Positions 1 through 37,049 of a DNA stretch of 37,049 bases are shown one piece after another. The stretch's first letter is position 1; each line of letters opens with the position of its first letter. The translations under genes were made by a program, and so were the position numbers. The notes below the pieces were generated by a model. It did not search any database, was not told where the DNA came from, and saw nothing but the letters and a program-made list of their open reading frames with translations. This DNA is from an uncultured Eubacteriales bacterium (lineage in GTDB: Bacteria > Bacillota > Clostridia > Christensenellales > Aristaeellaceae), in assembly GCA_902785105.1 (NCBI GenBank), contig CACZXF010000019.1:1-37049 (forward strand), written 5' to 3'.

Positions 1-177
1 CGGCGGCACTTCATGGCGTCTCTTCTTTTGATGCAATCGTTGCTGCTTTTCGGGGTGAGGCTGATGGGGCATTATTCGGGGTGGACTGAACAGTTACATC
101 TTATTTATAATTCTAAACTTCTTCCAAATGTGGACAAACATGGGAGTGTTTTTTCATCATGGTAAGGCGAAGCCGAC

Positions 178-200
178 TGAGAATCCCAAAGGGATTCTCA
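178..200. repeat. Perfect 10-bp hairpin
   Basis: TGAGAATCCC, an AAA loop, then GGGATTCTCA form a perfect palindrome. There is no T-run on either side, so a Rho-independent terminator is unlikely. It may be part of a small repeat left in this decayed region. Its function is unknown. Confidence 0.55.
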
Positions 201-324
201 CCTTCTGGTAGAAAAGGCACCGCAGGATTGTTTATATTTAAGAGGAAGTTTAGTATTCTGTCATTCCCTGATATCGAAGATTGTCTCCTTCCTGTCTGGG
301 TGAAACACTCATCGTGTCGTTCTA

Positions 325-339
325 TGCGCCTTTGGCGCA
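325..339. repeat. Short perfect hairpin
   Basis: TGCGCC, a TTT loop, then GGCGCA. The 6-bp stem resembles the hairpin at 178-200 in having a 3-nt homopolymer loop and a CCTTTGG/CCAAAGG centre. It could be chance. Confidence 0.3.
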
Positions 340-455
340 GCGTACAGTTCGTTCAATCTGCGGCATATGCTCTTATGAGGATTCATTCTTCGGCGAAATC
401 GGGGCGACAAGGCCAACGACGGACAGACATTCACAAACGTTGCTACCAAATCGCA

Positions 456-605
456 TCAGGTCGCATCCAGCCGTTGGCGCTCTACCAGTTCGGCAAATAA
501 GGCTCCCTTCTCGATCAGTTGGTCATAGTTCCCGTCCTCGATAATTCTGCCGCCGTCCAGCACCAGAATGCGATCACAGTGACGAATGGTGGAGAGGCGA
601 TACTC
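456..605 (-). pseudogene. 3' remnant of an ABC exporter (permease-ATPase fusion)
   Basis: Reading the minus strand up from a TGA at 456-458 gives about 48 codons matching the extreme C-terminus of ABCB-type exporters. The switch-region stretch RLSTIRHCDRILVLDGGRI is followed by EDGNYDQLIEKG and ALFAELVERQRL before the stop. The usual upstream sequence (Walker A, LSGGQ, Walker B, and the IAH preceding RLST) is absent, and the frame meets a stop at about 618. What survives is therefore only the tail of the nucleotide-binding domain. It does not derive from the intact exporters at 18.6-22.3 kb in any obvious way, because their tails differ. I infer that a deletion or recombination left it here. 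Confidence 0.75.
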
Positions 606-620
606 GCCATATGCGTGGTA

Positions 621-818
621 TCATCGGATATAATCACATCTTCTTTCCATCCGATTCGCTGTATTCAACTGTGATTCTACCCAAGTGATAATTAAAAATG
701 TTGCATGTGACAAGTCCCCTTCCCGAATCCTCAAGTTCCTGCGGATCTCCTTCGGAATGATCACCCGCCCAAGCTCATTAATTCTCACTGTCCCAGTCGC
801 TCGCATAACAAAAGGCAT
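621..818 (-). pseudogene. Truncated SpoVT/AbrB-like regulator
   Basis: Residues 5-35 of this frame (bases 714-806) match the swapped-hairpin AbrB DNA-binding domain of SpoVT-like proteins: MRATGTVRINELGRVIIPKE, then IRRNLRIREGD. Family members continue with about 50 residues of strand and, in SpoVT, a GAF domain. Here the similarity stops abruptly at REGD and 30 unrelated residues run to a stop. Compared with the usual VRRIDDLGR, one residue is missing near position 8. No good ribosome binding site precedes the start. It lies directly beside the ABC exporter remnant, so the two fragments probably mark one rearrangement. A short functional AbrB-only peptide cannot be excluded, but the loss of the conserved C-terminal strand of the domain argues against it. 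Confidence 0.65.
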
Positions 819-935
819 CCGATACGTTCAAACTGCTGCATGATGTGTACACAGTTTGCGCGAAAGGGGGCGTTTATCGCGTGAATGAGACATCTATTCA
901 ACTTTTTCTGTATTCAAACCGAGACGGCGCGTCGC

Positions 936-1460
936 TTACGAATCGAAGAAGTGCTGTCCGTCCTCGGTGACGAGACGCTCTGTTTTCGGGTATTCAAAGA
1001 TTTCTGGTTTATCGGCGTTTGCAGCAAGGTAATCCGCGAACTTTGAAGCATACCATTTGGCCATGCCGAGATTGTGCATGAGGTAATGGCCGCAGTTCTT
1101 GGGCGAAGCGCCGGGGACGCTCTGGGAATCCTCTACAGAGCGGAATGCCCTCAGTATCAGGTCGAAGATTTCACACGGAGGGCGATTGCCTTTTAGAATG
1201 AGATAGAAGCCCGTCAGGCATCCCATGGGACCCCAGTAGATGATCTCATCCTTCCAGTCGGGATCGTTGCGCAGGTAGGTCGCTATGATGTGCTCCAGGG
1301 AGTGCATCGCGGCGACGTCGATAGCAGGCTCCTTGTTGGGCCTCGTGAGCCTGATGTCATAGGTTGTCAGCGTGCCGTTTTCGACGGTATCCACCCGGCT
1401 GGTAAATATGCCCGGGACAATGTAAGTATGATCAACGGAAAAGCTTGGTATCAGATCCAT
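936..1460 (-). CDS. luxS: S-ribosylhomocysteine lyase LuxS
   Basis: Cytosolic Fe(II)-type lyase that cleaves S-ribosylhomocysteine to homocysteine and 4,5-dihydroxy-2,3-pentanedione. This is the second step of the activated-methyl recycling route and the source of autoinducer-2. The 174-residue length is in the family range (about 150-175). The HSLEH metal and catalytic motif is at residues 53-57, the catalytic cysteine is in GPMGC at 81, and the third metal ligand is C123 in KNCGH. All key residues are present, so it should be active. The ATG is preceded by AAAGGAG at good spacing, with a clear promoter just upstream. The partner nucleosidase (mtnN/pfs) and any AI-2 uptake genes are not in the window. 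The gene is monocistronic and divergent from the sugar ABC operon. Confidence 0.96.
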   Translation of the reverse strand: MDLIPSFSVDHTYIVPGIFTSRVDTVENGTLTTYDIRLTRPNKEPAIDVAAMHSLEHIIATYLRNDPDWKDEIIYWGPMGCLTGFYLILKGNRPPCEIFDLILRAFRSVEDSQSVPGASPKNCGHYLMHNLGMAKWYASKFADYLAANADKPEIFEYPKTERLVTEDGQHFFDS

Positions 1461-1495
1461 TTGTTGTTCTCCTTTCGCGTCTTTGACTGTTTACG

Positions 1496-1524
1496 ATTAT
1501 ATCATATTTGATCACAGTTGTCTA
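1496..1524 (-). promoter_or_regulatory. luxS promoter
   Basis: On the minus strand, TAGACA (1519-1524) and a perfect TATAAT (1496-1501) are separated by 17 bases. The -10 box lies about 36 bases upstream of the luxS ATG. This is a sigma-A type promoter by sequence. Confidence 0.7.
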
Positions 1525-1601
1525 TACGATATGTCTGGGAGCCTACACAGGTGTTTGTGAAAGTTTTTTCTCAGTAAGTTGGCTTATTGTTAATTATACT
1601 A

Positions 1602-1664
1602 TAGTCGAAAGTGGAATAATGTGATATAATATTTTCATAAAGTCAGTTAACTTCATATTATCAC
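1602..1664 (+). promoter_or_regulatory. Sugar ABC operon promoter with operator-like inverted repeat
   Basis: TATAAT at 1625-1630 has a poor -35 (TAGTCG, 1602-1607) at 17 bases. The -10 box lies inside the left arm of an imperfect inverted repeat: GTGATATAATAT (1621-1632) against ATATTATCAC (1655-1664). A palindromic AGTTAACT sits at 1645-1652 between the arms. A weak -35 and a repeat covering the -10 and start site fit a regulated promoter. The regulator is not identified. Confidence 0.45.
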
Positions 1665-1682
1665 AACAGGGGGTGGGAGCCA

Positions 1683-2783
1683 ATGAAGGTGGTACTGCAA
1701 AACCTGACCAAGAAATTCCCCGGCCGCGACAGGAAGAGTGGCGAGGTGGTTGCCGTCAACGATTTCTGCTTTGAGATCCCGGATGGCAAGCTGATCGGGC
1801 TGCTGGGGCCGTCGGGCTGTGGCAAGTCCACGGCGCTGAACCTGATCTCCGGGCTTTTGAAGCCCACCAGTGGGCGCATATTCTTCGGGGACGACGATGT
1901 GACGGATCTGCCCCCGGAGCTGCGCGGGGTGGGGCTGGTGTTCCAAAACTACGCGCTTTATCCCCATCTGACGGTGCGGGAGAACATCCGCTTTCCATTG
2001 GAAAACCTGAAGGGCGCGGACCGTCCCTCGAAGGAGGAGATGGAGCGGCGCGTTCAGGAGGCGGCAAAGCTGGTGCAGATCGACAAGCTGCTGGAGCGCA
2101 AGCCCGGTGAGATGTCCGGCGGCCAGCAGCAGCGCGTGGCCATAGCACGGGCCGTGGTGAAGATGCCGCGGGTACTGCTGCTGGACGAGCCCCTCTCCAA
2201 CCTGGACGCCCGGCTGAGGCTCCAAACCCGGGAGGAGATACGGCGCATCCAGCGGGAGACCGGCATCACCACCGTTTTCGTCACCCACGATCAGGAGGAA
2301 GCCATGTCCATCTCCGATCTGATCGTGGTGATGAAGGACGGCGTGATCCAGCAGATCGACAGGCCACAGTCCGTCTATGACGACCCGGCCAACCTGTTCG
2401 TGGCGAAGTTCCTGGGCACCCCGCCCATCGATGTGTTTGAGGCGGATGTTAAGGGCGGCAGGCTGTACATCGGAGACAGTGCTGTGCTGGACGTTCCCGG
2501 CATCGCCGACCGGCCGGTTTGGGCGGGGATACGGCCGGAGGGCTTCGTGTTGGACGAAAACGGGCCGCTGGAATGCGGCTTAGTTGGCGTGGAGGTCATG
2601 GGCCGGGATTCCACGGTCATCGCCACCCACCCTGCCTTTGACGGTGTGAACATCCGCTCCATCATCCCCGCCGAGAGCGCCCGGAGCGTCACCGGCAACA
2701 GGGTGCGGTTCTCCGTCAAGCCCTTCAAGGCCCACATCTTCGGCAGGGATGACGAATTGCGGCTTCGATTCGAGGTGAAGTGA
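1683..2783 (+). CDS. Carbohydrate ABC transporter ATPase (UgpC/MsmK type)
   Basis: Cytoplasmic ATPase that powers CUT1-family sugar importers. Walker A GPSGCGKST is at residues 42-50, the Q-loop glutamine at 88, the signature MSGGQQQR at about 144-151, Walker B VLLLDEP ends at 170 with catalytic E169, and the H-loop histidine is at 202. The C-terminal 120 or so residues form the MalK-like regulatory OB/TOBE region, giving the normal family length of about 366. The start follows a GGGGGTGGGAG ribosome binding site. It is the first gene of an operon with two permeases and a binding protein. In many Firmicutes one MsmX/MsmK ATPase serves several importers. The second sugar operon here (30.4-36.3 kb) has no ATPase, so sharing is plausible but not shown. 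I cannot tell the sugar from this protein. Confidence 0.92.
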   Translation: MKVVLQNLTKKFPGRDRKSGEVVAVNDFCFEIPDGKLIGLLGPSGCGKSTALNLISGLLKPTSGRIFFGDDDVTDLPPELRGVGLVFQNYALYPHLTVRENIRFPLENLKGADRPSKEEMERRVQEAAKLVQIDKLLERKPGEMSGGQQQRVAIARAVVKMPRVLLLDEPLSNLDARLRLQTREEIRRIQRETGITTVFVTHDQEEAMSISDLIVVMKDGVIQQIDRPQSVYDDPANLFVAKFLGTPPIDVFEADVKGGRLYIGDSAVLDVPGIADRPVWAGIRPEGFVLDENGPLECGLVGVEVMGRDSTVIATHPAFDGVNIRSIIPAESARSVTGNRVRFSVKPFKAHIFGRDDELRLRFEVK

Positions 2784-2784
2784 C

Positions 2785-3681
2785 ATGGAGGGCAAGCATA
2801 ACGATCTGAAGGCCTGGCTGTACCTGCTGCCGGCGATATTGTTCCTGGGCGTGTTCATGGTCTACCCGCTGATCGACGTATTCATCTACTCCTTCGAGGA
2901 GGGCTATAATTCTGCCTCCCAGACTTTCTTCGGCGTGGGCCTGTACAACTACTCCTATGTGCTGCACGATCCCTACTTCCTCCAGGCGCTCAAAAACACC
3001 TTTATACTGGTCATCATCACGGTGCCGGTATCGACAGCGCTGGCACTGCTGATCTCGGTGGGGCTGAACTCTATCAAGGCATTGAAGAACCTGTTCCAGA
3101 CGGTCTACTTCCTGCCCTACGTCACCAACACGCTGGCCGTCGGCCTGGTGTTCATGATACTGTTCAAGCCCACGGCCTATTCCGACGGACTTGTGAACCA
3201 GCTCATCAAGGCCTTCGGCGGCACGGCGGTGGACTTCATCGAGGGGCCCTACTGGGCGAAGATGTTCGTGCTGTGCTTCTACACTGTCTGGGCGGTGATG
3301 CCCTTTAAGATACTGATACTGACCAGCGCGCTGGCCTCGGTGAACCCGGATTATTACAACGCGGCGAAGGTGGACGGCACCTCCCCCTTCCGCATCTTCC
3401 GGAAGATCACGCTGCCGATGATCTCCCCCATGATCTTCTATCTGGTCATCACCGGCTTCATCGGTGCGTTCAAGGCCTATTCCGACGCGGTGGCGCTGTT
3501 CGGCACCAATCTGAACGCGGCGGAGATGAACACCATCGTGGGCTATGTCTATGACATGCTCTACGGTGATTCCGGCGGCTATCCTTCTTTCGCGTCCGCG
3601 GCGGCCATCATACTGTTTGCCATCGTGCTGACCATCACCTGCATCAACCTGTCCGTCAGCAAAAAGCACGTACACTATTAA
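2785..3681 (+). CDS. Sugar ABC transporter permease (MalF/UgpA-like)
   Basis: Integral membrane subunit of the importer. The protein has 298 residues with six predicted membrane helices, the first at about residues 10-32. The cytoplasmic coupling (EAA) loop reads YYNAAKVDGTSPFRIF near residue 190, with the conserved A...DG spacing that docks to the ATPase. The start lies one base after the ATPase stop, so the two genes are translationally coupled. MalF of enteric bacteria is longer. This short form is usual for Gram-positive CUT1 permeases. The substrate is unknown. Confidence 0.9.
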   Translation: MEGKHNDLKAWLYLLPAILFLGVFMVYPLIDVFIYSFEEGYNSASQTFFGVGLYNYSYVLHDPYFLQALKNTFILVIITVPVSTALALLISVGLNSIKALKNLFQTVYFLPYVTNTLAVGLVFMILFKPTAYSDGLVNQLIKAFGGTAVDFIEGPYWAKMFVLCFYTVWAVMPFKILILTSALASVNPDYYNAAKVDGTSPFRIFRKITLPMISPMIFYLVITGFIGAFKAYSDAVALFGTNLNAAEMNTIVGYVYDMLYGDSGGYPSFASAAAIILFAIVLTITCINLSVSKKHVHY

Positions 3682-3693
3682 GGAGGCGAGCCC

Positions 3694-4554
3694 ATGAAGC
3701 GTTATGATGAAGGGCGCATCGCCGCCCGCAACCGCGCACTGCGCGTGCTGACCTACATCCTGCTGGCGGTGTGGGCCGTGATCGTGCTGTTTCCCTATTA
3801 TTGGATGATACTGTCCTCCATCAAGTCCTTCGGGGCCTATTCCTCGGAATACGTGCCGAAGTTCTACACCCTCCAGCCGACACTGCAGAACTACCGCGAC
3901 GCCTTCTCCATGGTACCGCTGGGCAAGTATTTCATCAATTCCATCATCTTCACCGTCGTCACCACAGCGCTGATGCTGGTGGTGATCGTCCCTGCGGCTT
4001 TCGCCTTCGCGCGGCTGGAATTCCGGGGCAAGAACGTCGCCTTCGCCCTTTTCCTGTCGCTGATGATGATCCCGAACGAGCTGGTCATCATCACCAACTA
4101 CGTCACCATCACTAACTGGGGAATGCGCAATACCTTCGCGGGTCTGATCCTGCCCTCGGTGACCAGTGTGTTCTACATTTATCTGCTCCGGGAAAACTTC
4201 GCCCAGATCCCCGACGAGCTGTACAACGCCGCGAGGGTGGACGGGACGTCGGATTTCAAGTATCTGATGCGGGTGATGATCCCCATCTGCAAGCCGACCA
4301 TCATCACCATCATCATACTGAAGGTCATCGAATGCTGGAACAGCTATGTCTGGCCGAGACTGGTGACCACAGACCCCAACTACTTTCTGGTGTCCAACGG
4401 CATCCAGGAGATACGCCAAAACGGCTTCGGGCGGGAGAACATTCCCGCCATGATGGCGGCGGTGGTGGTCATCTCCGCGCCGCTGATCGTTCTGTTCCTG
4501 ATCTTCAGAAACAAGATCATGTCCGGCGTTTCGAGAGGGGGCATCAAGGGATGA
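3694..4554 (+). CDS. Sugar ABC transporter permease (MalG/UgpE-like)
   Basis: Second membrane subunit of the same importer, pairing with the product of the gene just upstream. It has 286 residues, six predicted helices, and a coupling loop LYNAARVDGTSDFKYLMRV near residue 175. A strong AAGGAGG ribosome binding site precedes the ATG, 12 bases after the upstream stop. Its stop overlaps the ATG of the binding-protein gene (ATGA), which implies coupled translation. The C-terminus ends in SGVSRGGIKG, typical of MalG-like permeases, whose tail contacts the ATPase. Confidence 0.9.
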   Translation: MKRYDEGRIAARNRALRVLTYILLAVWAVIVLFPYYWMILSSIKSFGAYSSEYVPKFYTLQPTLQNYRDAFSMVPLGKYFINSIIFTVVTTALMLVVIVPAAFAFARLEFRGKNVAFALFLSLMMIPNELVIITNYVTITNWGMRNTFAGLILPSVTSVFYIYLLRENFAQIPDELYNAARVDGTSDFKYLMRVMIPICKPTIITIIILKVIECWNSYVWPRLVTTDPNYFLVSNGIQEIRQNGFGRENIPAMMAAVVVISAPLIVLFLIFRNKIMSGVSRGGIKG

Positions 4555-6152
4555 GAAAGCACATTGCCCTCATGACTGCGCTGCTGGCCATGTTGTTATG
4601 CCTCACCGGCTGCCACGGCTCCCGGGAGCGAGTGGGCTTTGAGACGCCCTCCGAATTGGATACCTCCCGGAAGCTGGAGATCACCTTCTGGGCCAAGAAC
4701 GACAACAACAACACCCAGAAGCTGATCTACCAGACGGCCATACGGGATTTCGAAGCGCTGTATCCCAGCATCACCGTGAAGCTCCAGGCTTACACAGATT
4801 ACGGCGCCATCTATAACGACGTCATCACCAATATCGCCACAGACACCACGCCCAACATCTGCATCACCTATCCCGACCACATCGCCACCTACCTGACCGG
4901 CACAAACGTAGTCGCCCCGCTGGACAGCCTGTTTGACGATGAGAAGTACGGCTTCGGCGGCAGCGCTTTGCTCTATGACGGCCCCGCCCGTGACGAGGTG
5001 GTCCCGGAATTTTTAGAAGAATGCGCCTTCGGCGGACACTACTACGCCGTGCCCTACATGCGCTCCACTGAGGCGTGCTACGTCAACAAAACCTATGTGG
5101 AGGCGCTGGGCTACGATCTGCCCGACATATTGACCTGGGACTTCGTGTGGGAGGTCGCCGAAGCCGCCACGGCGAAGAACGCCGACGGAAAGTATGCCGT
5201 CAACGGCCAGGAGACCATGATCCCCTTCATCTACAAGTCCACGGACAACATGATGATACAGATGCTGAAACAGCAGGACGGCGGCTATTCCGATGACGCG
5301 GGGAACATACCGATCTTCAACGACACCACCCGGGACATCCTCAAAACTATCGCTGCCCATGCGGGAAAGGGCGGCGCGTTCTCCACCTTCAAGAAGGACG
5401 GCTATCCCGCCAACTTCCTGAACGCCGGTCAGTGTGTGTTCGCCGTGGACTCCACCGCTGGGGCCACCTGGATGGGCGCACACGCCCCGCTGGTGGACAT
5501 CGCCAAGGAGCGCATCGTGGAATTTGAGACGGTGGTCAGGCCCGTCCCTCAATACGACCCGGAACACACGCAGATGATCTCCCAGGGCCCGTCCATCTGT
5601 GTGTTCAACAAGCAGGATCCCCAGGAGGTGCTGGCGAGCTGGCTGTTTACACAGTATCTGCTGACCAACGAGGTGCAGGTGGCCTACGCTGAGACTGAGG
5701 GCTACATCCCTGTGACCACCAAGGCCCAGAACGACGACGGCTATCAGGATTACCTTTCCAGGGCCGGCGAGGACAACGGCGAACACTATTTCGCCAAGAT
5801 CGACGCGGCGAAGCTGCTGATGGCAAATACCAATAACACCTTCACCACGCCGGTGTTCAATGGCTCCACTTCCCTGCGCGACGCGGCGGGCCAGCTCATT
5901 GAGTCCGTGAACACCGCCGTCAAGCGCAAAAAGGCCGTGGACGACACCTTCCTCGATCAGCTGTTCAAGGACACCACGTCCCTCTACCGGCTGGACCAGC
6001 TCTCAGGTTCGGCAACCGCCGACGGCCCCGCCGAGTTGGGCCCGCTGCCCGTCGAGTCCGTGGCGCTGCTGGTCACACTGGTCTGCGTATGGCTGCTGCT
6101 GGGCGTCTATACCCTCAGCGGATGGCTAAAGGCGCGAAAGAAAGGCCATTGA
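4551..6152 (+). CDS. Extracellular sugar-binding lipoprotein with C-terminal membrane helix
   Basis: Family 1 solute-binding protein for the importer encoded upstream. I place the start at the ATG at 4551, overlapping the permease stop, because the N-terminus then becomes a lipoprotein signal: a hydrophobic core and lipobox LTGC with Cys21. The mature part begins LEITFWAKND and has the usual two-lobe pattern. At 533 residues it is about 100 longer than most family members. The C-terminus carries a hydrophobic segment at about residues 504-525 followed by a basic tail (LKARKKGH). The protein would thus be held at the membrane at both ends. The gene is last in the operon, whereas binding-protein genes usually come first. 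The ligand is not predictable from sequence alone. Confidence 0.88.
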   Translation: MRKHIALMTALLAMLLCLTGCHGSRERVGFETPSELDTSRKLEITFWAKNDNNNTQKLIYQTAIRDFEALYPSITVKLQAYTDYGAIYNDVITNIATDTTPNICITYPDHIATYLTGTNVVAPLDSLFDDEKYGFGGSALLYDGPARDEVVPEFLEECAFGGHYYAVPYMRSTEACYVNKTYVEALGYDLPDILTWDFVWEVAEAATAKNADGKYAVNGQETMIPFIYKSTDNMMIQMLKQQDGGYSDDAGNIPIFNDTTRDILKTIAAHAGKGGAFSTFKKDGYPANFLNAGQCVFAVDSTAGATWMGAHAPLVDIAKERIVEFETVVRPVPQYDPEHTQMISQGPSICVFNKQDPQEVLASWLFTQYLLTNEVQVAYAETEGYIPVTTKAQNDDGYQDYLSRAGEDNGEHYFAKIDAAKLLMANTNNTFTTPVFNGSTSLRDAAGQLIESVNTAVKRKKAVDDTFLDQLFKDTTSLYRLDQLSGSATADGPAELGPLPVESVALLVTLVCVWLLLGVYTLSGWLKARKKGH

Positions 6153-6182
6153 CGGAGATTATGTTAAATAAGCGTGTCTAAA

Positions 6183-6210
6183 TTGATTTATTGTTCATTG
6201 GTAGTATAAT
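6183..6210 (+). promoter_or_regulatory. Promoter of the secreted OB-fold-like protein
   Basis: TTGATT (6183-6188) and a perfect TATAAT (6205-6210) are 16 bases apart. The start codon lies 33 bases downstream, behind AAGGAGGT. This suggests the gene is transcribed separately from the ABC operon. Confidence 0.7.
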
Positions 6211-6242
6211 AGATACAGCCTATTAAAAAGGAGGTACTCCCC

Positions 6243-6953
6243 ATGAAGAAGCTGTTTGTGGTACTGCTGGCGCTGGTTTTAGCGCTGAGCGCGTTCGCGC
6301 TGGCGGAGGGCGGCATGAGCTACGCCGACTATGTGGCGGCGGAAATCGACGACGAGATCACCATCGAAGCCTATGTGCAGGCGCACCAGGGCTGGTGGGA
6401 CAACAACGGCACCGGCAACGTGACCATCTACGCCCAGGACGAGGAGGGCGGCTACTTCCTCTACAATGCCGTCGCGACTCAGGAGGAGGCTGAGAAGCTG
6501 GTCCCCGGTACGAAGATCCGCGCCACCGGCTACAAGGCCGAATGGTCCGGCGAGGTGGAAATCGTCGATGCGACCTTTGAGATCATCGACGGCGAGTACA
6601 TTGCCGAGCCCGTGGACGTCACTGACCTGCTGGGTACCGACGCCCTGATCGAGAAGCAGAACCAGAAGGTGTCCTTCAAGGGCATGACCGTGGAGCCCAT
6701 CGGCGATGCGGGCGCGGCCTGGCTGTATGGCTGGGATGGCTCCGGCGAAGAGGGCAGCGACCTTTATTTCAACGTCTCCGTAAACGGCCAGACCTACAAT
6801 TTCACCGTGGAGTCCTACCTCTGCGGTCCCGGCACCGAGGTCTATGAGGCTGTGAAGGCCCTGAACGTGGGCGACACCATTGACCTGGAAGGCTTCCTCT
6901 ACTGGTACGAAGGCGCGAATCCCCACATCACTGCCATCACCCCCGCGGCATAA
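6243..6953 (+). CDS. Secreted protein, two OB-fold-like halves
   Basis: A 236-residue exported protein of unknown role. Residues 1-21 form a signal peptide with a type I cleavage pattern (AFALA, then EGG) and no lipobox. Two halves follow with similar beta-rich layout. One, about residues 28-115, runs from ITIEAYVQAHQGWWDN through VPGTKIRATGYKAEW. The other, about 140-234, runs from VSFKGMTVEPIGD to LNVGDTIDLEGFLYWYEG and an ITAITPA end. The pattern 'strand - glycine - GD/GT - I - G - tail' resembles secreted OB-fold domains in which each half ends with a GxxxxxxG strand. This is a fold guess; I do not recognise a named family. It is flanked by its own promoter and terminator. Confidence 0.7.
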   Translation: MKKLFVVLLALVLALSAFALAEGGMSYADYVAAEIDDEITIEAYVQAHQGWWDNNGTGNVTIYAQDEEGGYFLYNAVATQEEAEKLVPGTKIRATGYKAEWSGEVEIVDATFEIIDGEYIAEPVDVTDLLGTDALIEKQNQKVSFKGMTVEPIGDAGAAWLYGWDGSGEEGSDLYFNVSVNGQTYNFTVESYLCGPGTEVYEAVKALNVGDTIDLEGFLYWYEGANPHITAITPAA

Positions 6954-6968
6954 AGCGCATGAGATAGC

Positions 6969-7010
6969 AAAACGCGACGCCATTTCAAAGTGACGTCGCG
7001 TTTTTGTTTT
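6969..7010. terminator. Bidirectional terminator
   Basis: ACGCGACG (6972-6979) pairs with CGTCGCGT (6994-7001), flanked by an A-run on the left and TTTTTGTTTT on the right. It ends the secreted-protein gene on the plus strand. The A-run means it can also serve the minus-strand peptide synthetase gene. Confidence 0.85.
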
Positions 7011-7165
7011 CTTGGGATTGGCCTCTCGCCTTTGTCAGCGCGTGATCGTTGCGAGCAACAGGCAAATTATGTGCTTCATTATCTCATTTTCCTCCAAAAT
7101 ACGGGTATGGGCTTATTACCCATGACTTTTCATATCCTGCTACGTGCATTCTCTGATGATCATCC

Positions 7166-10138
7166 TCACTTTCCCAAAATAAACCGCGCCTGCTCAAGGA
7201 TCTCCTTCAGGTCCCTGTTTCCATCCTCAAGCACCGTGCGGACGATCTCGTGCGCGATCCAAATGAACAGCTTTCCAAAGCGTTCCATGCTGTCCCGCTC
7301 ATAAAGGGTGGAAATATAATCGAAGCCCAACTCGAGCCCCTCCTCACCTTCGATGATCTTGATGTCCAATACTGTCTGGGAAGCGTCTCGGTTGTGACGG
7401 ATCTCAATGGGGGTCATCCGCACATCCCCGATGTAGATGGGATCGCTCAGGGAGTGCTGATAAAGCAGGTAGGCGTTGTCCATATCTCCCGCATACAAGC
7501 CCATCTCCACATAGGGAAAGCAACTGTGTTCGATGCCGCCGCGCACCTGTTCCCGCACTCGGTCATAGAGTTCGGCCAGGTCGGCGCAATCCTCAAGCCG
7601 TATGGCCACCGGCAAGTCCCGGAACAGCAGACCCACGGTGGACAGCATTTCCTTTTCATCGCGTCCGTTGTAGATCCATGACAGCATCACATGGTTTGAC
7701 TGGTTATAAACCGCCACAGCCATCAGCGCCGCGCCGATGAAAAATTCATTGTGGCTCACATGAAGCGCGGCTTCCGCGGCATTGAACCGTTCCATGTCCA
7801 GCGCCAGCGGGAAGGTCAGCTCGCCCAGTCGGTTTTCGCGCGTTGAATGATCTATTATCGGATGGTTCGTCCAGTCCCCATCCCCGCACAGCGCCTCAAA
7901 ATAGTGCCGGCTTTCCTGGTAGAGCTCGCTTCTGCGGTCCCGGTCGCGCTTTTCAAGCATCATGTAATAGTAGTCGGGCCGCAGCGCACCGCCGAGATAG
8001 GCGGTGGCGACGTCCTCCAGAAAAATACGATAGGAACCGCCGTCGAACATGGTGTGATGCACATCAAAGAACAGGTAGACGTGCTGGTCCGTCTCAAAGA
8101 CTCTGCATCTGTACAGCAGCTCGCCGTGTATTTTATAGGGCTGCACCAGCTCGTCCTTGATGCGCTGAAATTCATCCTCGCTGCAACGCTCCACTTGAAT
8201 CGGCTGAAAACGCTCCGGCTCATATCGCTGCATGAGCACGTCGTCCTCGTTGAAGAATACGATGGAAAGCAGCGCTGGATGTGCTTGAATCGCCGTTCCC
8301 GCCGCTGCTGCCAGCCTTTCCGCATCCAGGCTGCCACGGTCCGCTTGCAGCATCGTGAACAGGTTGTACATAGTGGATTTAGGCGTGTAGAACTGGATAT
8401 CCTGCATGAAAATCTGCTCTGTGGTCAGGGGCTGGGGATGGGCCAGCGCTTCGCGGTTGACCTCCTCCAGGGATTTCTGAGAATCCCGGTCATGCTCCGC
8501 CCGATACAGCGCCGCGATCCCGCGCGGAGTGCGTCCCCGGAACACAATGCCCGCGTTCAAACCCTCCAAATCACAGGTCATCACCAGCTCGATGGCACGC
8601 AGCGAATCACCGCCCAGCTCATAAAAATCATCCCCCGCGCCAACCGGCTCAACGTCAAGCACCTCTTCAAAGCCCCGGCATAGTGCGGCCTCCATTTCAC
8701 CAGCGGGCGCGGCATATTCCCGGCGCATGGTCTGAACCTTCGGAGCGGGCAGCGCTTTTCGATCCAGCTTGCCGTTGGGCCTCAACGGGACCTCGTCAAT
8801 GTGGATAAAATGGGAGGGAATCATGTAATAAGGCAAATACTCCCCCATCATGCGTCGCAGCTCTCCCGGGTTGAGTTCAATGTCAGCCGTATAGTATACG
8901 CAGACATATCCGCGTCCCTCCGCCTCGGTAAACGCCTTCGCCGCCGCCCATTCGACCCCTGTGAGTCGCTTGAATACGCTTTCGATCTCCGCAGGCTCCA
9001 CGCGGTTGCCGTTGATCTTTACCATGTCGTTGGCACGTCCGACGATCACGAGATTGCCCTCGGCGTCCCTGCGCGCCAGGTCTCCCATGTGAAATACACC
9101 GTCCCTGAAGGCTTCCGCGGTCTCCTCTGGACGGTTGATATAGCCCCGAAAATAGGGCGTTTCAAAGGTGATCTCCCCTGTCTCGCCGTCCGGGACCTCC
9201 TGTCCGTCCTCATCCAAGAGCCGAATCTCCAGCGGAAAGGCAGGCTTGCCAACTGGGGCGATGTCATAGGCACGGTTGAGCTTAAAGGTACCGACCAGGA
9301 AAAGGCTCTCGCTGGAGGCATAGTAATTGCGGATATCCGGACCCTGAATGTAAAACCCGTTGGCCGGTTCAGAGGCCAGCAACAGCACCTTCAGATATTG
9401 CGCAAGGCGGGGAGCCAGCAATCGCGCATAGGAGGGCGAGAGAAACACCATATTGAAGCCGTATTCCTGGAACATCTGTACGAAGGCGTCAGGGTCCTTG
9501 GCCGTGGCGTAGGGCATGATGTACATGCGGGCGTGGTCGGCCCACAGCATGGCGATCAGCCCAATCACGGCGGCGACGAAGGTCAGCGGCGAGACGTAGG
9601 GACGGAAGATGCCGCTTCTAAACATCACGTTGCCCTCGATTTCCATCGACTGGATGCAGCGCGCCAGGTTGCCGTATTCGTGCAGCACGCCCTTGGGAGT
9701 GCCCGTCGTGCCGGAGGTATACACCGCGAAGGCCGCATCATGGGGGGCGGTCGGCTCATAGCCGAAAAGCGGCTCGGTGAACATGATCTCACGCTCAACC
9801 TCCATATTCAGCTCGACCTTGCAGCCGCAATCCCGGCGGATAAAGGCAACACGCTCGGGAGCATAATTATCCTCTACGATTACGAAAGCCGCGCCGGCTT
9901 TCCACACCCCTACCGCGGCAATAAAGGGCATGATTCCACGGGGAAGATTGATCAACACAAAATCCTCCCGTCCGATGCCCTGTGCCTTGAGCCAGGCGTA
10001 TACCCGACCGCTGTAATTGTCAAATTCAGCGCAGGTGATACCATTGCGATGCAGGTCGTCATAAAAGAACGGCTGGTCCGGCCCTTCCTTCACGTTTTTC
10101 AAAAACCTTTCCAGTATATACTCCACCGCCTGTTTCAC
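7166..10138 (-). CDS. Single-module nonribosomal peptide synthetase (A-T-C)
   Basis: A 990-residue enzyme with three domains. The adenylation domain (about 1-465) has A3 YTSGTTGTPKG at 140-150, A5 NYYASSES near 271, A7 HMGDLARRD near 350, and A10 PNGKLDRKA near 454-462. The carrier domain (about 475-545) has GGDSL, with Ser512 as the phosphopantetheine site. The condensation domain (about 570-990) has HHTMFDG at 694-700. There is no thioesterase or reductase domain, so the C domain is terminal and release probably needs a nucleophile acceptor or another protein. The A4 region reads YVSPLTFVAAV rather than the FDxS form whose Asp binds the amino group of alpha-amino acids. This suggests an unusual substrate such as a carboxylic or beta-amino acid. 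The start is GTG, 10 bases after the protease stop, and the two genes form an operon. The product is unknown. Confidence 0.9.
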   Translation of the reverse strand: MKQAVEYILERFLKNVKEGPDQPFFYDDLHRNGITCAEFDNYSGRVYAWLKAQGIGREDFVLINLPRGIMPFIAAVGVWKAGAAFVIVEDNYAPERVAFIRRDCGCKVELNMEVEREIMFTEPLFGYEPTAPHDAAFAVYTSGTTGTPKGVLHEYGNLARCIQSMEIEGNVMFRSGIFRPYVSPLTFVAAVIGLIAMLWADHARMYIMPYATAKDPDAFVQMFQEYGFNMVFLSPSYARLLAPRLAQYLKVLLLASEPANGFYIQGPDIRNYYASSESLFLVGTFKLNRAYDIAPVGKPAFPLEIRLLDEDGQEVPDGETGEITFETPYFRGYINRPEETAEAFRDGVFHMGDLARRDAEGNLVIVGRANDMVKINGNRVEPAEIESVFKRLTGVEWAAAKAFTEAEGRGYVCVYYTADIELNPGELRRMMGEYLPYYMIPSHFIHIDEVPLRPNGKLDRKALPAPKVQTMRREYAAPAGEMEAALCRGFEEVLDVEPVGAGDDFYELGGDSLRAIELVMTCDLEGLNAGIVFRGRTPRGIAALYRAEHDRDSQKSLEEVNREALAHPQPLTTEQIFMQDIQFYTPKSTMYNLFTMLQADRGSLDAERLAAAAGTAIQAHPALLSIVFFNEDDVLMQRYEPERFQPIQVERCSEDEFQRIKDELVQPYKIHGELLYRCRVFETDQHVYLFFDVHHTMFDGGSYRIFLEDVATAYLGGALRPDYYYMMLEKRDRDRRSELYQESRHYFEALCGDGDWTNHPIIDHSTRENRLGELTFPLALDMERFNAAEAALHVSHNEFFIGAALMAVAVYNQSNHVMLSWIYNGRDEKEMLSTVGLLFRDLPVAIRLEDCADLAELYDRVREQVRGGIEHSCFPYVEMGLYAGDMDNAYLLYQHSLSDPIYIGDVRMTPIEIRHNRDASQTVLDIKIIEGEEGLELGFDYISTLYERDSMERFGKLFIWIAHEIVRTVLEDGNRDLKEILEQARFILGK

Positions 10139-10147
10139 CGCCTTTAC

Positions 10148-12223
10148 TTATTTTTTATAATAGTAATTCATGGCATCCAGCGTCTCCTGGCCTTTCCAGT
10201 CGTCCCCGGTCACCGACAGCTTTTGGCCGTCCCAATAAACCTCGACCCGCTGAAGGGGCATCGGGCGCATGAAAATATCATGGACGACATATTCGATATA
10301 ATAGGTGCCCGCCGGGAGAACCGTCTCTTCAACTTGCAAAGAGCGATACATGGTCAGTGGCACGCTGTATTCATAGGCCGTCTCGCTTCTGCGGGATGTG
10401 CTGCTGTCAACGGGATACAGGAATCTGTATTCCTGCCCCGCCACCTGAGAGAGCGACCTGACATTGCGGTTGAACAATTCGCTGTCCGAATCATATCCCT
10501 CCCAAAGGCCGTACATATTATAGGCGTCTGTTTTGTACATATAGGCGCATCTCAGGTTCCAGATCTGGGAATTCATCTGTATGGGAATGTTGTACAGCAG
10601 GTTGTACTCACCATTCACGGGAAAGTTCAATGTCTCGACATGGCACAGCTCGCCGTCGATGGACGGCCACAGCCAGAGCTCATAGGCGCGATAGAAATTT
10701 TCATCGCGGGTTTTTTTATCATAGTAGGCCGGCGCCGTTCCCAGGGAGACGACCCTGCCGTTCCGTGGGTTTTTTCGATAAAGCGTGTAGGATACATCGC
10801 TCACATTGAGATCATAGCCGGGTTCGAGAGAAAAGGCGGGCGTTCCATCGTCATAGACCCACTTATTTGCCTTCACCCGGTAGGCATCCAGTGTGGACAT
10901 CTCCGGCAGTCGCGTCAAATGATCATAGACCCAGTCCGGCGCGGTCCATGGAGAGATGGCGTCGAGCATCGAGAGATAATTAGGCTTGGAATAATTCCGC
11001 GCATACACATCCAGCTCGTCCTCATCAGAGTCCACCGCATAGCAGAAGGACAGTCCCCGGGCGGCGGCACGACCGGAGCCCCTTACGTTGTAGGGCACTG
11101 CGTCCATGAGGGCTTTGATGGCAGTTACCCGTTTTTCAGAGCCCAGGAGCGTATTGTGGATGTTCTGATAGAGGACGCCCGCCAAGTCCCACATATTTTC
11201 GTTGCCGTTGCCGTACTGTTCAGTCTTGTAGGCGCTTTTCGCGAACAAAGCCACCAGCTCCGGGGACTTCATATAAACCTCCCGGAAGCCGGCATATGAG
11301 CTGTCAAAATAATCGAGCAGTTCTTCGATCTTGCTCAGGTCGATCACCGACCAGGTCATCAACTCCCGTGTGCTCTCGTTATCCTCATTGGCGTATTTGA
11401 TCTGGGTCATGTCGCAGACCCAGCGGCCCAGCATTTCACCGTCGCAATTCGGCACATCGATCAGCTCCTGCAGCCAGCCGTCCACGGCGGTACCTTTTCC
11501 GGCCACCAGCTCTTCGGAAGCGATCATCCAGTTTGCACTGTCCTGAACAGCCGCGGCCGTCTCCAAGTTCGCCATCATGCAGGCGTCGAACACCAACGCC
11601 TCGAAATGCGTTCCGCTGTCGCGCAGTGCGTTTCCCAGCTCGTTCAGATACAGGACTTCGCCGTTGTACAGGTCGTCCACGAACAGGCCCGTCTTGCTGC
11701 CGCCGCCATGTCCCCACAGAACCAGCGCGTATTTATTCGCGGGGTAGTTTGCCGTGCCCCAGCGGATGAAATCCGTCAGCGTTTCTGGACTGGCCATGCT
11801 CGCCAGCGGGAGGGTCTCCTCCAGTGTGAAACCACCCAGGCCGGGCTCTTCCCGGTAGCAGTCATAGCACCAGCGCTGAAGGGCATCCGTGGAGACGTCC
11901 ATACCCAGATTCCGGGCGTGCCAAGCCGTGCTGCCGCCGGTCTCGATGAGAACATTGACGTGCAGGGGGGCCCTGATGGCGTCGTCGCCCCAGTTTTCCC
12001 GCACAAGGCGCTCCACAGCTTCCTCTTCTGAAGCCGTGCTTCTGCAAGAGGCGATCTCCTGTAGATTGCCGGTGGCATAGGCATGTTTGGACTCCAGATC
12101 GGAGCCGCACATGTAAAAGAGGACGGTCCATTCCGCCGGATCTTCCTCCGCATGAGTGGGTAAAGGCACCACGCAAAGCAGCAGCATCAGAAGCATACAG
12201 GTCCAAAGCCTTTTCACCACCAT
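10148..12223 (-). CDS. Secreted clostripain-like cysteine protease (peptidase C11)
   Basis: A 691-residue exported protease of clan CD. A signal peptide occupies about residues 1-25 (core LLMLLLCVVPLP, then THA). The catalytic dyad is visible as H172 in WGHGGG and C215 in FDACMMANLE. The text between them (KTGLFVDD) is also typical of C11 enzymes, which cleave after Arg or Lys and often self-process. A long beta-rich C-terminal part follows the peptidase domain. I choose the ATG at 12223 rather than a GTG six bases upstream because AAGGAAGG is then correctly spaced. The gene is first in an operon with the peptide synthetase. The pairing could mean that the protease processes, or is controlled by, the synthetase product, but nothing in the sequence proves it. 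Confidence 0.9.
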   Translation of the reverse strand: MVVKRLWTCMLLMLLLCVVPLPTHAEEDPAEWTVLFYMCGSDLESKHAYATGNLQEIASCRSTASEEEAVERLVRENWGDDAIRAPLHVNVLIETGGSTAWHARNLGMDVSTDALQRWCYDCYREEPGLGGFTLEETLPLASMASPETLTDFIRWGTANYPANKYALVLWGHGGGSKTGLFVDDLYNGEVLYLNELGNALRDSGTHFEALVFDACMMANLETAAAVQDSANWMIASEELVAGKGTAVDGWLQELIDVPNCDGEMLGRWVCDMTQIKYANEDNESTRELMTWSVIDLSKIEELLDYFDSSYAGFREVYMKSPELVALFAKSAYKTEQYGNGNENMWDLAGVLYQNIHNTLLGSEKRVTAIKALMDAVPYNVRGSGRAAARGLSFCYAVDSDEDELDVYARNYSKPNYLSMLDAISPWTAPDWVYDHLTRLPEMSTLDAYRVKANKWVYDDGTPAFSLEPGYDLNVSDVSYTLYRKNPRNGRVVSLGTAPAYYDKKTRDENFYRAYELWLWPSIDGELCHVETLNFPVNGEYNLLYNIPIQMNSQIWNLRCAYMYKTDAYNMYGLWEGYDSDSELFNRNVRSLSQVAGQEYRFLYPVDSSTSRRSETAYEYSVPLTMYRSLQVEETVLPAGTYYIEYVVHDIFMRPMPLQRVEVYWDGQKLSVTGDDWKGQETLDAMNYYYKK

Positions 12224-12287
12224 ATTCACCTTCCTTTGGATTCCCTCTCACATTTTTACTCCGATATAAAATTCTATCAATACATTA

Positions 12288-12316
12288 AGTATACCACAAA
12301 CCTTATTTTCATACAA
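12288..12316 (-). promoter_or_regulatory. Promoter of the protease-NRPS operon
   Basis: On the minus strand, TTGTAT (12311-12316) and TATACT (12288-12293) are 17 bases apart, about 65 bases upstream of the protease ATG. The surrounding 250 bases are AT-rich and hold no gene. Confidence 0.6.
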
Positions 12317-12503
12317 GTGATTCACTGACAGTGCCTGAGATGATTTTGTACTGGCGACAATGATTAGTAACAGATTTATTGAGCATCCTTAGCGGTAACT
12401 TTTCAATGTATCAGTACAGACCGCAAATCTTTTTGCTGTTGCCACATTCAATTATTTATGTTAATATTATAGAAGATGAATTTCATTTTGGAGGAGCATC
12501 CCT

Positions 12504-12914
12504 GTGTACACCCGAAGAGTTCAATACTATGAAACTGATATGATGGGCATCGCGCACCACGCCAACTATGTCCACTGGATGGAGGAAGCGCGCATCGACT
12601 TCATGGATCAGATCGGCTATCCCTACAGGCGGATGGAGGCCGAGGGGGTGATGTCCCCGGTACGGGCTGTATCCATACAATACAAAAAGCCCTGCACCTT
12701 CGGGGATGAGATCGCAATTTTCGTCTCCGTCGAAGCCTTCAACGGTGTCGTGATGACCATTCGATATGAGATGACAAACGAGGACTCGCTGATTTGTGAG
12801 GCACGTTCTGAGCACGTCTTTGTGAACCGTGAGGGCCGCCTGGTCCGCATGAAGCGGGACATGCCGGAATTCTGCGACATCATTGAAGGGCTGTTGAAAA
12901 GCGACGGCCATTGA
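12504..12914 (+). CDS. Acyl-CoA thioesterase, 4HBT/YbgC-like hotdog fold
   Basis: Small cytoplasmic thioesterase of 136 residues, a normal length for this family. The N-terminal motif YYETDMMGIAHHANYVHWME contains the catalytic aspartate (D12) and the conserved HxNYxxWxE helix start seen in 4-hydroxybenzoyl-CoA and YbgC-type enzymes. The start is GTG at 12504, preceded by TTTGGAGGAG. A TATTAT at 12465-12470 may be the -10 of its promoter, without a clear -35. It is divergent from the protease-NRPS operon, so it could release an acyl chain related to that pathway. Thioesterases of this type are also common stand-alone housekeeping genes. The substrate is not predictable. Confidence 0.88.
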   Translation: MYTRRVQYYETDMMGIAHHANYVHWMEEARIDFMDQIGYPYRRMEAEGVMSPVRAVSIQYKKPCTFGDEIAIFVSVEAFNGVVMTIRYEMTNEDSLICEARSEHVFVNREGRLVRMKRDMPEFCDIIEGLLKSDGH

Positions 12915-12991
12915 CCCATCTTTACATGGATGATATATATTATTCCGGTAAAATCTTACAAACCCTCTCGCTTATATGCCATGTTTCAGGG

Positions 12992-13020
12992 TTTACGGTT
13001 TTGACTTTCCATGCTATAAT
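12992..13020 (+). promoter_or_regulatory. Promoter of the GGDEF/EAL gene
   Basis: TTTACG (12992-12997) and a perfect TATAAT (13015-13020) are 17 bases apart. Transcription would start near 13027. This argues against the upstream TTG at 13029 as the start codon and favours the ATG at 13071. Confidence 0.65.
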
Positions 13021-13070
13021 AGTTTGGTTTGATCAGATGGAACACTGAAGCCGAGAGGAAAGTGAAAGGA

Positions 13071-15734
13071 ATGTCCGACTATATGCTGCTTTTGAACAGA
13101 GCGATTGAAAAAGCATTTGCCCATAGCGAAAGCGACAACAATATCGACGAGCTACTCACCTGCATGGGCGAGGAGCTTGGCTGCAAGCGGATCAGCATAT
13201 TTGAGGAGAACGACGAGGGCTCCTGTGACAACACCTATGAATGGTGCGCCGCCGGTGTGATCCACGAGCGTATCATGCTGCAGCATGTGGCCATATCGAG
13301 GTTTGACTCCTGGCACGACCGGCTGATCAATCGGGAGACCATCATCGTCCATACCCCCGAGGACCTGCGGGAGCACGATCCGGACGTTTATCAGATGTTC
13401 ATCGAGCAGAACATCCACCGCGCCATGGTCACGCTGCTGGCCTATCACGGCAGGAACTTCGGCTTCTGCATACTGGAGGACCCCAGCGACGCCATCATGG
13501 AGGACGCCTCCCTTGTCATGCCCGGCATACGCTACATTCTTTCCTCGATGATCTACAGCCGTAATCTCATCGGCAAGCTGCGCCGGCTGGGCTACATCGA
13601 CACGCTGACCGGTGTGGGCAACCGGGTGTCGCTCCAGGAGCATCTGGAGCAGCTCAACCCTCAGAATTCCCTCCATGTCATCTCCGTGGACGTCATCGGC
13701 TGGGACGACGGCGACGGGAAGCTCCCCTATCTCGAAAAAGAGCAGACGCTGATGCGGGCCGGTGAGGTGCTGACCAATCTGTTCGACAGCGAGCACGTGT
13801 TCCGTGTCTCCACCGGTGAGTTCGTCATCATCGAAAGCGGCGCGGAGCAAACTGTCTTTGAGATGGATCTGCGCAGCATCCGCGGGCTGTTCAGGGACCA
13901 CAATCTGCTGGCCTCAGTGGCCGGGGAATGGCGCGCGCAGCTCACGGAATCCGTGGACGCGCTGATCGCCGCCGTGCATCAGAAGGCGGAGGATGAAAAG
14001 CGGGTGATAATGTCCCACCGGGGAAAGGCGGCGAAGGAGGAGACCCGCCGCGTGGAGAGTGAGGACATGGCCGTCATCGACCTTCCCCATGGCGACGCCT
14101 TTTTCAGAATCGCGGATCAGCTCCTGTCCGAGACCTTTGAGGAGTCCATGATCTGCGTGGTGACGGACATCAACTATTTCAAGCTCTACAATGACATCTT
14201 TGGCAGAAAATCCGGCAATCTGTTTTTAGAGACCATCGCAGGCATCGTCCGCACGGCCTCCGGAAAGTACAACGGCATCGGCGGCTACATGGGCGGCGAC
14301 AACTTCTGTCTGATACTGCCCAGCCACGGCAGGACACCCCAGGAGGTATTGCCGGTCATCGAGAGCTTTTACAACACGCTGGACTACCCGGAGGGCTTCT
14401 CCCCCGCCCTGGGCGTCTATCTGTCCGCCGACCGGCGGGAGAGCGCCATCACGCTGTACGACCGGGCGCTGAGCGCGTTGTCGGAGATCAAGGGAGATTA
14501 CATCAAGCACATCCACTTCTACAGCTCGGAGCAGCATCGCCATCAGCGGGAGGACAAGCTGCTGCTGATGGAGGTGAAGAACGGTCTGGCCAACGGCGAG
14601 TTCATATTCTACATACAGCCCCAGGTATTTGAAAAGACGGGGAAGATCATCGGCGGTGAGGCGCTGGTGCGCTGGCAGCACGGCGGGCACTTGGTGTCCC
14701 CCGGACAGTTCATCCCCATCCTCGAAAAGACGGGCTATGTCTACACCGTGGACCGCTATATCTGGGAAGCCGTCGCCCGGTGGCAGCGCAGCCTCATCGA
14801 CCGGGGCATAAAGCCCGTGCCGATTTCCGTCAATGTATCCCGTGTGGACTTCTACTTCACGGATGTGGCGGACTGCTTCATCGAACTGGTTGAAAAATAC
14901 GGCCTCCGGCCGGAGCTCATCGGCGTGGAGATCACCGAGAGCGCGTTTACGGACAACCACGAGACCATCCTCGAATCCATCGAAAAGCTCCACGAGGCCG
15001 GCTTCCACATCCTGATGGACGATTTCGGCAGCGGTTCCAGTTCCCTGAGCATGCTGCACACCATGAACCTGGACGTGTTAAAGACGGACGTTCAGTTCAT
15101 GTCCAAGGACGTGGAGAACAAGCGGGCGGTCAGCATCGTGGAATCCATCATCTCCATGGCCCACATGATCGGCATGAGCGTGGTCACTGAGGGCGTGGAG
15201 ACGGAGGCGCAGAAGGACAACCTCATCTCCATGGGCGAGAACTTCGCCCAGGGCTACTATTTCTACAAGCCCATGCCGGTGGAGCGCTTCGAAGCGCTGA
15301 TCCGCGACCCCGCCAACGTCACCGACGGCTATAAAAAGAAAAATGACAACATCACCGGGCAGCTCCGTTTCCGGGAGATGATCCGGAAGGGACTCGTCTC
15401 CGAAAGCTTGTTGGACAACATCATCCGCGCCGCAGCCATATTCCGGGAGGAGGGCGACGAGGTCTCCATCGTACAGTTTAACGATCAGTGCGCTGAGATC
15501 CTGGGCGTGAAGTCCAACGACAACACGGAGGACTTCTTCATGGACCGCCTGGATGAACCCTCGCGTCAAGGCTTCCGGGAGCTGATGCACCGGGCGAACA
15601 CCCATACGCTGAGCGGCAGCGAGGGCACGGTCAATTACCAGCGGGAGGACGGCGCCTCCGTCGCCCTCAATATGCGCGTATTCCTTCTATATACGCTGGA
15701 TGATCATCGCTTATATCTCTCAATGATCGGATAG
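13071..15734 (+). CDS. Cyclic-di-GMP phosphodiesterase, GAF-GGDEF-GGDEF-EAL with C-terminal extension
   Basis: An 887-residue cytoplasmic signalling protein. Domains in order are a GAF-like sensor (about 1-165), a first GGDEF domain (about 170-300), a second GGDEF domain (about 335-490), an EAL domain (about 495-745), and a tail of about 140 residues that may be PAS-like. The first GGDEF keeps DTLTGVGNR at 177-185, but its signature is STGEF at 247-251. The second has GGDNF at 408-412. Both have lost residues needed for diguanylate cyclase activity. The EAL domain keeps EAL at 530, N588, E620 and E623, DDFG at 650-653, K671 and EGVE at 707-710, so it should hydrolyse c-di-GMP. The degenerate GGDEF domains may bind GTP or act as scaffolds. 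The start codon follows GAGAGGAA and fits the promoter. There are no membrane segments. Confidence 0.9.
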   Translation: MSDYMLLLNRAIEKAFAHSESDNNIDELLTCMGEELGCKRISIFEENDEGSCDNTYEWCAAGVIHERIMLQHVAISRFDSWHDRLINRETIIVHTPEDLREHDPDVYQMFIEQNIHRAMVTLLAYHGRNFGFCILEDPSDAIMEDASLVMPGIRYILSSMIYSRNLIGKLRRLGYIDTLTGVGNRVSLQEHLEQLNPQNSLHVISVDVIGWDDGDGKLPYLEKEQTLMRAGEVLTNLFDSEHVFRVSTGEFVIIESGAEQTVFEMDLRSIRGLFRDHNLLASVAGEWRAQLTESVDALIAAVHQKAEDEKRVIMSHRGKAAKEETRRVESEDMAVIDLPHGDAFFRIADQLLSETFEESMICVVTDINYFKLYNDIFGRKSGNLFLETIAGIVRTASGKYNGIGGYMGGDNFCLILPSHGRTPQEVLPVIESFYNTLDYPEGFSPALGVYLSADRRESAITLYDRALSALSEIKGDYIKHIHFYSSEQHRHQREDKLLLMEVKNGLANGEFIFYIQPQVFEKTGKIIGGEALVRWQHGGHLVSPGQFIPILEKTGYVYTVDRYIWEAVARWQRSLIDRGIKPVPISVNVSRVDFYFTDVADCFIELVEKYGLRPELIGVEITESAFTDNHETILESIEKLHEAGFHILMDDFGSGSSSLSMLHTMNLDVLKTDVQFMSKDVENKRAVSIVESIISMAHMIGMSVVTEGVETEAQKDNLISMGENFAQGYYFYKPMPVERFEALIRDPANVTDGYKKKNDNITGQLRFREMIRKGLVSESLLDNIIRAAAIFREEGDEVSIVQFNDQCAEILGVKSNDNTEDFFMDRLDEPSRQGFRELMHRANTHTLSGSEGTVNYQREDGASVALNMRVFLLYTLDDHRLYLSMIG

Positions 15735-15754
15735 GCCTGAGTTTTATATATGAC

Positions 15755-15796
15755 AGAGCAGGGACGGCAATAATTCGCCGCCCCTGCTCTTTGTTT
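15755..15796. terminator. Shared terminator of converging genes
   Basis: AGAGCAGGGACGGC pairs with GCCGCCCCTGCTCT (15755-15768 with 15777-15790; one mismatch) around an 8-base loop, followed by TTGTTT. It lies between the GGDEF/EAL gene and the converging ABC1-kinase gene and fits both. Confidence 0.85.
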
Positions 15797-15807
15797 ATGG
15801 GCTGATA

Positions 15808-17961
15808 CTATTTTCTGTGTGACATTCGCTTCACTGTATACACGCCCAGCGCGATGGAGAACACCATAGCCACTGCCGCGATCAACGGCTGGCCGCCGGG
15901 GGCCTTGGGCTGGATATCCGCCGTGGACAGCAGGCAGGCGCCGAAGAAGAGTACACAGGCGAACAGAGCCAGCACGAAATCCAGCACGGTCTTCGAGAGG
16001 CTGTTCAGGATCTCCTCGTAGCCGGTCAGCTCCAGATTCAGCTTCAGGCGGCCCTTGACCGTGTTGTTCAACAGGTCATAGAGCATCCCGGGCATCTTGG
16101 AGGCCTTCTTGCCCAGCTCCAGCATATCCTTGCCCGCGCCGAGCAGCTCCTGCTCCACGTCGAAGCTCTTCTTCATGCGCTCCAGCATCTTGTCGGAGAT
16201 GATCTGGAACAGGTTCAGCTCCGGGCAGAGCTGCTCCATGACGCCTTCAATGGTGGCGATGGAGCGCACCAGCATGGTATACTTGCCGGGCAGGGAGATG
16301 TGGTGCTTGGAGGCCAGGTCAGTGATCTCCGCCAGCAGCGCGCCCAGATCCAGCTCGTCCAGGTTCGTGACGTTCATGTACTTCTCGAACATGGAGTCCG
16401 CGTCCACCAGCAGCTTGTTGCGGTCCGTCTGGGGGGACGCCGCGCCCATGGACATGATGGCATTGACCAGCGCGTCCATGTCCCGCTCCACCAGGGAGAG
16501 GATCAGATTTTGCAGGATGTTGACATCCTGATCGGTGATGCGGCCGATCATGCCGAAGTCGATCCAGGTGGGCACGCCGTGGGCGACCATGATGTTGCCC
16601 TGATGGGGATCGGCGTGGAAGGTGCCCACGTCCAGCACCTGATGGAAGTAGTTGTCCAGTATGGCCGTGCCGATGTCCGACGGGTCGTAGCCCTCCTCGA
16701 TGAGCCGGTCGCGCTTGGAAACGGAATAGCCGTCCACGTAGGTCATGGTGAAGATGCGCTCCGTGGTCAGCTCGTCGATGACCGTGGGGCAGGTGCACTT
16801 CTCCTCGTCCGTGATGCAGTTCTCCTTGAAGAAGCGGGTGTTTTCCGCCTCCACGCGGAAATCCAGCTCCTCCTCGGTGACCTTTTCCAGCTCCTCGATG
16901 ACGGACATCAGGTCGATCATCTGCTCCTCGTCCTCGTTGGCCTCGTTGACGACATTGATGATGGAGGCCAGCTTTTTGAGCAGCACGAAGTCCTTGCGCA
17001 TCATGTCCGCGATCAGCGGGCGCTGGACCTTGGTGACCACGCGGGTGCCGTCCAGCAGCACGCCGTAGTGGGCCTGGCCGATGGAGGCGGAGCCCAGGGG
17101 CTTGTCGCGGAACTCGCTGTAGATCTCGTCGATCTTCTTACCAGTCTCCTGCTCGATGACGGCGCGGGCGATCTCCGGGTCCAGCATCTTGACGTTCTGA
17201 CGCAGCTTTTCAAGTTCCTTGCAGTAGCTCTCCGGCAGCATGTCCACGCGGCTGGACATGATCTGGCCGATCTTTACATAGGTGGGACCCAGGTCCTCAA
17301 GCGTCGTGCGCATCTCCTCGGGAGTGAAGCCGTTGGCGTAGAAATTGTGGGCGGTGAACACGCCAAGGATCTCTGCACCGCGGGTCTTTTCCCACCGCTT
17401 CATCTGCTTGATCTCGTCAGAGAGCATGTTCTTCAGCTTTTCGCTGAGCTCCGCGGTGGTGTGCTGGAGGGATTCCTTGCGGCGCTCCAGCTCCTCCTGA
17501 CGCTCCTCCTTGGTCATGCGCACAAGCTTTCGCTCATGCTTCTTTTCCTCATGGGCAACCTGACGGGCCTGCTTTTTCTCCTCGGCCTCGGCCTTTTTGG
17601 CATCCATGGATTCGCGGGCAGCTTTCGTATGCCGCTTCTGGCTGGCCTCGATCTGCTGCATGGTCGCCTTGACGGCATTGCCGGCCTTGCTGAATAGCGT
17701 CTCAGGCTTTTTCTCCGCCTCTACCGGTTCCGCCTCTACAGTGCGCGTCTCGGCGTCTTCGGCAGGCGCTTCAGCTTCGGCCGTTTCCGCCTCTTCGACC
17801 GGCTCAGGCTCGGCTGCCGGCTCCGGCTCCGCGGCGGATTCTTCCTCAATAACCGTCTCTTCCACGGCGGGTTCTATCACATCGGAAGGGTCCTCAAAGA
17901 CGGTGGGCTCCTCCACATCAATGGGCTCCTGAAGCATATCCTTCTCGTTATTGTTTTCCAT
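15808..17961 (-). CDS. ABC1/UbiB-family atypical kinase with acidic N-terminal extension
   Basis: A 717-residue membrane-anchored protein of the ABC1 (AarF/UbiB/COQ8) family. These are atypical kinases or ATPases that support isoprenoid-lipid metabolism; how they act is only partly known. Family hallmarks are KIGQ at 230-233, SASIGQ at 291-296, the ATP-binding lysine at 311 (TKVQRP), the catalytic FHADPHQGN and the metal-binding DFG (IDFGMIGR). Two C-terminal helices (about 645-715) match the usual anchor. Oddly, residues 12-85 are almost only Glu, Pro, Ala and Val, and 115-185 form a charged Lys/Glu/Arg coiled coil. Standard members are about 500-560 residues and lack this. The AAGGAGG site fixes the ATG. 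It lies 13 bases downstream of the HdeD-like gene and is probably cotranscribed with it. Confidence 0.9.
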   Translation of the reverse strand: MENNNEKDMLQEPIDVEEPTVFEDPSDVIEPAVEETVIEEESAAEPEPAAEPEPVEEAETAEAEAPAEDAETRTVEAEPVEAEKKPETLFSKAGNAVKATMQQIEASQKRHTKAARESMDAKKAEAEEKKQARQVAHEEKKHERKLVRMTKEERQEELERRKESLQHTTAELSEKLKNMLSDEIKQMKRWEKTRGAEILGVFTAHNFYANGFTPEEMRTTLEDLGPTYVKIGQIMSSRVDMLPESYCKELEKLRQNVKMLDPEIARAVIEQETGKKIDEIYSEFRDKPLGSASIGQAHYGVLLDGTRVVTKVQRPLIADMMRKDFVLLKKLASIINVVNEANEDEEQMIDLMSVIEELEKVTEEELDFRVEAENTRFFKENCITDEEKCTCPTVIDELTTERIFTMTYVDGYSVSKRDRLIEEGYDPSDIGTAILDNYFHQVLDVGTFHADPHQGNIMVAHGVPTWIDFGMIGRITDQDVNILQNLILSLVERDMDALVNAIMSMGAASPQTDRNKLLVDADSMFEKYMNVTNLDELDLGALLAEITDLASKHHISLPGKYTMLVRSIATIEGVMEQLCPELNLFQIISDKMLERMKKSFDVEQELLGAGKDMLELGKKASKMPGMLYDLLNNTVKGRLKLNLELTGYEEILNSLSKTVLDFVLALFACVLFFGACLLSTADIQPKAPGGQPLIAAVAMVFSIALGVYTVKRMSHRK

Positions 17962-17974
17962 CGTCCAACCCTCC

Positions 17975-18520
17975 TTATTCGCCCTTGATCGGCCAGATGA
18001 AGACCAGGCGCAAGATGCTGACCACAGAGGAGAACAGCAGCATGCCGCCGATCACGTCAAACAGCTTGGTGGGCTCGTTCCACCAGGGATTGACCAAAAC
18101 GATCAAGCCGAACAATATCAAAAGACCCGACAGCACGATCATGCTCTGCCATCCCTTGCGCTGGGAGCGCTTGATGTAGAGCATGGTGTTGAATTCGCTG
18201 AAGATGCCGTCCGCGATCAGCAGAAGGCCGAATATCCAGCCGATGCCGCGCACCATGTTGGTGTCCACCAGCACCGCGATACCCAGCAGCGCAATGATCA
18301 GCGCGCCGGTGAGATAGATGTAATTCATCAGCACCCGCTTGCTGGAGATGAAGTCCAGCACCATCACGGCGGCAAAGATCACCAGTCCATAGCCCAGCAC
18401 CTGGACCAGCGAGTCGACGTACTGCGGTGGGCAAATGATCATCAGCACGCCCACCGCCATCCAGATGATGGACGTCATGATCGACGATCGCTTCAATTTG
18501 CCCAGTTCCTGAAAGAGCAT
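17975..18520 (-). CDS. HdeD-like membrane protein (DUF308)
   Basis: A 181-residue integral membrane protein with about five to six hydrophobic segments arranged as repeated two-helix units with short loops. This is the layout of the HdeD/DUF308 family, for example IIWMAVGVLMIICP, then LVQVLGYGLVIFAAVMVLD, then IGWIFGLLLIADGIF. HdeD in enteric bacteria is linked to acid resistance, but the role in Firmicutes is unknown. AGGAGG precedes the ATG. The gene is the first of a two-gene unit with the ABC1 kinase. Cotranscription of two membrane proteins hints at a shared envelope role, which is inference. Confidence 0.85.
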   Translation of the reverse strand: MLFQELGKLKRSSIMTSIIWMAVGVLMIICPPQYVDSLVQVLGYGLVIFAAVMVLDFISSKRVLMNYIYLTGALIIALLGIAVLVDTNMVRGIGWIFGLLLIADGIFSEFNTMLYIKRSQRKGWQSMIVLSGLLILFGLIVLVNPWWNEPTKLFDVIGGMLLFSSVVSILRLVFIWPIKGE

Positions 18521-18599
18521 CGTTCATTCCTCCTGTACATTGTATTCCGCTTTGATCAAAATGGGGTTTCCAGATGTGCCCACCATGTCCTCAATTATA

Positions 18600-18628
18600 A
18601 GTGTAACCTTCTTTACTGATCTTGTCAA
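18600..18628 (-). promoter_or_regulatory. Promoter of the HdeD-ABC1 unit
   Basis: On the minus strand a perfect TTGACA (18623-18628) is followed, 17 bases later, by TACACT (18600-18605). It begins just after the stop codon of the upstream ABC exporter gene. Some read-through from the exporter operon is possible, because I see no strong hairpin between them. Confidence 0.6.
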
Positions 18629-18631
18629 TAG

Positions 18632-20452
18632 TTAAATTGACTGTCCTTCCCCTTCTTTTCCCATAATATCGATATATTGTCGCGTGTACAGTTCAAAATA
18701 ATAGCCCCGCTTTTTCATGAGTTCCTCATGGGTGCCGCGCTCCACGATCCTGCCGTCCACCACCGCGAGGATCACATCCGCATGGGTGATGGTGGACAGG
18801 CGATGGGCGATGACGAAGCTGGTGCGGCCGCGAATGACCGTTTCAATGGCGGCCTGTATGGCCTTTTCGGTCATGGTGTCGATGGAGGATGTGGCCTCGT
18901 CCAGCACCAGTATCCGGGGGTCTGCCAGCAGCGCCCGGGCGAAGGACAGCAATTGTTTTTCGCCCACGGACAGCCTGCCGCCGCCCTCCCCCACGTCCGC
19001 GTCCAGCCCGCCGATCTTCTCTACCACCTGGCGGGCGGAGACAAGCTCCAGCGCGGCCATGATCTCCTCGTCGGTGGCGTCGGGCTTGCCGTAACACAGA
19101 TTTTCCCGCACGGAGCCGGAGAACAGGTGCGGCGTCTGAAGCACATAGCCGATGTTAGAGTGGAGCCAGAGCTGACTGCGCTCCCGGGCGTCCCGACCGT
19201 CGATGAGCACCACGCCCTCCGTGGGCTCGAAGAAGCGGCAGACCAGATTCACCAGCGTGGATTTGCCCGCGCCGGTCTCACCGACGATGGCCACGTTGGT
19301 GCCCCTCGGCACCTTCAAATTGAAGTGCTCCAGCACCAGTTCCTCGCCGTCGGGATAGTGGAAGGAGACATCCCTGAATTCCACGTCGCCGTAGAGGGGT
19401 TCCCAGTTTTCCCGCTTGGGGTGGAAGGTGTCGCCGTACTTCGCGATCACCTCGGGAGAATCCGACACATCCGATTCCGTCTCCAGCAGCCTGGTCAGCC
19501 GCTCGATGTTCACCTGTATGGCGATGAGGTTGGAGATGGTGTTGACGATGGTCTGTATGGGGTCCATCATCGAGAGGGCGTAGGACATGAACACCGACAG
19601 CGTGCCGATCTTCACCGCCGCGTTCTGGGTCAGCCGCCCGCCCTTCCACAGCACCAGGGCCAGCGCCACAGAGGACATCAGCGTCACCGTGGAGGTGAAC
19701 AATGCGCTGAAATGTGTGGCACGTATGCCGGTCCTGCGCATGTTCTCTGTCTCCGCGCGGAAGTCGCCGCCGATGCAGGACTCGACTGCCAGCGTCTTGA
19801 TGGCCCGCACACCGGTGATGCCCTCGTTAAAACTGCCGGTGATGCGGGAATTGATCTCTCGGATCTGCCGGTTCAGCGTCACCAGTCTGCCCTCGAACCA
19901 GGCCACCAGTGCCGCCGACACGGGGATCAGCGGCAGCAGCCACACCGCCAGCCGGGGACTTGAAAGGAACATCATCAGCACGATGAACAGCAGATAGGAG
20001 AGGTTCCATACCATGTCCATCATCCGCCAGGCAACCAGCTCGCCGATCTTGCCGGTGTCGCTGATGACCCGGGCGTGGATGTAGCCCACGGAATTCTGGT
20101 TGAAGTAGGAGAAGGACAGGGTTTGCAGGTGGTTGAAGGCGGCATTGCGCAGGTCCCGGTCCACCGTCATCTCGATCTTTCCGCAATAGGCTGTGCTAAA
20201 ATAGTTCAGAAACACCTGCACGATCACGACTCCGATGTACAGCGCGATGAAGCCGCCCATGCCGTCCAGCATCTGGCCGATGACAAAACGGTCCAGCGCA
20301 TAGCGGTTGAACATGGGATAGATCGCGTCGATCAGCGAGACCAGGCAGCCCACGGCGATCATCGCGGCAATGCCCTTCATATAGGGCCTGATGTAGGGCA
20401 GCAGCTTCGGTACGCCGAACCACGGGAGGGTTTTGTTATCCTTTTCACTCAT
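18632..20452 (-). CDS. Heterodimeric ABC exporter subunit (consensus Walker B, degenerate signature)
   Basis: A 606-residue fusion of a six-helix membrane domain (about 20-310) and a nucleotide-binding domain (about 355-595). Walker A GETGAGKST is at 391-399, and Walker B ILVLDEA has catalytic E519. The signature loop is LSVGE (494-498) instead of LSGGQ. Together with its partner this reproduces the asymmetric pattern of LmrCD or TM287/288-type heterodimers. One of the two ATP sites is consensus (this Walker B with the partner's signature) and the other is degenerate. Such pumps export drugs, lipids or peptides, and the substrate here is unknown. The start overlaps the partner's stop by four bases (ATGA). 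Confidence 0.92.
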   Translation of the reverse strand: MSEKDNKTLPWFGVPKLLPYIRPYMKGIAAMIAVGCLVSLIDAIYPMFNRYALDRFVIGQMLDGMGGFIALYIGVVIVQVFLNYFSTAYCGKIEMTVDRDLRNAAFNHLQTLSFSYFNQNSVGYIHARVISDTGKIGELVAWRMMDMVWNLSYLLFIVLMMFLSSPRLAVWLLPLIPVSAALVAWFEGRLVTLNRQIREINSRITGSFNEGITGVRAIKTLAVESCIGGDFRAETENMRRTGIRATHFSALFTSTVTLMSSVALALVLWKGGRLTQNAAVKIGTLSVFMSYALSMMDPIQTIVNTISNLIAIQVNIERLTRLLETESDVSDSPEVIAKYGDTFHPKRENWEPLYGDVEFRDVSFHYPDGEELVLEHFNLKVPRGTNVAIVGETGAGKSTLVNLVCRFFEPTEGVVLIDGRDARERSQLWLHSNIGYVLQTPHLFSGSVRENLCYGKPDATDEEIMAALELVSARQVVEKIGGLDADVGEGGGRLSVGEKQLLSFARALLADPRILVLDEATSSIDTMTEKAIQAAIETVIRGRTSFVIAHRLSTITHADVILAVVDGRIVERGTHEELMKKRGYYFELYTRQYIDIMGKEGEGQSI

Positions 20453-22290
20453 GCCATCGCCTCCCCGTCGATGTGAAGCCCCTGTGTTTGCAGCTCATAC
20501 ACCCGCCGATAGATGCCGTCCTGCTTTATCAGCTCGTCGTGAGGGCCCTCCTGGACCACTCTGCCCTGATCCAGCACGATGACCCGGTCAGCACCCATCA
20601 GCGTGGTGACGCGGTGGGCGATCAATATGACGGTGGCCCTGCCGGTGTGCTCGATCAGCGCCCGTCGGATCTTTTCGTCTGTCTGAGCGTCAACGGCGGA
20701 CAGGGAATCGTCGAACACCATGATGGGTGTCTTGCGTATCAGCATTTGGGCGATGGCAGCCCGCTGCTTCTGCCCGCCGGAGAGGGTCACACCGCGCTCG
20801 CCCACGAAGGTGTCGTAGCCGTTGGCGAAGCGCTCCACCGCCTCGTCCAGTTGGGAGATGCGGGCCGCGTTGCGCACATCCTCCTGGGTCGCATCCGGGC
20901 GAGCCAGCTTTATATTGTCCTCCAGCGTGCGTGAAAACAGGAAGGGCTCCTGCAATACCAGGCCGACATTCTCTCTGAGCTGCTTCGCCTCCATTTTTGC
21001 GATGTCCACGCCGCCGATGGTGATGCGTCCGTTCTCCGGGGCCAGCGCGTACAACCGGTCCAGCAGTTGAACCAGCGTGGACTTGCCCGAGCCCGTGCCA
21101 CCCAGTATGCCTATGGTTTCGCCCTTATGGATGGTGAAGCTCACGTCATCCAGCACCTGCCGTCCCCCGTTGGCATACCGGAAGGAGACGTGCTCGAAGC
21201 GGATGTCGCCGTCGATGGGCGCGGTCAGCGCGTCGGGGACGTCCTGCTCCCTTTGAGCATTCATGATCATCTTTATGCGGTCGATGGAGATGCCCGCCTT
21301 ACTCATGTCAGAAATCACGCGGCCCAACTCGCGGACCGGCCAGGTCAGCATGGCGTTGTAGCTGACGAAAGCCACATAGCTGCCCGCCGAAAGCTGGCCC
21401 CGCACGCAGAACGTCGCACCCAGTGCCACCACGGTCAGGATTTGCAGCTCGGACACCAAATCGCTGGTACACCAGAACAGCGTGAGTATGTTCATCAGGC
21501 GCACCCACATATTGGTATAAAGCTGATTCTGGGTCTCAAAGCGTCTGCGCTCGTGCTTCTCCCGTCCAAAGGCGCGGACCACCCGCACGCCGGTGAGGTT
21601 TTCCTGGGCGATGGCAGAGAGCTTGCCCTCCTGGGTATCCACCTCGCTAAAAGCCTTGCCGATGCGGCGGTGGAACAGTACGGAGTAGCCGACGATGACG
21701 GGAATAAAAACGAAAGCCGCCAGCGTCAGTCCGCCATGGATCATGCGCATGTAGTAAAGCGCCATCGCCAGCATCACTGAAATTCGAAGCAGGCTGGTCA
21801 GCCGTTCGGCCACGAAGGACTTGACCGTCTCCACATCCGATGTGCAGCGCTGGATGATGTCGCCTGTACTCTGATCGCCGTACCAGGCGCAGGGAAGGTG
21901 CAGTATCTGCTCAAACAGCGCGTCCCGCATGGTCCGCACGAGGGTCTCCGCGCCCATGGCGTTGAAGAGCCGGAACAGATATCGCGCCAACGCGCCGCAG
22001 AGCGCCACGGCCACTACGATAGCCGCCACGGCGTCCAGATGTGCGGTGACGAAATCCGCGCCGCCCAAGCGCTCCAAAATCCTGCCTGTCAGTGAGCCGG
22101 AGGCACTGGGTGTCTGCCCCACCAGCGCGTCCACCGTGTAGCCGATGAGTTTGGGATTCACAAAGTCGATCACCGCAACGGCAAAGGTCATGATCGCGCT
22201 CAGCGCGAAATAGCGCTTACTCCCCTTTAGAAATGCCGCCAGCATACTCGAACGTGTCGTATACCGTCCCGCGGCGTTTTGCTTCTCCAT
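20449..22290 (-). CDS. Heterodimeric ABC exporter subunit (degenerate Walker B, consensus signature)
   Basis: A 613-residue membrane-ATPase fusion and first gene of the exporter pair. The membrane domain spans about residues 25-330 with six helices. In the nucleotide-binding domain, Walker A GGTGSGKST is at 397-405 and the signature LSGGQ at 503-507 is intact. After Walker B, IMVFDD ends at D528 where the catalytic glutamate should be. This Asp-for-Glu change marks the non-hydrolysing site of heterodimeric exporters, so the protein must work with the downstream product. A canonical promoter lies upstream, divergent from the GTPase operon. Confidence 0.92.
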   Translation of the reverse strand: MEKQNAAGRYTTRSSMLAAFLKGSKRYFALSAIMTFAVAVIDFVNPKLIGYTVDALVGQTPSASGSLTGRILERLGGADFVTAHLDAVAAIVVAVALCGALARYLFRLFNAMGAETLVRTMRDALFEQILHLPCAWYGDQSTGDIIQRCTSDVETVKSFVAERLTSLLRISVMLAMALYYMRMIHGGLTLAAFVFIPVIVGYSVLFHRRIGKAFSEVDTQEGKLSAIAQENLTGVRVVRAFGREKHERRRFETQNQLYTNMWVRLMNILTLFWCTSDLVSELQILTVVALGATFCVRGQLSAGSYVAFVSYNAMLTWPVRELGRVISDMSKAGISIDRIKMIMNAQREQDVPDALTAPIDGDIRFEHVSFRYANGGRQVLDDVSFTIHKGETIGILGGTGSGKSTLVQLLDRLYALAPENGRITIGGVDIAKMEAKQLRENVGLVLQEPFLFSRTLEDNIKLARPDATQEDVRNAARISQLDEAVERFANGYDTFVGERGVTLSGGQKQRAAIAQMLIRKTPIMVFDDSLSAVDAQTDEKIRRALIEHTGRATVILIAHRVTTLMGADRVIVLDQGRVVQEGPHDELIKQDGIYRRVYELQTQGLHIDGEAMA

Positions 22291-22319
22291 ATTTTACTCC
22301 CAATTATATTGCTTTTCTG

Positions 22320-22348
22320 ATTTTACACGACGCGCCTCGGGTTTGCAA
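22320..22348 (-). promoter_or_regulatory. Promoter of the ABC exporter pair
   Basis: On the minus strand TTGCAA (22343-22348) and TAAAAT (22320-22325) are 17 bases apart. The first exporter ATG is about 30 bases downstream. A second AT-rich -10-like TATAAT closer to the start lacks a partner. Confidence 0.6.
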
Positions 22349-22371
22349 CATAGTTTAGATGAATTTGCGTC

Positions 22372-22400
22372 TTGCAGGTTATAAAAACAGATGATATAAT
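22372..22400 (+). promoter_or_regulatory. Promoter of the GTPase-ferredoxin operon
   Basis: TTGCAG (22372-22377) and a perfect TATAAT (22395-22400) are 17 bases apart. The ATG lies 34 bases downstream behind CGGGAG. No Zur-box or metal riboswitch is evident in the 145-base divergent region. Confidence 0.65.
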
Positions 22401-22434
22401 CTGAAAGGACAGACTGTACTCGGGAGTGTTGACA

Positions 22435-23376
22435 ATGACAAAGGTCGATTTGATCACGGGTTTCCTCGGCGCGGGAAAGACCACCTTTATCCATCGGTAT
22501 CTTTATCATATTAGCGATCAGAAGGTGCTGATCATTGAAAACGAGTTCGGAAGCATCGGTGTGGACGCCCGGCTGCTGCGCAACGAGGGTTGCCCCATCG
22601 AGGACCTGTCCGGGGTCTGCATGTGCTGCCGGGGAAGGGATCAGTTCATCCATATGCTGATCGACGCGGCGGCGCATGGGTTTGACCGGGTTCTTGTGGA
22701 ACCGTCGGGCATCTACGATGTGGACGAATTCTTCAGCGTCATGAATGAAGCGGCGGTGCGCAACTGCTGTGAGATTGGAAGCATACTGGCCATTGTGGAT
22801 GCCCACCTGCCGCAATCAATCTCCGACGACTCCGCCTATCTCATGGTCACGCAGCTTTTGGCGTCCGGAGCGGTCATACTGAGCAGGACACAGGATGTAT
22901 CTTCCGAAGAGATAAAGCAAACCATCGACTGGCTCAATGATCTGATTCGCCTGAATGGCGGCACGCGCGTTCTCTCGGAGGAGGTCTGTGTGAAGCCCTG
23001 GACTGAGCTGACAGATGAGGATTTCATTTTCTTTATGCAAAGCGGCTATCATCATGACGCGCACAAAAGAAGGGCTTTCAATCATGAAGGCAGCTATGGC
23101 TCCTTCATGACTGCCGGCTATTGTGTGGATGAGGCGGATTTGAAAGTGCGGCTTTCAAGCCTGTTTGAAAACAAGGAATATGGCGATGTCATTCGCACAA
23201 AGGGATTTATTCGGGATTTGGAGAAGAACTTCTATGAAGTCAATTGCACCGCGCGGGACGTTGACATAAAGGCCGTGACGGACATCCGGCGGGGCATACT
23301 TGTCATCATCGGACAAAATCTGAATGAAGCGGCGCTCAATGACCTTTTCCTGCCCGCCGTCAGCCTAAAAAGATGA
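22435..23376 (+). CDS. COG0523/CobW-family GTPase (G3E), probable metallochaperone
   Basis: A 313-residue P-loop GTPase of the G3E family, whose members deliver metals or assemble metal centres (zinc, cobalt, nickel, iron). Walker A GFLGAGKTT is at residues 9-17, and the guanine-nucleotide switch ENEFGSIGVD at 35-44. The metal-binding CxCC motif is at C62-M-C64-C65, and VEPSGIYDVDEF is the Walker B region. The C-terminal 90 or so residues resemble the CobW C-terminal domain. There is no histidine-rich tail. I use the ATG at 22435; a GTG nine bases upstream would overlap the GGGAG site. The next gene is a 2Fe-2S ferredoxin domain 20 bases downstream, so the target may be an iron-sulfur or corrinoid enzyme. 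That is inference. Confidence 0.9.
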   Translation: MTKVDLITGFLGAGKTTFIHRYLYHISDQKVLIIENEFGSIGVDARLLRNEGCPIEDLSGVCMCCRGRDQFIHMLIDAAAHGFDRVLVEPSGIYDVDEFFSVMNEAAVRNCCEIGSILAIVDAHLPQSISDDSAYLMVTQLLASGAVILSRTQDVSSEEIKQTIDWLNDLIRLNGGTRVLSEEVCVKPWTELTDEDFIFFMQSGYHHDAHKRRAFNHEGSYGSFMTAGYCVDEADLKVRLSSLFENKEYGDVIRTKGFIRDLEKNFYEVNCTARDVDIKAVTDIRRGILVIIGQNLNEAALNDLFLPAVSLKR

Positions 23377-23396
23377 ATTTGGGAGGTTAAAGCCTC

Positions 23397-23651
23397 ATGC
23401 GCATTACATGCCCGCCAAACACCCGCCTTCAGGACTATTTGCTCTCACAGGAAATCCATATTCTGACCGCCTGCGGCGGGCGGGGCAACTGCGGCAAGTG
23501 CCGGGTCATCGCGCCGGGAGCGGCCGTCAATACCATGGACAGGATATGGTTTACCGAGGAACAGTTGAAGGCAGGATACCGCCTCGGCTGTCAGGTCTAC
23601 GCGAAGACTGAGGCGCTGGAGGTTGAACTGATCGGAGAGAGGACACTATAA
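23397..23651 (+). CDS. Stand-alone 2Fe-2S ferredoxin domain (RACo/adrenodoxin type)
   Basis: An 84-residue protein consisting only of a 2Fe-2S ferredoxin fold. Cysteines follow the pattern C26-x5-C32-x2-C35-x29-C65 (CGGRGNCGKC, then RLGCQ). The text LTACGGRGNCGKCRV and FTEEQLKAGYRLGCQV strongly resembles the N-terminal ferredoxin domain of the corrinoid-protein activators (RACo, DUF4445), but the large ATPase part is absent. It would carry one electron in the cytoplasm for an unknown partner. GGGAGG precedes the ATG. Its stop overlaps the ATG of the next gene by one base, so the operon is tightly coupled. Confidence 0.88.
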   Translation: MRITCPPNTRLQDYLLSQEIHILTACGGRGNCGKCRVIAPGAAVNTMDRIWFTEEQLKAGYRLGCQVYAKTEALEVELIGERTL

Positions 23652-24403
23652 TGGTGGATTGGACGATGAAGGGGCTGTCCTGGGATGATCCCCTCCGCAT
23701 ACGCTCCGCCGCGGAGCTCACGGCCTGGGTCCGGGAGATCGGCTTCCTCCCCTTCTTCGCCAATGAGGTCACGGGCTTTTCCGCGGAGGAGCACACCGGC
23801 GCTCACGTCTGGTGGACGGGTGACAGGGCGACGGACCCGTGGGAATGGCGGGAGGAGATCGCTGGAGCCCATGCGGTCGCCTACGGGAAATTCTTTGATG
23901 GCCGCGCCGGGTTCATTGCCCCCGAATGGCTTCCCCGCTTCGCCAACGCCCGCCGGGAGGGCTGGGACTTTGATGGCAGATGGCAGGACGGAAGGGCCAG
24001 CCAGCGGGAAAAGGCCATCATGGAGTTCTTTGTGGACCCGGAATCGGAGGATGAGCCCCAGTTCACCAACGCGGCACTGCTGAGCACAGCGCTGAAGCAG
24101 TCCGCCGGCTTCGGCAAGGGCGGCGCAAAGAATTTCCCCGGCATCATGACGGGCCTTCAGATGCAGCTCTATCTGGTCATCGGCGGCTTTCGGAGGCGTC
24201 AGACGAAAAAGGGACGGGAATATGGTATGCCGGTCTCCGTCATCATGACGCCCGAGAGCATATGGGGCTATTCGCTGATGAGCAGCGCGTATGACGAGGA
24301 GCCTGCTGAAAGCTGGATGCGGATTTATGAACACACAAGGGCGCTGTTTCCGGATTCTGATAATAATTCCATTATCAAGCTCATCGGAAAGACGCCGAAT
24401 TAA
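23651..24403 (+). CDS. Probable AlkZ-related protein, function unknown
   Basis: A 250-residue soluble protein. The motifs FLPFFANEVTGFSAEEHT, DPWEWREEIA, YGKFFDGRAGFI and FANARREGWDFDGRW are those of a clostridial family that I believe is annotated as AlkZ-related, after the winged-helix DNA glycosylase AlkZ/YcaQ. I am recalling this, not searching. The pattern of W-rich N-terminus, central helix and MQLYLVIGGF strand fits a winged-helix core, and no catalytic QxQ glycosylase motif is evident. Residues 160-185 (GKGGAKNFPGIMTGLQMQ) are also family-like. It is last in the GTPase-ferredoxin operon, ahead of a strong terminator. A DNA-repair role is not established. Confidence 0.72.
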   Translation: MVDWTMKGLSWDDPLRIRSAAELTAWVREIGFLPFFANEVTGFSAEEHTGAHVWWTGDRATDPWEWREEIAGAHAVAYGKFFDGRAGFIAPEWLPRFANARREGWDFDGRWQDGRASQREKAIMEFFVDPESEDEPQFTNAALLSTALKQSAGFGKGGAKNFPGIMTGLQMQLYLVIGGFRRRQTKKGREYGMPVSVIMTPESIWGYSLMSSAYDEEPAESWMRIYEHTRALFPDSDNNSIIKLIGKTPN

Positions 24404-24405
24404 TA

Positions 24406-24445
24406 CGTGGGGACGCCCTGAACGGCGTCCCCACGGTGGTTTTTC
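24406..24445 (+). terminator. Rho-independent terminator
   Basis: CGTGGGGACGCC (24406-24417), loop CTGAAC, then GGCGTCCCCACG (24424-24435) form a perfect 12-bp stem. TTTTT follows at 24440. It ends the GTPase operon. In the other direction there is no T-run, so it is less suited to polC. Confidence 0.85.
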
Positions 24446-24450
24446 TGCTT

Positions 24451-27400
24451 TTATACTTCAAATTCAAACAGCGTCACCTGGCTGGTCTCGGGGATGTTGT
24501 TGAGGCACCCGGCGAGCTTGAGCTGTTCGACGACGGCCTTGGAGACCTTGCGGCGGATCATCTCGTCCTGGGAGATGAAGGGACCGGCAGCGCGGGCGGC
24601 GACCAGGGCCTCGGCGGCGGAGAGGCCGACGCCGGGGAGGGAATTGATGGGCGGTAGGATGCGACCATCCAGTATCTTGAAGTCCGCGGCCTCTGAGCGG
24701 TAGATGTCGATGGGGAGCATGTGGACGCCGCGGAGGTTCATTTCGATGAGGATCTCCAGTATGGTCACCTCGTCGTCCTTGGTGGCGGTGCGCTCGGACT
24801 TGTCCAGGGCCTTGATGTCGTCGATCATGCCGCGCAGGGCATCCACGTCCTCGGTACACATCCGAGTGGCATCGAAGGACTCCGCGTTGCGGTGGAGGTA
24901 ACAGCAGTAGTAAGCCTCCGGATAGAACACCTTGAAGTAGGCGATGCGCAGGGCCATGGTGACGTAGGCCACGGCGTGGCCCTTGGGGAACATGTACTTG
25001 ATTTTCTTGCAGGTGTCGATATACCACTCCGGGCCCGAGGCGGCGCGCATGGCCTCCTCCATCTCGGGCTTTAAGCCCTTGCCCTTGCGGACGAACTCCA
25101 TGGTCTTGAAGGCCATCGACGCCTCCACGCCGTTGGCGATGAGGGCGTTCATGATGTCGTCGCGGGTGCAGAAGCATTCCTTTAGCGGTATGCCCTGCCG
25201 CACCAGGTCCTGGGCGTTGCCCAGCCAGACATCGGTGCCGTGGGACAGGCCGGATATTCGGATAAGCTCTTCCATCGTAGAGGGCTTTGTCTCTTTCAGC
25301 ATACCTCGGACGAAGGACGTGCCGAACTCAGGTACGCCAAGGGTGCCGGTCTCCGCCACGCCCAACTGCTCCGCCGTCAGGCCCAGTGCCTCCGGAGAGG
25401 TGAACAGGGAAATGATCTTCGAGAACACCTCCGGGTCGTGGAGGGGCACCTGCTGAGGCGGTATGCCGGTGATGTCCTGGAGCTTTCTCAGCATGGTCGG
25501 GTCATCGTGGCCCAGCACGTCCAGCTTCACCAGCACGTCGTGCATGGAGTTGAAGTCGAAGTGGGTGGTGATGGTCTCCGTGGTCATGTCGTCGGCGGGG
25601 TGCTGTATGGGGGTGAACTGGTAGATCTCATACTCCTTCGGCAGCACCACCATGCCCGCGGGATGCTGGCCCGTGGTGCGCTTGACGCCGGTGATGCCCC
25701 GCGCCAGCCGCTCCTTCTCCGCGTTGGTCAGGGAGAGGTTGCGCTCCTCCGCGTATTTCAGCACATAGCCGTAGGCCGTCTTTTCCGCGATGGTGCCGAT
25801 GGTGCCGGCGCGGAAGCAGTATTCCTCGCCGAAAAGCTCCTGGATGTAGCGGTGGGCCCTGGGCTGGTATTCGCCCGAGAAGTTCAGGTCTATGTCGGGA
25901 ACCTTGTCGCCCTTGAAGCCCAGGAACACCTCGAAGGGGATGTTGAAGCCGTCCTTGTTCATCTGTGCTCCGCAGACTGGGCACTTCTTCGGCGGGAGGT
26001 CCAGCCCGGTGGTGTAATTCGGATCGGGATCAAATTCCGTGTGGCGGCACTCCGGGCAGGCGTAGTGGGGCGGCAGGGCGTTGACCTCCGTGATGCCAGA
26101 GAGGAACGCCACCAGCGACGAACCGACGGAGCCACGGGAGCCGACGATATACCCATCCGAAAGGGATTTCGCCACCAGCTTCACGGCGATCATGTACAGC
26201 GTGGAGAAGCCATAGCCGATGATGGCGCCCAGCTCCTTGTCAATGCGCTTCTGCACGATTTCCGGCAGCGGGTCGCCATAGAGGAAGTGAGCCTTGTCGT
26301 TCACCAGCGTTCGAAGCTCGTTCTCAGCCTCCGGCCAGAAGGGCTGGAAGGTCTCCTTGCCTTCGGGATGTGGGATGAAGATTTTGACGTTTCCGATCTG
26401 ATCGGCGATGTTGTTTGGGTTGGTGATGACGACCTCCCGTGCCTTTTCCTTTCCAAGATAGCTGAATTCCTCCAGCATATCGTCCGTGGTGCGGAAATAG
26501 AGTGGGGGCTGGAAGTCGGCGTCGTCGAATCCCTTGGAGGCCAGCAGTATGGCGCGGTAAATACTGTCTGTGGGGTTCATGAAGTGAACATCGCCCGTAG
26601 CACAGACCGGCTTGCTCAGCCTTTCGCCAAGCTCCACAATCTTGCGGTTCAAGTCGCGGAGGCCTTCGTCGTCCTTCACCGTTCCTTCCCGCTTCAGGAA
26701 AGCGTTATTGCCGATAGGCTGAATTTCAAGGTAGTCATAGAAAGAGGCGATTTTCTCCAAAGTCCGCTCATCCCGCCCGTCCAGCACGGCACGGAAAAGC
26801 TCGCCCGCCTCGCAGGCGGAGCCGACGATCAGACCCTCCCGGTACTTCGTGATGAGGCTGCGCGGTATGCGCGGCGTGCGGTGGAAGTAGTTCAGATGGC
26901 CCTCGCTGATGAGGCGATAGAGATGAGCCATGCCCTCCTGTGTGGCGGCCAGCAGAATGATGTGATAGGCTGTTTTGCCGGGGTCCGTGGGGAAGCAGGT
27001 GTTCAGCTCGTCCAGCGTGGTGATGTGCTTCTCCTGCTGTATCTCCTGCAATACCTTCAATAATAACAGAGAAGTGGCCCGGGCATCATGCACGGCGCGG
27101 TGAGCGTTCAATAGAGAAATACCAAGCTGCTTGCACATGTTGCCCAGCTTGTGGCTCTTGTTGTGGGGATACTGATTGCGCACCAGGGCCAGCGTGTCCA
27201 CGATGGTGAACTCGAAGGGGAAACCCGCTTGCTTAAAGGCGCGGCGGAAAAAGGACATGTCAAAGCTGGCGTTGTGCGCCACCAGCACCGCGCCCTCGCA
27301 GAATTTGGCAAATTCTGGCATGACTTCCATCAGCGTGCGCTTGTCCCGGAGCATGGCGGAGGTGATGCCGGTGATCTCGACGACCTTGTCGGGCACGGGT

Positions 27401-28776
27401 CGGCCGGGGTTGATGAGCTCGGAGAACTCCCCCAGCTCCACGCCGTTCTCGATACGAACCGCGCCGATCTCGATGATCTCATCGGCGTGGGTGTTGAGGC
27501 CGGTAGTCTCCACATCCAGCACCACCCAGGCGCAATTCTCGATGGTCTGGCCCCTGGAATCCTCGACGATCCCGGCGTCGTCGTCGATGAGATAGCCCTC
27601 ACAACCGGGGATAAGCTTGATGTCGTTCTTCTTCGCCGCGCCAAAGGCCTCGGGGAATGCCTGGACCACGCCGTGGTCGGTGATGGCGATGGCCTTATGG
27701 CCCCACTTCTTCGCCTGTTTGATGAGGTCGGAGGCGGTGACGCAGGCGTCCATAGTGCTGTAGGTGGTGTGGCAGTGGAGCTCCACCCGCTTCTCATCGC
27801 TCTTGTCCTCCCGGACGGGCTTCTCGGCGGGCATGAGATCGTTGACCATCAACACCATCTCGTGCTTGAAGTCGTCATAGCGATAGCTGCCCCGGGCCTT
27901 GACCCAGCAGCCGGGCTTGAGCGCCTCCGAAAGCGCCTCGGCCTGTGCCTGTATGCCGCCGGCCGTCTCCCGGCTTCGGGCGCCGCCGAGAAACAGCTTG
28001 CAGTTCACCGAGCCGAGGTAGTCCGTCATGGAGAAGGTGACAATCTTCGTGGTGCCGGTCTTGGTGTCCTTCATCTCAAAAGCGGAAACCTCGCCCACCA
28101 CGGTCAGCTTTCCGATGTCCTCCGTGACGGTGTTCATGGGCACGGGATGATCGTAGATGTTCTTGCCGATGATGGCGTCGGATGGCGCCGACGCCTTTTT
28201 GTGGGTCTCCCCGCTCTCCGCCGTCATGCTCTGGGCCAATAATGCCTCGGTCCGGGCGCGGTCCTCGGCGATGCGCTGGAGGCGCTTTTCCTCGTCGCCG
28301 GTGATCTCGATGCGGGCAGTGGCGCGGATGCCGAACAGGTCGTAGAGCTTGTCCGCCAATATCCGGTCCACCTTCCGGGCCTTCAGGAACGCCGCGCCCT
28401 CCTCAGAGGACACGCAGACCGTCAGCACGCCATCCTTCAGCGCCCAGCCCTTGCCGTTCCAGTCGATAAAGGGCATACAGGCGGGACTCTCATGCTTGAC
28501 CAGCGATTTCATCACCGGCGAGGCAAGGGTGACATCGCTCAGCACCTGCTCCTGCATGGTCGGATACTCAAGCTGTATCTTTACGCGCACGTCAGGAAAG
28601 GCGGAGGACATCAGCCGCTCCACCTTTGCAAATTGGGCGTCGTTCAGCAGACTGTCGCTGGCGAAGCGCACCCGCATCTGGCCCGTCTTCTGGGAGATGG
28701 TCACCTTCGACAGCCGAAGCCGCGCCGCCAGCGCCGGGTCCTCCCGGGCGATCATGTCGTTCCAGAGCTGTGACAT
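24451..28776 (-). CDS. polC: DNA polymerase III, PolC-type alpha subunit
   Basis: Replicative polymerase of low-GC Gram-positive bacteria, with built-in proofreading; 1441 residues, the normal PolC length. Domains in order are an N-terminal region (1-205), an OB domain (about 206-320), and a PHP domain starting at HCHTTYS (334-340). The DnaQ-like 3'-5' exonuclease inserted in the PHP domain has DVETTG at 421, HNASFD at 501 and HRAVHDA at 559-565. A zinc-binding CPEC...CPVC stretch is near 907-935, and the palm motif PDIDLNF is near 962. The helix-hairpin-helix and tail end in TLFEFEV. An AGGAG site precedes the ATG. It is the last gene of the ispG unit. A shift in domain order is not seen. 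Confidence 0.97.
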   Translation of the reverse strand: MSQLWNDMIAREDPALAARLRLSKVTISQKTGQMRVRFASDSLLNDAQFAKVERLMSSAFPDVRVKIQLEYPTMQEQVLSDVTLASPVMKSLVKHESPACMPFIDWNGKGWALKDGVLTVCVSSEEGAAFLKARKVDRILADKLYDLFGIRATARIEITGDEEKRLQRIAEDRARTEALLAQSMTAESGETHKKASAPSDAIIGKNIYDHPVPMNTVTEDIGKLTVVGEVSAFEMKDTKTGTTKIVTFSMTDYLGSVNCKLFLGGARSRETAGGIQAQAEALSEALKPGCWVKARGSYRYDDFKHEMVLMVNDLMPAEKPVREDKSDEKRVELHCHTTYSTMDACVTASDLIKQAKKWGHKAIAITDHGVVQAFPEAFGAAKKNDIKLIPGCEGYLIDDDAGIVEDSRGQTIENCAWVVLDVETTGLNTHADEIIEIGAVRIENGVELGEFSELINPGRPVPDKVVEITGITSAMLRDKRTLMEVMPEFAKFCEGAVLVAHNASFDMSFFRRAFKQAGFPFEFTIVDTLALVRNQYPHNKSHKLGNMCKQLGISLLNAHRAVHDARATSLLLLKVLQEIQQEKHITTLDELNTCFPTDPGKTAYHIILLAATQEGMAHLYRLISEGHLNYFHRTPRIPRSLITKYREGLIVGSACEAGELFRAVLDGRDERTLEKIASFYDYLEIQPIGNNAFLKREGTVKDDEGLRDLNRKIVELGERLSKPVCATGDVHFMNPTDSIYRAILLASKGFDDADFQPPLYFRTTDDMLEEFSYLGKEKAREVVITNPNNIADQIGNVKIFIPHPEGKETFQPFWPEAENELRTLVNDKAHFLYGDPLPEIVQKRIDKELGAIIGYGFSTLYMIAVKLVAKSLSDGYIVGSRGSVGSSLVAFLSGITEVNALPPHYACPECRHTEFDPDPNYTTGLDLPPKKCPVCGAQMNKDGFNIPFEVFLGFKGDKVPDIDLNFSGEYQPRAHRYIQELFGEEYCFRAGTIGTIAEKTAYGYVLKYAEERNLSLTNAEKERLARGITGVKRTTGQHPAGMVVLPKEYEIYQFTPIQHPADDMTTETITTHFDFNSMHDVLVKLDVLGHDDPTMLRKLQDITGIPPQQVPLHDPEVFSKIISLFTSPEALGLTAEQLGVAETGTLGVPEFGTSFVRGMLKETKPSTMEELIRISGLSHGTDVWLGNAQDLVRQGIPLKECFCTRDDIMNALIANGVEASMAFKTMEFVRKGKGLKPEMEEAMRAASGPEWYIDTCKKIKYMFPKGHAVAYVTMALRIAYFKVFYPEAYYCCYLHRNAESFDATRMCTEDVDALRGMIDDIKALDKSERTATKDDEVTILEILIEMNLRGVHMLPIDIYRSEAADFKILDGRILPPINSLPGVGLSAAEALVAARAAGPFISQDEMIRRKVSKAVVEQLKLAGCLNNIPETSQVTLFEFEV

Positions 28777-28790
28777 AGTAACTCCTGTAT

Positions 28791-29267
28791 CTATTTCTCG
28801 TTGACGATCTTTCCCGTCATGTGTTCGGGGATCATTTCAAACACCAGCACAGCGGGACCGGAATGCGCGACTTCGTATTCGATGTAGCTTTCATCCGATG
28901 TAAATTTATAGCTGAGTTTACGACTGACCTCGATGGCCTTTTCGTGATCCTCCACGATTTGGATATGGCCAAACACGATGACGCTTTTGATGTTCAGCGC
29001 CCAGTCGCCCTCTTTGACAAAGCCCCTGTCGTAGCAGCAGAAGGAGGCTTTGCCATCACGGTGGATGGCGTCGATCTTGTGACCGACTTTGCCGCTGTGG
29101 AAATAGAGGTGACCGTCCTCTTCATTGTAGAAGTGGTTGATGGGCAGAGCGTAGGGATAGCCGTCATCGCCGTTGACAGCCAGCACGCCCCGCAGCTCGT
29201 TTTTCAGGATTGCGATACATTCCTCGTGGGAAATGACCTGCTTTTTCCGGGCAACCTCTCTGAACAT
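28791..29267 (-). CDS. Pyridoxamine 5'-phosphate oxidase-family flavoprotein (NimA-like)
   Basis: A 158-residue FMN-binding split-barrel protein. The N-terminal pattern HEECIAILKNELRGVLAV and GYPYALPINHFYN, then LYFHSGKVGHKID and the mid-protein CCYDRGF, match the pyridoxamine-phosphate-oxidase-like family often labelled nitroimidazole resistance protein. The natural substrate of these proteins is generally unknown. I choose the ATG at 29267, 7 bases after GGAGG. A GTG at 29273 would overlap the site. The ispG stop lies immediately upstream, so the gene is in one unit with ispG and polC. It is the odd gene in that neighbourhood. Confidence 0.88.
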   Translation of the reverse strand: MFREVARKKQVISHEECIAILKNELRGVLAVNGDDGYPYALPINHFYNEEDGHLYFHSGKVGHKIDAIHRDGKASFCCYDRGFVKEGDWALNIKSVIVFGHIQIVEDHEKAIEVSRKLSYKFTSDESYIEYEVAHSGPAVLVFEMIPEHMTGKIVNEK

Positions 29268-29269
29268 GG

Positions 29270-30325
29270 TCACGCCTCCGTCTGGGTCAGTTTGCGTATT
29301 TCTGAGATGAGCAGCGCGGCGAGGTCGCCGGAGACGGGCCTGGGGTCCTGGCCGCGGACGATCAGCACGCCCTTGCCGTCCTTGCCGCCGGCGATGCCGA
29401 GGTCGGCTTCTCTCGCCTCACCGGGGCCGTTGACCACGCAGCCCATGACAGCCACCTTCATCGGCACATGGATGTCGGCGCATTCGGCCCGGACACGGCG
29501 GGCAATGCCCTCCACGTCGATGCCCGTGCGGCCGCAGGTGGGACAGGAGATGATCTCAAGTCCGTCACGCCGCAGACCGCAGGCCCGGAGGATCGACAGA
29601 CCGGCGGGGACCTCCTGCACCGGGTCGCCGGACAGGGAGACGCGGATGGTGTCGCCGATGCCGTCCAGCAGCAGCGCGCCGATGCCCACGGCGGACTTCA
29701 CGATGCCCACGTCCGCCGTGCCGGACTCGGTGACGCCGATGTGCTGGGGATAGTCCGTCAGCTTTGCTGCCAGGCGGCAGGCCTCCACCATCTTGTGGAC
29801 GTCCGTGGCCTTGAAGGACAGCACGATGTCCTCAAAGCCCACCTTCTCCAGCATCTTCGCGTGGTTCAGGCCGCTCTCCACCATGCCCTGGGGCGTGACG
29901 CCGCCGTACTTTTGCAGGATGTCCTTCTCCACGGACCCCGAATTGACGCCGATGCGCACCGGCACATGATGGGCCTTCAGACAGTCGGCCACCTTCCGCA
30001 CATTGGCCTCCCCGCCGATATTGCCGGGATTGATGCGCACCTTGGCGATGCCGTTTTCCACCGAACGTATGGCCAGCCGGTGGTCGAAATGGATGTCTGC
30101 CACCAGTGGAACCGGACTGCCGTCCACCAGCGCCCGCACCGCCTCGGCGCAGGCATTGTCGTAGACGGACACACGGACGATGTCCGCTCCGGCGGCGGCC
30201 ATGACGCGGATCTGGGCGAGCGTAGCCTCCACGTCCCTCGTGTCGGTGTTGGTCATGGTCTGAACGGTCACAGGCGCGCCGCCGCCGATGGCGACGCTGC
30301 CCGCGTATACGCGGCGGGTAGTCAT
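29270..30325 (-). CDS. ispG: 4-hydroxy-3-methylbut-2-en-1-yl diphosphate synthase (IspG/GcpE)
   Basis: 4Fe-4S enzyme of the MEP isoprenoid pathway. It reductively converts methylerythritol cyclodiphosphate to HMBPP. The protein has 351 residues, the usual length. The TIM-barrel start VQTMTNTDTRDVEAT and the C-terminal iron-sulfur ligands CPTCGR and CVVNGPGEA are all present. The ATG at 30325 is chosen because AAAGGAG lies 7 bases before it; a further upstream ATG lacks a site. It is the first gene of ispG-PPOX-polC, with a promoter just upstream. It uses the MEP rather than the mevalonate route. Confidence 0.96.
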   Translation of the reverse strand: MTTRRVYAGSVAIGGGAPVTVQTMTNTDTRDVEATLAQIRVMAAAGADIVRVSVYDNACAEAVRALVDGSPVPLVADIHFDHRLAIRSVENGIAKVRINPGNIGGEANVRKVADCLKAHHVPVRIGVNSGSVEKDILQKYGGVTPQGMVESGLNHAKMLEKVGFEDIVLSFKATDVHKMVEACRLAAKLTDYPQHIGVTESGTADVGIVKSAVGIGALLLDGIGDTIRVSLSGDPVQEVPAGLSILRACGLRRDGLEIISCPTCGRTGIDVEGIARRVRAECADIHVPMKVAVMGCVVNGPGEAREADLGIAGGKDGKGVLIVRGQDPRPVSGDLAALLISEIRKLTQTEA

Positions 30326-30356
30326 GCTGACAGCTCCTTTGTTATGTATTGTCAAC

Positions 30357-30386
30357 ATTATACATCACCCCGAAATCCCATTGCAA
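30357..30386 (-). promoter_or_regulatory. ispG promoter
   Basis: On the minus strand TTGCAA (30381-30386) and TATAAT (30357-30362) are 18 bases apart. The ispG ATG lies about 32 bases downstream. Confidence 0.6.
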
Positions 30387-30456
30387 GCCCATCAGGGTTA
30401 TATCCGTTGTGGGCATCAAACGTCACTTCAATGAGGGTGCTTATACTATTCTCAAT

Positions 30457-32793
30457 CTAAAACATATACAGATTCGGAGTGGATTTTTCGTCCTGTCTAA
30501 GCTGAACGAAGGGAGGCGTAGCAGCGCTACGTTGACCGGAGTGAAGCAACGACAGGGCGAAAAAGACGCCCGAAGATGTATAGACGATCAGCTTCCAGGG
30601 CTTGTTGCTGTCGGTAGTCACGGTCGTTTGACCTTCCTTGGTATGTACGATGTAAACAGCGGCAATTTTGCCGTGGAGGTCGTAGACGTTCACGGTGAGC
30701 TCTCCCTCCACCGGGTTAAAGACATGCAGTTCCAGACCATCGGTGTAGTCGTAGTCGGGCCGCTCCTCGCAAGCGCCCATGGGAATGACGCTGTTGGGAC
30801 GGGCCATCAGCGGGAGGGACAGGTAATCGTGGGTCTCCCTGCGCCAGGTGTCGCCGTTGACGGCTTCACCGGTCAGCAGATTCGTCCAAACGCCCTCGGG
30901 CACGTAATAATCCACATGGCCGTCGGTGTGCATAACGGGAGCCACCAGCAGATTATCGCCCAGCATGTACTGTGTGTCACAGGTCTCGCAGGCCACACTG
31001 TCAGGGAACTCCAGCATCATGGGCCGCAGCACGGGGATGCCCTTTTCGTGGGCCTCCACAGCCTTCCCGTAGAGATAGGGCATGAGCCGGTTCTTCAGCC
31101 GGGTGAATTTCTTCACCACCTCGTTGGCTTCTTCGTCAAACAGCCAGGGCACGCGATAGCTGGAGGAGCCGTGGAGGCGGCTATGGGAGGAGAGCAGGCC
31201 GAAGGCCGCCCAGCGCTTGTAGACATCGGCGGTAGCGGTCTGTTCAAAGCCGGCGATATCATGGCTCCAGAAGGCGAACCCCGAATGGGCGATGGACAAG
31301 CCGCTTCTCAGGGTCTCCGCCATGGACATGAAGCTCGCACTGCTGTCGCCGTTCCAGTGTACCGGGAACTGCTGGCCGCCAACCGTAGCGCTGCGGGCAA
31401 ACACCACAGAGTCTCCCCTGCCGCGGTATACCTCGATGCACTCAAACACCATCTTGTTATACAGATAAGTGTAATAGTTGTGCATCCTCAGCGGGTCGCT
31501 GCCGTCGAAATATCTAATGCCCTTCACAGGGATGCGCTCGCCGAAATCGGTTTTGAAGGCGTCCACGCCCATCTCCATCAGACGGGTCAGCTTGCCGCAG
31601 TACCATTCCCGAGCGGCGGGGTTGGTCACGTCCAATATGGCCATGCCCGGCTGCCACATGTCGGTCTGCCAGACATCGCCGTTTTCCCTGAGGATGAAGT
31701 AGCCCTTTTCTACACCTTCGTCGAACATGCTGCTCTCCTGAGCGATGTAGGAATTGATCCAGCAGCAGATGTGGAGGCCCTTGGCCTTGAGCTTCTGAAG
31801 CATGCCCTCCGGGTCGGGGAATACCTCCGGGTCCCAGGTCAGGTCGCTCAGGTGGTTATCCTTCATCCAGAAGCAGTCAAAGTGGAACACGCTCAGCGGA
31901 ATGCCGCGCTGAGCCATGCCGTCGATGAAGGCATTGACAGTCTTTTCATCATAGCTCGTGGTGAAGGAGGTGGACAGCCACAGCCCAAAGCTCCAGGCCG
32001 GGGGCAGCGCGGGACGGCCTGTCAGGGCGGTATAGCGCTCGAGTATGCCCTTGGGCGTGCCACCATAGATGATATCATAGGTCAGCTTCTGGCCCTCCAG
32101 GCTGAACTGCACCCGCTCCACCTTCTCGGAGGCCACCTCAAAGCTGACATCGGAGGAATCCTCCACCAGCACACCGTAGCCCCGGTTGGTCATGTAGAAG
32201 GGCACATTTTTGTAGGCCAGCTCGCTGGCGGTGCCGCCGTCGCCGTTCCAGATGTTCACCACCTGGCCGTTCTTCACATATTCGGTGAAACGCTCGCCCA
32301 GGCCGTAGACCCGCTCTCCTACGTCCAGGTTCAGGGAATCGATCATGTAGTGCCTGCCGGTGGGCTTGCAGTAGGCGTAGGCCATGGCGTGATATTCGGA
32401 TTCGGTCAACAGATGGTCGTCTCCGGTGTAGGTGACCCGCCAGCCCTTGAACGCCTTGCTGATGGTGGCTTTGGCGCGGCCCGACTGGAAGGTATAATCC
32501 GTCTCCGTCTCGGTGATGACGGGGATGACAGGTGTCTCGTTGATCTCAAAATGGGGGCCGTGGTCCTGAACGCCCCGCCAGTGCTCCACGGTCACGCGGA
32601 TGACGTCCGGCATGGGAGCCGTGAAGGTGACGGTCAGCGTCGGATGGTTCATCACCCCGCCCCGACCCTCCGCAGGCACCGTGGGGCAGATGATCCGCAG
32701 CATTTTTTCTGTGATGTTCGCGGAAAAGCTCTGTATGGCAAAGTGCAGGTCGTATTCCGGCCGGTTCAGCCAGTAGCCGTTGGTAAATTTCAT
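30457..32793 (-). CDS. GH31 alpha-xylosidase (YicI-like) with repeat-derived C-terminus
   Basis: Cytoplasmic glycosidase that removes alpha-xylose from the end of xyloglucan-type oligosaccharides. No signal peptide is present. It has 778 residues, against 772 for E. coli YicI. The nucleophile D416 is in KTDFGERIP, at the same number as in YicI, and the acid/base D483 is in HWNGDSSASF. HFDCFWM and WINSYIAQ also match the xylosidase subgroup. The start follows AAAGGAG. It is the last gene of the second sugar operon, so the operon probably imports xyloglucan fragments or isoprimeverose-like sugars. The last 39 residues are odd: residues 744-770 are encoded by a palindromic repeat (see 30484-30564), and the native end appears to have been replaced. 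The catalytic domain is intact. Confidence 0.93.
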   Translation of the reverse strand: MKFTNGYWLNRPEYDLHFAIQSFSANITEKMLRIICPTVPAEGRGGVMNHPTLTVTFTAPMPDVIRVTVEHWRGVQDHGPHFEINETPVIPVITETETDYTFQSGRAKATISKAFKGWRVTYTGDDHLLTESEYHAMAYAYCKPTGRHYMIDSLNLDVGERVYGLGERFTEYVKNGQVVNIWNGDGGTASELAYKNVPFYMTNRGYGVLVEDSSDVSFEVASEKVERVQFSLEGQKLTYDIIYGGTPKGILERYTALTGRPALPPAWSFGLWLSTSFTTSYDEKTVNAFIDGMAQRGIPLSVFHFDCFWMKDNHLSDLTWDPEVFPDPEGMLQKLKAKGLHICCWINSYIAQESSMFDEGVEKGYFILRENGDVWQTDMWQPGMAILDVTNPAAREWYCGKLTRLMEMGVDAFKTDFGERIPVKGIRYFDGSDPLRMHNYYTYLYNKMVFECIEVYRGRGDSVVFARSATVGGQQFPVHWNGDSSASFMSMAETLRSGLSIAHSGFAFWSHDIAGFEQTATADVYKRWAAFGLLSSHSRLHGSSSYRVPWLFDEEANEVVKKFTRLKNRLMPYLYGKAVEAHEKGIPVLRPMMLEFPDSVACETCDTQYMLGDNLLVAPVMHTDGHVDYYVPEGVWTNLLTGEAVNGDTWRRETHDYLSLPLMARPNSVIPMGACEERPDYDYTDGLELHVFNPVEGELTVNVYDLHGKIAAVYIVHTKEGQTTVTTDSNKPWKLIVYTSSGVFFALSLLHSGQRSAATPPFVQLRQDEKSTPNLYMF
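30484..30564. repeat. 81-bp palindromic repeat element inside the xylosidase 3' end
   Basis: The ends TTTTTCGTCCTGTC (30484-30497) and GACAGGGCGAAAAA (30551-30564) are inverted copies with one mismatch. In the middle is a small perfect hairpin CGTAGC-AGC-GCTACG flanked by GGGAGG and TTGACCGG. The core matches a second copy at the right edge of the window. The size, palindromic ends and internal hairpin fit a REP/MITE-like dispersed repeat. It has no coding potential of its own beyond the frame it donates to the xylosidase gene. Confidence 0.8.
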
Positions 32794-32829
32794 GGGCGTT
32801 CTCCTTTGTTGAAAGAGTTTTGTAGGATT

Positions 32830-32846
32830 GATATACAGGAATTTAT
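32830..32846. repeat. 17-nt direct repeat, copy 1 (upstream of the xylosidase gene)
   Basis: GATATACAGGAATTTAT occurs here and again exactly at 34812-34828. On the minus strand both copies lie in the untranslated gap ahead of a gene of the second sugar operon. It could be a shared operator or RNA signal, or debris of a duplication. No -35-like box pairs with it here. Confidence 0.6.
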
Positions 32847-32862
32847 CGAGACCATATTAAAT

Positions 32863-32907
32863 GCCCGGGGCCTTCATACCATCCCATGGGCGGTAAGGAC
32901 TCCGGGC
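32863..32907 (-). terminator. Probable terminator or attenuating hairpin before the xylosidase
   Basis: GCCCGGGGCCTT with ATACC (32863-32880) pairs imperfectly with GGTAAGGACTCCGGGC (32892-32907). A palindromic CCCATGGG lies in the loop. On the minus strand it is followed by ATTTAATAT, a weak U-tract. It lies between the last permease and the xylosidase, so it may lower xylosidase expression rather than stop transcription. Confidence 0.5.
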
Positions 32908-32928
32908 AATCGCTGCACTGCGAGGGAA

Positions 32929-33804
32929 TCAGCCCTTTACAGCGCCGGCAACCATTCCCTTGATGATCTGGCCGTTGAAGGCGAAGTACATGATGACGAT
33001 GGGGGCCATGGTGATGAGCATGGCGGCCATCTGCTTGGGATAGTCCGATGCGAACTGGCCTTTGAACTGAGTCAGCGCCAGGGGCACGGTCTGCAGGTTC
33101 ACGTCGTTCATCAGCACCAGCGCGAAGGAGAATTCATTCCAGCAGCCGAAAATCTGTATGATGGCGATGGTCACCAGGATCGGGCGGCAGAGCGGGAATA
33201 TGATGGTCCAGAGGGTGCGGGAGAAGCCCGCGCCGTCGATGGAGGCGGCCTCCTCCAGCGCCACGGGGATGCCCTTCACATACCCTTCGCACAGGAATAT
33301 GCCCATGGGCAGGCCAAAGCTGACGTAGGGGAACAGCAGGGTGTACCACTTATCCAGCAGGTTCACATTCTTGAACACCACATAGATGGGCACCAGCAGG
33401 GAGTGGATGGGAATCAGCATGCCCATCAGGAACATGACGTACAGCGGTCGGTTCAGCTTGAAGCGAATGCGGGCCAGTATGTAGCCCACGATGAAGCTGA
33501 ACATGACGATCAGTATGATCGAAATGCCCGTGGTGCGCAGGCTGTTCCACATGGACTGCCAGAGGTGATAGTCCTTGTTGGAGAGTATCTTGACGTAGTT
33601 CACTGTGTCCCACACCTTGGGCAGGCCGATGATATCCGCGTTGAACACGCGCTTTTCCTTGAAGGAGGAATAGAACATCCAGATCAGCGGGAAGATACAG
33701 CTCAGGGAGAACACCCACAGCACGATGTTGATGAGCACCGTGCCGATGGCCGTGCCCACCTTGGAGGACTGGCGAACCGCCGTGATTTCAGCTTTCTTCT
33801 GCAT
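32929..33804 (-). CDS. Sugar ABC transporter permease (MalG-like)
   Basis: Membrane subunit of the second CUT1 importer: 291 residues, six predicted helices. The coupling loop LEEAASIDGAGFSRTLWTI near residue 182 carries the EAA consensus. A basic cytoplasmic N-terminus (MQKKAEITAVRQSSK) is followed by a first helix at about 18-40. The start is three bases after the stop of the upstream permease. The C-terminus, IIKGMVAGAVKG, is the usual MalG-type tail that contacts the ATPase. Confidence 0.9.
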   Translation of the reverse strand: MQKKAEITAVRQSSKVGTAIGTVLINIVLWVFSLSCIFPLIWMFYSSFKEKRVFNADIIGLPKVWDTVNYVKILSNKDYHLWQSMWNSLRTTGISIILIVMFSFIVGYILARIRFKLNRPLYVMFLMGMLIPIHSLLVPIYVVFKNVNLLDKWYTLLFPYVSFGLPMGIFLCEGYVKGIPVALEEAASIDGAGFSRTLWTIIFPLCRPILVTIAIIQIFGCWNEFSFALVLMNDVNLQTVPLALTQFKGQFASDYPKQMAAMLITMAPIVIMYFAFNGQIIKGMVAGAVKG

Positions 33805-33807
33805 GTC

Positions 33808-34704
33808 TCACGCCTCCAATCCGCGGGTCGCCCGCTTGACCAGCGCCTGGGAACCGCCGATGACCGCCAGCGAAAGCACGAATATCGCCACGGAAATCGT
33901 AGAGCCATAGCCCAGGTTGGTCTGCTCGAAGGAAACCTTGTAGCCGTACATGGCCATGACCATGGAGGCCGTGCCGGGGCCGCCGCGGGTCATGGTGTAG
34001 ATGTTGTCGAAGGCCTTCATGTTGCCCGCGATGCACAGCGTCAGGCACACCAGCATGGTGTTTCGGATCAGCGGCAGGGTGATGTGGACGGCGGTCTGGA
34101 AACCGTTGGCCCCATCTATCTCCGCCGATTCAAAGATGGATTTGTCGATGCCCGCAATGGCCGAAAACATGATGACCATGTAATAGCCGATGTACTGCCA
34201 GATCAGCGGTATGGACACGTACAGCATCACGTGGGCGGAGTCGTTCAGCCAGACCTGGGCCAGGTCGGGACGGCCCAGCACGTTGATGATGAACCAGTTC
34301 AGTATGCCGTATTTGTTGTGGTAGATCATGGTCCAGATCATGCCGATGCAGACGGCGGAGATGGTGCTGGGGAAAAAGCCGAAGGTCCTGTGGATGGTCT
34401 GGCACTTCGCCATCCGGGAATTGGCAAACAGCACCAGTATGAAGGCGATGCCGATCTGCCCGATGATGCAGACCGCCACCAGGTACAGGTTGTGGCCGAA
34501 GGAGGCCCAGAAGGTGGTGTCCGCAAACAGCAGCTTGTAATTGGTGATGCCGTTGAAGGTCTTCACCGGGCCGCTCTTCCATTCAAAGAAGCTGTAAAAC
34601 AGCGCCGCCACCAGCGGCATGAACACCGTGAAGAGGAACAGCGCCACCGGTATCACCAGATAGAGATAGATGGTTGATTTTTTGGGCCTGATGGAATCAA
34701 GCAT
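33808..34704 (-). CDS. Sugar ABC transporter permease (MalF-like)
   Basis: First permease of the second importer: 298 residues, six predicted helices, with the first at about 13-35. The coupling loop FESAEIDGANGFQTAVHI lies near residue 190. The text YTMTRGGPGTASMVMAMYGY is typical of LacF/UgpA-type permeases. GGGAGGT precedes the ATG. It is separated from the binding-protein gene by 228 bases that hold a terminator and a large hairpin, so its dose is probably lower than that of the binding protein. Confidence 0.9.
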   Translation of the reverse strand: MLDSIRPKKSTIYLYLVIPVALFLFTVFMPLVAALFYSFFEWKSGPVKTFNGITNYKLLFADTTFWASFGHNLYLVAVCIIGQIGIAFILVLFANSRMAKCQTIHRTFGFFPSTISAVCIGMIWTMIYHNKYGILNWFIINVLGRPDLAQVWLNDSAHVMLYVSIPLIWQYIGYYMVIMFSAIAGIDKSIFESAEIDGANGFQTAVHITLPLIRNTMLVCLTLCIAGNMKAFDNIYTMTRGGPGTASMVMAMYGYKVSFEQTNLGYGSTISVAIFVLSLAVIGGSQALVKRATRGLEA

Positions 34705-34741
34705 CCTTATACCTCCCTTTCCTCTGCCGCAAGCTCCGGAT

Positions 34742-34786
34742 TTCCGGTCCCACGGGTCACGCCCCGCGTGGCCCGTGGGACCGGAA
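34742..34786. promoter_or_regulatory. Large intercistronic hairpin
   Basis: TTCCGGTCCCACGGG (34742-34756) and CCCGTGGGACCGGAA (34772-34786) form a perfect 15-bp stem. CACGC/GCGTG extend pairing in the loop. There is no T-run on either strand. It lies on the 5' side of the permease gene and downstream of the binding-protein terminator, where such hairpins can protect or process mRNA. Confidence 0.7.
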
Positions 34787-34811
34787 GCGGCATTATTTAT
34801 GGGTTATTCAC

Positions 34812-34839
34812 GATATACAGGAATTTATTTAAGCGACAA
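34812..34839 (-). promoter_or_regulatory. 17-nt repeat copy 2 and possible internal promoter
   Basis: GATATACAGGAATTTAT (34812-34828) is the second copy of the direct repeat. On the minus strand it contains TATATC, which with TTGTCG (34834-34839) at 16 bases could be a weak promoter for the permeases. The other copy lacks the -35 box, so the promoter reading is uncertain. Confidence 0.4.
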
Positions 34840-34861
34840 AGCCAATTTGTCCTTTTGAACT

Positions 34862-34900
34862 GAAAAGCACCGCCCGCCAGCATGGGTTGACGGGCGGCGC
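34862..34900 (-). terminator. Terminator after the binding-protein gene
   Basis: On the minus strand a 13-position stem (34888-34900 with 34867-34879, two non-Watson-Crick positions; core CCGCCCG/CGGGCGG) is followed by TTTTC. It lies 32 bases after the binding-protein stop. Partial read-through would feed the permeases, as in many binding-protein-dependent operons. Confidence 0.75.
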
Positions 34901-34932
34901 AGGTCATGTGTTATACAGGTGCTTTAACGGGA

Positions 34933-36285
34933 TCAGCTGTTGTAGATCTCGTCGTACTTGGCCTGGGTGTCGGCGGCCACGGTGGCGGGATCGATCTCGC
35001 CGTTCAGCATGGCCTGCATCTCGGTGTTGAGCACGGACCAGATGGCGGAATCCAGATAGGAGTCATAGATCTCGCAGGTGTCGGTGTCAACATAGGACCA
35101 GTTGTAGAAATCCTGGGTCTGTTGATCGAACTTGCTCAGGTCCACATCGCCGGCGCTGGTCAGCCCGCCCAAGGCGTAGGTCTCCGCCACGTAGGAGGAG
35201 AAGGCGGGGCCGGTCAGCTCATAGCACAGGTCGATGGCGGCAGCCAGCTTGGCGGGATCGTCGGCCAGCTTGGGGTTGATGGCCATGGCGTAGCCCAGGC
35301 CGATGTTTTGGCTGTTGGGATACAGCTCGGCGTCCGCGGGCTGGGGCAGCACGGCGATGCCCATGTTGTTGTACTTCTCTTCGTTGCTGTCCTTCAGCAC
35401 CTGCCAGATGTAGCTCCAGTCCCAGTTGCCGCCGATGAAGGCCGCGGCGTCGCCGGAGATGAAGTACTCGCGGGCGTCCTCGTTGGTTACGGCGTTGAAG
35501 TCCGCGTTGAAGATCTTGGTGTCCTTGAACAGACGCTGGGTCTCGGTCAGGCACTTCACGAAGGCTTCGTCAGTGAACTTGGCGCCGGTGTTGGCGATCA
35601 GGCTGGCGAACCATTCGGGACCGGTGTAGCGGTTGCCCAGGGTGGACACGAAGTCGGAGTTCAGCTGCCACTGGCCGCCGTTGCCGAAGGCGATGGTGTC
35701 GATGTTCTCGGCGGAGAACTTCTCGGCAGCCTCTTTGACCTCAGCCCAGGTGGCGGGGAACTTGTCATAGCCCTTCTCAGCCCACATTGCCTTGTCGTAG
35801 ATCACGATGGTGCAGGTGCCGCCGGTCAGCGCGGGCAGGCCGTAGATCTTGCCTTCGGGGGTGGTGAAGGGGGTGAAATAGGCCTGATTGTAAGAATCAT
35901 AATAGGGGGAAGCCTTGATGATGTCGGTCATGTCCATCACCAGGTTCTGGCTGGCCCAGGCGATGGTGTTCATGCCCTGGAGCAGGAACACGTCGGGCAG
36001 GTTGTCCGCCGCCGCCAGGGTGGCGACCTGGGTCTTGTACTCGGCGTTGGCCAGCACATTCTCGGTCAGGTTGATGTCGGGATGAGCTTCCTTCCAGGCC
36101 GCGATGGTGGTGCGGAAGCCGTCGGAGCCACCGTTGCCTTCGGATTCCTCAGAGGTGGAGAAGTGCATGAGCACCAAGTCGCCCTTGTACTCCAAGTCCG
36201 TCGCCGCAACAGGAGTCGCGGCAAACGCCACAGCGCTCATGGCAAGCACAGCCAGAGCCAGAACCAGGCAAATGAGCTTCTTCAT
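34933..36285 (-). CDS. Extracellular sugar-binding protein without lipobox
   Basis: Family 1 solute-binding protein of the second importer, 450 residues. The signal peptide (residues 1-22, ending AVAFA) has a type I cleavage pattern and no cysteine, so the protein is not predicted to be lipid-anchored. That is uncommon in Firmicutes. The mature domain shows the usual start ([17 protein letters not shown]), the middle [20 protein letters not shown] that is typical of CUT1 binding proteins, and the sugar-contact region [16 protein letters not shown]. The neighbours (two permeases and an alpha-xylosidase) suggest a xyloglucan-derived ligand. AGGAGGT precedes the ATG, and a strong promoter lies about 85 bases upstream. 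Confidence 0.9.
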
Positions 36286-36364
36286 AACAGTGTAACCTCC
36301 TTAGCTAATTGGCAGAGCCAGTTCTCAACCCATGTAAAACCGGTAATTCATGGATTGTAATATT

Positions 36365-36393
36365 ATTTTATATTTTTTGGTTATTTTTGTCAA
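36365..36393 (-). promoter_or_regulatory. Strong promoter of the second sugar operon
   Basis: On the minus strand a perfect TTGACA (36388-36393) and TAAAAT (36365-36370) are 17 bases apart, in an A/T-rich setting. A leader of about 75 bases precedes the ATG. No clear catabolite-repressor (cre) box was seen. Confidence 0.75.
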
Positions 36394-36512
36394 TACCCAA
36401 CTTGATTTTTGTGCGTAAAAAACAACCACCCGGTTACATCTCAGGGTCAGCTATAAACGGGGATTTGTGGGGGAGCCCCCACGGGCAATTGCTACCGCGC
36501 ATAGGCACCGGT

Positions 36513-36543
36513 CTTTGGGGGCCATAGATCCGAGCCCCCAAAG
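36513..36543. repeat. Element hairpin 1
   Basis: CTTTGGGGGC and GCCCCCAAAG form a perfect 10-bp stem around the 11-nt loop CATAGATCCGA. Confidence 0.85.
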
Positions 36544-36583
36544 CCCTACGTTGCGTTTCTTATATTTCCACGTTCGAGGCGAC

Positions 36584-36618
36584 GACTTTTTGCCCCATAG
36601 ATCCGAGGGCAAAAAGTC
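36584..36618. repeat. Element hairpin 2
   Basis: GACTTTTTGCCC and GGGCAAAAAGTC form a perfect 12-bp stem. The 11-nt loop is again exactly CATAGATCCGA, although the stem is unrelated to that of hairpin 1. Confidence 0.85.
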
Positions 36619-36711
36619 TGCGTACAAAGCCCCTTTCGCAGTTTTTAAGGTCGTGCTTTTTGACCTCAAAAACGTCGCTTACCGGTAACATAATATTAGA
36701 AATGCAACATA

Positions 36712-36747
36712 GGTCCTGGGGGCTCGGACCTATGGTCCCCCAGGACC
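36712..36747. repeat. Element hairpin 3
   Basis: GGTCCTGGGGG and CCCCCAGGACC form a perfect 11-bp stem. The 14-nt loop contains TCGGACCTATG, the reverse complement of the loop motif with one change (CATAGGTCCGA). Confidence 0.85.
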
Positions 36748-36790
36748 GGTCACCTAAACGCGGCAGCAATTGCCTGCGGGTGCAACCCGC

Positions 36791-37000
36791 TAAATTCCAA
36801 TTTAACGAGAACTCTCAGCAGTAACGATATGCTGGTGTTCTTCCTGCTCTACACGCCTCCATAGCGGCCATGCCGCCATCCACAGGGAACTTCCCAATTA
36901 ATTTTTGATCATATAGGATTCGGAGAAATATTTGGGTAATATTATTGTTCGTAAGGAACTGTGCATAAATTATTCATACATTCTGCTTGTCTGAATCCGC
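36791..37000. other. Gene-less flank
   Basis: About 210 bases between the palindromic element and the edge repeat. No domain, ribosome binding site or strong promoter is seen. GGCGGCATGGCCGC (minus strand of 36863-36876) is a short GC-rich palindrome-like stretch and may be chance. Confidence 0.4.
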
Positions 37001-37049
37001 CATCGCTGCGTTGTCGTCGGTCAACGTGCCCCGGCACGCCTCCCTCCTC
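37001..37049. repeat. Second copy of the palindromic repeat, cut by the window edge
   Basis: GGTCAACGT (37019-37027), the hairpin CGTGCC-CC-GGCACG, then ACGCCTCCCT (37036-37045) match the reverse complement of the core of the 30484-30564 element. The hairpin sequence differs. The left flank TCGCTGCGT also aligns with TCGTTGCTT there. The rest lies beyond the window. Confidence 0.65.

Follow-up and report, generated by a model that had tools for sequence, protein, structure and literature searches.

A palindromic MITE-like element that precedes a sugar operon holds two inverted copies of a covarying two-hairpin unit often found behind genes

Results and Discussion

The palindrome and its surroundings

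The window, by which we mean the whole stretch of DNA that was analysed (37,049 bases, contig C19), contains near its right end a large palindrome. The palindrome lies in a gap that precedes a sugar operon comprising an SBP, two ABC permeases and GH31. No ORF of at least 80 aa with an ATG, GTG or TTG start overlaps 36433-36825, as expected from the gene-free gap that the original prediction had placed upstream of this operon, and the longest stop-to-stop frame overlapping 36800-37049 has 98 aa. Between the element and the operon lies a promoter-like site on the - strand (TTGACA-17-TAAAAT, 36393-36365) with 11 of 12 consensus matches, where the shuffled region averages 1.0 such match. No gene end was found to the left of the window copy, and its right flank is cut by the end of the contig; a canonical terminator was not found in 36200-37049.

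According to a repeat search of the window, the inverted-repeat arms lie at 36507-36540 and 36717-36750 with 88% complementarity, and local hairpins at 36510-36546 and 36584-36618. BLAST aligns the element to its reverse complement from 36454 to 36804 at 70%. The predicted folds reach -196.7 kcal/mol on the + strand (z -15.3) and -207.2 kcal/mol on the - strand (z -16.7), with none of 100 shuffles as good in either case. Arms, self-complement match and folds thus confirm the imperfect inverted repeat that had been proposed from inspection. The borders given with it, 36467-36790, correctly mark the two outermost hairpins but not the element itself, which extends to end motifs at 36455 and 36803 and then into a degenerate outer inverted repeat, 36433-36825. 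Each arm is one copy of a unit, at 36465-36554 (+ strand, 90 nt) and 36703-36793 (- strand, 91 nt). The parts of the window copy are the following.

36433..36825, no strand: whole element, a MITE-like palindromic repeat named type A (non-autonomous), 393 bp; from 8 full-length copies and the border repeats
36433..36454, + strand: degenerate outer terminal inverted repeat, left, GTTACATCTCAGGGTCAGCTAT; in the same register as GTAACTRTTCAGTC ends
36804..36825, - strand: degenerate outer terminal inverted repeat, right, - strand start GTTACTGCTGAGAGTTC; from border scoring
36455..36473, + strand: left end motif AAACGGGGATTTGTGGGGG; from the genome-wide motif count
36786..36803, - strand: right end motif AAATTGGAATTTAGCGGG; right-end counterpart in paired elements
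36465..36554, + strand: left arm, unit copy 1, sense on +; 70.3 bits with covariance model R1, which was built from 82 rows that include both arms
36467..36482, + strand: hairpin 1 of unit copy 1, GTGGGGG-AG-CCCCCAC; from the sequence, aligned with the relatives' hairpin 1
36484..36499, + strand: box of unit copy 1, GGCAATTGCTACCGCG (relatives: ..GCTGCCGCG); from the alignment
36510..36546, + strand: hairpin 2 of unit copy 1, loop CATAGATCCGA at 36523-36533; from repeat search, RNAalifold and covariation
36584..36618, + strand: central hairpin, stem 12 bp, same loop (CCATAGATCCGAG); from the repeat search, with a partial R1 match at 36568-36619
36642..36672, no strand: central hairpin TTTTTAAGGTC-loop-GACCTCAAAAA with one mismatch; from the sequence, within the predicted fold
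36703..36793, - strand: right arm, unit copy 2, sense on -; 67.6 bits with R1
36712..36747, - strand: hairpin 2 of unit copy 2, GGTCCTGGGGG / CCCCCAGGACC on the + strand; from the sequence and repeat search
36759..36774, - strand: box of unit copy 2, GGCAATTGCTGCCGCG; from the sequence and alignment
36776..36790, - strand: hairpin 1 of unit copy 2, GCGGG-TGCAA-CCCGC; from the sequence and alignment
36365..36393, - strand: promoter-like site, context outside the element; 11/12 consensus, shuffles 1.0

Copies of the element and their interiors

In the window's own assembly (G000; 131 contigs, 91.9% complete) BLAST finds 69 matches to the element. Eight copies, that of the window included, are full length at 81-100% identity, and many others are partial, at least 12 of these lying at contig ends; among relatives, 10 of 59 have matches, every one of them partial. 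Allowing up to 3 mismatches, the end patterns AAACRGGGATTTGNGGGGG and AAACRGGGATTTGTCGGGG occur at 455 and 580 sites in G000, respectively (overlapping sets), compared to 4 and 0 for the reversed patterns. In 25 of 27 congeners AAACRGGGATTTGTCGGGG has 0-8 sites, with 78 in G001 and 28 in G009. A 381-kb sample of G000, made up of the contigs with known matches, holds 69 candidate paired elements of 48-349 bp, including a few probable chance pairs such as C48:33922-34229.

Could the palindrome be a one-off local inverted duplication, neither functional nor mobile? The window copy considered alone, which has no target duplication, would agree with this, but the eight full-length and many partial copies, together with a unit present in 26 of 28 genus genomes, refute it, and we give it practically no credence. 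The element is short, without coding capacity, dispersed in many copies and bounded by terminal inverted repeats (the inner ends and, in the window copy, an outer repeat that scores beyond the random 99% level). These are features of bacterial MITEs, to which target-site duplications, treated below, also belong. No similar DNA was found in phages and plasmids; viral contigs gave one match.

Behind the same ends, several unrelated palindromic interiors occur. In the G000 sample (e.g. L070, L078, L081) a second interior type spans about 146 bp around CTGTAGGGGCGGCGTTGCGCCGCC, and a third, modular and about 130-270 bp long, is arranged around CACCTCATCCGCCCTCACGGGCACCTTCCCCTCAAGGGGAAGGC; the interior modules seem shuffled from copy to copy. 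G009 carries an end variant of its own, AAATACTGATTTGTCGGGG (at least 18 listed, on many contigs), so the end sequences vary by lineage.

Outer ends and a probable link to IS66

The border outer repeats of the window copy score 12 and 14, compared to a random 99% level of 8. Among 68 sampled elements an outer inverted repeat is recognisable in 18, in addition to the window copy; in the remaining 50 the inner ends are well kept and the outer repeat is not above random, which may mean that the inner ends use another route or that outer ends decay faster than interiors. No target duplication flanks the window copy (ACCACCCG left, GATATGCT right), and when the GAT/ATC inner borders of the sampled elements were compared with shuffles, no duplication directly at them passed the criterion. 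A weak excess is confined to the outer border, with 4 near-matches of 9 bp versus 0.6 in shuffled data.

A search of the collected loci for pairs of GTAACTRTTCAG-type ends returned 25 rows, duplicates and chance pairs above 1 kb included. For GTAACTRTTCAGTC ends, exact 8-bp duplications are seen at 5 of 10 distinct pairs shorter than 250 bp; two of the five are in G000, and one (L194) falls where the sequence is locally repetitive. Another of the five is a MITE with GTAACTGTTCAG ends (L045 / L136:4962-5095); it interrupts hairpin number two of a type-A-like copy in G001 and is flanked by the exact duplication GATTCAAG. The target-site duplications that the original prediction had proposed to look for are therefore present in relatives and sister copies, but absent at the window copy. 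Folding of seven joined empty sites revealed no general hairpin target.

ISDge4, which belongs to the IS66 family (ISBst12 group), has the ends GTGACTACTCAGCA / GTAACTGCTCAGCA and an 8-bp direct repeat, as given in an excerpt of its description (PMC12898284). Measured against ISDge4 as the only reference, and against that excerpt, GTAACTGCTCAG-like ends with an 8-bp duplication are present in sister and relatives' copies, and the window copy has degenerate ends and no duplication. Because its outermost repeats resemble GTAACTRTTCAG ends that bear 8-bp duplications at other sites, like those of ISDge4, the outer layer is best read, on sequence grounds, as a putative IS66/ISBst12-type MITE, of which the window element would be an old copy.

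Relics of IS66 transposases were found in G006 and G018; exact GTAACTRTTCAGTC ends lie outside the matched transposase stretch, at a distance of about 190 nt in the former and 130 nt in the latter. In G000, a draft assembly of 91.9% completeness, no intact partner transposase was found; the only trace is a 73-residue PF03050 (IS66) fragment, which was rejected as the partner, its ends being unrelated to those of the element. G017 contains an IS66-type element (L283:735-2381) with one long open frame and the ends GTTACCATTCACCTA, at which no 8-bp duplication was seen.

A conserved unit of two hairpins

Lone units resembling the arms but without the mobile ends are found, as weak matches, in relatives, some of them directly behind stop codons. 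The unit is about 90 nt long. Hairpin 1 comes first, then a linker with GCTGCCGCG at its end; some 22 nt separate this from the loop of hairpin 2 (13 bp, loop CAYWGATTCMA), and the tail has a sequence around GYGTTT. When 84,980 species genomes were scanned with a pattern, 103 stretches were obtained, 80 of which were examined; 72 of these 80 belong to Clostridia or Clostridiales records, many titled rumen (RUG, which we take to denote rumen samples), sheep, roe deer or rabbit (Lapin). Nine loci were removed by eye as chance matches, eight from other phyla or classes (L131, L134, L140, L148, L152, L158, L166, L170) and one without a stem (L160), which leaves 71 loci with 80 units. The 23 other stretches stand outside the unit alignment, and some of their loci entered the outer-end pair scan.

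In the resulting alignment A1, both-sided changes occur in 12 of 13 base pairs of hairpin 2 and in all 6 of hairpin 1. Double-change cells number 489, compared to 137 ± 11.5 in shuffled alignments (0/500), and 89.8% of cells are paired, falling to at most 44.6% when the columns are slid by 1-3. Hairpin 2 is firm, with 95.2% of cells paired, and hairpin 1 is less certain (77.9%; not called by RNAalifold). One of five covariation measures, the number of pairs with any double change, was uninformative (18 vs. 17.3). Among 39 distinct unit rows of the window's own genome, 97 cells are changed on both sides and still paired, versus 28.7 ± 5.9 shuffled (0/500), in an alignment that was fitted to the structure and so leans in its favour. 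That differences between the arms are offset within the local stems, as the original prediction had noted, is supported by this count; other copies and covariation, by which it had proposed to be judged, are both present. For a pseudoknot, the 3-nt loop of hairpin 1 would have to pair with the linker; the two are complementary in 36 of 72 rows versus 25.3 shuffled, with the largest shuffle at 37, and this alternative pairing is possible as a weak lead.

The stems might also be kept complementary by mutation, through template switching that perfects quasi-palindromes, and not by selection for a fold. They are indeed nearly perfect duplexes, and hairpin 2 has no excess of G-T over A-C cells (7 vs. 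12, p 0.36), so that the covariation by itself does not point to RNA. Against a purely mutational origin, loop, box, spacing and stop-codon position are constant while the stems turn over, the constancy of box and loop in A1 being partly imposed by the search pattern. The model-based alignment, which needs no pattern, keeps the loop in most rows of the genus, with exceptions, and loses it in the rows of the other genus. We consider a mutational origin unlikely.

The covariance model, with up to 150 candidates scored per genome, places the unit in 26 of the 28 genomes of the genus, the window's own included, and in neither G017 nor G027; ten genus genomes hold at least 30-66 matches each under the same scoring. 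At the level of the order, with stricter filters and few candidates, it was found in 3 of 297 genomes from 2 genera. In G032, from a second genus of the family, the layout of a box and two hairpins is seen with a different loop and long GC stems (L260, L262-L265), and one of the units in G032 stands behind a gene that we presume, from the look of its end, to encode RpoC. Tandem arrays of box and hairpin were observed at L101, L122, L147, L156, L164, L169 and L174, with four boxes, each followed by a hairpin, at L147.

Position of the unit behind genes

A long same-strand ORF ends 5-24 nt ahead of the box in 40 of 80 units, compared to 224 of 4000 random places and 6 of 80 units for the opposite strand. 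With gene calls codon-trained on the Pfam-supported genes of the window (two other gene callers were dropped for choosing antisense frames), a same-strand gene precedes the unit in 63 of the 69 placeable cases, where the baseline is 225 of 466 gap sides; the 11 unplaceable units comprise 9 at edges and 2 inside called genes. The stop codon falls between -17 and +3 nt of the nominal unit start in 35 of the 63. Orthologous genes bear the unit across genomes with differing yet complementary stems: a gene ending ..RAVEFAK is followed by it in nine loci (four listed in another frame; some pairs share the stem), and a gene ending GNPGMGGMY, which we take to be groEL, in three. Stems that differ and remain complementary at the same orthologous gene suggest descent in place over fresh insertion.

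A T-rich stretch lies a few nt behind hairpin 2 in 51 of 80 units versus 157 of 2000 random places, a contrast that is overstated because the random places include coding DNA. A strict scan for the canonical intrinsic terminator (a GC-rich hairpin and an immediate T-run) found none among the 80 units. Hairpin-plus-T motifs occur behind 29 of 57 genes with the unit, 51 of 168 without it and 21 of 225 controls, a comparison that decides little, because the hairpin of the unit may itself be counted as such a motif.

Position, strand and T enrichment together lead us to infer that the unit is probably a gene-end signal. It could instead be a site acting at the level of DNA, e.g. a protein-binding or recombination hairpin. 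The missing RNA-type wobble bias, the palindromic DNA of the captured copies and the tandem arrays of box and hairpin would all fit such a site; the strand, mostly fixed to that of the upstream gene (63/69), and the stop codon, often at the unit start, fit a feature of the transcript. A DNA-level role therefore has, in our judgement, a rather small though real chance of being correct.

A riboswitch, leader or other known RNA class is very improbable. Such a class would share the conserved fold and the constant loop and box, but the unit lies mostly behind genes, not before them, and Rfam recognises neither element nor unit: no family reached its gathering score, either in the window or, among relatives, at the unit in 12 loci, and in permissive scans of the element and one relative's unit all scores were far below gathering. 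The original remark that no named element has this layout is consistent with these scans. An FMN riboswitch (L133:2777-2895) and a T-box leader (L155:1500-1722) were seen in relatives' loci, away from the unit and unrelated to it.

Elements and units within one genome

The unit model gives 57 matches in G000, mostly at element-matched places, where it appears as inverted pairs with a weaker central match. Lone units are few; the best (C41:11512) stands directly behind a stop codon; after it come T7 and another hairpin, whose loop is similar. The order at C41:11512-11668, unit then second hairpin, is also found in type A, in its left half, and type A may therefore have arisen by capture of a native stretch of this kind. 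In one relative's locus (L209) a native inverted pair of units exists (1501-1590, + strand, and 1935-2024, - strand), so an inverted pair could have been captured without duplication.

The elements, too, are found near gene ends. Among the sampled G000 elements, 41 of 65 have the 3' end of a gene no more than 30 nt away (four of 69 were left out, three at an edge and one in a called gene), compared to 20.6 for random placement in the same gaps, and the end facing the gene is the right one in 21 cases and the left one in 20. For the full-length type-A copies, a coding stop lies within 17 nt of one end in 6 of 8, and at 91 nt in L008. In the type-A copies L004 and L011, the stop of the neighbouring gene is a TAA formed by a preceding T and the AAAC end of the element.

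Proposed explanation

Taken together, the explanation that we favour, and hold to be somewhat probable, is that the window element is an old MITE of the IS66 family (ISBst12-like) carrying an inverted pair of the genus's gene-end unit. The two alternatives of the original prediction, selection for structure and a transposable origin, would then both apply, at different layers: the outer one is the dispersed MITE-like repeat, the inner one the covarying unit.

How could such an arrangement work? Transcripts would carry the unit as the first part of their 3' UTR, where it would mark the end of the message. Transcription leaving a gene would pass the stop codon and meet the unit in sense, and hairpin 2 with its short T-rich tail may then end the message, as a weak intrinsic-type terminator, or shield its end. 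Arms that point inward would present a sense-oriented gene end to transcription from either side. Because both unit copies point inward from the borders, a gene end would be offered from both sides, so that the element could settle behind genes at little cost. The window copy itself lies upstream of the promoter-like site, and we can only speculate that it at most insulates the sugar operon from read-through.

We further entertain, tentatively and as a less than even prospect, a broader proposal: that the genus has a dedicated, undescribed gene-end signal at the stop codon, a two-hairpin unit whose box and loop are read in trans and which serves transcription end, message-end protection or translation-termination coupling, and which the mobile element has made portable and two-way.

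Comparison with known systems

MITEs and gene-end palindromes are kinds of repeat that are already known. What is new here is a conserved, covarying, often stop-adjacent unit without an Rfam entry, together with its capture, as two inverted copies, by a mobile element; in searches of the open-licence literature we found no description of element or unit. The statements below on published systems refer to excerpts of the papers cited. The element resembles non-autonomous derivatives of the ISBst12 group (ISDge4, PMC12898284) in the GTAACTRTTCAG-type ends and 8-bp duplications of sister and relatives' copies, its shortness, the lack of a long ORF and its many dispersed copies. It differs from them in its interior, the inverted pair of a genus-wide structured unit, and in that G000 has no intact partner transposase. 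With MITEAba12 (PMC6382973) it shares non-autonomy, IS-like terminal repeats for mobilisation and stop codons in all frames; MITEAba12, however, has 113 bp and 9-bp duplications, is tied to ISAba12, and the excerpt describes no captured gene-end unit.

REPs and their RAYTs (PMC3733652) are similar as palindromes of which many lie downstream of coding regions, with frequent dimers and proposed roles in termination or message stability. Could the unit be REP-like, moved by a RAYT (Y1) transposase, its place behind genes reflecting tolerance only? Its palindromic form, tandem and inverted copies and frequent location behind genes recall REPs (PMC3733652, in the excerpt), and 16 of 28 genus genomes have Y1 transposase matches. 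G000, however, has 0 Y1_Tnp matches. REPs are described in that text as 20-40 bp long with a GTAG or CGTC tag, the GTAG type being associated with a Y1 transposase, none of which defines the unit: it has about 90 nt and two hairpins, and neither tag is among its invariant columns. Units at the same ortholog, moreover, vary in the stem and keep complementarity. We regard a REP-like origin as improbable and retain the captured gene-end unit as the preferred explanation.

ERIC, NEMIS, YPAL and other stem-loop families (PMC2267715) are likewise intergenic palindromic repeats able to fold in RNA, and Yersinia ERIC is said there to alter the levels of neighbouring genes. ERIC is one long stem-loop and some other families are adjacent stem-loop pairs; the excerpt describes none of them as copies of a separately conserved unit. 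The uptake-signal terminators of Neisseria and Pasteurellaceae (PMC1852404) are comparable in that a constant motif is repeated in gene-end hairpins across a bacterial group. There, as the excerpt has it, the constant motif forms the stem, whereas the present unit has a variable stem and a constant loop and box.

Should the unit prove to be a gene-end signal, then gut bacteria that are mostly uncultured would share, throughout a genus, a regulatory feature with no entry in Rfam. The box, loop and fixed spacing of the unit make it testable by standard 3'-end mapping. The mobile copies would, on the same condition, be natural insertions of the signal behind genes, and the element an example of a transposable element that cuts the cost to its host by bringing its own gene end.
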